Shown one piece after another: positions 1 through 64,000 of a stretch of DNA of 64,000 nt. The notes beneath the pieces were generated by a model, which was given only the letters and a program-made list of their open reading frames with translations, was not told the origin of the DNA and made no database searches. A program made the position numbers and the translations under genes. Each line of letters opens with the position of its first letter. Position 1 is the stretch's first letter. The stretch is from Salipiger mucosus DSM 16094 (GTDB taxonomy: Bacteria > Pseudomonadota > Alphaproteobacteria > Rhodobacterales > Rhodobacteraceae), in the NCBI RefSeq assembly GCF_000442255.1, contig NZ_KE557273.1, positions 676,662-740,661 of the forward strand, read 5' to 3'.

Positions 1-1383
1 GCGGTGCGTCAGGTTCAGCAGCCCGTAGCTCACCCGCGTCGCGGCACCGTCCGGCGCCACGTCCACCAGGCGCGCGGCGACCTGCGCGACGGGGCGGTCG
101 ACCTTGACCGTCAGCGTCAGCCGCGCATCACCCGCGATCTCGAGGTCGGCCTCGAGCGGGGCGGTGTCGAAGGTCAGGCTGCCCGCGTCCTCGCGGCGCT
201 GATCGCCCGGCTGGTCGCCCACATGCGCGTAGGAGCACCACTTGCCCGCGTGCTGGCCCACCCAGAGCGGCGAGCGGATTTCGAGCGCGGCATCATCGGC
301 CGCCTTCGTGCCGCCAAGCTGCCCGTCCGCCCCCAGCGCATAGGCCGTGCGCGTGATGTTGGGCGAGGGCCACGCGGGCTCGGTGATCCAGCGGCCGTCG
401 CGGCGTTCGTAGAAACCGCGCGGCTCGGCATGGTCCTGCATGAAGAGCCGCAGCGGCGGCTCGTCCGCGATGCCGGTGTCCTGCCCCTTGAGCCACTGGT
501 CCCACCAGCGCGTCTCCTCGGTCAGCCAGTCGACGGCGGGGCCGGGCTCGCCCAGGTGCGGATACTTGTGCGACCAGGGGCCCACGATGCCCTTGACCGG
601 CGAGCTCAGGTTCTCGACCAGCCGGAAGACCGAGCGGCAGTAGCCGTCGGCCCAGCCGCTGACGGCATAGACCGGCACCTCGATGTCGGCGAAATTCTCG
701 CAGACCGAGCCGTGCTCCCAGAAGGCGTCGCGCGTCTGGTGGCGCAGCCATTTCTCCAGCCAGAGCCCGGAGCCGTCGAGCCGTTCCTCCCAGAGCGCGC
801 GCCAGCGCTCGCCCACGTGCGCGGGATCGGGCGGCAGGGTGTTGATGCCGAACATGACCGAGGCCCAGGACAGCTGGTCGCAGAGCAGCGTGCCGCCCAT
901 GTAGTGGATGTCGTCGGCGTAGCGGTCGTCGGTCGAGCAGATGGTCACCACGGCCTTGAGCGCGGGCGGCCGAAGCGCCGCGATCTGCAGACCGTTGAAG
1001 CCGCCCCAGGAGATGCCGACGATGCCAACGCCGCCGTCGCACCAGGCCTGCTCGGCGATCCAGGCGATCGCGTCGCAGCCGTCCTGAAGCTCGATCTCGG
1101 TATACTCGTCCTCCATGACGCCGTCGGACTCGCCCGTGCCGCGCAGGTCGACGCGCACGTAGGCATAGTCGCGCGCCGCCAGCCAGGGCGCGCGGGCGTG
1201 GTCGCGTTCGAGCGTCTTGTCGTTCTTGCGATAGGGGATGTACTCGAGGATCGCCGGAACCGGCCGCGTCTCGGCGTCCTCCGGCATCCAGATCCGCGCC
1301 GCGAGGCGGGTGCCGTCGGGCATCGGGATTTCGACGTGCTCGAGTTCCCGCACCGGGCGGGGCAGTTCGGTCTCGATCTTCAT
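1..1383 (-). CDS. CocE/NonD (peptidase S15-type) hydrolase, 3' end outside window
   Basis: This is an alpha/beta-hydrolase of the CocE/NonD family (X-Pro dipeptidyl-peptidase S15 fold, cocaine-esterase-like), a serine acyl or peptidyl hydrolase. The start is the ATG at 1383; 461 codons are visible and the reading frame runs off the left edge, so the C-terminal beta-sandwich end is missing. The nucleophile elbow GISWGG places the catalytic serine at residue 125. Upstream lie the family's usual VRVDLRGTGESDG strand-loop and, later, GWADGY and GPWSHKYPHLG segments that probably carry the acid and histidine. It starts 79 nt after the ATP-grasp gene and on the same strand as cphB-cphA, so it is probably the last known gene of that operon. 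The substrate is unknown; a peptide or amide product of the cyanophycin pathway is inference. Confidence 0.85.
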   Translation of the reverse strand, partial: MKIETELPRPVRELEHVEIPMPDGTRLAARIWMPEDAETRPVPAILEYIPYRKNDKTLERDHARAPWLAARDYAYVRVDLRGTGESDGVMEDEYTEIELQDGCDAIAWIAEQAWCDGGVGIVGISWGGFNGLQIAALRPPALKAVVTICSTDDRYADDIHYMGGTLLCDQLSWASVMFGINTLPPDPAHVGERWRALWEERLDGSGLWLEKWLRHQTRDAFWEHGSVCENFADIEVPVYAVSGWADGYCRSVFRLVENLSSPVKGIVGPWSHKYPHLGEPGPAVDWLTEETRWWDQWLKGQDTGIADEPPLRLFMQDHAEPRGFYERRDGRWITEPAWPSPNITRTAYALGADGQLGGTKAADDAALEIRSPLWVGQHAGKWCSYAHVGDQPGDQRREDAGSLTFDTAPLEADLEIAGDARLTLTVKVDRPVAQVAARLVDVAPDGAATRVSYGLLNLTHR

Positions 1384-1462
1384 GGATTCGCTCGGTCCGG
1401 GGTAGGGGCGGTTGGCGCAGGGTATTGGGCGCCGGACCATGAAAGTCCAGCGCCCGTTGCCG

Positions 1463-2761
1463 CTACTCGACGATATCCGAGAACTCGTAGTTCAGCTTCT
1501 TCATCACCTGCTCGTAGTTCCACAGCAGCTTGGACTGCTTGCTGGCCCCCATCCAGACCGAGGCCACCGCGAAGCTGTAGGCGTCCTGTTCGGGCAGGTC
1601 CGAGAGCATCGAGCCGCGCGTCACGTAAGAGGTGATCCGCGTGCCCTCGACCTGCTCGGCGGCGACCTCGATCTCCGCCCGGGACGGCGCGCGGGCGACC
1701 TTGGCGTCGCGGAAGAAGACCCGGTAGAAGAACTCGGCCGCCACGTTCTCGGGGCCCTCGCCGCTGGGCATGTCGGGTTTCCGGCCGAGGCCGACGTCGA
1801 TGGTCACCTGCTGGTGGCTGACGCCGTCGACCATCTCGAAGAGGTCGCAGTGCGACTGCGCGATGCGGGTGTTGATCTCGAGCAGCCAGATCTTGTCCTG
1901 CACCTCGTCCCAGTAATACTCGATGTTGAAACCCGCGTTGTCATAGCCGATGTGCGCCATGATCGTGCGGGTGATCTCGTACATCTTGTCCTGCACCTTC
2001 TTCGGAAGCTGCGAGGGATAGAGGTAGTAGAAGAAGCTCAGCACCTGCGGGTAGCGGATCGAGTCGACCGTGCCGTAGGGCACCACCTCGCCGTTGTGGA
2101 CGTAGCCCTCGACCGTGCACTGTCGTCCGCCGATGACCTGCTCGGCCATGCAGTAGTGGCCCTCGACGCGGCTGATCTCCTCGGGCAGGTCGGCCTGGTT
2201 CAGCACGTGGTCGAAAGGCTCGCCGATGGTGCGGATCTCGGCGCGCAGCTTCTCGATGGCGAAGTCGAAGTCCTCGGGGCTGTCGATGCGGAAGCCCAGC
2301 CGCGAGCCCGAGGACTTGATCGGCTTCACGAAGAAGGGAAAGCGCAGGTCGGCCTCGCCGATCTTCGACAGCGCGTCGTCGTCGAAGGGATCGAAGGCGG
2401 TGAACTTCGGGATGTGATCGGGGATCGACTCCCGCATCACGCAGCGCGACCAGTACTTGTGCTCGCACTTCAGAAGGCTTTCGAGCGAGGCCTGCGGCGT
2501 GCCGTATTTCTCGCAGAGGATCGGCAGCATGGTCGAGACGGGAAAGTCGATGTAGCCCACGATGGCGTCGATGGAGCCGTCGAAGGCATCGAGCGTCGCC
2601 TCCGCTTCGGCCAGCATCGCGGGAATGTCGAAGTCCTGCGTCTCCGAGACCTGCGCCGGCGTGAGCAACTGGTGGAATTCCACGTCCTCGACGCCGCGCA
2701 GGCGCTCGAGGCGCTCGGCGTTCAGCTTGTTCAGGCCGATCACGAATACGTTCTTGGTCAT
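1463..2761 (-). CDS. ATP-grasp enzyme linked to cyanophycin synthetase, function unknown
   Basis: The protein has 432 residues starting at the ATG at 2761, which is preceded by a strong AGGGGGA ribosome-binding site; a longer reading from 2806 lacks one. ATP-grasp features are visible: a KPIKSSGSRLGF nucleotide-binding loop in the middle of the protein and a late LLEINTRIAQSHCD segment that looks like the Mg/ATP-binding strand (E and N residues). Enzymes of this superfamily join a carboxylate to an amine, thiol or similar nucleophile through an acyl phosphate. It lies 73 nt downstream of cphA, so it is probably co-transcribed. I cannot assign a substrate. It is not a second CphA, because it has no Mur-ligase domain. 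A role in making a primer or in modifying or tailoring cyanophycin or its Asp-Arg dipeptides is inference. Confidence 0.85.
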   Translation of the reverse strand: MTKNVFVIGLNKLNAERLERLRGVEDVEFHQLLTPAQVSETQDFDIPAMLAEAEATLDAFDGSIDAIVGYIDFPVSTMLPILCEKYGTPQASLESLLKCEHKYWSRCVMRESIPDHIPKFTAFDPFDDDALSKIGEADLRFPFFVKPIKSSGSRLGFRIDSPEDFDFAIEKLRAEIRTIGEPFDHVLNQADLPEEISRVEGHYCMAEQVIGGRQCTVEGYVHNGEVVPYGTVDSIRYPQVLSFFYYLYPSQLPKKVQDKMYEITRTIMAHIGYDNAGFNIEYYWDEVQDKIWLLEINTRIAQSHCDLFEMVDGVSHQQVTIDVGLGRKPDMPSGEGPENVAAEFFYRVFFRDAKVARAPSRAEIEVAAEQVEGTRITSYVTRGSMLSDLPEQDAYSFAVASVWMGASKQSKLLWNYEQVMKKLNYEFSDIVE

Positions 2762-2834
2762 TGTTTCCCCCTTCGCTGGGACGTGCGCAGACCCGCCGGA
2801 CGACATCCGGCGGGCGCGCCCGTGTCGGCGTTGA

Positions 2835-5489
2835 TCAGGTCTGGGCCAGTTCGGCCTGCGTGGGGAAGCTGCGCCCCTTCAGCCGGTCTGTCGTGCCCTC
2901 GATGTCGTCCACCAGCAGCAGCAGGAAGTCGCCCTGCCGCGCCTCGTCGATGGCCCGCTCGACGGCCTCGGCCTCGCCCATGATGACCTCGACCCGGCCG
3001 GTGGCGCCCGAGTTCCGCGCCCCGTCCGAGATCAGCTTGGCGACCTCGCCCTCGGCGCGGCCGCGGGCGTCGGTCTCGTAGACGAAGACCGCGTCGCACA
3101 TCTTGGCCAGCTGCGCGCCGAGCGCCTCGAGGTCCTCGTCGCGGCGGTTGCCGGGCGCGGTCGAGACGGCGATCTTGCGCTTGGTGCCCAGCCCCGAGAC
3201 CAGCGGCTCGAGCGCGACCAGCGCGGGCACGTTGTGGCCATAGTCGATCAGGCACTTCACGCCGTCGGCCTCGAAGTAGTTGGTCCGCCCGGGCATCTGC
3301 GCCGGGGTGGGGTGGAAGGTCAGCAGGCCGGCACGGATGTCGTCGATCTCGACCCCGTGGCCGATGGCCGCCGCCGCCGCCGCCATGGCGTTCTGCACGT
3401 TGAAGGGAGCATGCCCCTCGAAGGCGATGGGCACGTCGTTGACCTCGACGATCTCGACGGTGACCTTGCCGCGCAGCATGACGATCTTGCCCTGCTTCAC
3501 CGTCAGCACCATGCCGTGACCGGCGAGATGCTCGGCCAGCGCCGGGTTCTCGGGGTCCATGGTGAAATAGATGATCTCGCCACGGGCCCAGTAGGTGCCG
3601 TGTTCCATCACCAGCGGATCGTCGGCGTTGAGCACGCAGTAGCCGCCTTCGCCCTTGCGCTTGACCGCGTCGACCACGACCGTCTTGCACCGCGCGAGTT
3701 CCTCGAGCGTGTGGATGTCGCGCTCGCCCAGGTGATCCGAGGCGATGTTGAGCAGCACGCCCACGTCGGCCTCGTCGAAGCCGAGGCCCCGGCGCATGAT
3801 GCCGCCGCGCGCCACTTCGAGCACCGCGTGTTCGACCGTGGGCTCGTGCAGCACGGCGTGGGCGGCCGCGGGGCCCGAGTAGTCGCCGCGCAGGATGACG
3901 TGGTTGTCGATCTCGACCGTGCCGGTGCAGCCCATGCCGACCGACTTGCCCGACTGGCGCAGGATATGCGTGGTCAGGCGCGTGGTCGTGGTCTTGCCGT
4001 TGGTGCCGGTGATCGCGGTGATCGGCACGCGGCCGTCGTCGGTGGGATCGGGGAACAGCATGTCGACCACGTGCTCGCCCACCGGGCGGGGATCGCCGTG
4101 GGTGGGGGCCATGTGCATGCGGAAGCCGGGGCCGGCGTTCACCTCGACCACGCCGGCCGACTGTTGCTCCAGCGGCACGGTGAGGTTCTCGGCCAGCAGG
4201 TCGATGCCGATGACGTCGAGCCCGACAAGCCGGCCGATGCGCTCCATGGCGAACTTGACGTCGGGGTGCACGTCGTCGGTCAGGTCGGTCGCCGTGCCGC
4301 CGGTCGAGATGTTGGCCGTGGACTTGAGAAAGGCCAGCTCGCCCTCGGGCAGCACGGTCTCGAGCGTCAGGCCCGCCTGTTCCAGCATCCGCTCGGTCTG
4401 TGCGTCCACGTCGATCTGGGTCAGCAGGTTCTCGTGGCCGACGCCGCGCCGCGGGTCGGCGTTCTCGATGTCGATGAGCTGCTGGATCGTGTGTTTGCCG
4501 TCGCCGGTCACATGCGCCGGGCGGCGCCTTGCGGCCGCGACCAGCTTGCCGCCGATCACCAGCATGCGGTGATCCTCGCCCTTGATGTAGCTCTCGACGA
4601 TCACCGCGCCGGAGTCGTCGCGCACGCGGGCCAGGGCGGCCTCGAAGCCGGCCGCGAGATCCTCGTCATTGGCGATGTCGGTGGTCACGCCGCGCCCGTG
4701 GTTGCCCGAGAGCGGCTTGGTCACGACCGGCCAGCCGATCCAGGCGGCGGCCTCCTTCGCCTCGTCGACGGAATAGCAGATCTGGCCCTGCGGCACGGGG
4801 ATGCCCGCGTCGCCGAGGATCTGCTTGGTCCATTCCTTGTCGTCGGCGATCGAGTGGCCGATGATGCCCGAGGCGTCGGTCACGGTCGCCTGGAACTTGC
4901 GCTGCTTCACCCCGTGGCCGAGCTGGGTGTAGCTCGTGCCCTCGGTCAGGTTGGTGGCGGGAATGTTGCGCGCCTTGGCGGCGTTGACGATGGAGCCGGT
5001 CGAGGGGCCGAGCGCGTTGGCATCCCGCACCTCCTTGAGGTGGTCGATGATCGGATCGAGGTCCACGTCCTCGCCGTCGTAGAGTTTCTGCACGATCTCG
5101 ACGGCCGCCTCGCCGGCGGCGAGGCCCGTGGCCTCGTCGCGGTAGCGGTAGACGACGTTGTAGATGCCGGCATCGTAGCTGTCGACGGTCTTGCCGTAGC
5201 CGACCGAGAAGCCCACGAGGTTCTGCAACTCGATCGCGACATGCTCGACCATGTGGCCGGCCCATGTGCCGCGCTCGACCCGCTGCAGGAAGCCGCCCGG
5301 TTCACCGACCGAGCAGCGGTGGTCGTGGATCGTGGGGATCAGCGACTGGAGGTTCTGCGCGATGCCCGGCACCTTGTCGCTGGGCCGGTCTTCCAGTTCC
5401 TCGATGTCCAGCCGCATGTAGATCGCTTTGTAGCGGCTGTAGTAGTTCGGTCCGCGAAGAGCGCGGCATTCAAGTATCTGCAAACTCAT
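2835..5489 (-). CDS. cphA: Cyanophycin synthetase
   Basis: CphA polymerises multi-L-arginyl-poly-L-aspartate (cyanophycin), a cytoplasmic nitrogen/carbon reserve, using ATP. The 884-residue product matches the usual length (about 870-900). Three parts can be seen. The N-terminal domain (about 1-160) contains an HMVEH motif at residues 79-83. The ATP-grasp domain (about 215-480) has KPLSGNHGRG near 258 and EVNAGPGF near 449. The Mur-ligase-like domain from about 488 has the P-loop GTNGKTTTT at 495-503, and further on an ASDHLGERD segment. Both ATP-dependent halves look intact, so it is a CphA1-type enzyme rather than the CphA2 type with a degraded ATP-grasp half. The ATG at 5489 lies inside the last codons of cphB (20-nt overlap), which suggests translational coupling. 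Confidence 0.96.
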   Translation of the reverse strand: MSLQILECRALRGPNYYSRYKAIYMRLDIEELEDRPSDKVPGIAQNLQSLIPTIHDHRCSVGEPGGFLQRVERGTWAGHMVEHVAIELQNLVGFSVGYGKTVDSYDAGIYNVVYRYRDEATGLAAGEAAVEIVQKLYDGEDVDLDPIIDHLKEVRDANALGPSTGSIVNAAKARNIPATNLTEGTSYTQLGHGVKQRKFQATVTDASGIIGHSIADDKEWTKQILGDAGIPVPQGQICYSVDEAKEAAAWIGWPVVTKPLSGNHGRGVTTDIANDEDLAAGFEAALARVRDDSGAVIVESYIKGEDHRMLVIGGKLVAAARRRPAHVTGDGKHTIQQLIDIENADPRRGVGHENLLTQIDVDAQTERMLEQAGLTLETVLPEGELAFLKSTANISTGGTATDLTDDVHPDVKFAMERIGRLVGLDVIGIDLLAENLTVPLEQQSAGVVEVNAGPGFRMHMAPTHGDPRPVGEHVVDMLFPDPTDDGRVPITAITGTNGKTTTTRLTTHILRQSGKSVGMGCTGTVEIDNHVILRGDYSGPAAAHAVLHEPTVEHAVLEVARGGIMRRGLGFDEADVGVLLNIASDHLGERDIHTLEELARCKTVVVDAVKRKGEGGYCVLNADDPLVMEHGTYWARGEIIYFTMDPENPALAEHLAGHGMVLTVKQGKIVMLRGKVTVEIVEVNDVPIAFEGHAPFNVQNAMAAAAAAIGHGVEIDDIRAGLLTFHPTPAQMPGRTNYFEADGVKCLIDYGHNVPALVALEPLVSGLGTKRKIAVSTAPGNRRDEDLEALGAQLAKMCDAVFVYETDARGRAEGEVAKLISDGARNSGATGRVEVIMGEAEAVERAIDEARQGDFLLLLVDDIEGTTDRLKGRSFPTQAELAQT

Positions 5490-6330
5490 GCTCCAGGTTT
5501 TCGGCCCGGAGCTCGTCCGGGCTTAGGACCCGTTGATCCGCCATGTCGTAGGCATAGCCGTCGACCAACGCGTGCATGATGACGTTCTGGACGCTCACCG
5601 CCTCGCCGTCACCCAACTCGAAAACATTCGAGCCGGTAATGCGGCTGCTGTCAATGAGGATGACGTGACCCGGCCCGAAGACACGCAGCAGGTCGCCGTC
5701 GAAGAAGACGGCCGCATCCTCGCCAAGACCCACGCCGAGGTATTCGGGATTGGTCGCGCCGACCTCCATCAGGCGCGAGAAACGCCCGCGCTCGAGGAAG
5801 TGGGTGTCCATGATGACGCCGTCCACGAGGCCGAACCCGGCCGACATCTTGACCGCGCCCTTGCGCAGGCAGTCGTCGGCCGGACCGCCGTAGACCATCG
5901 TGCGCGACTGGCAGGCGGCGCCCGCGCTCGTGCCGGCGATGACGGTGCCGCGTTCGTGGCAGGCGCGCAGCGTGTCCAGCGCCACCGAGGCGCCCAGCAC
6001 GTTTGTCAGCCGCATCTGGTCGCCGCCCGAGATGAAGATCACGTCCGAGCGGCGGATCATCTCGACGAAGGTGCCGGATTCCGCGTCCTGCCGGTCGCGA
6101 ATGCGGATATCGAGCACCTCGGAGGCGCCAAGTGCGCCGAAGGCCTGGTCGTATCCGGCGAAGACATCGTCGGGGATGCTGCTGGCCGTGGTGATGACGC
6201 CGACGACAGGGGCGTCCTTTTGCGACAGCGACAGGACCCGGCGCAGGATGTCTCCGCGCGACGTCTTCTCCTCGGCGCCGCCGATGGCGACGAGCGCGCC
6301 CTTGCGGGGCACCTGGACGGACATGTTCAT
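5470..6330 (-). CDS. cphB: Cyanophycinase
   Basis: CphB is an exo-acting serine peptidase (family S51) that releases beta-Asp-Arg dipeptides from cyanophycin. The 286-residue product begins at the ATG at 6330, placed 8 nt after a GGAG ribosome-binding site; a longer frame up to 6459 has no such site. The nucleophile motif GTSAGAA puts the catalytic serine at 135, close to the position known in cyanobacterial CphB. It is preceded by the IFISGGDQ segment typical of the family. It is the first gene of the cphB-cphA-ATP-grasp-hydrolase run and overlaps cphA. The divergent neighbour iaaA would complete dipeptide breakdown. Confidence 0.95.
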   Translation of the reverse strand: MNMSVQVPRKGALVAIGGAEEKTSRGDILRRVLSLSQKDAPVVGVITTASSIPDDVFAGYDQAFGALGASEVLDIRIRDRQDAESGTFVEMIRRSDVIFISGGDQMRLTNVLGASVALDTLRACHERGTVIAGTSAGAACQSRTMVYGGPADDCLRKGAVKMSAGFGLVDGVIMDTHFLERGRFSRLMEVGATNPEYLGVGLGEDAAVFFDGDLLRVFGPGHVILIDSSRITGSNVFELGDGEAVSVQNVIMHALVDGYAYDMADQRVLSPDELRAENLEHEFADT

Positions 6331-6350
6331 TTCTTTGTCTCCGGAGGATG

Positions 6351-6386
6351 ATGACGTCATATCGGCAACATGACTACAGCATGTCA
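6351..6386. promoter_or_regulatory. Putative operator between cphB and iaaA
   Basis: The 188-nt gap between the divergent genes cphB and iaaA holds a perfect 10-bp palindrome ATGACGTCAT (6351-6360), 21 nt upstream of the cphB start. Just beyond it is a TGAC-N8-GTCA inverted repeat (6371-6386). The two share the TGAC/GTCA half-site, so they may be binding sites for one dimeric regulator controlling storage and breakdown genes. No regulator gene is adjacent; the assignment is inference from symmetry and position. Confidence 0.35.
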
Positions 6387-6518
6387 GCAGGTGATTGACA
6401 GAGCGTATCCACTGGATGAAACGATCCGGTGCCCGCGCAGCACACATCCTGCCCTCCACGAGGCAGCCGATCGGGCGCGCGGCAGATTTTGGACCCCCAT
6501 TGCAGCCGAGGGATCGCC

Positions 6519-7445
6519 ATGACTCGCAGTTTCACCCTTGCCGTCCACGGCGGTGCCGGCGTCATGCCGCGCGCCCAGATGACACCCGAGCGCGAGGCGG
6601 CCTGTCACGCCGCGCTCGCCCGTGTGCTCGCGGCGGGCGAGGCGGTGCTGGCCGCCGACGGCACCGCGCTGGATGCCGCGGTGGCGGCGGTCTGCGCGCT
6701 CGAGGACGAGCCGCTCTTCAACGCGGGGCGCGGCGCGGTCTACACCCGCGAGGGCCGGCAGGAGATGGATGCCGCCGTCATGGACGGTCGCGACCGGCGC
6801 GCAGGGGCGGTGGCCGGGCTTTTCGGGCCGCGCAACCCGGTGCTCGCGGCGCGGGCCGTGATGGAGACCACGGACCACGTCCTCATGATGGGCGAGGGCG
6901 CGCTCGCGGTGGCGCGGGCGGCGGGGCTCGATCTCGCCGAGCCCGACTACTTCTTCACGCAGGAGCGCTGGGATACGCTGCAGGAAACGCTGCGAATGGA
7001 GCGCGAGGGCGTTCTGGACGACGATCCCTCGCGCCGGCACGGCACGGTTGGCGCGGTGGCCCGCGACCGCGATGGCAATGTCGCCGCCGCCACCTCGACC
7101 GGCGGCATGACCGCCAAGCGGCCCGGCCGGGTGGGCGACAGCCCGGTGATCGGCGCGGGCACCCATGCCGACAACGCGACCTGCGCGACTTCCGCCACCG
7201 GCGACGGCGAGGCCTTCCTGAGGCTCTGCGTGGCGCACGAGATCGACGCGCGCATGCGGCTGGCGGGGCTCAGCCTGGCGCAGGCCGCCGAGCAGGTGGT
7301 GATGAGCGATCTCGCGGCGATCGGCGGCTCCGGCGGGCTGATCGCGGTGGATCGCGATGGCCGGGTCTCGATGCCCTTCAACTGCGAGGGCATGTATCGC
7401 GGCGTGCTGACCGAGGGGCAGTCGCCGGAAACCTCGGTCTACTGA
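6519..7445 (+). CDS. iaaA: Isoaspartyl peptidase / L-asparaginase (Ntn-hydrolase)
   Basis: This plant-type asparaginase of the N-terminal-nucleophile hydrolase family cleaves beta-aspartyl dipeptides, including the beta-Asp-Arg made by cyanophycinase, giving aspartate and arginine. The 308-residue product starts at the ATG at 6519 after a GAGGGA site; the 30-codon longer reading was rejected. The family's self-processing motif HGTVGAV is present, with the nucleophile threonine at 176 (Thr179 in the E. coli enzyme). The substrate-binding segments AVHGGAG at the N terminus, RVGDSPVIGAGTHAD and ATGDGEAF are also intact. It is divergent from cphB across a short gap with palindromes, so the full make-and-degrade cycle for cyanophycin sits in one locus. 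Confidence 0.93.
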   Translation: MTRSFTLAVHGGAGVMPRAQMTPEREAACHAALARVLAAGEAVLAADGTALDAAVAAVCALEDEPLFNAGRGAVYTREGRQEMDAAVMDGRDRRAGAVAGLFGPRNPVLAARAVMETTDHVLMMGEGALAVARAAGLDLAEPDYFFTQERWDTLQETLRMEREGVLDDDPSRRHGTVGAVARDRDGNVAAATSTGGMTAKRPGRVGDSPVIGAGTHADNATCATSATGDGEAFLRLCVAHEIDARMRLAGLSLAQAAEQVVMSDLAAIGGSGGLIAVDRDGRVSMPFNCEGMYRGVLTEGQSPETSVY

Positions 7446-7458
7446 GGGGCGCGGGCAT

Positions 7459-8643
7459 TCAGGCCAGCGAGATCAGCGCCTCGGCCACCGCCTGCGCATC
7501 GTAGCGGTCCGGCTCGGCGGCCTTCTGCAGGGGCAGGCGGTGGCACGGGATGCCGAAGCGTTCGGTCACCTCGGCGCAGTCCGAGGGCGAGACCGAGCTA
7601 TCGCAGAGCACATGCGTCATCAGCCGGCGGGCGGGCACCTCTTCGCGGATATCGGCATGCAGCGGTGCCAGGATCGCGGCGACGCGGTCAGCGAGAGACT
7701 GTCCCGGCGCCTCGGGGTCGCGACCGAGGCTTGGCAGGTAGACCTTGGGCACGTGCCGCGCGGCGATGGCCCGGCCGACGCCGGCGGGCAGGAGGTTGGC
7801 GACGACGCTGGAATAGAGGCTCCCCGGCGGGTAGCAGATCACGTCGGAGCGGTCGATGAGCCTGCGGTTGCGCTTGGGCAGCGGCACCTGCGCGGGCGTG
7901 ATCTCCTGACTGCCGTCGCTGAGAAAGCAGCGGGTGACGGGGCTGTCGATGGGCGGCGCCTCCTTGCCGCTGATGAGCCGCTGGCTGAGGATGCGCCGCC
8001 CGTCGGCGAGGTCGACCCCGAGCTGCAGGTTCGCGTCGACCACGGCGCGCACGGTGCCGCGCACGTCCACCATCTTGGTCATGAGGAACAGCACCGGCTC
8101 GAGCGCGCGGCCCTCGTCGAGATAGCCGCCCGCAAGGATCAGGTTGCCGATGCTGGCATTGCGGTAGTCGAAGCCGTCGGGAACCTGCGCGGCAAAGCTC
8201 CTGAGCCGCGCCTGGATCAGCCCGCGCATGGGTTTCGTGACGGCGGCCATCAGCGGGTGCCTGCCCCCGATCATGGCATCGAGTTCAGCGCGCAGCTCGG
8301 CCTGCGGGGCGCTGCGCGACAGCCGGTGGCTGAAGAGCGCGTAGATGTCGGGCTGGCCCAGCACGGATTCGTCCGCGAGTGCCATCAGGCGGCTCCGCAG
8401 GTCGCCCACCGCCGGCATGTCGAAGACCTCGCGCAGGATCTGCGAGCTTCCGCCGCTGTCGAAGGGCGTGATGAGGTGGATCGAGTTGTAGGTATAGTGC
8501 TTGAGCTGCCGCGAGATGCCGTTGAGCGCGCTGCCCCCGCTGAAGAACAGCACCCTCGGGCCGAGGTGCGGCGCGCTGCGCGCGCGGGCGGTGCGCAGGT
8601 CGTCGGGCAGCCTGATCTCGCGTTCGATCCGGATTTCGGTCAT
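7459..8643 (-). CDS. CofD-like (UPF0052-type) protein
   Basis: The 394-residue product starts at the ATG at 8643. The N-terminal FFSGGSALNG loop followed by a TPFDSGGSSQ segment resembles the nucleotide- or phosphosugar-binding loops of the CofD/YvcK superfamily (2-phospho-L-lactate transferase fold). Members are either transferases or, like YvcK, UDP-sugar-binding regulators of carbon use. A later segment, DVICYPPGSLYSS, matches the conserved second glycine-rich loop. It is convergent with iaaA (13 nt between stops) and not obviously in an operon with it. Its role is unknown; a link with the cyanophycin genes rests only on proximity. Confidence 0.72.
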   Translation of the reverse strand: MTEIRIEREIRLPDDLRTARARSAPHLGPRVLFFSGGSALNGISRQLKHYTYNSIHLITPFDSGGSSQILREVFDMPAVGDLRSRLMALADESVLGQPDIYALFSHRLSRSAPQAELRAELDAMIGGRHPLMAAVTKPMRGLIQARLRSFAAQVPDGFDYRNASIGNLILAGGYLDEGRALEPVLFLMTKMVDVRGTVRAVVDANLQLGVDLADGRRILSQRLISGKEAPPIDSPVTRCFLSDGSQEITPAQVPLPKRNRRLIDRSDVICYPPGSLYSSVVANLLPAGVGRAIAARHVPKVYLPSLGRDPEAPGQSLADRVAAILAPLHADIREEVPARRLMTHVLCDSSVSPSDCAEVTERFGIPCHRLPLQKAAEPDRYDAQAVAEALISLA

Positions 8644-8940
8644 GTGGTCGTCACCCGGTTTTCGAGACAGGGCGGGAAACTGTCTTCGATCTGTGGCCGT
8701 CATCGGACGCATGTGTCTGCACGGACCCCGTGAACGTCATACGCCCGACAACGCCCGCTGTCATCCGCAACGGTCCGCAGGTGCTCGTGGAGGTCAAGCC
8801 GCGGCCTCGGTTGCGGCGGCGCGCTCGGCTTCCATCTCCTCGTGGATTCCTGCGGCGATTTCGCTCGCCTCTTCGCCGGGCTATCTCGACCTTGGAGCGC
8901 CTTTGGAGCGCGCTGCCCTTGCACGAACGGAGAGACCGCA
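8644..8940. other. Intergenic region with possible coding remnant
   Basis: This 297-nt gap separates the divergent CofD-like gene and the carboxymuconolactone-type gene and should contain both promoters, though no clear -35/-10 pair is seen. On the minus strand, about 8800-8878 reads as a very coding-like, helix-rich stretch of 25 or so codons rich in Glu and Ala. It ends in a stop but is blocked upstream by an in-frame TAG and has no good start. It may be the decayed end of a small protein gene. Confidence 0.3.
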
Positions 8941-9504
8941 ATGACCGACTGGCCCGAACAGCGCCTGGCCGCGCCCGATCCCGAAACCTACGACGCGCGG
9001 CAGCGCGAGATCCACGAGGCCATCGCGAGCGGTCCGCGTGGCGGTGTCCAGGGGCCGCTCGCGGTCTGGCTGAACCGGCCCGAGCTGGCCGCGCGGGCGC
9101 AGGACCTCGGGCGCTACTGCCGTTACGACAGCGCGCTCGAGCCGCGCCTGTCGGAGCTGGCGATCCTGACCATGGCGCGGCACTGGGGCGCGGAATTCGA
9201 GTGGTACGCACACAAGTCGCCCGCGCTGGAGGCGGGCCTCTCGCCCGGGCTGGTCGAGGCGATCCGCACCGGCGCAGAGCCGCGCTTCGCGGATGCCGAG
9301 GAGCGCGTGGTGCATGCCGTCGCGCGCTCCGTGCTGGAGACCCGTGGGGTGTGCGACGCGCTTTACGCCGAGGCCGAGCAGGTGCTGGGCACGGATCGAC
9401 TGGTCGACCTGGTCGGGGTGCTTGGCTACTACTCGCTGATTTCCATGACGCTGAACGTCTTCCGCATCTCGCCCCCGCCGGAGGCAGACCGGGAGCTGTC
9501 GTGA
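8941..9504 (+). CDS. Carboxymuconolactone decarboxylase-family protein
   Basis: This small all-helical protein of the AhpD/carboxymuconolactone decarboxylase-like superfamily has 187 residues. The start at 8941 follows a GGAGAG ribosome-binding site. The core segment SELAILTMARHWGAEFEWYAH aligns with the conserved helix where AhpD members carry a CxxC plus His. Here the cysteines are absent, so a peroxidase role like AhpD's is unlikely; the E, W and H residues remain. The alternatives are a gamma-carboxymuconolactone decarboxylase-like lyase or an uncharacterised relative. It stands alone, convergent with the EEP gene 9 nt away, so context does not reveal the substrate. Confidence 0.82.
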   Translation: MTDWPEQRLAAPDPETYDARQREIHEAIASGPRGGVQGPLAVWLNRPELAARAQDLGRYCRYDSALEPRLSELAILTMARHWGAEFEWYAHKSPALEAGLSPGLVEAIRTGAEPRFADAEERVVHAVARSVLETRGVCDALYAEAEQVLGTDRLVDLVGVLGYYSLISMTLNVFRISPPPEADRELS

Positions 9505-9513
9505 CGGCGGCGC

Positions 9514-10491
9514 TCAGCCGATTGCGGTGACCCGGGTCACGATGGCGTCGTGATCCGACAGCGGGCGGCCGTCGGGGTCGAGAGAGGGGCGGATTTCCGT
9601 GTCTTCGAGCGTCAGGTCACGGGCGAGCAGCCAGTCGAGCTTCATCCGGCGCTCGGGCCAGCGGGTGATGAGGCTGGGGCGCGTCGTCGGCGTCTCTTCG
9701 GGGCCGCCGTGGACGGTGAAACCCGCCGCGCGCGCCACGTCGAAGAGCCCCTCGGCGCGCCAGTCGCCCGCGTTGTGGTTGCCGGTGTTGAGATCGCCGC
9801 CGATGAGCAGGGGCAGGCACGGGAAAGCGCCGTCGAGCGTCTCGATGAGGCCCTGCACCTGGCGTTCTCGGTGGGCGGGGCCGCAGGCGCTTTCGAGGTG
9901 GGTCGAGACGGCGAGGAAGGGGCCAGAGGTGGTCTCGACCGTCGCGCCGATGGCGACGCGCTCGCCCAGGCGCGGCTGTTCGGGGTCCGAGAACCACTGC
10001 CGTTCGCCATGGAGGCGCAGGGCGAAGGGATCGCGCAGCCGGGTCTTCGCCATGAGCGCGTTGCCGTGGTAGCCGCGGGCGTTGCGGTCCTCGGTGCAGA
10101 AGCCCTGCTCGACGGGGGAGCCGAGGCCCAGTTCGAGAAATTCCGCCGCGTAGGCGTAATGCATGCCCAGGGCCGCGGCCATGTCGCGCGTGGTGTTGCG
10201 CTGGGCGGTGCGGGCCATGCCGTGGTCCATCTCGGAGAGCAGCAGCACGTCGCAGTCCGCGACCTGCGCTGCCGAGGCCTCGGGGAAAAGGCAGCGTTCA
10301 AGGTTCCAGGCGCCGAGCGTCAGGGGCAGGGCGAGCTGCACGGGACCGGAGGTGCCGCCGGTCTCGACGAGGTTCATGCCCTGCACGCCCGCCATATGCG
10401 CGTCATGCGCCGCGACGGTGCGGGGCAGGCCCCGCAGCGCGAGATCGGCCCCCGTCGGGACCGGCAGTTCCGGAACGGTCTCGCGGATCAT
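9514..10491 (-). CDS. Endonuclease/exonuclease/phosphatase (EEP) family phosphodiesterase
   Basis: The 325-residue product is a member of the EEP (DNase I-like/sphingomyelinase-like) metallo-phosphodiesterase family. The catalytic blocks appear in order: GAWNLER (metal-binding Asn), LSEMDHG (metal-binding Glu), STHLES (His), GGDLNTG (Asp/Asn), LDWLLARD and the terminal SDHDAI (general-base His). No signal peptide is evident. The ATG at 10491 overlaps the ugpC stop as ATGA, so it is translated with the glycerol-3-phosphate importer. That context suggests it hydrolyses an imported glycerophosphodiester, taking the place that the unrelated UgpQ enzyme has in enteric bacteria. This substrate is inference. 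Confidence 0.87.
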
Positions 10492-11561
10492 TCGGCGGGC
10501 ACCGGCGCCGGTTGCGCCGCGGCCTCGATCCGTCGGCCGGTCGTGCTGTCGAAGAGGTGCACCTTCGAGGGCGCGACGGCGATCCGCACGGTTCCGGCCA
10601 GCGTCGCGTCGCCGGTGTCGACCACGGCGAGCGACTGATCGCCCACCATGCCGTGCACGATGCGCTGGGCGCCCAGCTCCTCGACGTGATCGACGCGCAT
10701 GGGCAGGCCCGCGTCGGTGATGCGCAGGTCCTCGGCCCGCAGGCCCAGCGTGATCGGGCCGGGCGCGTGGGCGACGGGGGCCAGCGCGTGCCCGTCGAGC
10801 ATGACCTGCCCGCTGTCCACGCGGGCGTCGAGCAGGCTCATCGCCGGGGCGCCGATGAAGGCCGCGACGAAGGTCGAGGCAGGGCGGCGGTAAACCTCGA
10901 GCGGGGCGCCGATCTGTTCGACCGCGCCGCCGTTCAACACGACGAGGCGGTCGGCCAGCGTCATCGCCTCGAGCTGGTCGTGGGTGACGTAGAGCGAGGT
11001 GGTGCCGAGCCGCTTCTGCAGCTTGCGGATCTCCATGCGCATGGAGACGCGCAGCTTGGCGTCGAGGTTCGACAGCGGCTCGTCGAAGAGGAATGCCGCG
11101 GGCTGGCGCACGATGGCGCGGCCCATGGCGACGCGCTGGCGCTGCCCGCCCGAGAGCGCGCGCGGCTTGCGGTCGAGGTAGGGGCGCAGCTCGAGCATGC
11201 GGGCGGCCTCGGCCACGCGCTCCTCGATCACGGACTTGCTCTCGCCGCGGTTCTTCAGCCCGTAGGCCATGTTGTCGCGCACCGTCATGTGCGGGTAGAG
11301 CGCGTAGTTCTGGAACACCATCGCGATGTCGCGCTCGGCCGGGTCGAGGCGGTTGACCAGCGTGTCGCCGATGCGGATGTCGCCCCGGGTCACGGTCTCG
11401 AGCCCGGCGACCATGCGCAGCAGGGTGGACTTGCCGCAGCCCGAGGGGCCCACGAGGACGATGAACTCGCCGTCGGCGATCTCGATGTCGACGCCGGCCA
11501 CTGCCGGTTGCGTGCTGCCGCCGTAGGTCTTGCCGACGTTGGTCAGGGAAAGATGTGCCAT
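10488..11561 (-). CDS. ugpC: ABC transporter ATPase, glycerol-3-phosphate type
   Basis: The 357-residue ATPase is of the MalK/UgpC class: an N-terminal nucleotide-binding domain (Walker [10 protein letters not shown], signature LSGGQRQRV, Walker [13 protein letters not shown]-loop in the YVTHDQ segment) and a C-terminal regulatory OB/TOBE domain from about residue 235. The ATG at 11561 shares one base with the ugpE stop (TGATG), and the gene's own stop overlaps the EEP gene. The GTG one codon earlier is a possible alternative start. It energises uptake through UgpA and UgpE. Confidence 0.92.
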
Positions 11562-12403
11562 CACTTGTCGCTTTCCGTCAGGCCCTTGATGAACATGCGC
11601 TGGAAGATCACCACCACGGCAACCGGGGGGACCATGGCCAGCACCGCAAGGGCGAAGGCTTCGTTGTAGTCGGGGATCTGGCTGCCGACCCAGACCTGCA
11701 GGATCGACTTGATGCCGCGCATGAGCGTGAAGAAGCTCTCGTCCGTGGTCATCAGCAGCGGCCAGAGGTACTGGTTCCAGCCGTAGATGAACATGATGAT
11801 GAAGATCGCGGACATCATGGTCTTCGACAGGGGCACCAGCACGTCGATGAAGAACTTCACCGGCCCGGCGCCGTCGATGCGAGCGGCCTCGAGCAGCTCG
11901 TCCGGCACCGAGCGGAAGAACTGCCGGAAGAAGAAGGTGCCCGTGGCCGAGGCCAGCAGCGGCACGATGAGGCCGGTGTAGGTGTTGAGCAGGTGCAGCT
12001 CCGACATGACCTGGTAGGAGGGCATGATGCGCACCTCGAGCGGCAGCAGGAGCGTCGCGAAGATCGCCCAGAACATCAGGGTCGCGAAGCGGAAGCGGAA
12101 GTAGACCAACGCGTAGGCGGCCATCATCGACAGCACGATCTTTCCGACCGCGAAGCCCAGTCCCATGATCATGGAGTTGGTGAGCATCAGCAGGCCGGTC
12201 ACGTCGCCGGTGAAGCCGCCGCGCTGGGTCAGGACCTTGCCGTAGGTCGCCGCGCCCTCGCTGCCGGGGGTGATGTAGAGGCCGTTCGAGTGGATATCGA
12301 TGGCGGCCTGGGTCGAGGACATGAGCGCCATGACCACCGGCAGGCAGAGGAAGAGCGCGCCGAGGATCAGGATCGCGTGGTCGAGGGGTTTGATCTTCTG
12401 CAT
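11561..12403 (-). CDS. ugpE: ABC transporter permease, glycerol-3-phosphate type
   Basis: This 280-residue inner-membrane permease of the MalG/UgpE class has about six membrane segments, the first at residues 9-28. The conserved cytoplasmic EAA loop that docks with the ATPase is [18 protein letters not shown] at about 168-185. It starts at the ATG at 12403, 5 nt downstream of the ugpA stop, and pairs with UgpA to form the transmembrane channel. Confidence 0.92.
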
Positions 12404-12408
12404 TGGCC

Positions 12409-13380
12409 TTACCCGTAGTGCACGCGGCGTTCGAGGAAGCGGAACTGCAGCACCGTCAGCGCCGCGACCACCACCATGAGGATCACCGACTGGGCCGAGG
12501 AGCCGCCGATGTCGTTGCCCTTGAAGCCGTCGAGATAGACCTTGTAGACCAGCGTCATCGGGTTGTTGGCGGGCTTGTCCTTCACGATGACGTCGATGAT
12601 CGGGAAGGTGTCGAACATCGTGTAGGTGATGTTGATGACCAGCAGGAAGAAGGCGGTGGGCGCCAGCAGCGGCAGGGTGATGTCGCGGAACCGCCGCCAG
12701 CCCGAGCGGGCGTCGATCAGGGCCGCCTCGCGGACCGAGACGGGGACCGACTGCAGGCCCGAGAGGAAGAAGATGAAGTTGTAGGGGATCTGCTTCCAGA
12801 CCGAGATGACGATGAGCGCACTCGCGGTGTCCCAGTAGTCGATGCCCACGCGCAGATCGTGACCGAACCAGGCGGCGATCTCGGTGAAGGGGCCCATGTG
12901 CATGTCGAAGAACATCATGCCGATAAGGCCCGCCACCGGCGGCGCGATGGCGTAGACCGAGATCAGCAGCGTCTTGTAGGTCTCGGCGCCGCGGATCACC
13001 TTGTCGGCCTTGACCGCCAGCAGCAGCCCGATGCCCAGCGAGAGCGCGGTCACGACGACGCAGAAGAAGGCGGTGAAGCTCGCGGTCGAGAGGTAGCCGC
13101 GGCTGGTCAGCGCGTCGGTGTAGTTGTCGAGGCCCACGAAGGTCGCGCCGAAGCCGAAGGGGTCCTCGAGGTAGAAGGACGAGGTCACCGCCTGCACCGA
13201 GGGCCAGTAGAAGAAGATGGCGACCACCGCGAGCTGCGGCAGCAGGAACATCCAGGGGGTCAGCGGGCGGTCGAACTGGACGCGCTTGACGGGGTTGGCG
13301 GTCTCGCCGGACCACCAGCGGCGGAGCCGCGCGAGGGCGCGGCCGTCCGTCTGCGCGAGGGTGAGGGGCGTGTCTGTCAC
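12409..13380 (-). CDS. ugpA: ABC transporter permease, glycerol-3-phosphate type
   Basis: This inner-membrane permease of the MalF/UgpA class has 323 residues and about six membrane segments. The family-typical [15 protein letters not shown] segment follows the first membrane span, and the EAA loop [18 protein letters not shown] is near 216-233. The probable start is the GTG at 13380 behind an AGGA site; no ATG is available before the open frame runs into ugpB. The 30-40 residue N-terminal cytoplasmic extension ahead of [13 protein letters not shown] is longer than in E. coli UgpA, so a start at the inner GTG (codon 31) is an alternative. Confidence 0.88.
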
Positions 13381-13484
13381 GGGGCCTGTCCTGGTCTTGG
13401 CCGCGGCCGTCCCGGGCGGGGGCCGCGGCAATGGAACGGGGGCCGGCCCCTGGGCCCGGCCCCCCTCGCTGTCTCGGGTCGTGC

Positions 13485-14780
13485 CTACTGGGCGGTCTTG
13501 GCGAAGCGCGCCAGCAGGGCGTTGCCCTCTTCCTCGATGATGTCGAAGGCGTCCTGGACCGCGACCTCGTCCGAGAAGATGCGGTTGAACTCGCGCTCCA
13601 TCACGGTGCGGATCTGCGGGTAGAAGCCGAGGCGGTAGCCCTTGGACCACTCGCCGCCCTCGAGCATCAGCTGCTGGATGCCGACTTCGGCGACCGGCTG
13701 GTCGTCGTAGTAGCCTTCCGACTTCGCCATCTCGTAGGCGGCCTCGGTGATCGGCACGTAGCCGGTCGAACGGTGCCAGAAGAACTGGGTCTCGGGCGAG
13801 GTCAGGAAGGTGAAGAACCGCGCGGTGCAGGCGTTCTCCTCGTCGGGGCGGCCGGCCATCGCGAAGAGCGCGGCACCGCCGATGAAGCTCTGCGTGCCGG
13901 CGCCCTCGATGCTGTCCCAGTAGGGCATGTAGACGGCGTCGAAGTCGAAGTCGGCCGACTGCTGCAGCCCGCCGAAGGAGCCCGAGGAGCCGATCCACAT
14001 GGCGGCCTCGCCTTCCTCGAAGGGCTTGAGGTTGTCGGCCCAGCCGGCGCCGTAGAAGCCGTAGAGGTCCTCGTCGGCCCATTCCTTGAGCTTCTCGAAC
14101 ATCATCACCTGGTTCTCGTCGCTGACGATGATCTCGGTGCCCTCGACGACGTCGTAGCCGTTGTTGTTCGTGGCGAACTGCTGGTTGTTCCGTGACTTGA
14201 AGTTCTCGACCATCATCCAGGTGAGCTGCGATGCGGTCATCGGGATGTAGCCGGCGTCGCGCAGGGCGGGGGCGATCTGCTCGAACTCTTCCCAGGTCTG
14301 CGGCGGCTCGACACCGGCTTCCTCGAGGGCGGCACGGTTGTAGTAGAGGATCGGCGCCGAGGAGTTGAAGGGCATGCCGATGAACTTGCCGTCGCTGTCG
14401 GCGTAGAAGTTGCGCACGCCCGCGATGAAGGCCTCGCGGTCGAACTCTTCGCCCGCGCCGGTGATCAGGTCCTCGGCGGGGATCGTCGCGCCCTCGGCCG
14501 AGATGATGGTGGCGGCGCCGGCGTCGAAGACCTGCAGGATGTTGGGCTGCTCGCCCGAACGGAAGGCGGCGATGCCCGAGGAGAGCGCCTCTTCGTAGGT
14601 GCCGCGCGAGACGGGCGTCAGGTTGCACTGGTCCTGCGCGTCGTTGAACTGCTGCGAGATCTCGTTGATGACCTCGCCGTTGCGGCCGCCCATGCCGTGC
14701 CACCAGGTGATGTCGGTGGCCGCGAGGGCGGTGGAGGCGGTCAGCGCGAAGGCGATGGACGTCGAAGCCGTCTTGATCAT
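13485..14780 (-). CDS. ugpB: Glycerol-3-phosphate-binding periplasmic protein
   Basis: The 431-residue solute-binding protein starts at the ATG at 14780 and has a clear Sec signal peptide (about 1-20, cut after ALA). Several blocks match UgpB rather than general sugar-binding proteins: MPFNSSAPILYYN, the IGGAALF and GYVPITEAAYE segments, and the C-terminal SKGYRLGFYPQIRTV. It delivers sn-glycerol-3-phosphate (and in E. coli glycerophosphodiesters) to UgpA/UgpE. It is the first gene of the ugpB-A-E-C-EEP operon, with a 104-nt gap before ugpA. Phosphate-starvation control is usual for the family, but I see no convincing Pho box in the 224 nt upstream. Confidence 0.92.
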   Translation of the reverse strand: MIKTASTSIAFALTASTALAATDITWWHGMGGRNGEVINEISQQFNDAQDQCNLTPVSRGTYEEALSSGIAAFRSGEQPNILQVFDAGAATIISAEGATIPAEDLITGAGEEFDREAFIAGVRNFYADSDGKFIGMPFNSSAPILYYNRAALEEAGVEPPQTWEEFEQIAPALRDAGYIPMTASQLTWMMVENFKSRNNQQFATNNNGYDVVEGTEIIVSDENQVMMFEKLKEWADEDLYGFYGAGWADNLKPFEEGEAAMWIGSSGSFGGLQQSADFDFDAVYMPYWDSIEGAGTQSFIGGAALFAMAGRPDEENACTARFFTFLTSPETQFFWHRSTGYVPITEAAYEMAKSEGYYDDQPVAEVGIQQLMLEGGEWSKGYRLGFYPQIRTVMEREFNRIFSDEVAVQDAFDIIEEEGNALLARFAKTAQ

Positions 14781-15004
14781 TGTCCCGTTCCCTTGAGGAT
14801 TTCTGGTGTCGCGAGCGCTAGGCGCGCAATGTGACGGAGAGGCTTCGGATTTGTGAAAGTTTGACGTAGCTGCGGGCACTTGATCCGTGACGTAGGGGGA
14901 GGGCGCGCCGGTCGTGTCGCGCGGCGCCCTTCAGAATGCGGACGGATGCCCGTTCCGGTGATATGCTGAGGGCCTGATGCCTGCGCTTGCCAGGGGAGGC
15001 CACG

Positions 15005-15688
15005 ATGCGTGCAGCATGGAGATCGATCCCGCCGGCCCTGATCCTTGCCGCGGGGCTGGCCGCGGCGCCGGTCGGAGCCGCGCCCGTGACCTGCGAGGAT
15101 CCGGCCTTTTTCGTCGAGACGGCGGAGCCCGCGACGCGCGAGATGATCTGCGCGGCCGCCTCGGGCGCCCGGCAGGCGCTGGCGCGCTGCGGGCTCGAGC
15201 AGCGGGAGCCGATCGGGATCGAGACCGTCGACAGCCTGATCCATGCCATCGGCCAGTGCCTCGCCGCCTACGACTGCACCCTGAAGCGGATCCGCATCAT
15301 CGCGCCTGAGCTGCTGCGCGAGCATCTTCCGCCCGACGATCCCTACGCGGCGCTGCCGGACGAGGTGGTCTTCGGCTCGCTGCTGACGCACGAACTGGCG
15401 CATGCCATCGTCGTGCAGCAATCGGGCGACCGCGAGATCGCGCTGGTCGACCACGAATACATCGCCAACGCGCTGGAGCTTTCAGCCCTCCCGCCGGAGC
15501 ATCGCGAGACCCTGCTGGACGCCGCCGGGGTCGAGCCGCCGGTCTCGGCCGATGTGATCGACCTCTTCATCTATGGCCTCGCGCCGCGCCGGTTCGCGGC
15601 GGCGGCCTATCTCTACCTCGAGGCCAACGGTTGCGGGACGGTGACCGACATCCTGGAGGGCACGGCCACCTTCCGGGTTGCCCGATAG
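15005..15688 (+). CDS. Secreted HExxH-motif protein, function unknown
   Basis: The 227-residue protein has a Sec signal peptide (about 1-26) and starts at the ATG at 15005 after an AGGGGAGG site. It contains a classical zinc-peptidase motif HELAH (residues 129-133) in the context LLTHELAHAI, followed by DHEYIAN at 149-155, which could supply a third metal ligand. Cysteines at 30, 49, 62, 85 and 91 suggest disulphides in the periplasm. I do not recognise a named peptidase family. It is a lone gene, so no partner points to its target. Confidence 0.75.
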   Translation: MRAAWRSIPPALILAAGLAAAPVGAAPVTCEDPAFFVETAEPATREMICAAASGARQALARCGLEQREPIGIETVDSLIHAIGQCLAAYDCTLKRIRIIAPELLREHLPPDDPYAALPDEVVFGSLLTHELAHAIVVQQSGDREIALVDHEYIANALELSALPPEHRETLLDAAGVEPPVSADVIDLFIYGLAPRRFAAAAYLYLEANGCGTVTDILEGTATFRVAR

Positions 15689-15774
15689 GTTCGCGCGTCG
15701 CGAAAAGTCGCGTGCGGCCCGGGCCGGGGTCGGGCAAGACTGGCCGAAAGGCACAGGAAAGGCGCATCGGCCCC

Positions 15775-16392
15775 ATGACCTACCGAAACCGGGTGGACCC
15801 CTTCGGAGAGCTTCACGCGACCCCTGCGCGGGGCACGCTGATGGGCAATCGCGGTATCCTGCATGACGAGAGCGGCGCGATCCGGCGCAGCCATGCGCAC
15901 CCGAACTGGGTGGCCTGCGCGCTGAGCTTCAAGGATCGCAAGCGCGAGATCATGCAGCCCGGGAACTACACCGAGCTGTTCTTCCTGGACGAGGCGACGG
16001 CCCTTGCCGCAGGGCACAGGCCCTGCGCCACCTGCCGGCGCGAGCGTTACCGCGCCTTCACCGAGGCCTGGCGCCGGGTGCATGGCGATGCGCCGGAGGG
16101 GTGGTCGCTGCCGCAGACCATCGACAAGGCGCTGCACGCCGCCCGCATCGACCGCAAACGGCGCAAGGTCACCTTCGAGGCAGAGGCCGAATGCCTGCCG
16201 GATGGCACGGTCTTCGCTGTAGGGGAGGAGGCGGTTCTGCTCTGGCAGGGCAGGGAGTTCGCCTGGGGCTTCGAGGGCTATCGCCCGTGCGCCGGGCGGA
16301 CCGACGGAGACGTCGCGGTGCTGACTCCGGCGCCCGTTGTCGATGTCTTGCGCGAGGGCTACCTGCCCGCCGTCCATCCCTCAGTGGGCTGA
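15775..16392 (+). CDS. Hypothetical protein with Cx2C motif
   Basis: I do not recognise a function. The 205-residue product, counted from the ATG at 15775, is soluble, without signal peptide or membrane span, and carries an HRPCATCRRERY segment (Cys84, Cys87, with His81 nearby) that could bind a metal ion. The zone HPNWVACALSFKDRKREIMQ and the C-terminal GYRPCAG are other distinctive patches. It follows the HExxH gene by 86 nt on the same strand and ends 61 nt before the convergent TonB receptor gene. A longer in-frame start back to 15631 is possible but lacks a ribosome-binding site. Confidence 0.7.
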   Translation: MTYRNRVDPFGELHATPARGTLMGNRGILHDESGAIRRSHAHPNWVACALSFKDRKREIMQPGNYTELFFLDEATALAAGHRPCATCRRERYRAFTEAWRRVHGDAPEGWSLPQTIDKALHAARIDRKRRKVTFEAEAECLPDGTVFAVGEEAVLLWQGREFAWGFEGYRPCAGRTDGDVAVLTPAPVVDVLREGYLPAVHPSVG

Positions 16393-16453
16393 CGGCGGAC
16401 GGGCGCTCTGCCGGGGCCCGGTTCGCGGGCCCCGGCGGGACGTGCAGGCGGGA

Positions 16454-18478
16454 TCAGAACCGCTGCGTGAGCGTCACCTTGTAGGTGCGGCCTGGCGCGT
16501 TGCGCGTCGGCGAGGCGAGGTGCCCGACGTAGTCGAGGTCGGCCACGTTCTCGACGCCGAAGCGCATCTCGGTGCCGTCGAGCAGGCCCTGCTCGGGCCG
16601 CCAGGTGGCGCGCAGGTTGTGCACCGTGCTGTTGGGCAGGTCGTCGCCGGTGGAGTCGCGCTTGTCGGCGGTGTGCACCACCTCCCAGCTCAGGTCGAGC
16701 CAGTCGTCCCACTTGCGGCCCAGCGTCAGCTGCAGCCGGTCCGCCGCCGCGTTGCGCCAGACATCGTCGGTGTCGTCCGGGTTGTACTCGGTGCCTTCTC
16801 CGAGGTGCCCGGCGACGTCGAAATAGACCCCGTTGCGCATCCCGTAGGAGGCTTCGAGCTCGAAGCCCTCGGTCTCGATCCGCTCGAGGAAGCCCGAGGC
16901 GGAGCCGCCGGCGCTGAAGCTGGTGATGTCCCACATCTCGGTGCGGTAGGCATTGCCGCGCAGCGCGAAGGTGTCGCCCGTCGCGAAGACGTCGCTGCCC
17001 TCGTATTCCGCGCCGATCTCGAAGGTGTGCGACTTCTCGGTGTTGTGCATCCGTGCCGTGGCGGCGTCCCCCGAGCCGAGGTCGTCGATGATCGGGAGGC
17101 CCTCGGTATAGGCGGTGCTGCCGAAGACCGACACGCCGTTGCCGACGTCGTAGGAGAGCGCAAGCCCGCCCATGAGCGCGTCGTTGTCGAAGCTGCCGTA
17201 GGTCGTGGCGCTTTCGACGGTCGAGCTTTCGTAGCGCAGCGCGGGCGTGACGGTGACCGGCCCCATCGACATCTCGTCGACCACGAAGAGCGCGACGCGG
17301 CGGTCCTCGCCGCCCGGCGCGCTTGCGGCGTCGTTGTCGGCGCGTTCGCGCAGCATCAGCTCGACGCCGCCCAAGAGGTCATGCCCGACGGTGCCGGTGT
17401 CGAAACGCGCGCGGTTCGAGACCTTCAGCTTGGTCGTCTCGTAGCGCTGGTCGGCGTTCACCGTGTCCACGAGGAAAGGGAAGGTCGGCGTGCCCTCGAG
17501 CGGCGAGGAGCCGGGCACGTAGTCGTATTCGATCTTCTGGTCGGCATAGGACAGGTTCGCGCGCAGATCGATCAGGTCGCTCGCCGGGTTGTAGCGGTAG
17601 TCGACCACGGCCTGCCGGGTGTCGGTCAGCCGGTCGACGTTGCCGAAGCTGCCGCCGGTGGTGGCGAACTGGTCGTAGGGCACGTCCTTGTCGTCGGCCA
17701 CGGTGCGCGAGTAGCTGAAGGTCAGCTCGTGCGCATCGGTCTCGCCGAAGGTGAAGCGCGCCTTGGCCAGCCCCGAGGGCGTGGTGAAGGCGCTGTTGCC
17801 GATGGTGTCGCCGTCACCGTCCGTCAGGTCGCCCTGGTCGCGCCAGGTGTAGTTCAGCAGGAACTCGGCGCGCTGGGTCGGCTGCCACGCCAGCGTGGTC
17901 GAACTGACCGCCCCGTCGCCGTTCGAGCTGTATTCCAGCGTCTGCGCGCCGGCGAAGCCGGGCGTGCCGCCGGTGAAATCCGAGGCGTCCTTGCTCTCCA
18001 GTTTCACGACGCCGCCGACGATGCCCGAGCCGTAGGCAAAGCTGCCGATGGTGCCGCGCAGCACCTCGGCCTCGCGGTAGAGCAGGGGGTCGGTGAAAAG
18101 CTGCGTGCCGATGCGGTAGAGCTCTTCCGAGCCGACGCTCGCGCCGTCCACCAGAACGGCAATCTTCTGGTCGGTGCCGTAGGTCGTGTTGGCGCCGAAG
18201 CCGCGGATGTTGATGCCCGAGCCCTGCGGCGTCGTGCCGTTCACCAGCGTCACGCCGGGGACCGAGTCGATGAGCTGGGCGATGGTGCTGGCCTGACGGT
18301 CGGCGATCTCTTCCTCGCCGACGACGGTGCGCGACAGGGCCGAGCCGAAGCTCAGGTCGCGTTTGCCGCCGGTAAGGATGAGGGTCCCGAGGAATCCGGC
18401 TTCGTCCTGCGCCGCGGCGGGGGCCGCAAGCGCAAGACAGACGAGCGCGGTAGTGCCGCGCAGTATGGATGCGTGCAT
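16454..18478 (-). CDS. TonB-dependent haem receptor
   Basis: The 674-residue outer-membrane receptor has a signal peptide (about 1-23, cut after AAA). Near the mature N terminus the segment GTLILTGGKRD is the probable TonB box. The plug domain (about 45-160) contains INIRGFGANT and VLVDGA, and the C-terminal 22-strand barrel ends in the expected aromatic residue (VTLTQRF). It is divergent from hmuS across 190 nt, so it is most likely the haem/haemoprotein receptor (HmuR role) of the hmu system. Regulation by iron (Fur/Irr/RirA type) is usual for such receptors, but not proven here. Confidence 0.88.
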   Translation of the reverse strand: MHASILRGTTALVCLALAAPAAAQDEAGFLGTLILTGGKRDLSFGSALSRTVVGEEEIADRQASTIAQLIDSVPGVTLVNGTTPQGSGINIRGFGANTTYGTDQKIAVLVDGASVGSEELYRIGTQLFTDPLLYREAEVLRGTIGSFAYGSGIVGGVVKLESKDASDFTGGTPGFAGAQTLEYSSNGDGAVSSTTLAWQPTQRAEFLLNYTWRDQGDLTDGDGDTIGNSAFTTPSGLAKARFTFGETDAHELTFSYSRTVADDKDVPYDQFATTGGSFGNVDRLTDTRQAVVDYRYNPASDLIDLRANLSYADQKIEYDYVPGSSPLEGTPTFPFLVDTVNADQRYETTKLKVSNRARFDTGTVGHDLLGGVELMLRERADNDAASAPGGEDRRVALFVVDEMSMGPVTVTPALRYESSTVESATTYGSFDNDALMGGLALSYDVGNGVSVFGSTAYTEGLPIIDDLGSGDAATARMHNTEKSHTFEIGAEYEGSDVFATGDTFALRGNAYRTEMWDITSFSAGGSASGFLERIETEGFELEASYGMRNGVYFDVAGHLGEGTEYNPDDTDDVWRNAAADRLQLTLGRKWDDWLDLSWEVVHTADKRDSTGDDLPNSTVHNLRATWRPEQGLLDGTEMRFGVENVADLDYVGHLASPTRNAPGRTYKVTLTQRF

Positions 18479-18668
18479 GTTGGTCTTCCTTCACGTGTCC
18501 GTTGGGCCGGTGCTCGCGAAGGCTGGCGTGGCGTATTCTTGGGATTTTGGGGGTGTGGCCACCCATCCGGGTTGCACCGTTACGCGATCCAGACTAAAAC
18601 AGTCAAGTAATTTGCCAGCCACGCCCGGTCCCGGACGCAGCGACGCCTCATCAACGAGAAGGTGGTCC
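18479..18668. promoter_or_regulatory. Divergent hmu promoter region
   Basis: This 190-nt gap between the TonB receptor and hmuS must hold both promoters. Within it, about 18590-18615 is an unusually A/T-rich patch (CTAAAACAGTCAAGTAATTT), a plausible core for RNA polymerase and an iron-responsive repressor. I could not match a full Fur, Irr (ICE) or RirA consensus, so the operator assignment is tentative. Confidence 0.35.
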
Positions 18669-19721
18669 ATGACCGAGACGATCGAGCTTGCCCCAGACCG
18701 AGTCCGCGCGGCGATCGCGGAAAATCCCACAACCCGTGCCCGCGACCTGGCGGACAGTCTCGGCATCTCCGAGGCGCAGCTTGTCGCCGCGCGCGTCGGG
18801 CAGGGCGCGACCCGGATCGCGGCTCATCCCGACCGGCTGATGCCGGCCGCGGGGCAGCTCGGCGAGGTCATGGCGCTGACCCGCGTGCCGGCCTGCGTGC
18901 ACGAGAAGGTCGGCCGCTACGAGAACTACCACTCCGGGCAGCACGCCTCGATGGTGCTGGCCGAGGAGATCGACCTGCGGATGTTCCCCTCGCACTGGGT
19001 CCATGCCTATGCCGTCGAGACCGACGGCGAGCAGGGTCCGCGCCGGTCGCTGCAGGTCTTCGATGCGGGGGGTGACGCGGTGCACAAGATCCACCTGCGC
19101 CCCGGATCGGACCATGCCGCCTGGGCCGGCGTGGTCGAGGGCCTGGCCGAGTCCGAGCAGTCGGACCGGCTGGTCGTGGAGCCCCGCGTGCCGACCGAAG
19201 GACCGAAATCGGCGCCGGACAAGGTGGATGTCCTGCGCAAGGAATGGGCCCGTCTGACCGACACGCATCAGTTCCTGCGCCTGTGCTCCAAGCTCAAGAT
19301 GAACCGCCTCGGCGCCTACCGCATCGCCGGCGCGCCCTTCGTGCGCCGTCTCGCGCCAGGCGCGGCGAACACCATGCTGCAGACCGTGCAGGCCGAGGGC
19401 ATCGAGGTCATGGTCTTCGTCGGCAACCGGGGCTGCATCCAGATCCACACCGGCCCGCTGCAGCGCCTGCGCGAGGTCGGCCCGTGGCAGAACGTCATGG
19501 ACCCGGGCTTCAACCTGCACCTGCGGCTCGACAAGGTGGCCGAGGTCTGGGCGGTCGAGAAACCCACCCAGCGCGGCCCGGCGATCTCGGTCGAGGCCTT
19601 CGACGCCGAGGGCGGGATCATCTTCCAGGTCTTCGGCGTGGGCAAGGAAGGCCGCGATTCGCGTCCCGCCTGGGGCCGCATCGTCGAAGGGCTCGCCTCG
19701 GCCGAGGAGGCCGCGGCATGA
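18669..19721 (+). CDS. hmuS: Haem degradation/transfer factor HmuS (HemS/ChuS family)
   Basis: This cytoplasmic 350-residue protein with two tandem HemS-type repeats binds imported haem and, in the family, degrades it or passes it on. Start at the ATG at 18669 after GAAGGTGG. The two halves can be followed by matching segments such as VFDAGGDAVHKIHLRPG (first) and VEAFDAEGGIIFQVFG (second). The HTGPLQRLREVGPWQNVMDPGF block near the middle of the second repeat is a family hallmark. Its stop overlaps hmuT (ATGA). Confidence 0.93.
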   Translation: MTETIELAPDRVRAAIAENPTTRARDLADSLGISEAQLVAARVGQGATRIAAHPDRLMPAAGQLGEVMALTRVPACVHEKVGRYENYHSGQHASMVLAEEIDLRMFPSHWVHAYAVETDGEQGPRRSLQVFDAGGDAVHKIHLRPGSDHAAWAGVVEGLAESEQSDRLVVEPRVPTEGPKSAPDKVDVLRKEWARLTDTHQFLRLCSKLKMNRLGAYRIAGAPFVRRLAPGAANTMLQTVQAEGIEVMVFVGNRGCIQIHTGPLQRLREVGPWQNVMDPGFNLHLRLDKVAEVWAVEKPTQRGPAISVEAFDAEGGIIFQVFGVGKEGRDSRPAWGRIVEGLASAEEAAA

Positions 19722-20629
19722 GGCAGGGCAGAATGCGCAGGGGTGGCGATGGCTTCGCCACCTTCATGGGCGGCATGATCGCGGCGCTTGCGATCCTGGC
19801 GGCGGTGGCGGTCAGCGCCCGGCAGGCCGAGCCTGCGGACGGGGCCGAGGCTGACGTGCTGTCGATCGGCGGCTCGGTGACCGAGATCGTCGCCGCGCTG
19901 GGTCAGGCGCACAGGATCAAGGCGCGCGACACGACCTCGACCTATCCGCCGGAACTCGCTGACTTGCCCGACGTGGGCTACATGCGGGCACTCTCGCCCG
20001 AGGGCGTGCTTTCGGTCGATCCTTCGCTCATCATCTCCGAGGATGGCGCGGGCCCGCCCGAGGCGCTCGAGGTGATCCGCGCCGCCGACGTGCCCTTCAT
20101 CGAGGTGCCCGCGGCCATGTCGCCCGAGGGCATCCTCGAGAAGATCGACATCGTGGGCGAGGCGCTGGGTGTCCCGGAGCAGGCCGAGGCCCTCGCGGCC
20201 GAGGTGGGCGAAGATCTCGAAAGCGCCATCGCCCGGGCCGAGGCCCGCGCCGAGGCGCCGCGCCGCGTGCTCTTCGTGCTGTCCACGCAGGGCGGGCGCA
20301 TCACCGCCAGCGGCACCGGCACGGCGGCCGACGCAATGATCCGCATGGCCGGCGGGGTGAACGCGATCGGTGACTTCGAGGGCTACAAGCAGATGAGCGA
20401 CGAGGCGGTGGGTCTCGCGGCGCCCGACGTGATCCTGATGATGGATCGGGGCGGCGACCACGGGCTGCCCGACGATGAGCTCTTCGCCATGCCGCCGATC
20501 CGGGTGACGCCCGCCGCGCAGAGCCGCTCGGTTGTGCGCATGGACGGGCTGCTGCTGCTGGGCTTCGGCCCGCGCACGGCCGAGGCGGTCGAGCAGCTGT
20601 CGCAGGCACTCTACGGCGGGGACGCCTGA
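19718..20629 (+). CDS. hmuT: Haem ABC transporter substrate-binding protein
   Basis: The 303-residue periplasmic haem-binding protein has an N-terminal hydrophobic signal segment (about 16-35). Typical cluster A-2 binding-protein blocks follow: VLSIGGSVTEIVAALG, DTTSTYPPELADLPDVGYMRALSPEG (which bears the family's conserved Tyr), and GGVNAIGDFEGYKQMSDE near the second lobe. The ATG at 19718 overlaps the hmuS stop. An internal ATG at codon 5 is an alternative. It hands haem to HmuU/HmuV. Confidence 0.93.
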   Translation: MRQGRMRRGGDGFATFMGGMIAALAILAAVAVSARQAEPADGAEADVLSIGGSVTEIVAALGQAHRIKARDTTSTYPPELADLPDVGYMRALSPEGVLSVDPSLIISEDGAGPPEALEVIRAADVPFIEVPAAMSPEGILEKIDIVGEALGVPEQAEALAAEVGEDLESAIARAEARAEAPRRVLFVLSTQGGRITASGTGTAADAMIRMAGGVNAIGDFEGYKQMSDEAVGLAAPDVILMMDRGGDHGLPDDELFAMPPIRVTPAAQSRSVVRMDGLLLLGFGPRTAEAVEQLSQALYGGDA

Positions 20630-20632
20630 GCG

Positions 20633-21700
20633 ATGGCGGCCCTGACCGAGATCTCTTCGCGTCCGCGCGACCGCCACGCGCGGGCGCGGGCGCTGCACTG
20701 GGCGCTGGCCGGAGTGCTGGCGCTCTGCTGCGCGGTGAGCCTGCAGATCGGCGCGGCTGAGGTCACGCTCACGGCGCTTCTGGGCAAGTGGCTCGCGGGT
20801 GAGCCGCTGACGATGATGGAGCGCGTGGTGCTCTTCGACATCCGCCTGCCGCGCCTCGCCATGGGCGTCATGGTCGGTGGCGCGCTGGCGGTCTCGGGCG
20901 CGGCGATGCAGGGTCTCTTCCGAAACCCGCTGGCCGATCCCGGCATCGTGGGCGTCGGCGCGGGCGCGGGGCTGGGAGCGATCCTGGCCATCGTGCTGGG
21001 CACGCTGCTGCCGGTCTGGGTGACCGACATCGCGGGCAATCACCTCGTGCCGCTCGCGGCCTTCTTCGGCGGCTGGGGCTCGACGCTGCTGCTCTACCGT
21101 GTCTCGACGCGCGGCGGGCGCACCTCGGTCGCGACCATGCTGCTCGCGGGCATTGCGCTCGGCGCGCTGGCCGGGGCGCTCTCGGGCATCCTCGTCTACA
21201 TGGCCGACGACCAGCAGCTGCGGGACCTGACCTTCTGGGGGCTGGGCTCTCTGGCCGGCGCGAGCTGGGCCAAGGTGCTGGCCGCGGCGCCGCTGGTCGT
21301 GCTCTCGGTCGGGGCGGCGCTGGTGCTGGGACGCGGGCTCAACGGGCTCGCGCTGGGCGAGGCGACCGCCGCGCATATCGGCATCGACGTGCAGCGCACC
21401 AAGCTGGTGGCGATCCTTGCCGTGGCCGGGGCGACGGGCGCCGCCGTCGCGGTCTCGGGCGGGATCGGTTTCATCGGCATCGTGGTGCCGCACCTGCTGC
21501 GGCTGGCCTCGGGGCCCGATCACCGGATGCTGCTGCCCAACGCCGCGCTGCTGGGCGCGAGCCTGCTGATCCTCGCAGACGTCATCGCGCGGGTGATCAT
21601 CGCGCCGGCGGAACTGCCCATCGGCATCGTGACCGCCGTGCTGGGGGCGCCGGTCTTCCTGTGGATCCTGCTGCGCCGCAGGGGACTGGTGGACCTGTGA
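20633..21700 (+). CDS. hmuU: Haem ABC transporter permease
   Basis: This FecCD-family inner-membrane permease has 355 residues and about ten membrane segments. Family landmarks are RLPRLAMGVMVGGALAVSGAAMQ, RNPLADPGIVGVGAGAGLGA and the cytoplasmic coupling helix region around GFIGIVVPHLLRL. It starts 3 nt after hmuT, and its TGA stop overlaps the GTG start of hmuV. Confidence 0.94.
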   Translation: MAALTEISSRPRDRHARARALHWALAGVLALCCAVSLQIGAAEVTLTALLGKWLAGEPLTMMERVVLFDIRLPRLAMGVMVGGALAVSGAAMQGLFRNPLADPGIVGVGAGAGLGAILAIVLGTLLPVWVTDIAGNHLVPLAAFFGGWGSTLLLYRVSTRGGRTSVATMLLAGIALGALAGALSGILVYMADDQQLRDLTFWGLGSLAGASWAKVLAAAPLVVLSVGAALVLGRGLNGLALGEATAAHIGIDVQRTKLVAILAVAGATGAAVAVSGGIGFIGIVVPHLLRLASGPDHRMLLPNAALLGASLLILADVIARVIIAPAELPIGIVTAVLGAPVFLWILLRRRGLVDL

Positions 21701-22491
21701 GACTCGAGACCGAAGACATCGGCGTCCGCTACGGGCGCCACGAGGCGCTGGGCGGCGTGAACCTGCGCGCGCGTGCAGGCGAGGTGACGGCCATCGTCGG
21801 GCCCAACGGATCCGGCAAGTCGACGCTGCTGGGGGCGATCACCGGCACGCTGCCCCACGCGGGGCGCGTGATCCTGAACGGGCGCGACGTGGCGGGGCAG
21901 AAGCCCTGGGAACTGGCGGCGCAGCGCGCGGTGCTGCCGCAGGCGACGCGCCTGGCCTTTCCCTTCGAGGTGCTCGAGGTCGTCCGGCTGGGCCAGCAGG
22001 CCGGCACCGCGGGGGGCCGCGCGAACGTGCCGATGCAGGCGTTGGCCCGCGTGGGCATGGCGCATTACGCCGAGCGCATCTTCCAGGACCTCTCGGGCGG
22101 CGAGGCGCAGCGCGTGATGCTGGCCCGCGTGCTGGCGCAGGTCTGGTCCCCGGTCGAGGCGGGCGTGCCGCGCTGGCTGCTGCTCGATGAGCCGGTGGCG
22201 AGCCTCGACATCGCGCACCAGCTGCAGGTCATGGAGATCGCGCGCGACTTCGCTCGCGCGGGCGGCGGCGTGGTGACGGTCATGCACGACCTGAACCTGA
22301 CGGCGCTTTTCGCCGACCGCGTGCTAGTGCTGTCCGGGGGGCGGCCGCTGGCCTTCGGCACGCCGCAGGAGGTGCTGACCGACGACACGCTCTCGCGCGC
22401 CTATGGCTGCACGCTGAAGGTCTCGCGGCCGCCCGAGCGGGCGGACATGCCCTATGTCCTGCCGCACCACGGGCAGCTGACCGGGGCCTGA
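21697..22491 (+). CDS. hmuV: Haem ABC transporter ATPase
   Basis: The 264-residue ATPase energises haem import. Walker A GPNGSGKST, signature LSGGEAQRV, Walker B LLLDEPVASLD and the switch His in VMHDLN are all intact. The start is the GTG at 21697, overlapping the hmuU stop as GTGA; reading from upstream would run into hmuU. The insertion SPVEAGVPR before Walker B is common in HmuV proteins. It ends 15 nt before the convergent SDR gene. Confidence 0.94.
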   Translation: MRLETEDIGVRYGRHEALGGVNLRARAGEVTAIVGPNGSGKSTLLGAITGTLPHAGRVILNGRDVAGQKPWELAAQRAVLPQATRLAFPFEVLEVVRLGQQAGTAGGRANVPMQALARVGMAHYAERIFQDLSGGEAQRVMLARVLAQVWSPVEAGVPRWLLLDEPVASLDIAHQLQVMEIARDFARAGGGVVTVMHDLNLTALFADRVLVLSGGRPLAFGTPQEVLTDDTLSRAYGCTLKVSRPPERADMPYVLPHHGQLTGA

Positions 22492-22506
22492 GCCCGGTTA
22501 GCGCCG

Positions 22507-23286
22507 TCAGACTTCGATCCCGGCCGTCTGGGTCATGCCCGAGGCGAGGTAGCCGCCGTCCACCGGCATCGTGTGCCCGTTGACGTAGCGGGCCTGTTCC
22601 GAGGCGAGGAAGATGATCGAGGGCGCGATGTCCTCGGGCTCGGCGATGAAGCCCGAGGGGATCATCTTGAGGAAGTTCGCCTTGTTCTCCTCCGTATAGG
22701 CGGCGGCTGTCATCTTCGTCATCGTTGTGCCGGGCGCGATGGCGTTGGCGGTGATGCCGCTGCGGCCCAGCTCCAGCGCGATCTGGCGCGTCAGGTGCGC
22801 GATCGCCGCCTTGGAGGTGCCGTAGGCGGTCCGTCCCACGCCGGCGCGGTAGCCCGAGACCGAGGACAGGTTGACGATCCGGCCGTAGCCCTTCGCCTTC
22901 ATGCCGGCGGCCGCGCGCTGCGCGCAGTGGAAGCTGCCGGTGACGTTGACGCTCATGACCGTCTCGAAATCCTCGGTGGTGAAGTCCTCGAAGGGCTCCA
23001 CCCGCAGGATGCCCGCGCTGTTGACGAGGATCGTGACGGCGCCCTTCCAGGCCTCGACCTTGTCGAAGGCCGCGTCGACGGCCGCGCGGTCGGTCACGTC
23101 GAGCGCGAGGCCGAGCGCCGCGCCGCCCTCGGCCTCGATCCGGGTGACGGTCTGCGTGACGCCGTCGCCGTCGATGTCGGCCACTGCGACCGGCACCCCG
23201 GCCGCGGCCAGCATGATGGCGGTTGCCTGACCGATGCCCGAGCCGCCGCCGGTGACGAAGGCCGTGCCTTCCGCGAATGTCAGCAT
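22507..23286 (-). CDS. Short-chain dehydrogenase/reductase (SDR)
   Basis: This classical 259-residue SDR starts at the ATG at 23286 behind an AGGAGAGG site. The cofactor loop is TGGGSGIGQ (12-20), with an Asp at 37 (ADIDGDG) favouring NAD(H). The NSAG motif is at 89-92, the catalytic Ser near 142 and Y155-x3-K159. It is the last gene of the thiolase/ligase/TRAP run and probably oxidises a hydroxyl group on the imported compound or its CoA ester; the substrate is unknown. Confidence 0.9.
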   Translation of the reverse strand: MLTFAEGTAFVTGGGSGIGQATAIMLAAAGVPVAVADIDGDGVTQTVTRIEAEGGAALGLALDVTDRAAVDAAFDKVEAWKGAVTILVNSAGILRVEPFEDFTTEDFETVMSVNVTGSFHCAQRAAAGMKAKGYGRIVNLSSVSGYRAGVGRTAYGTSKAAIAHLTRQIALELGRSGITANAIAPGTTMTKMTAAAYTEENKANFLKMIPSGFIAEPEDIAPSIIFLASEQARYVNGHTMPVDGGYLASGMTQTAGIEV

Positions 23287-23333
23287 GAGACCTCTCCTCT
23301 TTGTCATGCGGTTGCTGCGCCGGTAGGCCGGGC

Positions 23334-24653
23334 TCAGCCCAGGTCCATCATGTCTGGCAGCCAGGTGATCAGGACCGGGAAGACGAACAGCAGCGTGATG
23401 GTCACGAATTCCATCGCCACGAACCACAGCGCGCCCCGGAAGACCGTCGGCAGCGGCGTGTCGCGGTCGATCCCGGCGATCACGTAGCAGTTCAGGCCCA
23501 CGGGCGGCGTGATGAGGCCGATCTCGCACATCTTCACCGTCAGGATGCCGAACCAGATCGGGTCGAAGCCCAGCGAGCGCACCGTGGGGAACATGATCGG
23601 GATCGCGATCACCATCATCGAGAAGGCGTCGAGGAACATGCCCAGCGGCACGAAGACCAGCAGCAGGCAGGCGATGACGAGGTAGGGCGGAAGCCCGGAG
23701 TCCACGACCGCCTGCGCGAGCTGGTTGGGCACCTGCACCAGCGTCAGGAAATACGAGAAGACGCCCGCGCCGATGATGGTGAAGAGGATCATGACCGTGG
23801 TGTCGATGGTCGAGCGGAAGCTCTCGATGAGCTTGCCCATGAGCCCCGCGCGCCACGAGGCGCGGTGCGCCAGCAGCATCAGGAAGGCGGCAAAGGCCCC
23901 GAGTGCGCCCGCCTCGGTCGGTGTCATGAGGCCGAGGTAGATCCCGCCCATCACCACGATGAAGAGCACCAGCACCTGCCAGGCCTGTCCGGTGCCGACG
24001 ACCGCCTCGCCCCAGCCCGCGCGACGCGTCACCGCCTCGCGCGAAGCGCCCCGCCGGGCGATCACGTAGATGCCGCCCATGAAGACCAGCGTGGTCAGCA
24101 GCCCCGGCACGATGCCCGCGATCAGCATCTTGCCTGCCGATGTCTCGGTCAGGGCGGCGTAGAAGATCAGCAGCACGCTCGGCGGGATCAGCACGCCCAG
24201 CACGCCGCCCGCCGCCACGGCGCCGGCCGAGAGCGAGGGGTCGTAGCCCGCCTTCTTCATCTCGGGCAGCGCGACGCTGCCCACGGTGGCGGCGGTGGCC
24301 ACCGACGAGCCCGAGGTCGCGGCGAAGCCCGCGCTGGTCAGGATCGAGGACATCGCCAGGCCGCCGGGCAGGTGGCCGACCCATTTCGAGGCGACGTGGA
24401 AGAGCTTCTTGCCGACCTCGGCGTGGTGCGCGAAGGCGCCCATCAGGATGAAGAGCGGGATGATGACCAGCGTATAGACCGCGGTGGTCGAATAGGGCAG
24501 GGACTTCAGCCGCGTGAGCAGGAAGGCGAAGTCCTCGACCATGATGATGCCGGCCGCACCGGAGAGCGCCAGCGCCGCGAAGACGGGCACGCCGGTGGCC
24601 ATGAAGAAGAAGATCAGCGCAACCGCGATATACGGTGCGAGAGACGGGTCCAT
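23334..24653 (-). CDS. TRAP transporter large permease (DctM type)
   Basis: The 439-residue integral membrane protein has about 12 spans and is the ion-coupled transport subunit of a tripartite ATP-independent periplasmic (TRAP) carrier. Family features include the LFILMGAFAHHAEVG segment, the AATSGSSVATAATVGSVALPEM block and FVPLGMFLDAFSMM. It lies 39 nt downstream of the small-permease gene. The substrate is an organic acid in most characterised systems; here the adjacent CoA ligase points to a carboxylate. Confidence 0.93.
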   Translation of the reverse strand: MDPSLAPYIAVALIFFFMATGVPVFAALALSGAAGIIMVEDFAFLLTRLKSLPYSTTAVYTLVIIPLFILMGAFAHHAEVGKKLFHVASKWVGHLPGGLAMSSILTSAGFAATSGSSVATAATVGSVALPEMKKAGYDPSLSAGAVAAGGVLGVLIPPSVLLIFYAALTETSAGKMLIAGIVPGLLTTLVFMGGIYVIARRGASREAVTRRAGWGEAVVGTGQAWQVLVLFIVVMGGIYLGLMTPTEAGALGAFAAFLMLLAHRASWRAGLMGKLIESFRSTIDTTVMILFTIIGAGVFSYFLTLVQVPNQLAQAVVDSGLPPYLVIACLLLVFVPLGMFLDAFSMMVIAIPIMFPTVRSLGFDPIWFGILTVKMCEIGLITPPVGLNCYVIAGIDRDTPLPTVFRGALWFVAMEFVTITLLFVFPVLITWLPDMMDLG

Positions 24654-24692
24654 TCGGGTAACCTCTCAGAAGCGGGGCGGCGGAGGCCGCGG

Positions 24693-25214
24693 TCAGGCCT
24701 CGGTTGCCGGCCCGGTCGTGGTCGTTTCCGGCTCGTCCTCGACGAGGGCCGCGATGGCATGCACCGCCATCTGCATGGCCGCGAACCAGAGCCCCAGCGC
24801 GAGGCCGGCCTTGGTCCACCAGATCGGGACCTGGATGTAGCCCCAGCGGAATTCCCAGATCGAGATCGAGTAGATCGCCTCCTGCGTCGCCGGCCATGCG
24901 AGCATCAGGAGCGCCAGCGCCCCGCAGCCCCAGGCAAAGCCCATGGCGATCCGGTGCGGCAGGCCCGACAGCCGGGTCGACAGGATGTTGACGCGGATGT
25001 GGGCCCGGTCCTGCTGGCCCCACATCGCGCCGAGGAAGACGATCATCACGAGGCTGAGCTCGGACATCTCGAAGACGCCCGAGATCGGGTCGCCGGTCAG
25101 CGCCCGCGCGACGACGTCGGCGGTGATGCCGAACATCAGGAAGGCGAGGAAGAGGGCGGCAACCACCCCGAAGACGTCTGATACCAGCTTGAGTGCTTTC
25201 TTGGTCTTGTTCAT
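24693..25214 (-). CDS. TRAP transporter small permease (DctQ type)
   Basis: The 173-residue inner-membrane protein has four predicted spans, the usual size and topology for DctQ subunits. The segment DVVARALTGDPISGVFEMSE between the first two spans matches the conserved region of the family. It bridges DctM and the substrate-binding protein and lies between their genes with gaps of about 39 nt on each side. Confidence 0.9.
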   Translation of the reverse strand: MNKTKKALKLVSDVFGVVAALFLAFLMFGITADVVARALTGDPISGVFEMSELSLVMIVFLGAMWGQQDRAHIRVNILSTRLSGLPHRIAMGFAWGCGALALLMLAWPATQEAIYSISIWEFRWGYIQVPIWWTKAGLALGLWFAAMQMAVHAIAALVEDEPETTTTGPATEA

Positions 25215-25253
25215 CGGTCATCCATTCCGAAGCGGTTGCCTGCCGCGCGCGCC

Positions 25254-26339
25254 TTACGACGCCTGCGCGATCTCGTAGGGACGGGGCAGGGTGCCCTCGG
25301 GGTCGTACTTGGCGATGGCATCCGAGATCATCGACTGCATCTCCTCGCCATCGATGCCGGCCTGCGGCGCGACGGTCTCGACCCACTTGTCGACCTGCGC
25401 GGGCTGGACGAGCCCGCGGGCGCGTTCCTTCTCGGCATCCGACACCGTGCCCAGATTGACGCCCTCGGACTGCGCCGTGTCGACGTAGCGCGACAGCACG
25501 TCGCCGTAGATCTCGCCGAACTTGCCGCCGTAGATCTCGTCCACAATCTCGTCCGAGACCTTGCGCACGTCGTCGGGCAAGCCGTCGTAGACCGCCTTGT
25601 TCATGATCGTCGCCGAGGGCGCGTGCGGGCCGTCGCCGATGTCGTAGAAGTTCGGCGCGATCTCGTGCAGCTTGTAGGCCACGGCGGTCACGAAATCGAA
25701 GCCGTAGACACCGTCGAGGATGCCGCGCTCGAGCGCCGGGTAGACCTCGGGGGCCGCCATCGGGATCGCGGTGCCGCCAAGCGCCTCGATCACGTCGGTC
25801 GCCACGCCGTAGCCGCGGATGCGCTTGCCCTTGAGGTCCTCGAGCGACTCGATCGGCTCGCGCAGGATCAGCGGCGCGTAGTTCCAGTTGGTCCAGTAGA
25901 GCACCTTGGAACGATGGCGCTGCTCCCATTCGGCGCGCAGGGGCTCGTAGGTCTGGTAGATCTCCCGGCAGACCCGCTGCAGCGCGTCGGCGCGGTTCAT
26001 GCGGAAGTACCACTCGAGCCCGCGCGTCACCGGCAGCTCGGCCTGGTAGTAGCCGGGCGAGATCAGCGTGATCTCGGATGTGCCGTCGCGCGCCGCCGCG
26101 AGGTGCTCGCCGACCTTGTTCAGCGAGCCGGACCAGTAGCGGCGGATCTCGACCTCGCCGTTGGTGCGCTTCTCGAGCTCGTCGAGATACCAGCGGTCGG
26201 TCCACGAGGGACCCGCGCTGTCCGACACGTAGCTGTCGAACTTCAGCGAGGTTGCCGCCGAGACGATGCTCGGCGCGCCCATCACGAAGGCGCCACCGGC
26301 GACGGCCGCGCCGGATTTCAGGAATTGTCTACGCTGCAT
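25254..26339 (-). CDS. TRAP transporter substrate-binding protein (DctP type), Tat signal
   Basis: The 361-residue periplasmic binding protein has a twin-arginine-like signal (RRQFLK at residues 3-8, hydrophobic stretch, cut after VSA), so it may be exported folded. The DctP core includes GKRIRGYGVATDVIEALGGTAIPM and the ERGILDGVYGFDF segment, where a conserved Arg in the first motif normally pairs with the ligand's carboxylate. It follows the CoA ligase by 39 nt. Confidence 0.92.
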   Translation of the reverse strand: MQRRQFLKSGAAVAGGAFVMGAPSIVSAATSLKFDSYVSDSAGPSWTDRWYLDELEKRTNGEVEIRRYWSGSLNKVGEHLAAARDGTSEITLISPGYYQAELPVTRGLEWYFRMNRADALQRVCREIYQTYEPLRAEWEQRHRSKVLYWTNWNYAPLILREPIESLEDLKGKRIRGYGVATDVIEALGGTAIPMAAPEVYPALERGILDGVYGFDFVTAVAYKLHEIAPNFYDIGDGPHAPSATIMNKAVYDGLPDDVRKVSDEIVDEIYGGKFGEIYGDVLSRYVDTAQSEGVNLGTVSDAEKERARGLVQPAQVDKWVETVAPQAGIDGEEMQSMISDAIAKYDPEGTLPRPYEIAQAS

Positions 26340-26378
26340 GGTATCCTCCCTTTTCAGCGTTTGCCCGCGCGGGGACGT

Positions 26379-27924
26379 TCACACCTCCTCCTCCGAGAGG
26401 GCGGCGCGTTCGCGCAGGCTGGTCTTTAGAACCTTGCCGTAGCTGTTCTTGGGCAGCTCGGGCACGAAGACGTATCGCTTCGGCTTCTTGAACGAGGCGA
26501 TCTGCGACCGGCACCAGCTCTCCAGCGCGGCCTCGTCGCAGGCGCCGTCCTCGGCCTGTACGACGAAGGCCACGACCTCCTCGCCCCACTCGGGGTGGGG
26601 GGCAGCCGATGACCGAGACCTCGAAGACGCCGTCATGGGTCAGCAGCGCCTCCTCGACCTCGCGCGGGTAGATGTTGGTCCCGCCCGAGATGATGACGTC
26701 CTTGGAGCGGTCGGTGAGGGTCAGGAACCCGTCGCCGTCCAGCCGGCCAAGGTCGCCGGTCCGGAGCCAACCGTCGATCACCGTCTCGGCGGTCGCCTTG
26801 TCGTTGTTCCAGTAGCCCTTCATGACCGTGTCGCCGCGCACGACGACCTCGCCGGTCTCGCCCTCGGGCATGTCCTGCATGGCGTCGTCCACGACCCGGA
26901 CCTCGACGCAGGACTGCGCGATCCCGACCGAGGCGCGGCGCGCGTCCGCCCTGGGGTGCGTGCGGTCCGCGACCAGGTCGCGCGGCATGGCGGTGATGGT
27001 CATCGGGCTCTCGCCCTGGCCGTAGATCTGCACGAACTTCGGCCCGAAGACCTCGAGCGCGCGGGTGATGTCGGCCAGGTACATCGGGCCGCCGCCGTAG
27101 CTGATCGTGCGGATGCCGGTGCCGTCGTAGCCGGTGGTCTCGGCGTGGCGCATCAGGCGGGTGATCATCGTCGGCGCGGCGAAGAACACCAGGTTGCCCA
27201 GCCGCTCGGCCAGGTGCTGGATCTCGGCCGGATCGAAGCCCTTGGAGTCGGGGATCACGTGGCAGCCGCCGGCGCGCACGAACTGGAAATTGTAGAGTCC
27301 CGCGCCATGCGACATCGGCGCGGCGTAGAGCGAGTGGTCCTCGGCCGAGACGGTGTCGACGTCCAGCGCATAGCTCGTCGCCATCATGCGCAGGTTGCGG
27401 TGCGTGGTCATCACGCCCTTGGGCCGCCCCGCGGTGCCCGAGGTGTAGAAGAGCCAGGCGATGTCGTCGTCTTCGACCGCGACCGGCGGGCCGTAGTCGG
27501 CGAGCGCCGCCCCGGCGATCGCGCTGGCGAGGGGGGCCGAGCGGATGCCGACCTCGGGGCAGGCGGCGCCGGCCTCGTCCTCGCGGTCGCAGATCTCGCC
27601 GGTTTCGGTGATCGCGAGTTTGGCCTCGGCGTTCTCGATGATCCAGGCCGCCTCGCGCGGGTGCAGCTTGTTGTTGATCGGCACGATGGTCGCGCCGATC
27701 CAGAGGACGCCGTAGACCACCTCGAGATACTCGGCGCAGTTCTTGGCAAAGAGCGCCACGCGGTCGCCGCGCCCGATGCCGTGGGCCGACTGCAGGTGGC
27801 GCCCCAGCGCACAGGCGCGGCGGGCGAAGTCGCCATAGGTCGCGTGCAGGTGCTCGCCCGCGCGGATCGCGGGCGCGTCGGGGCGCACCAGTCCCGTCTG
27901 GTGAAGCCAGCTCGCGAGGTTCAT
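26379..27924 (-). pseudogene. AMP-forming acyl-CoA ligase, frameshifted (+1 in a G6 run)
   Basis: This adenylate-forming CoA ligase starts at the ATG at 27924, 4 nt after the thiolase stop. The first frame gives the AMP-binding signature FYTSGTAGRPKG, the YGQGESP motif, GWLRTGDLG and the GGTNIYPREVEE hinge, then shifts at a run of six G (26597-26602, plus strand) in the codons after VIGCP. Removing one base restores HPEWGEEVVAFVV and the C-terminal lid with the catalytic lysine region NSYGKVLK, ending at 26379. With the correction the product is about 514 residues, normal for the family. Everything else is intact, so a sequencing error or very recent slippage is likely. It would activate the acid imported by the TRAP system. 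Confidence 0.85.
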
Positions 27925-27928
27925 GGGA

Positions 27929-29101
27929 TCAGGCCTTCTGCGTTTCGAGGATCGAGACGTAGTTGGCGACGGCGGAGCCGCCCATGTTGAAGACGAGGCC
28001 GACCCCGGCGCCCTCCTTCTGCATCTCGCCCGCGCGGCCCGTGAGCTGGCGATGGGCGAGGGCGTGCATCGACACGCCGGTGGCGCCCACCGGGTGCCCC
28101 TTGGCCTTGAGCCCGCCCGAGAGGTTCACCGGCAGCCGGCCCTCGCGGTAGACGGTGCCCTCTTCCAGCGCGCGGTGCCCCTCACCCTTCGGCGCGAGGC
28201 CCATGGCCTCGTAGGTCAGCAGCTCGGCGATGGTGAAGCAGTCGTGCACCTCGGCGAAATCCACGTCGCCCAGCGTCAGCCCGGCCTCATCGAAGGCCAT
28301 GCGGAAGGCGCGCTCGGGGCCCTCGAAGGCAAGGAAATCGCGGCTCTTCATGGGCAGCAGGTCGCTGACGTGCACGGCGGCACGGATGCGCGTGCTGCGC
28401 TCGAAGCGCGCGGCGTCCGCCGCGGGGACCAGCACCACGGCCGCGGCGCCGTCGGTGACCAGCGAGCAGTCCGTGAGGCGCAGCGGCGGCGCGATCTCGG
28501 GGTTCTTGTTGGTGACCCGGCTGGTCTCCTCGAAGGTGAATTCCTTCTGCATGTGGGCCAGCGGGTTCTTCATCGCGTTGGCGTGGTTCTTGACCGAGAT
28601 CCGCGCCATCGCGTCGAGCGGGCTGCCGTGGCGCTCGGTGTAATCCCTGGCCGCGACGCCGAAGACCTGCGGAAAGCTCAGCGCCTGTTCCTCGGCGTCG
28701 TTCTGGTAACCGGCGCCGGCCAGCGCGGTGGTCACGTCGGCGGTCGAGCGATGGGTCATCTTCTCGGCGCCCACCACCAGCACGGCGCGCGCCTTGCCGG
28801 CGTCGATCGCGTTCATGCCCGCGTGGATCGCGGCCGAGCCCGAGGCGCAGGCGTTCTCGGCGCGCGCGGCCGGGGTGAAGCGCAGCTCGGGGTAGGCCTG
28901 GTGGATCAGCGACGAGGCGAAGCCGTCGCTCACCATGCCGGAGTTGAAATGTCCCAGGAACACCGCGTCGATCTCGGCCGGGTCGACGCCGCTGTCCCCG
29001 ACGGCCTCGCGCACGACCTCGACGATCATCTCCTCGAGATTGGCCTCGAGTCGTCCGAACTTCGTGTGGCCGCTGCCCACGATGGAAATCTTGCCGGTCA
29101 T
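27929..29101 (-). CDS. Thiolase (SCP-x/acetyl-CoA acetyltransferase-like)
   Basis: The 390-residue thiolase-fold enzyme starts at the ATG at 29101 after AGGGAGGA. The nucleophile cysteine is Cys85 in ENACASGS. The C-terminal catalytic blocks are EVHDCFTIAEL and GGLKAKGHPVGATG, the SCP2-thiolase type in which HDCF replaces the usual NEAF. It carries out thiolytic cleavage (or condensation) of a beta-keto acyl-CoA. As the first gene of the run with CoA ligase, TRAP transporter and SDR, it fits a beta-oxidation-like degradation route for an unidentified carboxylate. Confidence 0.9.
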   Translation of the reverse strand: MTGKISIVGSGHTKFGRLEANLEEMIVEVVREAVGDSGVDPAEIDAVFLGHFNSGMVSDGFASSLIHQAYPELRFTPAARAENACASGSAAIHAGMNAIDAGKARAVLVVGAEKMTHRSTADVTTALAGAGYQNDAEEQALSFPQVFGVAARDYTERHGSPLDAMARISVKNHANAMKNPLAHMQKEFTFEETSRVTNKNPEIAPPLRLTDCSLVTDGAAAVVLVPAADAARFERSTRIRAAVHVSDLLPMKSRDFLAFEGPERAFRMAFDEAGLTLGDVDFAEVHDCFTIAELLTYEAMGLAPKGEGHRALEEGTVYREGRLPVNLSGGLKAKGHPVGATGVSMHALAHRQLTGRAGEMQKEGAGVGLVFNMGGSAVANYVSILETQKA

Positions 29102-29215
29102 GTCGTCCTCCCTCACTTGGCGGAAAAGGTGGCATGACCGTGACGACGGAGATATGCGTAGATATACGTATTTATCTACGTATGACTACGTAGGGTCCTG
29201 CGTAGGGAGCACGCG
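29102..29215. promoter_or_regulatory. Divergent promoter with palindrome array (TACGTA-type sites)
   Basis: The 114-nt gap between the thiolase operon and the LuxR-type gene contains an A/T-rich inverted repeat: CGTAGATA (29157-29164), 8-nt spacer TACGTATT, TATCTACG (29173-29180). A second perfect palindrome CTACGTAG follows at 29186-29193, and a further CGTAG copy lies near 29201-29205. The half-site (C/G)CGTAG or CTACG therefore recurs several times in about 50 nt. This is what an autoregulated operator for the adjacent NarL/LuxR-type HTH protein could look like; binding is inference. Confidence 0.6.
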
Positions 29216-29785
29216 ATGATCGACACCTCAACCGCGGCCAAGGCCGGTCTGCTGGCCTTCCGGGAATCGCCCGTCGCGCACCTGGTGGTGCGCCACCGTC
29301 GCATCGTCGAGGTGAACACCGCGCTCGAACGGCTGTTCGGCTACCGCCGCGACGAGCTGGTCGGGCGCTCGGTGCAGCGGCTCTACCCCTCGATCACCGA
29401 CTTCAAGCGGCTGGGCGAGGCCTGCGAGAGCCAGATGCGCGCCACGGGAGCGACCTTCTGGGAGGACGAGCGCTTCATGCAGACCAGCGATTCCGAGGTC
29501 TTCTGGGCCCGTGCGCGGGGCACGACGCTGTCGCCCGAGGACCCCTTCGCGCTGATGATCTGGGCCTTCGACCGCGTCGAGGAGCGGCAGTATCGCTCGG
29601 TCCGCCTGACCCCGCGCGAGCGCGAGATCGCGCCGCTGATCGGGCAGGGGCTGACCTCGCGGATGATCGGCGAGCGGCTGGGCATCTCGACCCGCACGGT
29701 CGAGACGCACAGGGCGCGGCTGATGAAGAAGTTCGGCGTCAACAACACCGCCGAGCTGGTCTCGCAGATCGTCGTCGCGATCTGA
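29216..29785 (+). CDS. PAS-LuxR transcriptional regulator
   Basis: The 189-residue regulator has an N-terminal PAS domain (about 15-122, with the typical VEVNTALERLFGYRRDELVG segment) and a C-terminal LuxR/NarL-type helix-turn-helix (131-187, LTPREREIAPLIGQGLTSRMIGERLGIS in outline). Start at the ATG at 29216 after AGGGAG. There is no receiver domain, so it probably senses a small molecule or redox state by PAS rather than phosphorylation. It is divergent from the thiolase/TRAP operon across a palindrome array and is its likely regulator. Confidence 0.88.
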   Translation: MIDTSTAAKAGLLAFRESPVAHLVVRHRRIVEVNTALERLFGYRRDELVGRSVQRLYPSITDFKRLGEACESQMRATGATFWEDERFMQTSDSEVFWARARGTTLSPEDPFALMIWAFDRVEERQYRSVRLTPREREIAPLIGQGLTSRMIGERLGISTRTVETHRARLMKKFGVNNTAELVSQIVVAI

Positions 29786-29806
29786 CCGGCCTTGCCGGGG
29801 CGCGGC

Positions 29807-30778
29807 TCAGGCCCGGATCTCCGAGCGGTGCTCGAGGAACCACTTGTAAGTGGCGGCGAGCCCGTCTTCCAGCTCGATCCGCGGACGCCAGCCCATGGCC
29901 TTGAGCAGCGAGTTGTCCATCAGCTTGCGCGGCGTGCCGTCGGGCTTGTCGGGATCGGTCAGGATGCGGCCCCGGAACCCGGTCGCGCGGGCGATCATCC
30001 CGGCCAGCTCGCGGATCGAGACGTCGCCACCGCTGCCGATGTTGATGTGCGACAGCATCGGCCGCGTGTTCGACTGGTAGATCGCGAGCGGCAGGTCCAG
30101 CAGGAACAGCGCAGCGACGGCCATGTCGTCGACATGCAGGAACTCCCGCCGGGGCGTGCCGGTGCCCCAGATCGTGACATCGCTCGCCCCCGACTGCACC
30201 GCCTCGTGAAAGCGGCGCATCAGCGCGGGGATCACGTGGGCGTTCTTCGGATCGAAGTTGTCGCCCGGTCCGTAGAGGTTGCAGGGCATGACCGAGCGGT
30301 AGTCGCGGCCATACTGGCGGTTGTAGCTCTCGCACAGCTTGATCGCCGCGATCTTGGCGATGGCATAGGGCTCGTTGGTCGCTTCCAGCGTGCCGGTGAG
30401 CAGCGCCGCCTCGCGGATCGGCTGCGGCGCATTGCGCGGGTAGATGCAGGACGAGCCGCATTGCAGCAGGCGCTGCACGCCGGTCCGGTGGGCCGCGTGG
30501 ATGACGTTGGCCTCGATCATCAGGTTCTCGTAGATGAACTCGGCCGGGTAGGTGTTGTTGGCGTGGATGCCGCCGACCTTGGCGGCGGCGAGGATCACCA
30601 CCTCGGGCTGTTCGGCGTCGAAGAAGGCCTGCACGGCGCGCTGGTCGGTCAGGTCGAGCTCGCGCCGGGTGCGGGTCACGATGTCGACCCGTTCGCCGGT
30701 GCCGCGCCGGGCCTCGAGCGCGCGGACGATGGCGCCGCCCACCATGCCGCGGTGCCCTGCCACGTAATACCTGGTCAT
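29807..30778 (-). CDS. fcl: GDP-L-fucose synthase
   Basis: Fcl is a bifunctional epimerase/reductase converting GDP-4-keto-6-deoxy-D-mannose to GDP-L-fucose with NADPH. The 323-residue product from the ATG at 30778 has the cofactor loop GHRGMVGGA, the [16 protein letters not shown] segment (Ser/Cys of the active site), [13 protein letters not shown] with Tyr-x3-Lys, and [11 protein letters not shown]. It follows gmd by 31 nt, giving the standard two-step GDP-fucose pair at the edge of the exopolysaccharide locus. Confidence 0.95.
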
Positions 30779-30809
30779 GCCGGCATCCCTCCCGTCTGTC
30801 TCATCCGCG

Positions 30810-31929
30810 CTATCGTCCGAAGGCCACGGGGATCGCGTGGCCGTTGTCGCGCAGCGTCGCGTACTGGCGCGCGGTGGCGAGGTCGGCGGCGACCATCTCG
30901 GCGCACATCTGGCGTGCGTCGGTCTCGGGCGTCCAGCCAAGCCGCTCGCGTGCCCGCGTGGCGTCGCCCAGCAGCGTCTCGACCTCGGCCGGCCGGAAAT
31001 AGGCCGGATCGATCCGCAGGATCACGTCGCCCGGCTTGACCGCCGGGGCCGACGGGCCCCGCGACCCGCTCGACCCGCGCGACCTCGTCCACGCCCGAGC
31101 CCTCGAAGGCCAGCGTCAGCCCCAGTGCCGCGGCAGACCATTGCACGAAGTCGCGCACGGAGTGCTGCTGCCCGGTGGCGATGACGTAATCCTCGGGCGC
31201 GTCCTGCTGCAGCATCAGCCACTGCATGCGGACGTAGTCGCGCGCGTGTCCCCAGTCGCGCCGCGCGTCGAGGTTGCCCATGTAAAGGCAGTCCTCGAGC
31301 CCCATGGCGATATTGGCGAGGCCGCGGGTGATCTTGCGGGTGACGAAGGTTTCGCCCCGGCGCGGGCTCTCGTGATTGAAGAGGATCCCGTTGCAGGCGA
31401 ACATGCCGTAGGCCTCGCGGTAGTTCACCGTGATCCAGTAGGCATAGAGCTTGGCCACCGCGTAGGGCGAGCGTGGGTGGAAGGGCGTGGTCTCGCGCTG
31501 CGGGATCTCCTGCACCAGCCCGTAAAGCTCGGAGGTCGAGGCCTGGTAGAAGCGCGTCGTCTCCTGCAGCCCGAGAAAGCGGATCGCCTCGAGCAGGCGC
31601 AGCGTGCCGAGCGCGTCGATGTCGGCGGTGTATTCCGGCGACTCGAAGCTGACGCCGACGTGGCTCTGCGCCGCGAGGTTGTAGACCTCGTCGGGCCGCA
31701 CCTCGGACAGGATGCGCGTCAGGTTCGAGCTGTCGCTGAGGTCGCCGTAGTGCAGGTGAAAGCGTGGGTCGTGGTCGTGCGGGTCCTCGTAGAGGTGGTC
31801 GATCCGCTGCGTGTTGAACTGCGAGGCGCGGCGCTTGATGCCGTGAACCTCGTAGCCCTGCGCGAGCAGGAATTCGGCGAGGTAGGACCCGTCCTGGCCT
31901 GTGATACCGGTAATGAGAGCACGTTTCAT
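30810..31929 (-). pseudogene. gmd: GDP-mannose 4,6-dehydratase, frameshifted (+1 in a G4 run)
   Basis: Gmd makes GDP-4-keto-6-deoxymannose, the substrate of Fcl. It begins at the ATG at 31929 with the NADP loop [12 protein letters not shown], the STSELYG segment, [12 protein letters not shown] (Tyr-x3-Lys) and [11 protein letters not shown]. After residue 290 or so the frame breaks at a four-base run (31045-31048). Deleting one base gives [27 protein letters not shown], the conserved C terminus, ending at a TAG at 30810. The corrected length of 372 residues equals the E. coli enzyme (373). No other damage is seen, and fcl is intact, so an error in the sequence is as likely as a real mutation. 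Confidence 0.88.
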
Positions 31930-32015
31930 GCGGGACTCGTCTCCTGTTGGGGCTGGCCCGATCCCCGGCGCCGGTTGCGGCCCGCGGATGCGGCAAGGAC
32001 ATGCTCCGGTTTTAG

Positions 32016-32105
32016 CCGAGGCCCGGCCGTGCGCGGCCTCGGACCATCCGGCGTGCGGATCATCCCTTCGATGCCCGCCACCCCCTTTTGGGTGAGGCGG
32101 CGGGC
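32016..32105 (-). terminator. Stem-loop region downstream of the DMFase-like gene
   Basis: Two inverted repeats lie within 105 nt after the minus-strand stop at 32119. The first met is a compound stem (32073-32105) pairing GCCCGCC and ACCC around a CCTTTT loop. The second is CCGAGGCC (32016-32023) with GGCCTCGG (32035-32042). There is no U-tract of classical length, so intrinsic termination is only probable; together they may separate the big gene from gmd-fcl. Confidence 0.4.
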
Positions 32106-32118
32106 CGGGGTGCTGCGA

Positions 32119-35100
32119 TCAGAGGAGCGCATCGGCCGGGTCGAAGATCACGTCGACCCAGTAGTTCGCGGCGTTGAAGCTGTACTCCGGGAAGATGCCC
32201 GTGGCGCCGGAGCTGAACACGCCGTTGCCCGCGCTGGCCGCCGGTGCGCTCAGGATGCCTTCGCTGCCGGTCCAGGCCGTGCCGAAGAAGTCCACCGTGA
32301 AGGCGTAGTTCTGGGTCGTGCCGTAGGAGGCGACGTAGAGGGTGTCCGCGTCGATCGCCACCGGCGCCGCGAGCAGCGCCGTCTGCCAGCCGCTCTGGCC
32401 CGGCGTCGAGCTGACCGTCGCGCTGGCCAGCAGCGTGCCGCCCGCGTCCCAGAGATTGAGCGTCCGCGTGTCGGTGTCGCCCGCGTCCGCGGCGCCCCGC
32501 CAGTAGCGCAGGGCGGTGATCTCGCCGTCCTCGGCAGAGAGGAACCGCACGCCGAGTTCGTAATCGGTGGAGTCGCCGGTCTCGGTCTGCGCGGGGGCGT
32601 CGCCCGGACCGAAGAGCGACAGGGCGTCGGGTGCGGGCTCCGGGTCGATGTCGGTCACCTCGACGGTGATCGCCTGTTGCACCGCCGGGTTCGTGCCGTC
32701 CGAGACCGACACGATCACGTCGTAGACATTGTCGCCGCCCACGTCCCCGGGGGTCTCGAAGTCGGGCTGCGTCGCGAAGGTCAGCAGCCCCGTGTCGGGC
32801 GAGATGTTGAAGGCGCCGGCATCCGCCCCGCCCGCGATCGCGAAGACCAGCGTGTCGGCGTCGGGATCGCTTGCAGTCAGGGTGGCGGCGACGGTCTGAT
32901 TCTCCTCCGCCGTGAAGGCGGTCCCGGCGAGCGTGAAGGCGGGCGGGTCGTTCACGATGGGACCGGCGCGGAAGCCGACGTCGACCCAGTAGTTCGACCC
33001 GAGGTAACTCTGCGTCGGATAGCTGCCCGTCCCGCCGGCCGCGTAGACCCCGGCATTCGCGGGTCCGGTCAGCATGCCGCCGGGTCCGTCCTGCGGGAAG
33101 CCGAAGTATCCTTGACTCACCACGTAGTTCTGGGTGGTCCCGTAGGATACGGTGTAGGTCTCGCCACTCGCGATGGACACGGGCGTTTCCAGCACGCCCA
33201 CCTGCCAGCCGCTCTCGCCCGGGCCCGAGGCCACGGTGACCGAGGCCAGCAGTGTCCCGGTGCCATCCCAGAGGTTCAGCACCCGGCTGTCGTTGTCGCT
33301 GGCGTCGGCCGCGCCGCGCCAGTAGCGCAGGCTGTCAATCTCGCCCGAGCCGGCGGCGGTGAAGCGGGTGCCGAGCTCGTAGTCCGTCGCATCGCCGGTC
33401 TCGGTCACCGCCGGGCTGCTGCCCGGCGCGAAGAGCGTCCAGACCGCATCGTCGGTCTCGTCGGCCTTGTCGGTGACGGTGATCTGCATGGGGTGCGTCA
33501 CCGACGGGTGGAAGCCGTCGGTGACCGCGACCGTGACCTCGTAGAGGTTGTCGCCGTCCGCGTCGGCCGGCGCCTCGAAGTCGGGCGCGTAGACGAAGGA
33601 CAGCGCCCCGGTGACCGCGTCGATGCTGAAGGCGGCGGCGTCGGCGCCGCCCGCGATGGTGTAGGACAGCGCGTCCGTGTCGGTGTCGTCGGCGGTCACG
33701 ACGGTCGCAAGCACCGCGTTCTCTTCGACGTTGAGTGCCGAGGGCGTCAGGAAGATCGGTGCCTCGTTGTCGATATCGCCCGGCGTGAAGGTGACGTCGA
33801 CCCAGTAGGACGAGCTCTCGAAGCTCTGCGTGGGCATGATCGCGCCCGAGCCCGAGGCGTAGACGCCCGCGACATCGGACGGGGCCGTCAGCAGTGCGAA
33901 GGGATCGGAGTAGGGCGCCGAGAAGAAGCCCGAGGTGCCGACGTAGTTGTTCTCGGTCTCGTAGGACACGGTGTAGGTGCGCCCGGCAAGCACGTCGACC
34001 GGGGTGGACAGCACGGCGGTCTGCCAGCCGCTCTCGCCCTGCTGCGAGACGAACTCGACCGTTGCCAGAAGGGTCCCGTCCTCGGCCCAGAGGCGCCCGG
34101 TGCGGGTGTCGGTGTCATCGGCGTCCGAGGCGGCCCGGTAGTAGTGCAGCTCGGTGATCTGGCCCTGTCCGCCCGTGCTGAAGCGCGTGCCCAGCTGAAG
34201 CGGCCCGCCGGCGTCATAGACCTGTCCCGTGAAGTCCGCCCAGGGATCGAACATCGAGATGGACTCGGGCGTCGTGGTCTCGATCACCGTGGTCTGGAGC
34301 GAGGCCAGCACCGGCAGGTTGAGGCTGTCGTCGATGGCCCGCACGAGGATTTCCTGCGTCGCGATCGTGTCGGGCGACCAGGTGTAGCTCCAGGTGCTCG
34401 TGCCGCTGGCCGGGCGCCAGGTCGCGCCGCCGTCGAAGGACAACTCGACGAGCGCGACCGCGCCGTCGTCGGTCAGCGGATTGCCGTCGTCGTCGGTCGC
34501 CGTGCCGGTCAGCACCACGGGCGTGCCCGCCGGAACGGTCGGGGGCTGGGCGTCGATCGTGGCACTCGCGGGGGTCACGTCGGTCGATGCGGTGGCCCGC
34601 ACCAGCCCCTGCGAGGCGAGCACGGCGTCGGTCTCGCCCGGCTGGATCTGCATGTCTGCAAAGAGGTTCACCACGAACTGCTGGATCTCGGCGTTCTCGA
34701 TGTTGGCGCCGTAGGGTTCGCTGTCGTGGTTGTCGGTCAGCGCCCAGGTCCAGAACACCGTGCCCGCGCCAAAGACCAGCGCGCCGCTTTCGGCACGGTA
34801 GAGCGACAGGTTGTGCGTCGCGGTCCCCGGTTCGACCGTGTTGCCCTGGTCGACGAGGATGCCGCTCCAGTCCAGCGTGGTCGCGGACAGGTGCACCAGG
34901 CCGGCAGGCCGGTACTCGTTGTCCGGCGAGGTGTTCCACTCGTAGCCCAGGATGCCCGGCGAGAGGCCGGTGTCCCCGGTGCCGGAGAGATCCGTGTCAC
35001 GCCAGAAGCGCAGGCTGGCATAGTCCTCGGGCACGTCGAGCGCGCCGCCGAACTCGCCGGTGCCGTCGGGCCCGAAGAGCTGCCCTGTCAGCGAGGTCTC

Positions 35101-36273
35101 GGCGCAGTTGCACAGGTCGGGCTGGCCGGTCAGGGGCGGTCGGTCGGTCGCGTCGCCGGCCAGCGGGTTGCCGATGAAACGGTCGTCGCGCCATGTGCCG
35201 GTCCAGATGTTCGCCGGGTCGAGGTTGACGTAATCCTCGGGGCCCGCGTTCTGGTCGAGCACCGCCCAGGTCTCCTTGTAGCAGACCAGCGTGCGGTATT
35301 CCTGCCCGTCGATGGTGCTCGTCTCCCAGCGGGTCTTCCAGTAGACCTCGTTGCCGCTCCAGAACAGCAGGTTGACCCCGGCGTCTCGCGCGTCCTCGAC
35401 GTTGTAGCGCTGGTCGGCGGACCAGTACTCGTCGTGGCCGACCGAGATGAAGGCGCCGTAGTTCTCGAGGTACTCGGACCCGAGCCGGTCGGTGTCGATG
35501 CCCGACATGTAGGCCACGTCGTAGCCGTTCTGCTCGAGCCACCGGATCGCCGCGTAGTCGGCCCCGAAGAGGTAGTCCTGCGCGCCCGCGGCCGGTCCGC
35601 CCTGTTCGCCCTCGATGCCGCGGGTGATGAACGGGCGGTTGTAGCTCACGGCGTAGGCGCGGTTCTGGGCAAAGCCCCCGGCGCCGGGGATCTCGGGGTT
35701 CTCGATGGTGCCGCTGGCGTCGCCGTAGAAGTTGGCGCCGATCTCGCCGTTGTTGCCGATCCAGCCGTTGTAGGCATGCCAGGTGGTGTCCGAGGTCTGC
35801 AGCACGATGTCTGCCGGCCGGTCGTCCTCGCGCACCACGAAGGGGATCTGGTTCACCGCGCCGTCGATCGGATCGCCGTTGGCGTCCAGCCGCTGCACCC
35901 GCGCGAGATAGACCCCCGAGACCGCCTCGGCGGGGATGTCCCAGCTGTCCGTAATGCTCCAGTTGCCGGCATCCGCCGTGCCGGTGGCTTCGATGAAGAC
36001 CGCGTCCGGCTGCACCGTCGCGTCGGTGTTGGTCCACGAACCCACCATCCGCGCCCCGTCACCGCCGTAGTAGCCCAGCCGGAAGATCTCGACGATGTAG
36101 TCGCTGCCGGGATTGTCCGAGACGTTGATCTTGAAATCGACGGTGTCGCCCGCATTGATGCTGAACTCGGTGGTGAACCCCTCGATCAGGCGCGAATGTT
36201 CGACGTCCCAGTAGGACTGTGGCGTGCGGCCGTCCGTGCGGGCGTTTTCTTCGACGATTGCGTTTGTGGGCAT
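32119..36273 (-). CDS. Giant N,N-dimethylformamidase-beta-like protein with three DUF4082 modules
   Basis: The 1384-residue protein starts at the ATG at 36273 after AGGAGA. Residues about 1-555 resemble the large subunit of N,N-dimethylformamidase, with the family hallmark SVGHDEYWSADQR near 277-289 and many Tyr/Glu candidates for iron. An Ig-like segment follows (570-665). Then three DUF4082 modules (about 673-830, 945-1102, 1218-1378) alternate with two cadherin-like domains (835-935, 1108-1208). There is no N-terminal signal peptide; such proteins are commonly exported by type I secretion, but no RTX glycine repeats are present. No small alpha subunit is adjacent. It is in line with cobW (22 nt gap). 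The catalytic role is uncertain; a surface or polysaccharide-associated enzyme is inferred from the context. Confidence 0.85.
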   Translation of the reverse strand: MPTNAIVEENARTDGRTPQSYWDVEHSRLIEGFTTEFSINAGDTVDFKINVSDNPGSDYIVEIFRLGYYGGDGARMVGSWTNTDATVQPDAVFIEATGTADAGNWSITDSWDIPAEAVSGVYLARVQRLDANGDPIDGAVNQIPFVVREDDRPADIVLQTSDTTWHAYNGWIGNNGEIGANFYGDASGTIENPEIPGAGGFAQNRAYAVSYNRPFITRGIEGEQGGPAAGAQDYLFGADYAAIRWLEQNGYDVAYMSGIDTDRLGSEYLENYGAFISVGHDEYWSADQRYNVEDARDAGVNLLFWSGNEVYWKTRWETSTIDGQEYRTLVCYKETWAVLDQNAGPEDYVNLDPANIWTGTWRDDRFIGNPLAGDATDRPPLTGQPDLCNCAETSLTGQLFGPDGTGEFGGALDVPEDYASLRFWRDTDLSGTGDTGLSPGILGYEWNTSPDNEYRPAGLVHLSATTLDWSGILVDQGNTVEPGTATHNLSLYRAESGALVFGAGTVFWTWALTDNHDSEPYGANIENAEIQQFVVNLFADMQIQPGETDAVLASQGLVRATASTDVTPASATIDAQPPTVPAGTPVVLTGTATDDDGNPLTDDGAVALVELSFDGGATWRPASGTSTWSYTWSPDTIATQEILVRAIDDSLNLPVLASLQTTVIETTTPESISMFDPWADFTGQVYDAGGPLQLGTRFSTGGQGQITELHYYRAASDADDTDTRTGRLWAEDGTLLATVEFVSQQGESGWQTAVLSTPVDVLAGRTYTVSYETENNYVGTSGFFSAPYSDPFALLTAPSDVAGVYASGSGAIMPTQSFESSSYWVDVTFTPGDIDNEAPIFLTPSALNVEENAVLATVVTADDTDTDALSYTIAGGADAAAFSIDAVTGALSFVYAPDFEAPADADGDNLYEVTVAVTDGFHPSVTHPMQITVTDKADETDDAVWTLFAPGSSPAVTETGDATDYELGTRFTAAGSGEIDSLRYWRGAADASDNDSRVLNLWDGTGTLLASVTVASGPGESGWQVGVLETPVSIASGETYTVSYGTTQNYVVSQGYFGFPQDGPGGMLTGPANAGVYAAGGTGSYPTQSYLGSNYWVDVGFRAGPIVNDPPAFTLAGTAFTAEENQTVAATLTASDPDADTLVFAIAGGADAGAFNISPDTGLLTFATQPDFETPGDVGGDNVYDVIVSVSDGTNPAVQQAITVEVTDIDPEPAPDALSLFGPGDAPAQTETGDSTDYELGVRFLSAEDGEITALRYWRGAADAGDTDTRTLNLWDAGGTLLASATVSSTPGQSGWQTALLAAPVAIDADTLYVASYGTTQNYAFTVDFFGTAWTGSEGILSAPAASAGNGVFSSGATGIFPEYSFNAANYWVDVIFDPADALL
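32140..34257 (-). repeat. Three intragenic DUF4082 modules
   Basis: Within the giant protein a module of about 160 residues occurs three times (33784-34257, 32968-33441, 32140-32622). Each has the same landmarks in order: a LGTRF or LGVRF start, a (Y)YWRGAAD or YYRAASD patch, LW-x5-GTLLA, G(E/Q)SGWQ, a SY segment, and a terminal YWVDV. Cadherin-like domains separate them, so the repeat unit is DUF4082 plus spacer of about 273 residues. Copies 2 and 3 are closer to each other than to copy 1. Confidence 0.85.
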
Positions 36274-36295
36274 GCGCTGTCTCCTGGGTGGGGTC

Positions 36296-37537
<1,242 letters not shown>

Positions 37538-37555
37538 GGGAACTCCCTTGTGCCC

Positions 37556-39655
37556 TCAGCCCTGCCCGAATAGCCGCGCACCCAGTCCGGGGCGCGACGA
37601 GACGGTCAGGCGGTCGGTGAATCCGTAGAGGCGATGGCGGCGCGGCTGCACGTCCGCGACAAGCGAATAGACCTGCGGCGCACCCAGCTTGGCCAGAAGG
37701 CCGGCGGCCAGTTCGACCACGGCGCGCGGCGTGCGGCCCCAGCGCAGGACAAGCAGCACCGGCCCGCCCAGCCGCGCGAAGCGCAGCGAGCCGGGGCTCA
37801 GCAGCGGCGGGGCATCGACGATGACGATCGCGCCGTCCTCTTCGCCCCGGGCGGTCACGGCCCGCAGCGCGGCCGCGACGTCGCCGCCGTGGCGTGTCAC
37901 CAGCTTGGGCAGCTCGAGATGCTGGATCCCGTCGTCCGGCCGGGCCTTCGCCCCCGCCGATCCGCCGATAAGATGCCGCAGCGGGCTGACGCCGGCCGCC
38001 CGCGTCTCGACCAGGCGCACCTTGCGGCCGGTGGCGGCAAGCTCGAGCGCGATCCACCCGGCCACAGGAACCGCCATGTCCTGGCCGCGCGGCGCCGTGA
38101 CGGTCAGCAGGCGTGGCAGTCGCCCGCCGTGGGCGCTTTCCAGCATCAGAAGCATGTCTCGCAAGGCCTCGGTCGCGGGCGTGACGGTCCGGCGGTCGAC
38201 GTCCCGCCGCATCGTGCGCTTCTGCGCCCGCGTGAATTGCGGCCAGAGCCCCACCGGCTCGAGATGCGGCAGGTGGGCGAGCTGTTCGTGGCTGCGCACG
38301 CCGGTGTCGCGCATCTCGAGGATCGCCGCGATCAGCAGCGCGACCAGCAGCGCGCCGATGGCCGTCCCCGCGAGGTAGACCTTGCGGCCCGGTCCCAGCG
38401 GGTCCACCGGCACCCGCGGCGGCGAAAGCTCCTCGAGCGATACCGGCGCCAGCCGCGCCTGCGACAGCAGCAGCTGCTGGCGGTACTCGAGATCCGACAG
38501 CGTCTGCTCGCGCGCGCGCAGCACGTCGGTGCGTTCGCGCACCTGCGGCGTCGTCGCGCGGATCGCGCCCAGTGCGGCGCGGGCGGCTTCGGCGTCCTGG
38601 CCAAGGCGCTCCTGCTCGGCCTCGAGCGCCGTGTCGCGCAGCTCCAGCGTGCGGTCGAAGGAGCGCAGCCCCTCGGCGATATCGGCGCGGATCGAGTCGA
38701 TGCGGGCCTTGCGCCGTTTCACCGTCTCGTAGCTGTCACCGTAGACGAGCGCGATCCTGTCCAGCTCGCGCACCTCGTCCTGCAGCTCGCCGCGCAGGGT
38801 CTCGATGCGGGCGGGTTCCGTGAGCGCCGGGATGTCGGGGTTCGCCAGCGCGGCCGCGATCGACCGGCGCGAGGCGGCGATGTCGAAGCGCATGCGCTCC
38901 AGCTCGGCCTGGCGGTCCTCGATCTGCAGCAGACGCTTGGCGGTCGTGTCCTCGGTGTCCGCGCCGCTCTGCCCGTCGGCGCCGAGCAGGCGGTCGAGCT
39001 CGGCGCGCGCCTCGTCGACGTTGGCGCGTTCGGTCGCGATGCGCTTTTCCAGCCAGTCGGCGGCCTCGGTCACCTCCTGCTCCCAGTGGGCCGAGCGGCG
39101 GGCGAGGTAGGTCTCGACCATGGCGCCCGGCACCTGGGCGGCCAGCCAGGGATCGCGCGAGGTGAAGCCCACGGCGATGACGTCGACGTTGGACTGCCGC
39201 GAGACCACGAGCGCCGCGTCGAAGGCCTGCGCCACCTTGTCGGCCGTCTGTTCGTCGCTCCCGCCGTCGGCACCGACCTCGGTGCCGTTCAACCGGGCGC
39301 GCAGCGCGGCGATGAGCGTGTCGAGCTCCGACGGCGGCTTCAGCGACGCGTTGAATTCCTCGCGCCCGGCAAGGTTGAAGCGTTCGATCACCGCCGCCGA
39401 GACCTCCTTGGACAGCAGGCGTTCGAGTTCGGCCTGCATGTCGATCCGGGCTTCCCGCCCGTCCAGCCCGGCGGTCAGCGCCAGCGCCGGCGCGGGCGAG
39501 GCCAGCACCCGCGTCTCGGAGTAGTAGTGCTTGGGCACGGCCATGATGAAGGGCAGGGCGACGACGCAGGCGAGCAGGGTGATGCCGATGATGAGCCGCG
39601 CGCGCCGTTGCAGCATGCGCAGCGCGCCCATCCAGGCCGAGCCTTCGCCGGGCAC
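37556..39655 (-). CDS. Wzz/GumC-like polysaccharide co-polymerase with degenerate tyrosine-kinase domain
   Basis: The 699-residue inner-membrane protein has two membrane spans (about 20-40 and 430-452) around a large periplasmic coiled-coil region, the architecture of GumC/ExoP chain-length regulators. The C-terminal cytoplasmic domain has a BY-kinase shape (IVIVDAPPLL is the Walker B-like strand), but the P-loop place reads TAPRGQDMAVPVAG, without the GKT, and there is no tyrosine cluster, so it is probably inactive as a kinase. The GTG at 39655 gives the longest uninterrupted frame. The more natural start is the ATG at 39722, overlapping the upstream glycosyltransferase stop (ATGA); a +1 in the GGG at 39700-39702 separates them. 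Corrected length would be 721. Confidence 0.85.
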   Translation of the reverse strand: MPGEGSAWMGALRMLQRRARLIIGITLLACVVALPFIMAVPKHYYSETRVLASPAPALALTAGLDGREARIDMQAELERLLSKEVSAAVIERFNLAGREEFNASLKPPSELDTLIAALRARLNGTEVGADGGSDEQTADKVAQAFDAALVVSRQSNVDVIAVGFTSRDPWLAAQVPGAMVETYLARRSAHWEQEVTEAADWLEKRIATERANVDEARAELDRLLGADGQSGADTEDTTAKRLLQIEDRQAELERMRFDIAASRRSIAAALANPDIPALTEPARIETLRGELQDEVRELDRIALVYGDSYETVKRRKARIDSIRADIAEGLRSFDRTLELRDTALEAEQERLGQDAEAARAALGAIRATTPQVRERTDVLRAREQTLSDLEYRQQLLLSQARLAPVSLEELSPPRVPVDPLGPGRKVYLAGTAIGALLVALLIAAILEMRDTGVRSHEQLAHLPHLEPVGLWPQFTRAQKRTMRRDVDRRTVTPATEALRDMLLMLESAHGGRLPRLLTVTAPRGQDMAVPVAGWIALELAATGRKVRLVETRAAGVSPLRHLIGGSAGAKARPDDGIQHLELPKLVTRHGGDVAAALRAVTARGEEDGAIVIVDAPPLLSPGSLRFARLGGPVLLVLRWGRTPRAVVELAAGLLAKLGAPQVYSLVADVQPRRHRLYGFTDRLTVSSRPGLGARLFGQG

Positions 39656-39718
39656 GGGCGCCGATGGCGGGGCGGAGAGGCCGAGCTTCGGGGCCGTGCG
39701 GGAAGGAGACCGAGGTAT

Positions 39719-40846
39719 TCATGCCGACCGCGGCAGAGCCGTCCCGATCTGGAGGTGGTCGGCCTGCAGCGCCTCCAGCGCGTGCACGTAGCCGCTCATG
39801 CCGAAGCGCGAAAGGAACAGCTCGCGGCCGTCCGCGCCGAGCCGCGCGCGCAGCGCCGGATCGGCGACCAGCCGCGAGAGCGCCCCGGCCAGCGCCCGGG
39901 CGTCGCCCGGCGGCACCAGCAGGCTGTTCTCGCCGTCGACCAGCACCTCGCCCTGCGCGCCCACGCGCGTCGTGACGACCGCCAGCCCCTGCGCCAGCCC
40001 CTCGAGCACGGCCATGGCGAAGCCCTCGGCGTGCGAGGGCAGCACGAGGATGTCCGAGCCCTCGCGCAGGCTCGCCGCGCGGCCGGCATCGACCCATCCG
40101 GTCAGCGCCACGCGCCCGGCAAGGCCCAGCCGGGCGACCTCGTTGCGGTAATGCGCCACCGGGCCGTCCCCGGCGAGCGTCGCGTGCCAGCCCTCGGCGG
40201 GCATCGCCGGGTCGGCCAGCGCCGCCAGCAGCTCGGGCACGCCCTTGCGCGGTCCCAGCTGTCCCAGGAACAGGATGCCGACCTCCTGCGGGTCGGTGCC
40301 ATGCGGCGGGCGCGGGCCGGGATCGGGCACGCAATTGCGCAGCAGCGCGATCCGCCCCGGCGGCACGCCGAGGGCATAGCGCACGGTGGCGCGGTCGCGC
40401 TCGCCCAGCACGATGACGCGCGCGGCGCCGAGGAACAGGCGCCGGATCGCCTCGAGCTGCCAGCGCGGCCGCCGGGCGAGATCGTCGGCATAGGCGTAGT
40501 CGTGCAGATGCAGCACGTAGGGCGCGCGCAGACGGCGGGCCCAGGCGCCCAGCACCAGCTTGCGCACGGTGCTGCCGCGCCCGGCGATGTGCAGGTGATG
40601 CAGCACCGGCGCGCCGCGCAGGGTGTCGGCCGCCATCACGGCCATGGCCTGCAGCAGCCGCGCGGGCGACCGCAGCAGGCTCAGGCCCGGGCCCCGCGTG
40701 TCGACCACGACATGCCTGAAAGAAGTATCCCCGGCATCACCCGCCGACAGGACGTATCCCACGAGTCGCCCGATCCCGCCGCCATGTTCGGCGCCTCCGG
40801 CTATGTAGTGCCGGATCACCGGCGCATCGGACGGCATGTCTGGCAT
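39719..40846 (-). CDS. Glycosyltransferase, GT4-like
   Basis: The 375-residue GT-B-fold glycosyltransferase starts at the ATG at 40846, placed right after a strong GAGGAGG site; a start 13 codons earlier was rejected. The donor-binding region contains LGQLGPRKGVPELL and SHAEGFAMAVLEGLAQGLAV with the E-x7-E pattern typical of family 4. The GGGIGRLVG loop near the N terminus is the acceptor-side glycine loop. It lies in the Wza/GT2/GT4/GT4/Wzz run and should add one sugar of the repeat unit; donor and linkage cannot be read from the sequence. Confidence 0.88.
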   Translation of the reverse strand: MPDMPSDAPVIRHYIAGGAEHGGGIGRLVGYVLSAGDAGDTSFRHVVVDTRGPGLSLLRSPARLLQAMAVMAADTLRGAPVLHHLHIAGRGSTVRKLVLGAWARRLRAPYVLHLHDYAYADDLARRPRWQLEAIRRLFLGAARVIVLGERDRATVRYALGVPPGRIALLRNCVPDPGPRPPHGTDPQEVGILFLGQLGPRKGVPELLAALADPAMPAEGWHATLAGDGPVAHYRNEVARLGLAGRVALTGWVDAGRAASLREGSDILVLPSHAEGFAMAVLEGLAQGLAVVTTRVGAQGEVLVDGENSLLVPPGDARALAGALSRLVADPALRARLGADGRELFLSRFGMSGYVHALEALQADHLQIGTALPRSA

Positions 40847-40897
40847 GTGACCTCCTCGGTTGCAGGGCTGGGGTTCGTGCGGCATCCGCTCTCTCCA

Positions 40898-42070
40898 CTA
40901 CGGCGGCACGACGCCCGGCGGGCAATCTGGGTCCGTGGTCGGCGGGGGCATCCTTTCGGAGGAGGGGCTGTCCCCTCGTGCGATCATCTCGCGGTAGAGG
41001 GTCACCGCGGATGCACCGATTCTGCAGGGGGCATTCTCCCCCTCCGACCAGAGGCGGGCGTTCTCGCCGAAACGGGCGCGTTCGGCGGCATTGCCGGCCA
41101 GTCGCACCAGCGCCCGCGCCAGCGCCTCGGGGTTGCGCGGCGGCACCACGAGACCGAGGCCGTTGGGCTCGACCGTGGCGCGCAGCTCGCCCACGTCGGT
41201 CACCACCACCGGCTTGCCGAAGGTCGCCGCCACGTGCAGCACCCCGCTCTGCGAGGCCTCGTCGTAGGGCAGCAGCACCATGTCGGCCTCGGTGAAGAGC
41301 CGCGCGGTCGCGGCGTCCTCGATGAAGCCGCGGTGGATCTCGTAGCGCGAGGGATCGCCCATCAGGTGCGACAGCGCGCGCGGATCGTCGCCGCGCCCCG
41401 CGATGACGATCCGCAGCCCGCGCAGCCGCGGGTCGATCATCGCCTCGGCGCGTATCAGCGTCTCGAGGCCCTTGTAGGCGAAGATCCGGCCGTAGAGCAG
41501 CATCACGACCTGGTCCGCCGGGCGCGTCCGGGTCATGCCCTGCTTCCGGGCCTGCTCGGCATAGCGCCGGATCGCGGGATGCTGCAGGACGTGCACCCGA
41601 TCCCGCGACTTGCCGAAGACCTCGGCGGCGGCGGCGCGCAGGCCCTTGCCGTGCACCACGATGTCGCCGGACTGCCGCGCCAGCAGCCGCGAGCCCCATC
41701 CCGGCAACCGCGAGGTCTCGCGGTCGCCGGGGTGCAGCGCCACGTCGTGCACGGTGGTGACCAGCCGCGCCCCGCGCCAGAAGGGCACCGCGGCATTGAG
41801 CCAGGGCGCGGTGTTGCTCAGCAGGTGCACCACGTCGGGCCGGTGCGCGCGGATGCGGCGCGTCAGCTCTACCAGGAAGGCGGGGTTGCGCGCGCTGCGG
41901 TTGCGCGGCCAGTCGACCAGTTCCAGTTGCACCCGGGGATCGATCCAGGGTCGCAGCTTCTCGTAGCGCTTGCGGGGCAGGATCGCCACCGTCTCCACGT
42001 GCGGCGCCAGTCCGTTGGCGTAGGCGATGGTGTAGTCGATGGGTTCGGAGTTGATCAGCAGGACCTTCAT
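40898..42070 (-). CDS. Glycosyltransferase, GT4-like
   Basis: This 390-residue GT-B glycosyltransferase has the donor-site blocks LLYGRIFAYKGLETLI, GRGDDPR and LLPYDEASQSGVLHVAATFGKPVV (the E-x7-E equivalent is relaxed). The N terminus IDYTIAYANGLAP and VVHLLSNT are in the acceptor lobe. The ATG at 42070 overlaps the GT2 stop (ATGA). The proline-rich tail of about 20 residues after EMIARGD is low complexity. It probably works in the cytoplasm on the lipid-linked repeat unit. Confidence 0.87.
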   Translation of the reverse strand: MKVLLINSEPIDYTIAYANGLAPHVETVAILPRKRYEKLRPWIDPRVQLELVDWPRNRSARNPAFLVELTRRIRAHRPDVVHLLSNTAPWLNAAVPFWRGARLVTTVHDVALHPGDRETSRLPGWGSRLLARQSGDIVVHGKGLRAAAAEVFGKSRDRVHVLQHPAIRRYAEQARKQGMTRTRPADQVVMLLYGRIFAYKGLETLIRAEAMIDPRLRGLRIVIAGRGDDPRALSHLMGDPSRYEIHRGFIEDAATARLFTEADMVLLPYDEASQSGVLHVAATFGKPVVVTDVGELRATVEPNGLGLVVPPRNPEALARALVRLAGNAAERARFGENARLWSEGENAPCRIGASAVTLYREMIARGDSPSSERMPPPTTDPDCPPGVVPP

Positions 42071-43020
42071 CGCACGTCGGCCGGAAGGGCGCCCTCGGCG
42101 CGGTCGCGTTGCAGGTTCCTCAGGGCAAAGAGCGTGTCGCGCAGCCGCCGCACCGCGCTGGGCTCGCCCGCGTCGGTCAGCCCGTGCAGCGCCAGCGCCA
42201 GCATCCCGGGCGCGTCTTCGCGCCCCAGCCGGGCCTGCGCCACGCGGTAGTCGAAGTGATCGCGCAGCCGCAGCCGGCCCGGCATCCCGCGCTCGGCGAG
42301 AAAGGCGTTGGTGACGCGCGCGGTCTCTTCCCAGTGCGTCATGCGGCGCGCCAGCATGGCGGCATCGTCGTGATGGCGGAACCAGGTGTTGTCGTGGATG
42401 CGGTAGTACCCCAGCGCCTCGGGCAACGCGACGACGGGGGCGAGGAAGGGCAGCACGCCGGCGATCCAGGCATCCGCCGAAATGGTGAACTCGGCCGGGA
42501 TGTCGCCCGCCTCGAGCCAGAGCGACCGCCGCACGGCCAGCGACGAGGTCATCGCGAAGGGCCAGCGCCCGCCGCTGCGCAGCAGCCGCGGTCCGAGATC
42601 GCCGTTGCAGAGCGAGCGGGGGATGGCCGCAAAGGCGTGGGTGCCATCCGAATGGACAGGTTGCAGGCGGTGATAGACAAGCCCGGCCTCGGGCGAGGCG
42701 TCAAAGGCCTCGCGCACCGCGGACAGCTTGTCGGGATGCCAGCGGTCGTCGGCGTCGAGAAAGGCCAGGATCGGCGCCCGCGCCATGGCGACCCCCGCGT
42801 TGATCGCGCGGGCCTGTCCACCATTTGGCTGAAAACGGGCGCGGATGCGGTCGCCGTAGCCCTCGATCACCTCGCGGGACCCGTCGGTCGAGCCGTCGTC
42901 GACGACGACGACTTCGGCCGTGACCTCGCGCTGTGCCAGCGCCGAGTCGAGTGCCTCGGGCAGGAAGCGGGCGTAGTTGTAATTGTTAACGATGATACTG
43001 ATCTCGGGGGCTTCGGTCAT
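42067..43020 (-). CDS. Glycosyltransferase family 2
   Basis: The 317-residue inverting GT-A enzyme starts at the ATG at 43020. The nucleotide-sugar loop SIIVNNYNYARFL, VDDGSTDGS and the DxD-type motif FLDADDRWHPDK are intact, as is an acceptor-site region with an ISADAW segment. No membrane spans are seen. It overlaps its neighbours by ATGA on both sides, so it is strictly co-translated with the export and transferase genes. Confidence 0.9.
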   Translation of the reverse strand: MTEAPEISIIVNNYNYARFLPEALDSALAQREVTAEVVVVDDGSTDGSREVIEGYGDRIRARFQPNGGQARAINAGVAMARAPILAFLDADDRWHPDKLSAVREAFDASPEAGLVYHRLQPVHSDGTHAFAAIPRSLCNGDLGPRLLRSGGRWPFAMTSSLAVRRSLWLEAGDIPAEFTISADAWIAGVLPFLAPVVALPEALGYYRIHDNTWFRHHDDAAMLARRMTHWEETARVTNAFLAERGMPGRLRLRDHFDYRVAQARLGREDAPGMLALALHGLTDAGEPSAVRRLRDTLFALRNLQRDRAEGALPADVR

Positions 43021-44276
43021 GGCTGCTCCGGCAGAGGCAGGGAGGCGGGAGTCGCGGCCCGTCCCGGGCGCGCGGCGGGCGGGTCCAGCGAAATGTCGAG
43101 CACGTCGCCGGGCTTGATCGGGTCGTCCATTCCGGCATCGAACTGCGTCGCGACGCCTGCCCGCGTGCGGTGGATCACCAGCCGGGGCTCGGAGTTCGTG
43201 CGCGGGCTCAGGCCGGCGGCCATGATGCGCAGGTCCAGCGCCTCGATCTCGGCCTCGAGCGCGGCGCGTTGCTGTCGCGCCTCCTGCAGCTCGAGCCGCA
43301 CCTCCCGGCGCCGGTCCGCCGCGGCATCCACGCGCTCGAAGCGCACCGTCTCGGATTGCTGCCGTGCGCGCGCCGCGAAGGCCGAGGTGTCGAGCCGGTC
43401 GCGGTTCAGCCGCGACTGCTCGCGCAGAAGCTCCTGCAGACGGGGGCGGGGCATCAGCCCGCGCTCGACGAGGCTGCGGGCGTTGTCGATTTCCGATTGC
43501 TGGACCTCGGCCTCGCTGTCCTGCAGGGCGGCCTGCCGGTTCAGCGTGTCGACCTCCAGATCGATCAGGCTCAGCAGCGCGTCCGTATGATCCTCGCGCG
43601 CGGCGACACGGCCGCGCAGGTCGGCCAGCAGCGCGGACTCCGACTGCGCGGCGCTTTCGAGGTCCGACGGCTCGAGCGACGGCAGCGCCTCGGTCTCGGG
43701 CATGGCGGCCGCCGGACCGGCAAGCTGAGCCTCGAGCCGCGCGATCCGCGCGATGACCTGCGCGAGGGCAAAGGCCTTGGCCCGGCGGGTCGCGAGCGCG
43801 CTCAGCGCCGCCTCGGTCCCGGGCGCGCCCGCGGAGGCCGCGAGGCCGATGCCGCCGGCCGCGATGATCGCCTGCCGCGCGGTCATGCCGGGCACGAAGT
43901 CGATGGCGCCGGGCTGTCCCACGCGGCCACCGACATAGACCTGCCGGTAGGAGGCCACCTCGACCAGCACCACCGGCGAGGTCAGCAGCTCGCGCGCGGC
44001 AAAGGCCTCGGCGATGGCGGTGCCGATGGCGTCGATCTCCTGTCCGGCGACGGGGATGGTGCCAAGGACGGGCATGGCGATGCGCCCGTCGGCGTCCACC
44101 GGCGCGAGGCGCGAGAACTCTGGCGCGTTCATGACCTCGATGCGCAGGACGTCGCCGCGCTCGACCGCGGTGCCGGCCCAGGCCGCGAGCGGCGCCAGGG
44201 CGAGGCAAAGGCCGAGGGCGGCGCGCCGCGAAGCGCGGGGCACCGATGTGGCGGGAACAGCTGCGTCTTGCGTCAT
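43017..44276 (-). CDS. Wza/GumB-like polysaccharide export protein with long coiled coil
   Basis: The 419-residue exported protein has a signal peptide (about 15-34, after an Arg-Arg) and starts at the ATG at 44276 behind AGGGAGA. The poly-export domain is RGDVLRIEVMNAPEFS to IPVAGQEI, followed by an SLBB-like loop YVGGRVGQPGAIDFVPG near 108-128. Unlike Wza, it continues into a coiled coil of about 200 residues (155-350) rich in Gln, Glu, Arg and Leu. That resembles the ExoF-type outer-membrane/periplasmic subunits in rhizobia. It opens the minus-strand export operon, divergent from wzy. Confidence 0.85.
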   Translation of the reverse strand: MTQDAAVPATSVPRASRRAALGLCLALAPLAAWAGTAVERGDVLRIEVMNAPEFSRLAPVDADGRIAMPVLGTIPVAGQEIDAIGTAIAEAFAARELLTSPVVLVEVASYRQVYVGGRVGQPGAIDFVPGMTARQAIIAAGGIGLAASAGAPGTEAALSALATRRAKAFALAQVIARIARLEAQLAGPAAAMPETEALPSLEPSDLESAAQSESALLADLRGRVAAREDHTDALLSLIDLEVDTLNRQAALQDSEAEVQQSEIDNARSLVERGLMPRPRLQELLREQSRLNRDRLDTSAFAARARQQSETVRFERVDAAADRRREVRLELQEARQQRAALEAEIEALDLRIMAAGLSPRTNSEPRLVIHRTRAGVATQFDAGMDDPIKPGDVLDISLDPPAARPGRAATPASLPLPEQP

Positions 44277-44494
44277 GGGTCTCCCTGCGCTCTGGCCGAG
44301 ATGCATTTGCCGCCCGCGGCCCGCAGGCGGCCCTTCAAGGATCGCGCCGGGCGTATCGCGATGGAACGCCTCCATTCGGTCAGGCGCGGCCCCCGGACTT
44401 CGCCATGCGGTGGAGGCAGGCCGCCCCGGGCTATCCGAACGGTCGGAGGGGGCGCCGAAGGGCCGGGTTTCCGCGCGTCCCGGCCGGGGGTCTC
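44277..44494. promoter_or_regulatory. Divergent promoter region of the polysaccharide export and polymerase genes
   Basis: This 218-nt gap lies between the divergent Wza-like and Wzy-like genes, so it must hold promoters for both operon arms. It is G/C-rich, and I see no strong -35/-10 pair, long inverted repeat or regulator site. The central position makes it the obvious control point for the locus. Confidence 0.4.
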
Positions 44495-45832
44495 ATGCCC
44501 GAAGGCATCGCTGATGCGGCCACCACCCAGGAGACGCCCCGCGTGACCACCCCGCCGACCTCCGTCGAGCGCACCCTTCGCCGGCTCGAGTGGATCGCCG
44601 TCGGCGCGGCGCTCTTCGTCTTTTCCGGCGCGCTCTTTCCGCTGCTGGTCGAGGGCTCGGACGGGATCCTGGACGCCGCTGAACGCTCGAAGCTGCGCCT
44701 CGTGAACCTTCCGGTCTACGCGCTGACGCTGGGGCTGCTGGTCCGGCGGCCGGTGCTGCTGGCCTCGGCGCTGTGGCGCAACCTGCCGATGCTGGCGCTC
44801 ATGCTGCTGCCCATGGCCTCGTTGCTCTGGACGGTCAGCCAGTCGGTCACCATGCGCCGTGCCATCGCCCTGATCATGTCCATGTCGGTGGCCTACCTGC
44901 TCGCCACGCGGTTCACACCGCGCCAGCAGATCCTGCTGATGGGCGGCGTCCTGGGGGGCTCGACGCTCCTGAGCATCCTTGCGGCGGGGGCAGTGCCGGG
45001 CATGGCCTTCGCCCCGGGCGAGAGCGCGCTGCGCGGGATCTTCATGCACAAGAACGTGCTGGGCTGGGTGGCCAGCTTCACCGTCCTGCTGGGCATCGCG
45101 GCACAGCTCGACCCGCTGCGCGCCATGCGGCGCGGCGGGGTGGCACTCATCCTCGTGGGCGGGCTGGGCGTGGTGCTCTCGACCTCGGCCACGAGCCTGC
45201 TGTCCTGCGTGGTGGCGCTGCTTGTCTTCCTCGGTGTGCGCACGGTCACGCAGGGGCAGGGGCCGGCGCGCCTCGTCCGCAAGCTCGCGGTGCTGCTGAC
45301 GACGGTCCTCATCATGGCGGGCCTGGGAATCGGGCTTCTGCCGCTGCTCGAGATGCTGGGCAAGGACGCCACCCTGACAGGCCGCGTGCCGCTCTGGGCG
45401 CTCGTCGACCCCGAGATCGCCGCCCGCCCGCTGCTGGGCTACGGCTACGGCGTCTTCTGGTCCGAGGCGAGCCCCGAGGCCTGGATGATCTGGGAAAAGA
45501 TCCTCTGGCAGGCGCCCCATGCGCACAACGGCTACCGCGACCTGCTGCTGGGCGTGGGCATCCCGGGGCTGGTGCTTTTCGTGGTGCTGACCGTCCGGGC
45601 GCTGCGGCAGGGCGCCCGGCTCTGCACCGTCGCCCCGCGCGACGGCTGGATCTGGTGCACCACCGCCATCGGCACGACGCTGGCGATGAACGTGACCGAA
45701 AGTACGATCCTCATGCAGAACGACCTGATGTGGATTCTCTTCGCGACCGCCGCGCTCACCCTGTCGCAGCGCGCGCCCGAGCTGTCGCCCGCGCTGCCGC
45801 GCCACGCCCGCCTGGCCTACGCCGCGGTCTGA
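44495..45832 (+). CDS. O-antigen polymerase/ligase family protein (Wzy-like)
   Basis: The 445-residue integral membrane protein has about 11-12 spans. The Wzy_C signature region (GIFMHKNVLGW) is followed by the GRVPLWALVDPEIAARPLLGYGYG segment and HAHNGYRDLLLGVGIPG in the large periplasmic loop, features of the O-antigen ligase/polymerase family. The ATG at 44495 was taken; the GTG at 44543, which has an AGGAGA site upstream, is a credible alternative. It should polymerise undecaprenyl-PP-linked repeat units in the periplasm. Confidence 0.87.
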   Translation: MPEGIADAATTQETPRVTTPPTSVERTLRRLEWIAVGAALFVFSGALFPLLVEGSDGILDAAERSKLRLVNLPVYALTLGLLVRRPVLLASALWRNLPMLALMLLPMASLLWTVSQSVTMRRAIALIMSMSVAYLLATRFTPRQQILLMGGVLGGSTLLSILAAGAVPGMAFAPGESALRGIFMHKNVLGWVASFTVLLGIAAQLDPLRAMRRGGVALILVGGLGVVLSTSATSLLSCVVALLVFLGVRTVTQGQGPARLVRKLAVLLTTVLIMAGLGIGLLPLLEMLGKDATLTGRVPLWALVDPEIAARPLLGYGYGVFWSEASPEAWMIWEKILWQAPHAHNGYRDLLLGVGIPGLVLFVVLTVRALRQGARLCTVAPRDGWIWCTTAIGTTLAMNVTESTILMQNDLMWILFATAALTLSQRAPELSPALPRHARLAYAAV

Positions 45833-46100
45833 CACCCCGCTTCCGATGATGAATCGACCCGCGGCAGGGGCCGGACGGGACCGGATGGGGAATGCCGTGG
45901 CCGCGCATGGCGCGCAAAACGGCAGCCCTGCCTGCGAATGCACCAATTGGCCAAGCCGGCTGACCGTTCAGCCAACTACACGGCTCCGAACAGTCACGCC
46001 ACGCTCTAGGCACTGTTTCAAGTCCGAGGGCCGATCCCATGCGAACCACAGCTGCATTCCGACCGCGCCGCCATGACGCCCTCGGGCCGGGGGCCACGTC

Positions 46101-46889
46101 ATGAGCATCGTTTTCCCGTCCCGTCCGCCGCGCCCGACCCTGGCGCGGGCCCGCACCCCCGTCTTCGGCGGCGGGCTGCGCGCGCGTGTCTCCAGCGTTG
46201 CAGGGCTCATCCTCTCCGACCTTCTGGCGCTTGCCGCGCTCTGCTGGGCCGGCGGCGCGCTGCTGGGATACACCGCGACCCTCGACACGGCCCTGCGCCT
46301 GCTGGCGCTGGCCGGAGCGGTGCAGGTCGGGCTCAAGGCGGCGCTGGGACTCTACCCGGGATTCGGCCTTCACGCCGAGGCGCGGCTGCGCAAGACGGCC
46401 TCGGCCTGGGCCGGCGCCGGCATGATCGCCACGCTGGCCGCGCTGGCCCTGCACGGCGGCGGCGCGGCGGTGCAGATGCTCTTCTGGCCCGGCTTCCTGG
46501 CCCTCCTGGCCCTGCAGGCCGCCTTCGCGGGGCTGACCCGCGCCGCGCTGAGCGCGCTGGGCGCCTGGGGCATGCCGGTGCATGTCGCGGGCGAGGACGC
46601 CTCGGCCGCGGCGCTCACGTCGATGCTGGAGGCGACCCCGGGTCTCGGCCTGCGCCCGGTCGAGGACGCGGTGCCCTCGCGCACCCTGCTCTGGGCCGAC
46701 CGCGCGCTGCCCGAGCCCGAGACGCTGGCGATCCTGCGGCGCACCCACGACGAGATCGTGCTGGTCTCGGACCTGCCCCGGCTGCGCCTTTCGGGTGTGC
46801 ATCCATCGGAACACGGCGGCCGGATCGGCCTTCGGCTGACCCCGCTCCACGAGGGGCCGGGGCGGTGCGGTGCTCAAGCGTGCCTTTGA
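46101..46889 (+). CDS. N-terminal membrane domain of a WbaP-like priming transferase (separated by frameshift)
   Basis: The 262-residue reading from the ATG at 46101 contains four hydrophobic spans in its first 150 residues and then a soluble nucleotide-fold-like part (LSALGAWGMPVHVAG). This is the N-terminal region expected of polyisoprenyl-phosphate hexose-1-phosphate transferases such as WbaP. The last residues after HEGPG are out of frame. At 46859-46862 a run of four G contains one base too many; with three G the frame continues directly into the catalytic domain at 46870. The joined protein would be 458 residues, close to WbaP (476). On its own this half has no known activity. Confidence 0.72.
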   Translation: MSIVFPSRPPRPTLARARTPVFGGGLRARVSSVAGLILSDLLALAALCWAGGALLGYTATLDTALRLLALAGAVQVGLKAALGLYPGFGLHAEARLRKTASAWAGAGMIATLAALALHGGGAAVQMLFWPGFLALLALQAAFAGLTRAALSALGAWGMPVHVAGEDASAAALTSMLEATPGLGLRPVEDAVPSRTLLWADRALPEPETLAILRRTHDEIVLVSDLPRLRLSGVHPSEHGGRIGLRLTPLHEGPGRCGAQACL

Positions 46890-47478
46890 CCTGGCGCTCA
46901 CCCTGCCGGCCGTCGTCGCCGCGGCACCGGTCGTGATCGGTGCCGCGGCCCTCATCCGGATGGTGGACCCCGGGCCCGCCTTCTACGTTCAGACCCGCGA
47001 GGGCCGCGACGGCAAGCCCATCGGCGTGCTCAAGCTGCGCACCATGTATCTCGACGCCGAGCGCATGCTGACCGAGCTGCTCGACCGCGACCCGGAGGCC
47101 CGCGCCGAGTGGGAGGCGCATTTCAAGCTGCGCCGCGACCCGCGCATCCTGCGGGGGATCGGCACCTTCCTGCGGGCATCGAGCCTCGACGAGTTGCCGC
47201 AGCTGCTGAACATCCTGCGCGGCGACATGAGCCTCGTCGGCCCGCGTCCCTTTCCGGACTACCACCTTCGGGCCATGCCCGCCGACTTCCGCGCCCGCCG
47301 GGCGACCGTCACGCCGGGGCTCACCGGGCTCTGGCAGATCTCCGAGCGCAGCTCGGCCGATCTCGAGGGCCAGCAGCAGCTCGACGACTTCTACATCGCC
47401 GGTGGCTCCTTCTGGGGCGACCTGTCGATCTTCCTGCGCACCTTCGGGGCCGTACTCGGCCGCCGCGGGGCCTATTGA
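46870..47478 (+). CDS. Sugar transferase (priming glycosyl-1-phosphate transferase, catalytic domain)
   Basis: The catalytic domain of the bacterial sugar transferase (PglC/WbaP C-terminal) family transfers hexose-1-phosphate to undecaprenyl phosphate and so starts the repeat unit. Visible are the N-terminal re-entrant helix LKRAFDLALTLPAVV, the PGPAFYVQTREGRDGKPI loop, KLRTM, and the catalytic block RASSLDELPQLLNILRGDMSLVGPRP with the essential Asp-Glu pair. The 202-residue reading starts at a GTG inside the upstream reading. Family members without the membrane domain do exist (ExoY-like), so independent translation is possible; the tight +1 junction makes a single original gene more likely. 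Confidence 0.85.
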   Translation: MLKRAFDLALTLPAVVAAAPVVIGAAALIRMVDPGPAFYVQTREGRDGKPIGVLKLRTMYLDAERMLTELLDRDPEARAEWEAHFKLRRDPRILRGIGTFLRASSLDELPQLLNILRGDMSLVGPRPFPDYHLRAMPADFRARRATVTPGLTGLWQISERSSADLEGQQQLDDFYIAGGSFWGDLSIFLRTFGAVLGRRGAY

Positions 47479-47517
47479 CCCACCGCTTATTGACCCAACG
47501 CCGACTGACCCAACCCG
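47473..47517 (+). repeat. Three 15-nt tandem repeats before the UXS gene
   Basis: Starting at the end of the sugar-transferase gene, the motif TGACCCA recurs with an exact 15-nt period (47476, 47491, 47506) in three imperfect copies with the unit TATTGACCCACCGCT or close. The array fills the 51-nt gap up to the ribosome-binding site of the next gene. It probably arose by duplication of the stop-codon region; a regulatory role is not evident. Confidence 0.6.
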
Positions 47518-47529
47518 AAAGGACGGACC

Positions 47530-48579
47530 ATGGACGAGAACAAGCGCATACTGGTGACGGGGGGATCGGGCTTCCTGGGATCGTTCCTGTGCGAAAGCCT
47601 GCTCGCTGACGGCCACGAAGTGCTCTGCGTCGACAACTTCCAGACCGGCTCGCGCCGCAATGTCGAGCACCTGCACGGGCATCCCCGCTTCGAGGTCATG
47701 CGCCACGACGTGACCGTGCCGCTCTACGTCGAGGTCGACGAGATCTGGAACCTCGCCTGCCCGGCCTCGCCGGTCCACTACCAGACCGACCCGGTCAAGA
47801 CGGTCAAGACCAGCGTCATGGGCGCCATCAACATGCTGGGCCTCGCCCGGCGCACCAAGTCGCGGATCTTTCAGGCCTCGACCAGCGAGGTCTACGGCGA
47901 CCCGCGCGAGCATCCCCAGCCCGAGGGCTACTGGGGCAACGTCAACTCCATCGGCCCGCGCTCGTGCTACGACGAGGGCAAGCGCTGCGCCGAGACGCTG
48001 TTCTTCGACTACCAGCGGCAATACGGTGTCGAGGTGCGCATGGCGCGGATCTTCAACACCTACGGCCCCCGCATGAGCGAAAGCGACGGCCGCGTGGTGT
48101 CGAACTTCATCGTGCAGGCGCTTCGGGGCGAGCCGCTGACGCTCTACGGCGACGGCAGCCAGACCCGGTCCTTCTGCTACGTCGACGACCTGATCCGCGG
48201 CTTCCGCGCGCTGATGGCCTCGGGGGACGACGTGCCGCAGCCGGTGAACCTCGGCAACCCCGGCGAATTCACCATCCGCCAACTGGCCGAGATCGTGACC
48301 GAGCTCACCGGCACCGGCTCGCGGATCGAGTACCGCCCGCTGCCCGGGGACGATCCGACCCAGCGCAAGCCCGATATCTCCCGCGCGCAGGAGGCGCTGG
48401 GCTGGGCGCCCGAGATCGAACTGCGCGAGGGGCTCGAGCGCACCATCACCTACTTCGAGGAGCGTCTCTCCACCGGGCCGACGAAATGGCACCGCGCCTA
48501 CCTCAACGGCGCCCAGTCGATCCCGGCGACCGCCGGCATCGCACGCCCGAACGGACAGGACGACAGGGCACGCGCATGA
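47530..48579 (+). CDS. UDP-glucuronate decarboxylase (UDP-xylose synthase)
   Basis: The 349-residue SDR-type enzyme converts UDP-glucuronate to UDP-xylose. Start at the ATG at 47530 after AAAGGACGG. Features are the NAD loop TGGSGFLGS, the UXS hallmark [27 protein letters not shown], and YDEGKRCAE with Tyr-x3-Lys, plus [10 protein letters not shown] and a [10 protein letters not shown] segment. It supplies xylose for the polysaccharide. The next gene overlaps its stop (ATGA). Confidence 0.93.
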
Positions 48580-49802
48580 AACTGCTGAGCTTTGCGCATC
48601 GGCTTGAACTCGGCGGCACGCAGATCAACGCGATCGAGCTGGCCGCCGAGCTGCGCGACGCGCATGGCTTCGACGTCACGCTGCACGCGGCGCCGGGGCC
48701 GGCGCTGCCGCACCTGCGGGGTAGGGGGGTGCCCTTCCGCCCCGCGCCCGATGTCCGCTTTCACCCGTCGCCCGCCCGCATCCGCGCCCTGCGCGCGCTG
48801 GTGCGGCGCGAGCGGCCCGACGTGATCCACGCCTGGGACTGGTGGCAGGGGCTGGAGGCCTACTTCGGCGTCAATCTGCCCATGGGCATCCCGCTGGTGA
48901 TCTCGGACATGATGATGGACCTCACCCGCGCCATGCCGCGCGAGGTGCCCACGACCTTCGGCTTCGGCGCCCTGCGCGACAAGGCCGAGCACGCCGGCTG
49001 GCGCCGCGCGCGCCTGCTGCTGCCGCCCGTCGACGTCACCGCGAACGCCCCCGGCGTCAGCGACGGCCGCGCCTTCCGCCAGGCCCACGGCGTGGGCGAT
49101 GACGAGATCCTGCTGGTCACCGTCTCGCGCCTCGCGCATGTCATGAAATCCGAATGCCTCGAACGCTCCATCCGCGCGTTGCGCGCGCTGGGCGCCGAGC
49201 TTCCGCTCAGGCTGGTGATCGTCGGCGACGGCGAGGCCCGGTCGCATCTCGCGGCGCTGGCCGCCGAAACCAACCGCCACCTCGGCCGCGCGGCCGTGGT
49301 CATGGCGGGCGCCATGGAGGATCCCCGCCCGGCCTATGCCGGCGCCGACGCGGTGCTGGGCATGGGCGGCTCGGCCCTGCGCGGGCTGGCCCACGCGGCG
49401 CCGGTGATCGTCCTGGGCGAGCAGGGCTTCGCCCGGCTCTTCAGGCCCCACACCGCCCGCGACTTCCTGCATTCGGGCATGTTCGGGCAGGGCGACGGCG
49501 ACGACCGCGCGCTGCACGCGGCGATCCGCGACATCTGCAGCAGCTCGGCCCTGCGCGCCGACCTCGGCCGCTTCGGCCGGCACTTCGTCGTCGACCACCA
49601 CGGGCTGGGCGCCGTTGCCACCAGCCTCGCCGACATCTGCCGCGAGGCCCGAGACGTGCGGCCCGGCCGCGCCGCGCAGGGCCTTGATGCCGCGCGCACC
49701 GCCTTCTGGTACCTGCGCGAGCGCCGCTTCCGCGTGGCTTCGCGCGATGCGACGGTCACGCCCGCGCCGCGTCCCGTCGGCCCGGACCCGCTGCAGCCAT
49801 GA
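48576..49802 (+). CDS. Glycosyltransferase (GT-B, GT4-like)
   Basis: The 408-residue GT-B protein starts at the ATG at 48576, overlapping the UXS stop. The acceptor-lobe loop [14 protein letters not shown] and the donor-lobe segments [21 protein letters not shown] and [12 protein letters not shown] are typical for family 4. The usual EGxP-type donor loop is replaced by [21 protein letters not shown], so the family's second glutamate may be missing; specificity may be unusual. The placement after the UDP-xylose synthase hints at a xylosyl transfer, which is inference. Confidence 0.85.
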
Positions 49803-49852
49803 GCGCCGCCGGCCGGTTGTTCCCATCTTCCGTGTACAAGGTGTTCTGAACC

Positions 49853-51316
49853 ATGGTCCGTCGTTCGTTCTTCTTTTCCTTTGCCGACAAGTCCACCGGG
49901 CTTGTGCTGACGCTCGCCACCATGGCCGTCGTCTCGCGCCTGATGACCCCGGCCGAGGTCGGCCTCTTCATGGTCGCGAGCAGCCTCGTCATCCTGATCG
50001 AGGCCTTCCGCGACTTCGGCGTTGCCGCCTTCCTGATCCAGGAGCCCGAGCTGACGCCCGACCTCACGCGCAGCGCGGTCACGGTCATCGGCCTGATGTC
50101 GCTGGGGCTGGGCCTGTGCATGGCGCTGAGCGCCGGGCTCGCCGCCGCCCTCTTCGAGATGCCCGAGCTGGGAGAGCTGATCCGCATCGCCGCGCTGGGC
50201 TTCCTCGCGGCGCCGATCAGCAACCCGCTGGTGGCGCTGATGCAGCGCGACATGAACTTCGCCGCCGTGGCGCGGATCAACATCTCGGCCGCCGCCGTCA
50301 ACGCCGCGACGACCATCACGCTCGCGATCCTGGGCTTCGGCGCCTTCAGCTTCGTTTGGGGCTCGGTCTGCGCGGCCGCGACCTCGGCGCTTGGCGCGGC
50401 GATCTCGCGGCCCGAGTGGTGGATCTTCCGCCCGACGCTGCGCCACTGGCGCCGCGTCGTGCCCTTCGGCGCCTGGACCACGGTGGTCACGCTGCTGGGC
50501 ATGCTCTTCGAGGCCATGCCCCGGCTGATCCTCGGCAAGGCGATGGGGTTCGGCGCCGTGGGCCTCTTCACCCGCTCGGTCTCGCTCACGCAGATGCCCG
50601 ACAGGCTGCTGCTCAGTGCCGTGCAGCCGGTCGTGCTGCCCGCGCTTTCGGCGCAGGTGCGGGCGAAGAAGGGCCTTGTCGAACCCTACCTGCTGGGCAT
50701 CTCGCTCATCACCGCGATCCAGTGGCCGGCGCTGCTGTGCCTCGCCCTGCTGGCCGACCCCATCGTGCGCCTGCTGCTGGGGCCGCAGTGGCTCGGGGTG
50801 ATCCCGTTGGTGCAGGTGGTATCATTCGCCGCCATGCTGCTGGCGCCGATCTACCTCGCCTTCCCGGTGCTGGTGGCGACGGGGCGGGTGCGGCAGATGG
50901 CGCTGCTCAGCCTCGTGGCGCTGCCGCTCTCGATGGCGGTGATCCTCGTCGCCACGCGCTTCGGCCTCTCCGCCGTGGCCTGGAGCCTCTTTCCCGCCAA
51001 CGCGATCCACGTCGGGCTGATCCTCGTCTACATCCGCCGCCTCGTCGGCTTCCGCTGGACCCAGCTCGGGGCGGCCGCCCTGCGCAGTGCTGTCGTGGCG
51101 CTTTGCACCGGCGCGACCGCGGGCCTCCTCGTGGCGATCCACGGGGTCGAGCTTTCGCTGCTGCAGGCGGGGCTTGCCGCGGCGGGGGCGTTCGCGGGCT
51201 GGCTGGGCGGGCTGGCCCTGACGGGCCATCCCCTCGCGGCCGAAATCTCGCACCTCGCCAGTGCGCGCCTGCGAATGCAGGCGCGCAAGGTCGATGGCAG
51301 GGTCGGTGTGCGGTGA
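49853..51316 (+). CDS. Lipopolysaccharide/exopolysaccharide flippase (Wzx-like, MOP superfamily)
   Basis: The 487-residue membrane protein has about 12-14 spans and is related to the WzxC/Polysacc_synt_3 family. The N terminus FFFSFADKSTGLVLTLATMAVVSRLMTPAEVGLF and the ISNPLVALMQRDMNF segment are family landmarks. It exports the lipid-linked repeat unit to the periplasm for Wzy. It begins 50 nt after the glycosyltransferase and ends the plus-strand arm, convergent with the LuxR gene only 2 nt away, with no terminator between. Confidence 0.9.
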   Translation: MVRRSFFFSFADKSTGLVLTLATMAVVSRLMTPAEVGLFMVASSLVILIEAFRDFGVAAFLIQEPELTPDLTRSAVTVIGLMSLGLGLCMALSAGLAAALFEMPELGELIRIAALGFLAAPISNPLVALMQRDMNFAAVARINISAAAVNAATTITLAILGFGAFSFVWGSVCAAATSALGAAISRPEWWIFRPTLRHWRRVVPFGAWTTVVTLLGMLFEAMPRLILGKAMGFGAVGLFTRSVSLTQMPDRLLLSAVQPVVLPALSAQVRAKKGLVEPYLLGISLITAIQWPALLCLALLADPIVRLLLGPQWLGVIPLVQVVSFAAMLLAPIYLAFPVLVATGRVRQMALLSLVALPLSMAVILVATRFGLSAVAWSLFPANAIHVGLILVYIRRLVGFRWTQLGAAALRSAVVALCTGATAGLLVAIHGVELSLLQAGLAAAGAFAGWLGGLALTGHPLAAEISHLASARLRMQARKVDGRVGVR

Positions 51317-51318
51317 TG

Positions 51319-52092
51319 TCAGTCCTCGGGCAGAACCTCGATCTCGGTGCTGCCGTTGGCGAGTTCGTTGAGCCGGAAGGCTGCCTGCGTGCGGTTGGTG
51401 GCCTTCAGCTTGCGCATGATGTTGCGGATGTGAACCTTGACCGTGCTTTCGCAGAGCCCGAGTTCGTAGGCGATGATCTTGTTGGAATCGCCCCGCTGGA
51501 GCGCCCGCGCCACCTCCAGCTGCCGCTCGGTGAAGAACCGCTCGAGCCCCTGGCGGCGCTCCGTGCGATGGTCCAGCGCGGCCCGCAACGAGGCCATGCT
51601 GCTGCGCGGGATCACCACGCTCTTGGACGAGGGCGCGCGCATCGCCTCGATCAGCTCGTCGACCCCGGCGTCGGGCGGAATATAGCTCGATGCGCCGCAG
51701 TCGATGGCATGGAAGACGGCAAGCGCGTCGTCGTTGCGCGAGATCACGATCACCTGGCGCGGCCCCGCCTTGTCGACGAAGGCCTGCAGAGCGGCCTTGA
51801 CCGAAGGTTCGGAGATCGCGTCGTTGCCGAGGTTGTAGAGCACGATCTCGCGCTCGGTCTCGCCGGACCCGTGCTGCGTCCAGTCACGCGCATTGGCGTA
51901 GTGGTGCATCTCGACGCCCGGAAAAATGTGGCGAAGAAGTGCACCCAGGACCTGGATCTCGAAGGGGGATCCGGCAATCATGCTGATGATCCGCGGAGCC
52001 GGTGGCCCGGCATCGTGGATCTTGCGAAGTGGCGTCGGAGCGGGGTGTCTATTGTCGAAGTCCTCGTCCGGATCTTGTTTGCTTGAATTCAT
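51319..52092 (-). CDS. LuxR-family regulator with degenerate receiver domain
   Basis: The 257-residue regulator starts at the ATG at 52092 after GGAGGG. Residues about 33-155 have the fold pattern of a receiver domain (RIISMIAGSPFE, VIVISRNDDA, CGASSYIPPDAGVDELIEA). At the place of the phospho-acceptor Asp it reads IVLYNLGND (Asn87), and the N-terminal acidic pair is missing, so it is not expected to be phosphorylated. The C-terminal NarL/LuxR HTH spans 186-245. This is the design of CsgD/VpsT-type biofilm regulators, and the location in the locus makes it a good candidate for control of the polysaccharide genes (inference). Confidence 0.87.
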   Translation of the reverse strand: MNSSKQDPDEDFDNRHPAPTPLRKIHDAGPPAPRIISMIAGSPFEIQVLGALLRHIFPGVEMHHYANARDWTQHGSGETEREIVLYNLGNDAISEPSVKAALQAFVDKAGPRQVIVISRNDDALAVFHAIDCGASSYIPPDAGVDELIEAMRAPSSKSVVIPRSSMASLRAALDHRTERRQGLERFFTERQLEVARALQRGDSNKIIAYELGLCESTVKVHIRNIMRKLKATNRTQAAFRLNELANGSTEIEVLPED

Positions 52093-52438
52093 GGCTGGTA
52101 ACCCTCCAAGAAAAGTCACACCGCTTGCCGGGCGGCCGCGACACGAAAAAGGCCGAACGGATTTATCCGAAAACGGCCGAAAATTTCATTTGCAAAAGAC
52201 GACGTGTCTTTCACCGCAAAAAATATGCAATCAATACTCCCCTGTGGTGCTACTCGGTACGCCCCGGGCGGATCTGGCGAAGGAATAATTTTCGCCGTGC
52301 ATTTTTCCGCACGAAGAAATTGGCGGGTACGCGAGTCGTTCGCGGGTCCGTCTCAAAGTTATCACATATCCTTAGAAAACACGCATTGATAAAAGACAAA
52401 TTGAGGCCATAACCGGACCTTGGAGTGACAATCACGTG
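52093..52438. promoter_or_regulatory. A/T-rich divergent regulatory region with nested inverted repeat
   Basis: This 346-nt gap between the LuxR gene and the acetyltransferase gene has no credible gene. It is much richer in A and T than the rest of the window. At 52151-52178 there is a nested inverted repeat: GGCCG, then CGGAT-TT-ATCCG, then CGGCC, able to form a hairpin or serve as an operator. Further A-tracts and TATCACATATCC-type stretches (about 52360) could be promoter elements for the plus-strand gene. Confidence 0.45.
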
Positions 52439-53074
52439 ATGACGACAGAACTTGTTCCTATCGGCATGAGCGGCAACTGCCTCGAACTCTTTGAGGCGAT
52501 GGAGGCGGCGTTTCGCATTCCGGCGATCCTGGATGACGCAGAACGACACCGCGGCACAACCTTTGCGGGAATTCCCATCCTCCCGCTAGACCATTCGACA
52601 AACTACCCTGGGGCAGAATTCCTCATCCTTGTCGGATCTTCCAAAAATCATCGCACACGCAAAGATATAGTGACGCGCATTGGCGTGAGACAGGAACGAT
52701 ACGCCCGGGTCCTGCACCCCGAGGCCTCGGTCTCGCGCTTTTCCGAGATCGGGCGGGGCACGGCGCTCTACTCCGGCGTGCTCGTGACCTCGAACGCGAC
52801 GGTCGGAAACCACGTCCTGATCATGCCCAGATCCATCGTTCATCACGACGTTGTGATCGAGGATTTCGCGATTGTCGGGGCAGGGGTGATCCTCGCCGGC
52901 GGCGTCCGGGTCGGCCACAGCTGCTACATCGGGAGCGGCAGCGCGGTCCGCGACGGGGTCACCATCGGCGAGGGCGCGCTGGTCGGCATGGGCTCGGTGG
53001 TGGTGCGCGACGTGCCGCCCGGCGCGGTGGTTGCCGGCAATCCCGCCCGGCCGCTGCGCGGCGCGGGCGGTTGA
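52439..53074 (+). CDS. NeuD/PglD-like sugar O/N-acetyltransferase
   Basis: The 211-residue product has a small N-terminal nucleotide-fold domain (to about 85) and a C-terminal left-handed beta-helix of hexapeptide repeats (HPEASVSRFSEIGRGTALYSG onward, with IMPRSIVHHDVVIEDF and VGAGVILAGGVRVG). This layout is that of PglD/NeuD acyltransferases that acetylate amino-sugar nucleotides or sialic acids. The His-His pair in IVHHDVVI is the catalytic position. Start at the ATG at 52439; the GTG just before it is an alternative. The first third is visibly poorer in G/C than the rest. Confidence 0.87.
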   Translation: MTTELVPIGMSGNCLELFEAMEAAFRIPAILDDAERHRGTTFAGIPILPLDHSTNYPGAEFLILVGSSKNHRTRKDIVTRIGVRQERYARVLHPEASVSRFSEIGRGTALYSGVLVTSNATVGNHVLIMPRSIVHHDVVIEDFAIVGAGVILAGGVRVGHSCYIGSGSAVRDGVTIGEGALVGMGSVVVRDVPPGAVVAGNPARPLRGAGG

Positions 53075-53087
53075 CGCAAGGCCTGCG

Positions 53088-54266
53088 TCAGACTGCACGC
53101 ACGAGGGTTGCATCGCGCGCTCCCGCGGCCGAGGCCAGCGCCGCCACGAGCGCCTCGAGCACCTCGTCCTGTTCCGCGTCGGTCATCTGCGCGTAGAGCG
53201 GCAGCAGGACCGAACGGTCGCGCGCCGCCTCCGAACGGGGCAGGGGGAAGCGCAGCGCCACGTCGGCCTGGGCCGCTTCCTGGTGCATGTTCATGATCCC
53301 CCGCCGCGTCGCGACGCCGCGATCCAGCATCGCCTGCATCACGCCGCGCTGGTCGATGCCGTCGGCCAGCCCCACGCAGTAGCTCTGCCAGTTGGAACGC
53401 GCCCAGTCCGGCTCGGCGGGTGGCGTCAGCCCCTCGATCCCGGCCAGGGCCGCGCGGTAGCGCTCGGCCAGCGCCCGCCGCCGCGCCACGATCCCGGGCA
53501 GCCGCTTGAGCTGTTCGCGCCCGACCGAGGCCTGGATATCGGTCATGCGGTAGTTGTAGCCACGCACCGGGTAGTCCTCGAAGATCACCTTCGGACTGCC
53601 ATGCCGCGCGGTGTCCGAGACCGACATCCCGTGCTGCCGCCACAGCCGGAAAGCCGCGTCCAGCTCGGGCCGGTCGGTGGTCAGCATGCCGCCCTCGCCG
53701 GTGGTCACGACCTTGCGGGGGTGAAACGAGAAGCACACCACGTCCCCCATCGGCCGCCCGACCGGCTGCCAGTCGCCGCCCATGCGGATCTCTGCGCCGA
53801 TGGCGCAGGCCGCGTCCTCGATCACGGGCACGCCGAACCCCTGCGCCAGCCGCAGAAGCTCGGCCATGTCGCAGGGCATGCCCATCTGGTGCACGCAGAG
53901 GATCGCCCGGGTGCGCGGCCCCAGCGCCTCGGCGACGCGCGAGGGGTCGATGTTGAACCCGTCGGGCTCGATATCGACGAAGACCGGCGTGGCCCCGCAT
54001 TGCCGGATCGCGTTGGCTCCGGCGATGAAGGAATGGCTGACGGTGATGACCTCGTCTCCGGGCCCCACGCCGACGGCCAGCAGCGCGAGATGCAGCGCCG
54101 TGGTGCAGTTCGAGACCGCGCAGGCACGCGCGGCGCCGGTGAGGGCCGCGAAATCCGCCTCGAAGGCGGCGACCTGCGGGCCCTGCGACACCCAGCCCGA
54201 GAGCACCGCCGCGCTGGCGGCCTCGGCCTCCTCGGGACCCAGGAGCGGTTTCGCGATGGGGATCAT
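53088..54266 (-). CDS. DegT/DnrJ/EryC1-family sugar aminotransferase
   Basis: The 392-residue PLP enzyme transfers an amino group to a keto-sugar nucleotide. The PLP lysine is Lys185 in SFHPRKVVTTGEGG; the SNCTTALHLAL phosphate loop and VIEDAACAIGA Asp are in place. The PRKVVTTGEGGM version is common in perosamine/PglE/PseC-like 4-aminotransferases. It starts at the ATG at 54266, overlapping the epimerase stop. With the nearby PglD-like acetyltransferase it could make a 4-acetamido sugar (inference). Confidence 0.9.
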   Translation of the reverse strand: MIPIAKPLLGPEEAEAASAAVLSGWVSQGPQVAAFEADFAALTGAARACAVSNCTTALHLALLAVGVGPGDEVITVSHSFIAGANAIRQCGATPVFVDIEPDGFNIDPSRVAEALGPRTRAILCVHQMGMPCDMAELLRLAQGFGVPVIEDAACAIGAEIRMGGDWQPVGRPMGDVVCFSFHPRKVVTTGEGGMLTTDRPELDAAFRLWRQHGMSVSDTARHGSPKVIFEDYPVRGYNYRMTDIQASVGREQLKRLPGIVARRRALAERYRAALAGIEGLTPPAEPDWARSNWQSYCVGLADGIDQRGVMQAMLDRGVATRRGIMNMHQEAAQADVALRFPLPRSEAARDRSVLLPLYAQMTDAEQDEVLEALVAALASAAGARDATLVRAV

Positions 54267-55267
54267 TGCGCCGCCTCCGTGACCCGCATGTCCGCCCGCG
54301 CGCCCTGCCACCAGGCGATAAGCTCGGCGAGGCCCTTCTCCGGCCCGATCTCGGCCCGGAAGTCGAGGTCGCGCGCCGCGGCCGTGCAGTCGGCCAGACG
54401 CCGCGGTACCGGGTTCACCTTGCGCTCGGGCGCGTGCTCGGGCGTCAGCTCGCCCCGGCCCATGCCGCGCGACATCAGCTGCGCCAGCTCGAGCAGCGAG
54501 GTCTCGGTCTGCGAGCCCACGTTGTAGACCCGGTCGCTGACCGGCGCCTTCGCCGCGCAGATGTTGGCCCGCGCCACGTCGCGCACCTGGATCAGGTCCA
54601 GCGTCTGCGACCCGTCGCCGAAGACCACCGGCGGCAGTCCCGCCGACAGCCGCTCCATCCAGCGCACCATGACCTCGGTGTACTTGCCGTGCAGGTCCAT
54701 GCGCGGCCCGTAGACGTTGAAGTAGCGCAGCGCCACGTAGTCCAGACCGTACATGTCGTTGAAGGACCGCAACAGCCCCTCGCCGAAACTCTTGGCCGCG
54801 CCGTAGAGCGTGCGGTTGTCGTAGGGCGGGTCGCTCTCGGGCGTGGGGAAATGCGGCGCGCTGCCGTAGATCGAGGCCGAGGAGGCCATCACCACCTTGC
54901 GCACCTTGTGGCGCACGCAGTCCTGCAGCAGGTCGTAGGTCGCCTGCACCATGACCGACATGGCCTCGTCGGGCTCGGCGGCGCAATGGGTGATCCGCAG
55001 TGCCGCCTGGTGGAAGACCACGTCGCTTTCCGCCACGAGCCGCTGCATCACGTCGCGGTCGCGGATGTCGGCATCGACCAGCCGGACGCGCGAGGATCGC
55101 CGGGCATCGGCCAGGTTCTCGGGGCGGCCGCGCACCATGTTGTCGATCACGACCACGCGCTTGACCTTCTCGTCGAGCAGCTGGTCCACGATGTGCGATC
55201 CCACGAAGCCGGCCCCGCCGGTCACCAGGACGGTCGCGCCCTTCAGGATATCGGTGTTCCCGGTCAT
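54263..55267 (-). CDS. NAD-dependent epimerase/dehydratase (nucleotide-sugar SDR)
   Basis: The 334-residue extended SDR has the NAD loop TGGAGFVGSH, the ASSASIYGSAPHFPTPE active-site segment, LYGAAKSFGEG (Tyr-x3-Lys) and RYFNVYGPRMD. It acts on a UDP- or GDP-sugar, either as 4-epimerase or as dehydratase; the features do not decide between these. ATGA overlaps on both sides link it to the two aminotransferases. As the 4-aminotransferase needs a 4-keto substrate, a dehydratase role is attractive but unproven. Confidence 0.9.
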   Translation of the reverse strand: MTGNTDILKGATVLVTGGAGFVGSHIVDQLLDEKVKRVVVIDNMVRGRPENLADARRSSRVRLVDADIRDRDVMQRLVAESDVVFHQAALRITHCAAEPDEAMSVMVQATYDLLQDCVRHKVRKVVMASSASIYGSAPHFPTPESDPPYDNRTLYGAAKSFGEGLLRSFNDMYGLDYVALRYFNVYGPRMDLHGKYTEVMVRWMERLSAGLPPVVFGDGSQTLDLIQVRDVARANICAAKAPVSDRVYNVGSQTETSLLELAQLMSRGMGRGELTPEHAPERKVNPVPRRLADCTAAARDLDFRAEIGPEKGLAELIAWWQGARADMRVTEAAQ

Positions 55268-56391
55268 GCGATGGCCCTTTCTCTCGGCTCATGGGTGCGT
55301 TCCGACAGCGCGTTGACCGCCGCCGCGACCTGTTCGACCTCCGGGCCCGTGAGCTCGGGGAAGATCGGCAGCGACAGGGTGCGCGCGGCATAGGCCTCGG
55401 CCACCGGGAAGCTGCCCGGGCCGTTCGCCAGGTCGGCGTAGGCAGGCTGCAGGTGGACGGGCCGCATGTAGTGGACGTTGGTGCCGATGCCCGCGTCGGT
55501 CAGGTCGCGGCGCAGCGCGTCGCGGTCCTCGCTCTCGATGGCATAGACGTGGTAGACGTGGTCCTCGGGCCCCGAGGTGGCCGGGCGCCGGATCTCCGGC
55601 GCCAGCGCCGCGTCGTAGTGCCCCGCGATCCGGCGCCGCGCGGCGGTCCAGCCGTCGAGGTGCCGCAGCTTCACGCCCAGCACCGCGCCCTGGATCGCGT
55701 CCATGCGGTAGTTGTAGCCGCGCAGCGCATGCACGCCGCGCTCCAGCTGGCCCCAGTCGCGCAGCGCCCGCAAGCGGGAGGCAAGACCGTCGTCGTTCGT
55801 CGTGACGGCCCCGCCTTCGCCGGCCGCGCCAAGGTTCTTGCCCGGGTAGAAGCTGAAGCAGCCCATGGCCCCGAAGGATCCCGCCCGTTGCCCGTCGCGC
55901 CGCGCGCCGTGGGCCTGCGCGGAATCCTCGATCAGCGTCAGGCGGTTGGCGTAGGCGATCGCGTCGAGCGCGGCCATGTCGGCCAGCCGCCCGTGGAAAT
56001 GCACCGGCAGGATGGCCTTGGTCCGCGGCGTGACGGCCCTGGCGCATTGCGCCGGGTCCATGGTCAGCGTCTCGGGGTCCACGTCCACAAGCACCGGCGT
56101 CGCCCCGCAGTAGAGGATCGCCGCCACCGTCGCCACGAAGGTCGTGGGCACGGTGATCACCTCGTCGCCGGGGCCCACGCCCGCGGTGAGCAGCGCCAGC
56201 TGAAGGGCCGAGGTCCCGGTGCTGACGGCCACGGCGTGGCGCGTGCCGCAGTAGGTCGCGAAGTTCTCCTCGAAGCACTCCACCGGCTCGCCCAGCACGT
56301 ACTGGCCGCTGCGCAGGGTCGCGAGAACGGAGGCTTCTAGGTCGTCGGCGATGCCGGCATATTGTCGGCGCAAGTCGAGAAACGGGATCAT
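55264..56391 (-). CDS. DegT/DnrJ/EryC1-family sugar aminotransferase (WbpE/WlbC-like)
   Basis: The 375-residue PLP aminotransferase has its lysine at 185 in FSFYPGKNLGAAGEGG. The STGTSALQLAL loop and LIEDSAQAHGA Asp are also present. The HFHGRLADM and PGKNLGA variants are typical of WbpE/WlbC-like enzymes that aminate the 3-keto group of UDP-GlcNAc-derived sugars. The neighbours (an oxidoreductase and an acetyltransferase immediately upstream) are the partners expected for this step. Confidence 0.9.
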   Translation of the reverse strand: MIPFLDLRRQYAGIADDLEASVLATLRSGQYVLGEPVECFEENFATYCGTRHAVAVSTGTSALQLALLTAGVGPGDEVITVPTTFVATVAAILYCGATPVLVDVDPETLTMDPAQCARAVTPRTKAILPVHFHGRLADMAALDAIAYANRLTLIEDSAQAHGARRDGQRAGSFGAMGCFSFYPGKNLGAAGEGGAVTTNDDGLASRLRALRDWGQLERGVHALRGYNYRMDAIQGAVLGVKLRHLDGWTAARRRIAGHYDAALAPEIRRPATSGPEDHVYHVYAIESEDRDALRRDLTDAGIGTNVHYMRPVHLQPAYADLANGPGSFPVAEAYAARTLSLPIFPELTGPEVEQVAAAVNALSERTHEPRERAIA

Positions 56392-57407
56392 GAGGCAACC
56401 TTCCTGGTAACGAGATCGACGGGATGGCCGCGCTGCCGCGTCGAGAGCGACGCGGCGGCCAGCAGTTCCACGACACGCAGCCCGCCCTCGCCGTCGGTGA
56501 GCGGAGCGGTGCGGCTGTCGATGGCGCGCACGAATTCCTCGACCTCGGTGAGCAGCGCTTCCTTGGTCGAGAGGGCGGGCGCGTGCATGTCGCCCAGCCG
56601 GTAGGACACGAGATGTTCGTAGGGATCGCCGTTGCACGAGGCGCCCCGGTCGTAGACCTTGATCTTCTCGCTGGTCTCCATGTCGTCGTAGACGACCATC
56701 TTGCGGCTGCCGCCGATCAGCGTCTGGCGGATCTTGACCGGCGCCAGCCAGTTGACGTTGAGGTTCGCCATGGTGCCGCCGTCGTAGTGCACGGTGACAT
56801 GGGCCATGTTCTCCGGGCTGCCCGCCAGGAAGCCCGCCGCGCAGGCCGAGATCGCCACCGGGCTCTGGTCCAGCAGGTGGTCCATGATGGCGAAGTCGTG
56901 CACCGCCAGGTCCCAGATCACGTTCACGTCGCGCTGGAAGAGCCCCAGGTTCACCCGCGTGGAGTCGTAGTAGTAGAGATCGCCCAGCTCGCCGTCCTCC
57001 AGCAGCTGGCTGATCTTCCGGATCGCCGGGGTGTAGACGAAGGTGTGGTCCACCATCAGCGTGAGCCCGCGCCGCGCGGCCTCGTCCACCAGCTGCACCG
57101 CCTGGGCGACGGTCTCGGTCATGGGTTTCTCGACCAGAACGTGCTTGCCCGCGCGCAGCGCGGCGAGCGCGAGTTCGAAATGCGTTTGCACCGGGGTCGC
57201 GATCATCACCGCGTCGACCTGCGGGTCGCGCAGCATCTCGCCGATGTCTCCCGTCATCCGTGCCGCGGGATGGCGCGGCGCGGCGCGCTTGCGGGCCTCG
57301 GGCGAGGGGTCCGCGATCATCTCGACCTTCGCGACCCCGCTCTCGGCGACGGCACGGGCCAGGTTCGGCCCCCAGTAGCCGTAGCCGGCAACTCCAACCC
57401 CGATCAT
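56388..57407 (-). CDS. Gfo/Idh/MocA-family sugar oxidoreductase (WbpB/WlbA-like)
   Basis: The 339-residue NAD-dependent dehydrogenase starts at the ATG at 57407. The N-terminal Rossmann loop is GVAGYGYWGPNLARA, followed by GKHVLVEKPMTET with the catalytic Glu-Lys-Pro and by DLAVHDFAIMDHLL (His). WbpB/WlbA enzymes oxidise the 3-OH of a UDP-N-acetylhexosamine(uronate) to the keto form used by the aminotransferase. It overlaps both neighbours by ATGA. Confidence 0.9.
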   Translation of the reverse strand: MIGVGVAGYGYWGPNLARAVAESGVAKVEMIADPSPEARKRAAPRHPAARMTGDIGEMLRDPQVDAVMIATPVQTHFELALAALRAGKHVLVEKPMTETVAQAVQLVDEAARRGLTLMVDHTFVYTPAIRKISQLLEDGELGDLYYYDSTRVNLGLFQRDVNVIWDLAVHDFAIMDHLLDQSPVAISACAAGFLAGSPENMAHVTVHYDGGTMANLNVNWLAPVKIRQTLIGGSRKMVVYDDMETSEKIKVYDRGASCNGDPYEHLVSYRLGDMHAPALSTKEALLTEVEEFVRAIDSRTAPLTDGEGGLRVVELLAAASLSTRQRGHPVDLVTRKVAS

Positions 57408-57922
57408 GCCCGGCCTCCCGTCTGAAGTTGCGACGCGTCGGCGGGCGGCGGCGCATGGCGCCGGTCGCCCACGATCCGTGCGGGCACGCCCGCGACGATG
57501 GCGTGGTCGGGAACGTCGCGGGTCACCACCGCTCCGGCCCCGACCAACGCCCCGGTGCCGATGCGAAGCCCCGGCAGCACGGTCGCATTCGTGCCGATCG
57601 AGGCCCCGCGGCCCACATGCACCGGCTCGCAGCACCAGTCGTCGGCACCCTTCAGGCTGCCGTCGGGGTTGGTGCTCGAGGGGAAACGGTCATTGGTGAA
57701 CATCACCCCGTGACCGACAAAGACCTCGTCCTCCAGCGTCACGCCCTCGCACAGGAAGCTGTGCGAGGAGATCTTGCAGCGCGCGCCCACGGTGCAGCCC
57801 GCCTGGATCTCGACGAAGGCGCCGATCCGGCTGCCGGCGCCGATACTGCAGCCGTAGAGGTTTACGAGGTCGGGTTGGAAGATGCGCGCGTCCGGCGCGA
57901 TGCTGCAGTTCGTGATCGCCAA
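57404..57922 (-). CDS. Hexapeptide-repeat N-acetyltransferase (WbpD/WlbB-like)
   Basis: The 172-residue left-handed beta-helix acetyltransferase is full of hexapeptide repeats (IGAGSRIGAFVEIQ, VGHGVMFTNDRFPS, IGTNATVLPG). The FTNDRFP loop is characteristic of WlbB/WbpD enzymes that acetylate the 3-amino group of UDP-2-acetamido-3-amino sugars. No ATG is available: an in-frame TGA lies six codons upstream, so the TTG at 57922 behind a GGAGACAGG site is the probable start. It is the first gene of the five-gene amino-sugar operon. Confidence 0.87.
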   Translation of the reverse strand: MAITNCSIAPDARIFQPDLVNLYGCSIGAGSRIGAFVEIQAGCTVGARCKISSHSFLCEGVTLEDEVFVGHGVMFTNDRFPSSTNPDGSLKGADDWCCEPVHVGRGASIGTNATVLPGLRIGTGALVGAGAVVTRDVPDHAIVAGVPARIVGDRRHAPPPADASQLQTGGRA

Positions 57923-58095
57923 GGCACCTGTCTCCGTTCAGGGCCCGGCCGCCGGGCACGAGGTCCTGGCGTACGGGCGGTTTCCTGAAGCGAGAGTATG
58001 GAGTTGGGGGCTTGGCGAAAGCGTCCGAACGGGCGCGGGCACTCATCCAAATGCACAGGCCGGGCGCCGCAAGTGGGCCTTTCGCGTCATCCCCG

Positions 58096-58162
58096 GCGCC
58101 TTTCGTGCGCAAAAGGCGCGGCCCGGAGGCAGGGAAGCCCCGGCCGCGCGCGCGGCCGGGGC
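58096..58162 (-). terminator. Two stem-loops after the beta-helix protein gene
   Basis: Immediately after the minus-strand stop at 58173 lies a perfect 26-nt palindrome (58137-58162, GCCCCGGCCGCGC and its complement), a very stable GC-only stem with no loop bases of its own. A second inverted repeat, GCGCCTTT (58096-58103) with AAAGGCGC (58112-58119), follows. The second places a TTTTGCG run within the stem in the transcript. Together they probably end transcription; a protein-binding role for the palindrome is possible. Confidence 0.5.
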
Positions 58163-58172
58163 AGGGGCACCG

Positions 58173-61100
58173 TCAGAGGACGGTGTCGCTCTCGAAGGGG
58201 GTGCCCTCGATCAGGCCGGTCTCGAAGCCGACAAAGCCGGCGTCCTCGTCCACGTGGCGGACCTCGCCGTCACGCGAGGTCTCCTCGAGCACGCGCAGCA
58301 CCATGCTTTCGTCGTCCAGCGACGCGGTCTGCAGCGTCGCCACGTCCCAGCCGTTGGTGGTCTGCATGTCCGTCACCATGACGAAGTCCTCGCCCGAGAA
58401 GCTGCCGTCGAAGTCGACCGTGGTCGGCCGGTGATCGACCATGTTCCCCGAGGTGCCGGCAAGCGCGCCGTCGGTCGCGCTGCCGCCCTGGCCGACCGCG
58501 ATCCAGTCGAAGCCCTCGGCCTCGATCGAGCCGGTCGCGGCTTCCTGCTGGAACAGGCGCGCCTCGAAGCCCGTCTCGCTGACCGAGCGCAGGCGATCGG
58601 TGACCGCCATTGCGTTGGCCTCGCCCACGGCCTGGCCCAGCACAACCGGTGCGGAGTCGAAGGCGCCGTCGTCGAACGAGATCCCGGCAAAGCTGCCGCC
58701 CACCGAGGCGTCGCCCGCGCTGATCGTGCGGCCGTCTGACAGGACATGCGTGCCCTTCTCGACCGCGAGCCAGCTGATCTCCTCGGTCGTGTGCCAGTCG
58801 TCGAGGTATTCGTACTCGTCGATCTGGTACTCGAAACCGGTGTCGGTGACGTTGCGGACCCGCACCGTGTAGGGGTTGGCCCCGTTCCCGGTGAGGCCGC
58901 CCATGACGACCGAGGGATCCTCGAGCGGGGTGTCGAAGGTGACCGAGGTCCAGTCGCCCGCGCCGGCCTGCCCGGCGACGACCGTGCCGGTCTCGCCGAT
59001 GACGTTGTCACCGGCGACGTCAGTCGCGGTGTCCGGCGTCAGCACGACGTCGACCCAGTAGTTGCTGAAGGCATAGCTCTGGTCCGGGAAGCTGCTGCCG
59101 CCGCTGCCGTAGGAATAGACCCCGGAGTTCGCCTCGAGGCTGATCGGCCCCTCGTCCGAGGCGCTGTCGAAGTAGTCCTCCGAGACGACGTAGCCGCCGT
59201 TCGGGGCGTAGTAGGAGGCGATGTAGTCCTCGCCGGCCTCGAGCTGCAGCGGCTTGTCGAAGGACACGGTGCTCCAGCCGCTCTCGGTCACCTCGGCGGT
59301 GGCCTGGCCCAGGCGCGTGCCGCTGTCGGACCACAGGTTGATCGACTGCGTGCCGGTGTTCGCCTCGCTCACGTAGAGCCGCAGCGCCTCGAGCGCGGCG
59401 TCGACATCCGCGGTGAACCGCAGGCCAAGCGTGACGGCGGCCGTGTCGCTGTCGGCCATGATGTCCGGCGTCGCCGAGCTGTCCCAGATGCTGAAGCTGC
59501 CCGCTTCCTCGTCGTCTTCCGGCGGAGCGGGCGGCGTCACCTCGGCGGTCGAGACCTGGATCTCGGCCTGCGCCGTGTCGGTGCCGCCTGCGCCGTCCGA
59601 GATGGTGTAGTCGAAGCGCGCCATGCCGGTGAACCCGGCGTCCGGCGTGAAGACCACGGTCTCGTCCGCGGCCAGCGAAACGGTCCCGTTCACCGCGCCG
59701 CTGACGTTGGTGATCGTCAGCGAGTCACCGTCGGCGTCGGTATCGTTGTCCTTCAGCATCGACGGCTTGAGCGACAGCGCCGTGTCCTCGCTCGTCGCGA
59801 AGCCGGAGTCGTCGGTCGCCACGGGCGCGGTGTTGGACGGCGGCGCGCTCGCGGCCGTGACCTCGATCGAGACGGTGGCGGTGTCGGTGCCGCCTGCGCC
59901 GTCCGAGACGGTGTAGTCGAAGCTCGCCATGCCGGAGTAGCCGGCATCCGGGGTGAAGACCACCGAGGAGGCACTTGCCAGCGAGACAGTGCCGTTCACC
60001 GCGCCGCTGACGCTGGTGACGGTCAGCGCGTCGCCGTCCGCATCGCTGTCGTTGGCGCGCAGGTCCGCGGTGGCGATCGTCGCCGCCGTGTCCTCGGTCG
60101 TCGAGAAGCCGCTGTCGTTCGTGGCCTCGGGTGCGGTGTTGGCGGGCGGCGTCGGGGTCCCGCTGCTGTCGCGCTCGTAGGCGCCGATGTCCACGACCCC
60201 CTCGACACGCGCGGTCCCTTCGAGATCGACCGAGGCCAGCCCGTAGTCGTCGGTGCCCGCGTCGATCGCAACCGAGCCCGAGGACAGCCGGAAGTCGTTG
60301 CCCGGGTCGATGAAACCGGGGTCCACGCCCAGCAGGTTGCCGTCTGCCGCGCTCGGCATCGCGTTGCCGCCGTCGGTCTTGACCGAGGCTTCGCCGGCGG
60401 TGCCGGTGTAGGTCAGGTTGTTGGCCCAGACCACGTTGTCGTTCGTGTAGCCACCGTAGGAATTGTTGTCGATCGCGGTGTTCTCGGGGTGCACCGAGGG
60501 ATCGACCACCGCGATGTTGTTCACGAAGGTGTTGTTGCTCGACTGCGAGTTGCTGATCTCGCCGCGCCAGGTGCCGGTGTTCTGCAGGTCCTGGTTGTTG
60601 TGGTAGGCGGTATTGCCGCGCACGGTGACGTTGTCGCTCCAGATGACCTGGATGCCCTTGCCGCCGTTCTCGTAGACGAGGTTGTTCTCGACCAGCGTCG
60701 GGTAGGTGTAGCTCGGGAAGGCGCTGTTCTGGGTGCTCTGGAAATCATCGATGATGATCCCGTTGCCGTCGGTGTGCTGGCCGTTCTCGGTGACGTTGTC
60801 GTAGGAGACGTTGTTCCGGATGATCGTGCGGTAGCCCGTCGTCTCGGTGTCACCGGTGATGTTGCGGTTCTCGTAGACCGAGATGCCCGAGAACCAGTCG
60901 CTGGCCGCGTTGCCGTAGGTGGTGTTGCCCTCGATCAGGTAGAATTCGCCCCAGATCGCCGACAGCCCCGAGGCGCCGTTGTCGTGCGAGATGTTGTTCA
61001 GCATCGAGATGTGGTGCGAGTTCTGGGCCTCGATGCCGTGATAGGCGCTGCCCGTGATCTCGAACCCGTCGATGGTGATGTAGCTCCCCTCGATGGTGAA

Positions 61101-61346
61101 GCCGTTGCCCGAACTTCCCGGTTGAATCGACGCGGCACCTGGGGTTTCTGACCGGATCGTGATGTCGCCGGCCGCGGATCCGTCGATGTTGACGTAAACG
61201 CTTTCGCGGTAGGTGCCGGGCTTCACGAGAACAGTGTCGCCGGGCTGCAAACCGGAGCTGACCGCATGATTGATCGTGGCGAACGGAGAGGATTCGCTTC
61301 CGTCGTTTGCGTTACTGCCAGTTGTCGAAACGTAGTACGTTGCCAT
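58173..61346 (-). CDS. Beta-helix / cadherin-like / DUF4082 / lectin-like secreted protein
   Basis: The 1057-residue modular protein is counted from the ATG at 61346 (after AAGGCGAAAG); the N terminus ATYYVSTTGSNANDG is typical of type-I-secreted beta-helix proteins. Residues 1-390 form a right-handed parallel beta-helix (many N-x-x-Y/V repeats, as in polysaccharide lyases and epimerases). Two nearly equal cadherin/Ig-like repeats follow (402-498, 504-598), then one DUF4082 module (615-771). The C terminus has three H-type-lectin-like repeats (about 785-865, 875-955, 965-1045). No Sec signal is present at this start. It shares DUF4082 with the giant protein at 32119-36273, so both may act on, or stick to, the exopolysaccharide. 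Function is not established. Confidence 0.85.
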   Translation of the reverse strand: MATYYVSTTGSNANDGSESSPFATINHAVSSGLQPGDTVLVKPGTYRESVYVNIDGSAAGDITIRSETPGAASIQPGSSGNGFTIEGSYITIDGFEITGSAYHGIEAQNSHHISMLNNISHDNGASGLSAIWGEFYLIEGNTTYGNAASDWFSGISVYENRNITGDTETTGYRTIIRNNVSYDNVTENGQHTDGNGIIIDDFQSTQNSAFPSYTYPTLVENNLVYENGGKGIQVIWSDNVTVRGNTAYHNNQDLQNTGTWRGEISNSQSSNNTFVNNIAVVDPSVHPENTAIDNNSYGGYTNDNVVWANNLTYTGTAGEASVKTDGGNAMPSAADGNLLGVDPGFIDPGNDFRLSSGSVAIDAGTDDYGLASVDLEGTARVEGVVDIGAYERDSSGTPTPPANTAPEATNDSGFSTTEDTAATIATADLRANDSDADGDALTVTSVSGAVNGTVSLASASSVVFTPDAGYSGMASFDYTVSDGAGGTDTATVSIEVTAASAPPSNTAPVATDDSGFATSEDTALSLKPSMLKDNDTDADGDSLTITNVSGAVNGTVSLAADETVVFTPDAGFTGMARFDYTISDGAGGTDTAQAEIQVSTAEVTPPAPPEDDEEAGSFSIWDSSATPDIMADSDTAAVTLGLRFTADVDAALEALRLYVSEANTGTQSINLWSDSGTRLGQATAEVTESGWSTVSFDKPLQLEAGEDYIASYYAPNGGYVVSEDYFDSASDEGPISLEANSGVYSYGSGGSSFPDQSYAFSNYWVDVVLTPDTATDVAGDNVIGETGTVVAGQAGAGDWTSVTFDTPLEDPSVVMGGLTGNGANPYTVRVRNVTDTGFEYQIDEYEYLDDWHTTEEISWLAVEKGTHVLSDGRTISAGDASVGGSFAGISFDDGAFDSAPVVLGQAVGEANAMAVTDRLRSVSETGFEARLFQQEAATGSIEAEGFDWIAVGQGGSATDGALAGTSGNMVDHRPTTVDFDGSFSGEDFVMVTDMQTTNGWDVATLQTASLDDESMVLRVLEETSRDGEVRHVDEDAGFVGFETGLIEGTPFESDTVL
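59553..60143 (-). repeat. Tandem pair of cadherin/Ig-like domain repeats
   Basis: Two consecutive modules of about 97 residues (59853-60143 and 59553-59837) share long identical patches, including SGAVNGTVSLA, VVFTPDAG and SDGAGGTDTA, and the Ca-binding-like ND-x-DADGD motif. They are adjacent, connected by a short Pro/Ser-rich linker, and look like a fairly recent internal duplication. Unequal recombination between them could change copy number. Confidence 0.8.
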
Positions 61347-61830
61347 GTAGCTTTCGCCTTTTTGAGTATTGGCTTGTCCATTCGGATGAGTGGACATGGC
61401 AACGGATACCAGCCGGTCGAATCCACGGACCAGATTGGCAACCCCCCTCAGAAAGGCCTCGGGCAAAGACCCGCCGACTCGCATTTCGGCCGCGTCGGCG
61501 ATTGATTCAAGGCTCTCGGAAATGTGTGCGGTGCGCCAATGACTTGCTCCCGGCCCCCCCTCACGGGCAGGGGTGGGGACCGCCATTGCCAGCACCATTG
61601 CGGCGGTCAGAAGGCACAGGCGGATAGTTGCGCAGAGGCGCGCCGCCCGCCGAAATATGTAAAAAGTGTGACGAAGAGCGACGGCCGAACGCGCCGCGCT
61701 GGCGCAAATCACGCCCTTTCCGGCGCGTCCGGATTCGACGCACCTGGCCGTTCGGACATGCCCCGGAGGTTGCGTCAGGGGCCCGCTCCGGTCCTCGCCG
61801 CTGCAGGGAATGACGGGGTCCGGGGACACC
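61347..61830. other. Intergenic region upstream of the beta-helix protein
   Basis: This 484-nt stretch lies between the methyltransferase stop and the beta-helix protein start. It is less G/C-rich than its surroundings and includes a TTTTTACATATTT patch around 61655-61667 (minus strand) that could be a promoter. The frame of the downstream gene stays open through it to 61829 and includes a hydrophobic, signal-like segment (about 61570-61640). The codon usage is weak, so I regard most of it as 5' untranslated DNA. Confidence 0.4.
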
Positions 61831-62511
61831 CTATGCGGCGGCCTCGTCCCGCAGGCGCGAGGCCCAGTGCACGACGTAGCTCTTGGCGACGACGAGACGC
61901 TCGGTATAGATCTGCAGGTCCGGGAACAGCGCCTCGAGCTCGCGCCGGGCCAGCAGGTTGACGTGGTCCAGCTGGTAGCGGCGCACCTGCAGGTCGGCCT
62001 GGCGACACCAGCTCAGCCGCGACAGCGACAGCAGCCGGACCCCCACGCGGCTTGCCGACCCACGTGGACGAAGGGGGCGGTGGAAATGTGGCTCGATCGG
62101 GAACTCCCAGGCCGGGGTCTGGATCCAGCCGGACCCGCCCACGCGCACCACCTCGCGCGCCATGGCGGCCATGTCCTCCCAGCAGCCGACATGCTCGATG
62201 ACCGAGTTGGAATGCACCAGGTCGACCGACTTGTCGGGAAACTCCGACAGCTGCCGCGCATCTCCGATCCGGAAGGAGAACTCCACGCCCGGCGCCGCCT
62301 CGATGCGCTCGCCGAACTCCATCTCGTCCTGGTTCAGGAAGACGATGCTGCGGATCCCGTCGAGGCCGACGTTGTCCCAGTAATCCGGCCGCCCGCCCAC
62401 ATCGAGGATGTCGAGCTTCCGGCCCAGCGACTGCGACTGCTGCCGGATGTGCTGCCGCAGGCGCGCGCCGCGCTTCTTGCGGAAGTAGTTGACTGACTGG
62501 TTGAAGCTCAT
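61831..62511 (-). CDS. Class I SAM-dependent methyltransferase
   Basis: The 226-residue methyltransferase starts at the ATG at 62511. SAM-binding motif I is LDILDVGGRPDYWDNVG, acidic motif II lies near FLNQDEMEFGERIE, and VDLVHSNSVIEHVG is motif IV as in the Methyltransf_11 family. It is likely to methylate a sugar or the end of the polysaccharide. The segment PHFHRPLRPRGSASRVG (about 142-158) looks out of frame: the +1 frame reads HRPFVHV there, closer to the PHF-x-PF-x-HW pattern I would expect. The run of five G at 62073-62077 sits at its start, so small errors may exist here. Confidence 0.8.
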   Translation of the reverse strand: MSFNQSVNYFRKKRGARLRQHIRQQSQSLGRKLDILDVGGRPDYWDNVGLDGIRSIVFLNQDEMEFGERIEAAPGVEFSFRIGDARQLSEFPDKSVDLVHSNSVIEHVGCWEDMAAMAREVVRVGGSGWIQTPAWEFPIEPHFHRPLRPRGSASRVGVRLLSLSRLSWCRQADLQVRRYQLDHVNLLARRELEALFPDLQIYTERLVVAKSYVVHWASRLRDEAAA

Positions 62512-62559
62512 GTCGTCACCCTGTCCATGTGCTGTCCCTCGCGCTGGCTTGCATCCCCG

Positions 62560-63390
62560 TCATGCCGCCGGTCGCGGGCCGGGGTCCGGAAACCGGCGCA
62601 GCCCGCTGCGCTGCAACGCCAGCAGCGCGAGGTATCCGGGCACCACGCGCAAATAGCGCCGCCACAGCCGCCGCGGCTCGGAGGCGAGGCGAAAGGCCCA
62701 CTCCAGGCCCGCCCGCTGCAGCCGTGCCGGCGCCTGCTTCACGTTGCCGGCGTGAAAGTCGAAGGCGGCGCCCACGCCGATCAGCATCGGCGCCTCGAGC
62801 CGGTCGCGCAGCCGCGCCATCCAGCGTTCCTGCTTTGGCGCGCCGATCCCGACCCAGACGATGTCCGGGGCCGCCGCGTTGATGTCGTGCACCACCGCTT
62901 CTTCCTCGGCCTCGGTCAGCGGGCGGAAGGGCGGGGCATGCATGCCGACGATCTCGGCTTGCGGAAAGTCCCAGGTCAGCCGCGTCTCGAGCCGGCGCAG
63001 CGTTTCCTCGGTCGCGCCGTAAAGGTAATGCTTCAGCCCGCGCCCGAACATCGCCAGCATCAGGTCCGGCCCGTAGACACGCCCGGCGCCCGCATGGCCG
63101 CGCCGGTGCAGTTCCCAGACCAGCGGCATGCCGTCGGGCGTCACCAGGAAGGCATCGTTGAAGATCGCCCGCATCTCCGGGTCGCTCTGGCAGTTCATCA
63201 GCCCGTGCGCCTCGGCCACGCAGATGTAGCCGCGCTCGCCGCTGCGCACCGCCTCGACGATGCGCTCGGTCGCCAGCGGCAGGTTCAGGGCCGAGACCCG
63301 GACCCCCAGCAGGTTGATGTAGGGGACCGCCTCGGGCGGCGGCGGCGAAGGCGGCAATGCGGCGGCCTGCGACTCGGTTGTCTGCAACAT
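62560..63390 (-). CDS. WecG/TagA/CpsF-family glycosyltransferase (GT26)
   Basis: The 276-residue GT26 enzyme starts at the ATG at 63390. It contains the family blocks VAEAHGLMNCQSDPEMRAIF (the catalytic Asp is in the following VTPDGMPLVW), RVYGPDLM, HYLYGATEET and VGIGAPKQERWM, plus GVGAAFDFHAGNVKQAP. Such enzymes add N-acetylmannosamine or its uronic acid to a lipid-linked GlcNAc. The neighbouring UDP-GlcNAc 2-epimerase, which makes UDP-ManNAc, fits this acceptor/donor pair. The C-terminal membrane-attaching segment (RRYLRVVPGYLALLAL) is present. Confidence 0.9.
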   Translation of the reverse strand: MLQTTESQAAALPPSPPPPEAVPYINLLGVRVSALNLPLATERIVEAVRSGERGYICVAEAHGLMNCQSDPEMRAIFNDAFLVTPDGMPLVWELHRRGHAGAGRVYGPDLMLAMFGRGLKHYLYGATEETLRRLETRLTWDFPQAEIVGMHAPPFRPLTEAEEEAVVHDINAAAPDIVWVGIGAPKQERWMARLRDRLEAPMLIGVGAAFDFHAGNVKQAPARLQRAGLEWAFRLASEPRRLWRRYLRVVPGYLALLALQRSGLRRFPDPGPRPAA

Positions 63391-63497
63391 GGTCCGGCTC
63401 GTTCCTTACAGCATGGGTTCAAGGTGCCCGCGGCGTCCCTTCGCGGGTAGACGGCCCTTCGGGCGGGCAGCACCCCCGAAAGGCTTAGGCGCGCCTG

Positions 63498-64000
63498 TCA
63501 CGCGATGGCGTCCACGATCCGCGCCGCCGCGTGCCCGTCGCCATAGATCTGGCGGGCCGAGGGATCGTTCGCGAAGGCCGAGTTCCGGTCCAGCAGCGAC
63601 GCGGCGCCGCGCAGGATCTTCTCGGGGTCGGTGCCCACCAGCCGGCAGACGCCGGCCATCACCGCCTCGGGCCGCTCGGTGACCTCTCGGGTCACCAGCA
63701 CCGACTTGCCGAGCGCCGTCGCCTCCTCCTGGATGCCGCCCGAGTCCGAGATGATGAACTCGGACCGCTGCATCAGGTGCACGAAGGGCACGTAGTCCAT
63801 CGGCTCGACGAGGTGGATGTTGCTGCGGTCCTTCAGCATCTCGAAGACCGTCTCGCGCACCCGCGGGTTCAGGTGCACCGGGTAGACGATCTGGTGCCCC
63901 GGGTAGCGCTCGGCGATCTCGTTGAGCGCGATGCAGAGGTTGCGGAACCCCTCGCCGAAGCTCTCGCGCCGGTGCCCGGTCACCAGGATCCAGGGCGCCT
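63498..64000 (-). CDS. wecB: UDP-N-acetylglucosamine 2-epimerase (non-hydrolysing), 5' end outside window
   Basis: The visible 167 or so C-terminal residues belong to the non-hydrolysing UDP-GlcNAc 2-epimerase (WecB/WbpI type), which interconverts UDP-GlcNAc and UDP-ManNAc. Diagnostic blocks are [63 protein letters not shown] and the GTD-x5-LRGAA tail. The frame is open at the right edge, so the N-terminal half and start are outside the window. If it is WbpI-like it would also complete the diacetamido-sugar route suggested by the operon at 53-58 kb. Confidence 0.93.

Follow-up and report, generated by a model that had tools for sequence, protein, structure and literature searches.

We found that an ATP-grasp ligase gene (ATPG) and a hydrolase gene of the CocE/S15 type (CocE) belong with the cyanophycin pathway of the bacteria described here, and this tie is well supported because the co-occurrence of the two genes with the cyanophycin synthetase gene cphA passes beyond close relatives. 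We favor, with a probability of about one half, a reading in which halophiles use ATPG and CocE to make and break a small compound of peptide type that feeds cyanophycin or is in exchange with it.

The genes lie at the left end of the window, the 64,000-nucleotide stretch of Salipiger mucosus DSM 16094 DNA that was analyzed (Table 1). An earlier note on this DNA had placed cphB, cphA, ATPG and CocE in one direction with iaaA divergent, and all five genes were confirmed in this arrangement. The cphB and cphA genes overlap by 20 bp, gaps of 73 bp and 79 bp separate cphA from ATPG and ATPG from CocE, respectively, and iaaA is spaced 188 bp from cphB. The longest possible cphB frame reaches 6459, upstream of its probable start. 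The sequence agggggaaac lies a short way upstream of the ATPG start, and the relatives of CocE aligned from the same start as the one listed. In the whole genome, CocE comprises 671 residues from MKIET (L029:11370-13382) or 690 residues from the first ATG.

Table 1. Coordinates of the cyanophycin locus in the window, with the probable gene starts and the matches on which each assignment is based.
Feature	Coordinates	Strand	Probable start	Evidence
CocE/NonD (S15) hydrolase gene (CocE), N-terminal part; runs past the left edge of the window	1..1383	-	1383	TIGR00976 CocE/NonD, 225.6 bits for the in-window part (cut-off 66.3); PF02129; PF08530
ATPG, ATP-grasp ligase of L-amino acid ligase type, 432 aa	1463..2761	-	2761	PF13535 ATP-grasp_4, 41.7 bits (cut-off 27); predicted fold
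cphA, cyanophycin synthetase, 884 aa, ATPG-linked clade	2835..5489	-	5489	TIGR02068, 1122.9 bits (cut-off 850); 7lg5 match, E=3.7e-238; tree
cphB, cyanophycinase	5470..6330	-	6330	TIGR02069, 210.8 bits (cut-off 126.6); 7uqv and 3en0 matches
cphB-iaaA divergent intergenic region	6331..6518	.		no excess of five known site patterns
iaaA, isoaspartyl aminopeptidase/asparaginase	6519..7445	+	6519	PF01112, 338.9 bits (cut-off 27)

The CphA of the window, which matches a solved cyanophycin synthetase (7lg5), has complete N, G and M domains (PF18921, RimK, and Mur_ligase_M and _C). CphB, a cyanophycinase of family S51, aligned with its two solved counterparts and contains the sequence GTSAGAA, the serine of which is the nucleophile. 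IaaA scored 332.4 bits against the beta-aspartyl-peptidase model NF007589, under the cut-off of 567. Of the 80 ATPG loci that ranked best in a scan of species genomes, 23 contain an iaaA homologue. Patterns for RpoN, NtrC and ArgR and two EcfG patterns showed no clear excess over shuffles in 22 iaaA-cphB and 13 Halomonas cphB-ATPG intergenic regions; the latter regions share a promoter-like TATAA word. Directly beyond iaaA, at 7459-8712, lies a CofD-like gene of the GAK system (TIGR04357). This gene was rejected as a cluster member, having no match at E 1e-8 in the 80 best ATPG loci.

No NCBIfam family exceeded its cut-off for ATPG. When the predicted structure (pLDDT 93.8) was compared with solved folds, BacD (3vmm) ranked first, BL00235 (3vot) sixth and 4wd3 seventeenth, and profile matches were obtained for 3vot (E=6.9e-9) and BacD (1.1e-6 to 2.4e-6). 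By this model, the predicted fold of ATPG resembles those of BacD and BL00235, which are dipeptide ligases. In common with the ATP-grasp L-amino acid ligases (BacD/YwfE, BL00235 and RizA), ATPG keeps the lysines, the acidic residues and the Asn/Arg pair, and K102, K146, E281, E295, N297 and R299 were invariant in 30 aligned sequences. ATPG is 14-18% identical to these ligases, and the fold ranking places biotin carboxylases and a phosphoribosylglycinamide synthetase between them. Because biotin carboxylase, phosphoribosylglycinamide synthetase and carbamoyl-phosphate synthetase also resemble ATPG in fold or sequence, another ATP-grasp reaction is possible.

In the synthesis of bacilysin, a dipeptide antibiotic, BacD forms the amide bond, and its position as the closest fold to ATPG would suit a peptide natural product built from cyanophycin-derived units. 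We regard such a product as extremely improbable, since no tailoring or resistance gene recurred nearby; leaving aside the five genes and the frames that overlap them, the commonest neighbors in 31 collinear loci were generic by sequence look, namely a TRAP-type permease (6) and an ABC ATPase (4). Overlapping reading frames in the GC-rich DNA blurred the clustering of neighbors.

CocE shares the S15/PepX_C domains with the CocE/NonD S15 family, which includes cocaine esterase, alpha-amino acid ester hydrolase and X-Pro dipeptidyl peptidase, and its nearest solved fold is cocaine esterase (1ju3). Ser125, Asp246 and His272 were invariant in 23 aligned sequences, and we take them, by cocaine esterase, to be the catalytic triad. 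Asp152, Asp153 and Asp157 were also invariant, which is a family feature. Alpha-amino acid ester hydrolases carry a D-x-E-D amine-binding carboxylate cluster after the catalytic Asp, whereas CocE lacks this cluster and reads D246-G-Y-C. A defense-system reading of the two genes was rejected, as PADLOC gave no match for ATPG or for the in-window part of CocE. Additionally, ATPG had no match in 50,697 phage records, and 13 of 72,556 plasmid records held distant relatives, all below 60% identity (29.5-32.5% for the five that were well covered). At the two plasmid loci inspected, metal or stress genes were nearby and cphA was not annotated.

The earlier note had proposed a search for conserved co-occurrence of the ligase and hydrolase genes with cphA, and this co-occurrence was found to extend past close relatives, to span two phyla and to take two gene orders. 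Among the 80 top ATPG loci, CocE sits next to ATPG, downstream and in the same orientation, in 75, and 43 contain cphA. For the five loci without an adjacent CocE, four genomes were searchable and three of these had CocE elsewhere; a Rhodovibrio MAG (G455) with ATPG and cphA gave no CocE match. The gene order is collinear in Rhodobacteraceae, Ferruginivarius and Desulfobacteraceae and divergent in Halomonadaceae.

Frequencies were determined in Rhodobacteraceae and Halomonas-family genomes, samples that were drawn by kinship; a survey of Desulfobacteraceae comprised four genomes, too few for a count. In the family of the window, a close ATPG was present in 10 of 295 genomes, with cphA directly adjacent in all ten and CocE in nine. 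Nineteen genomes of this family carry cphA, and the nine without ATPG have CphAs that are 39-44% identical to that of the window; the association of the two genes gave a Fisher p=8e-14, uncorrected for phylogeny. Among 151 genomes of the Halomonas family, a close ATPG was found in 45 of 45 with cphA versus 17 of 106 without it (p=1e-24), and in the cphA genomes the two genes were adjacent in 20 and apart in 25. The gene association exceeds chance. In the window's own genus, cphA occurs in one of 20 genomes, Salipiger mucosus DSM 16094, and a strong ATPG is likewise found only there; the two genes were therefore gained or kept together.

The ATPG-linked CphAs formed a single clade in the tree (support 100/100) with 52 clade-fixed columns. 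In TeCphA1, Glu215 makes contact with an Arg of the primer, that of its fourth unit (PMC9427784). The equivalent position is Gly, Ser or Ala in 39 of 39 linked CphAs (Ser213 in the window), and all 12 unlinked canonical CphAs, in a comparison set mostly from one family, carry Glu there. These features, together with a one-way dependence in which cphA is always accompanied by a close ATPG in the Halomonas family but ATPG also occurs without cphA, would be consistent with a variant cyanophycin made by the linked clade, where ATPG would make or cap an incorporated unit or alter the ends of the chain, with CocE serving to remove it. This is a credible but unlikely explanation. Shared descent alone predicts clade-fixed changes, and four divergent unlinked CphAs likewise lack Glu at this site. 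Moreover, the Asp-binding and catalytic residues R309, R323, N394, S396 and R458 (Te/Su numbering) are kept unchanged by all 39 linked CphAs, and ATPG-CocE also occurs without CphA. The same study describes different effects of Glu215 mutation in TeCphA1 and SuCphA1 (PMC9427784), so the absence of Glu215 does not exclude CphA1.

The loss of this primer contact and the close linkage to cphA could also suggest that ATPG builds short primers for CphA, which CocE trims or edits, a function raised in the earlier note. We found this to be disfavored and very improbable because CphA retains its own primer-generating motif: the N-domain motif Cx19HxxEH makes primers in SuCphA1 (PMC9262961), and it was kept in 55 of 55 linked CphA frames, which were picked with a pattern that matched linked CphAs only and include some genomes counted twice. 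The pair's presence in genomes without CphA likewise argues against primer making. Among 16 unlinked CphAs, ten had Cx21HxxEH, with two extra residues, one had the strict Cx19HxxEH and five had no such motif; the motif does not distinguish the linked clade.

Because the pair also exists without cphA alongside it or anywhere in the genome, ATPG-CocE forms a separate module, and one clade of cyanophycin systems is bound to it. In particular, one locus in the cphA-linked ATPG clade (L078) belongs to a 2.4 Mb MAG (G456) that yielded no complete cphA, and the close ATPG in 17 cphA-less Halomonas-family genomes indicates that ATPG does not require cyanophycin. Stress-type genes (DUF892, Mn-catalase, KGG and Ku/LigD) lie close to some distant pairs that lack an adjacent cphA; as raw counts with no background control, this holds for 3 to 6 of the 25 distant loci. 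In Halomonas, many close pairs whose locus lacks cphA adjoin genes of the same types or TelA, and most named ATPG hosts are, judging by their names, marine or halophilic. These observations fit an explanation by shared physiology only, in which ATPG-CocE would serve salt or general stress and be co-induced with the cyanophycin genes with no common metabolite. We consider this decidedly unlikely, as both the 45/45 co-occurrence despite 25 non-adjacent cases and the confinement to a single CphA clade exceed usual co-regulation.

We return to ATPG and CocE as a putative synthesis and breakdown pair for a small amide, most likely dipeptide-like. ATPG would consume ATP to convert a carboxylate into an activated acyl phosphate and then couple it to an amine, and CocE would hydrolyze the product. 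In the proposed scheme, CphA polymerizes Asp and Arg, CphB and IaaA degrade the polymer by way of beta-Asp-Arg to free Asp and Arg, and ATPG and CocE would draw on this shared small pool of Asp, Arg or beta-Asp-Arg. The ATPG product may be a soluble stress-related peptide that exchanges with the polymer or a unit used by the linked CphA; the stress-type genes near some distant pairs count in favor of this reading as well. In a more specific and more tentative version, which we hold somewhat short of even odds, halophiles would run a second cyanophycin branch in which ATPG builds a new peptide by ligating a cyanophycin-derived unit (Arg, Asp or beta-Asp-Arg), with CocE as the hydrolase dedicated to this peptide; this peptide could be a reversible nitrogen-storing stress solute or a unit for a modified polymer of the Glu215-less CphA clade.

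Cyanophycin metabolism is usually described by a small set of enzymes, namely CphA, cyanophycinase and isoaspartyl dipeptidase. In almost all genomes examined, one CphA clade came together with the ligase-hydrolase pair, and this linkage suggests that the pathway has a second product or that a step of it has been missed. Either halophiles would differ in the polymer or in its pool of small molecules, or salt stress and nitrogen storage would have a metabolite in common. Given the industrial interest in cyanophycin, a new enzyme that modifies it would be of use.

Clusters of cphA, cyanophycinase and iaaA have already been described, and the IaaA from the Roseivivax halodurans cphA-cphB cluster was characterized as promiscuous (PMC10206079); a word search of the main text of that paper gave no mention of ATP-grasp, CofD, GAK, ligase or peptidase S15. 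No description of an association between cyanophycin and ATPG/CocE was found among the titles and abstract openings listed, which cover the literature in part. As in the canonical cyanophycin system (CphA1, CphB and IaaA/IadA), the CphA, CphB and IaaA described here keep their catalytic residues. In contrast to that system, ATPG and CocE are added and are tied to one CphA clade.

The dependence between the two gene sets is one-sided: the linked cyanophycin clade comes with ATPG, the ATP-grasp enzyme encoded beside cphA, and nearly always with the neighboring CocE/NonD hydrolase (CocE), and the ATPG-CocE pair can exist without cyanophycin. The layout read by the earlier note in the first 7.4 kb was confirmed: CocE, ATPG, cphA and cphB all lie on the minus strand, opposite to iaaA on the plus strand. 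The longest frames of iaaA, cphB and CocE were shortened by probable starts (see table). A gene for a GAK-system CofD-like protein (TIGR04357, 482.6 bits) converges with iaaA. In the window CphB, a Thr directly precedes the conserved His (DTHF), versus the Gln (DQHF) of the Synechocystis CphB (3en0).

Coordinates of the features (window positions unless a locus, L, or a genome, G, with its contig, C, is named)
Feature	Position	Strand	Remark
CocE	probable start 1383	minus	cut by window edge; 671 aa in genome
ATPG	start 2761	minus	
cphA	between ATPG and cphB	minus	
cphB	5470-6330, probable start 6330	minus	
iaaA	probable start 6519	plus	
CofD-like gene	7459-8712	minus	
KGG, DUF892, Mn-catalase genes	L175:7523-7858, L177:11517-12032, L179:11784-12635		
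TelA-family gene and partner	L083:7544-9824, L095:13566-15764		
ATPG paralogue	G421:C11:17679		
ATPG paralogue	G421:C17:490974		
ATPG paralogue	G421:C11:167804		
ATPG paralogue	G421:C22:204138		
CphA ATP-grasp-domain cluster	G434:C85:155308-167438		
CphA ATP-grasp-domain cluster	G436:C2:193262-206083		
CphA ATP-grasp-domain cluster	G448:C30:14342-22960		

No match of ATPG to a named family was found. For the ATPG model (pLDDT 93.8), the top fold match was BacD and the sixth was BL00235; a phosphoribosylglycinamide synthetase and biotin carboxylases ranked in between. In profile searches, the top matches were carbamoyl-phosphate synthetase and BL00235. Lys102, Lys146, Glu281, Glu295, Asn297 and Arg299 were invariant (n=30). 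The CocE model (pLDDT 82.3) first matched cocaine esterase, followed by other S15-type hydrolases, aminopeptidases and amino acid ester hydrolases. Both predicted enzymes look catalytically intact.

Genome contigs were scanned with an ATPG alignment, and among the best 80 of at least 516 confirmed relatives, possibly excluding the window's own genome, CocE lay downstream on the same strand in 75 loci, cphA and cphB adjoined ATPG in 43, and an iaaA homologue was present at 23. The main hosts were Rhodobacteraceae/Roseobacteraceae and Halomonadaceae, joined by Ferruginivarius, Rhodovibrio, one MAG named Hyphomicrobiales and two Desulfobacteraceae MAGs; the conserved co-occurrence that the earlier note proposed to check was borne out across these hosts. 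Thirty of the 43 cphA/cphB loci were collinear; in the other 13, cphB-cphA diverged from ATPG-CocE, and these Halomonadaceae loci formed a single clade in the ATPG tree (93 rows). One 32-row clade of this tree was collinear with cphA in 31 rows; the odd row, L078, is a locus on a 3.5 kb contig ending just upstream, and no full cphA was found in its MAG (G456, 2.4 Mb). When 38 genomes were searched, two of them controls with adjacent cphA, a full cphA was found elsewhere in 24 of the remaining 36, all of which have an ATPG locus not adjoined by cphA; one of the 24 (G423) is apparently the same MAG as that of L100, where cphA is adjacent. Five loci lacked an adjoining CocE; of their four searchable genomes, three encoded CocE elsewhere (54-66% identity), and it was not found in the fourth, a Rhodovibrio MAG. 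A second ATPG frame, interrupted by a single stop, adjoined CocE on another contig of a Desulfobacteraceae genome (G865:C150).

In the window's family (n=295), close ATPG (at least 77% identity) was present in 10 genomes, full cphA in 19 and both in 10; the two were adjacent in all 10, and CocE adjoined ATPG in nine. The nine cphA genomes without ATPG encoded CphA and CphB 39-44% and 31-36% identical to those of the window, and two more genomes, both lacking cphA, had only a distant ATPG (37-41%) with CocE next to it. In the Halomonas family (n=151), close ATPG (60-67%) occurred in 62 genomes, including all 45 with cphA (adjacent in 20) and 17 without it; none of 14 more genomes with only distant ATPG had cphA. 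Fisher tests, which ignore shared descent, gave 8e-14 and 1e-24, respectively. The survey of the window's family and the scan of the best 80 loci are not independent because some genomes recur under another name. Across the class (n=385), ATPG was matched in 12 genomes (E<1e-20) and cphA in 10 (E<1e-150; six over the family cut-off), overlapping in the two with ATPG of at least 70% identity. Within the window's genus, cphA was found in one of 20 genomes, that of the window, which was also the sole one with strong ATPG.

All 39 CphAs of ATPG genomes formed one clade (100/100) in a 55-row tree, including seven whose ATPG sits elsewhere in the genome; the 16 outside came from genomes without close ATPG. 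Asp-site residues were conserved in linked CphAs, and the N-domain motif, described as the primer maker of SuCphA1 (PMC9262961), was kept in 55/55 linked frames. The position of TeCphA1 Glu215, which touches Arg of the fourth primer unit (PMC9427784), was G, S or A in 39/39 linked CphAs, E in 12/12 unlinked canonical CphAs, and S, D, A or T in four divergent unlinked ones. This change fits an altered primer or polymer contact, but it may reflect descent alone.

At further distant-ATPG loci, CocE adjoined in 16/20, being only partial in two (L185 and L190). Raw counts at 25 distant loci, taken without a background rate and with Pfam typing of one member per family, were six for DUF892, five for Mn-catalase, three for KGG and three for Ku/LigD; KGG stress repeats, DUF892 ferritin-like and Mn-catalase genes near distant ATPG are located in the table. 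A TelA-type family was clustered in 27/90 loci (19 once overlapping frames were dropped), none with cphA in the locus. In two Halomonas loci, a TelA-family gene and a 314-aa partner without a Pfam match flank ATPG-CocE, lying upstream of the pair in one locus and downstream of it in the other (L083/L095). The Halomonas genome of L083 (G421) carries four ATPG paralogues, three at 40-45% identity to that of the window. In three Halomonas-type genomes (G434, G436 and G448, respectively), at least seven, six and four stretches matching the CphA ATP-grasp domain cluster within 9 to 13 kb, possibly as a multi-ATP-grasp peptide pathway.

The best reading of ATPG-CocE, a ligase-hydrolase pair that is independent yet joined to one CphA clade, is that it makes and breaks down a small peptide-like compound, which would either share the Asp/Arg/beta-Asp-Arg pool or supply CphA. 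A literature search of partial coverage found no paper treating ATPG or CocE together with cyanophycin. It is already known that the genes for CphA, cyanophycinase and IaaA cluster together, and earlier work has examined the IaaA encoded in a cphA-cphB cluster of Roseivivax halodurans (PMC10206079).
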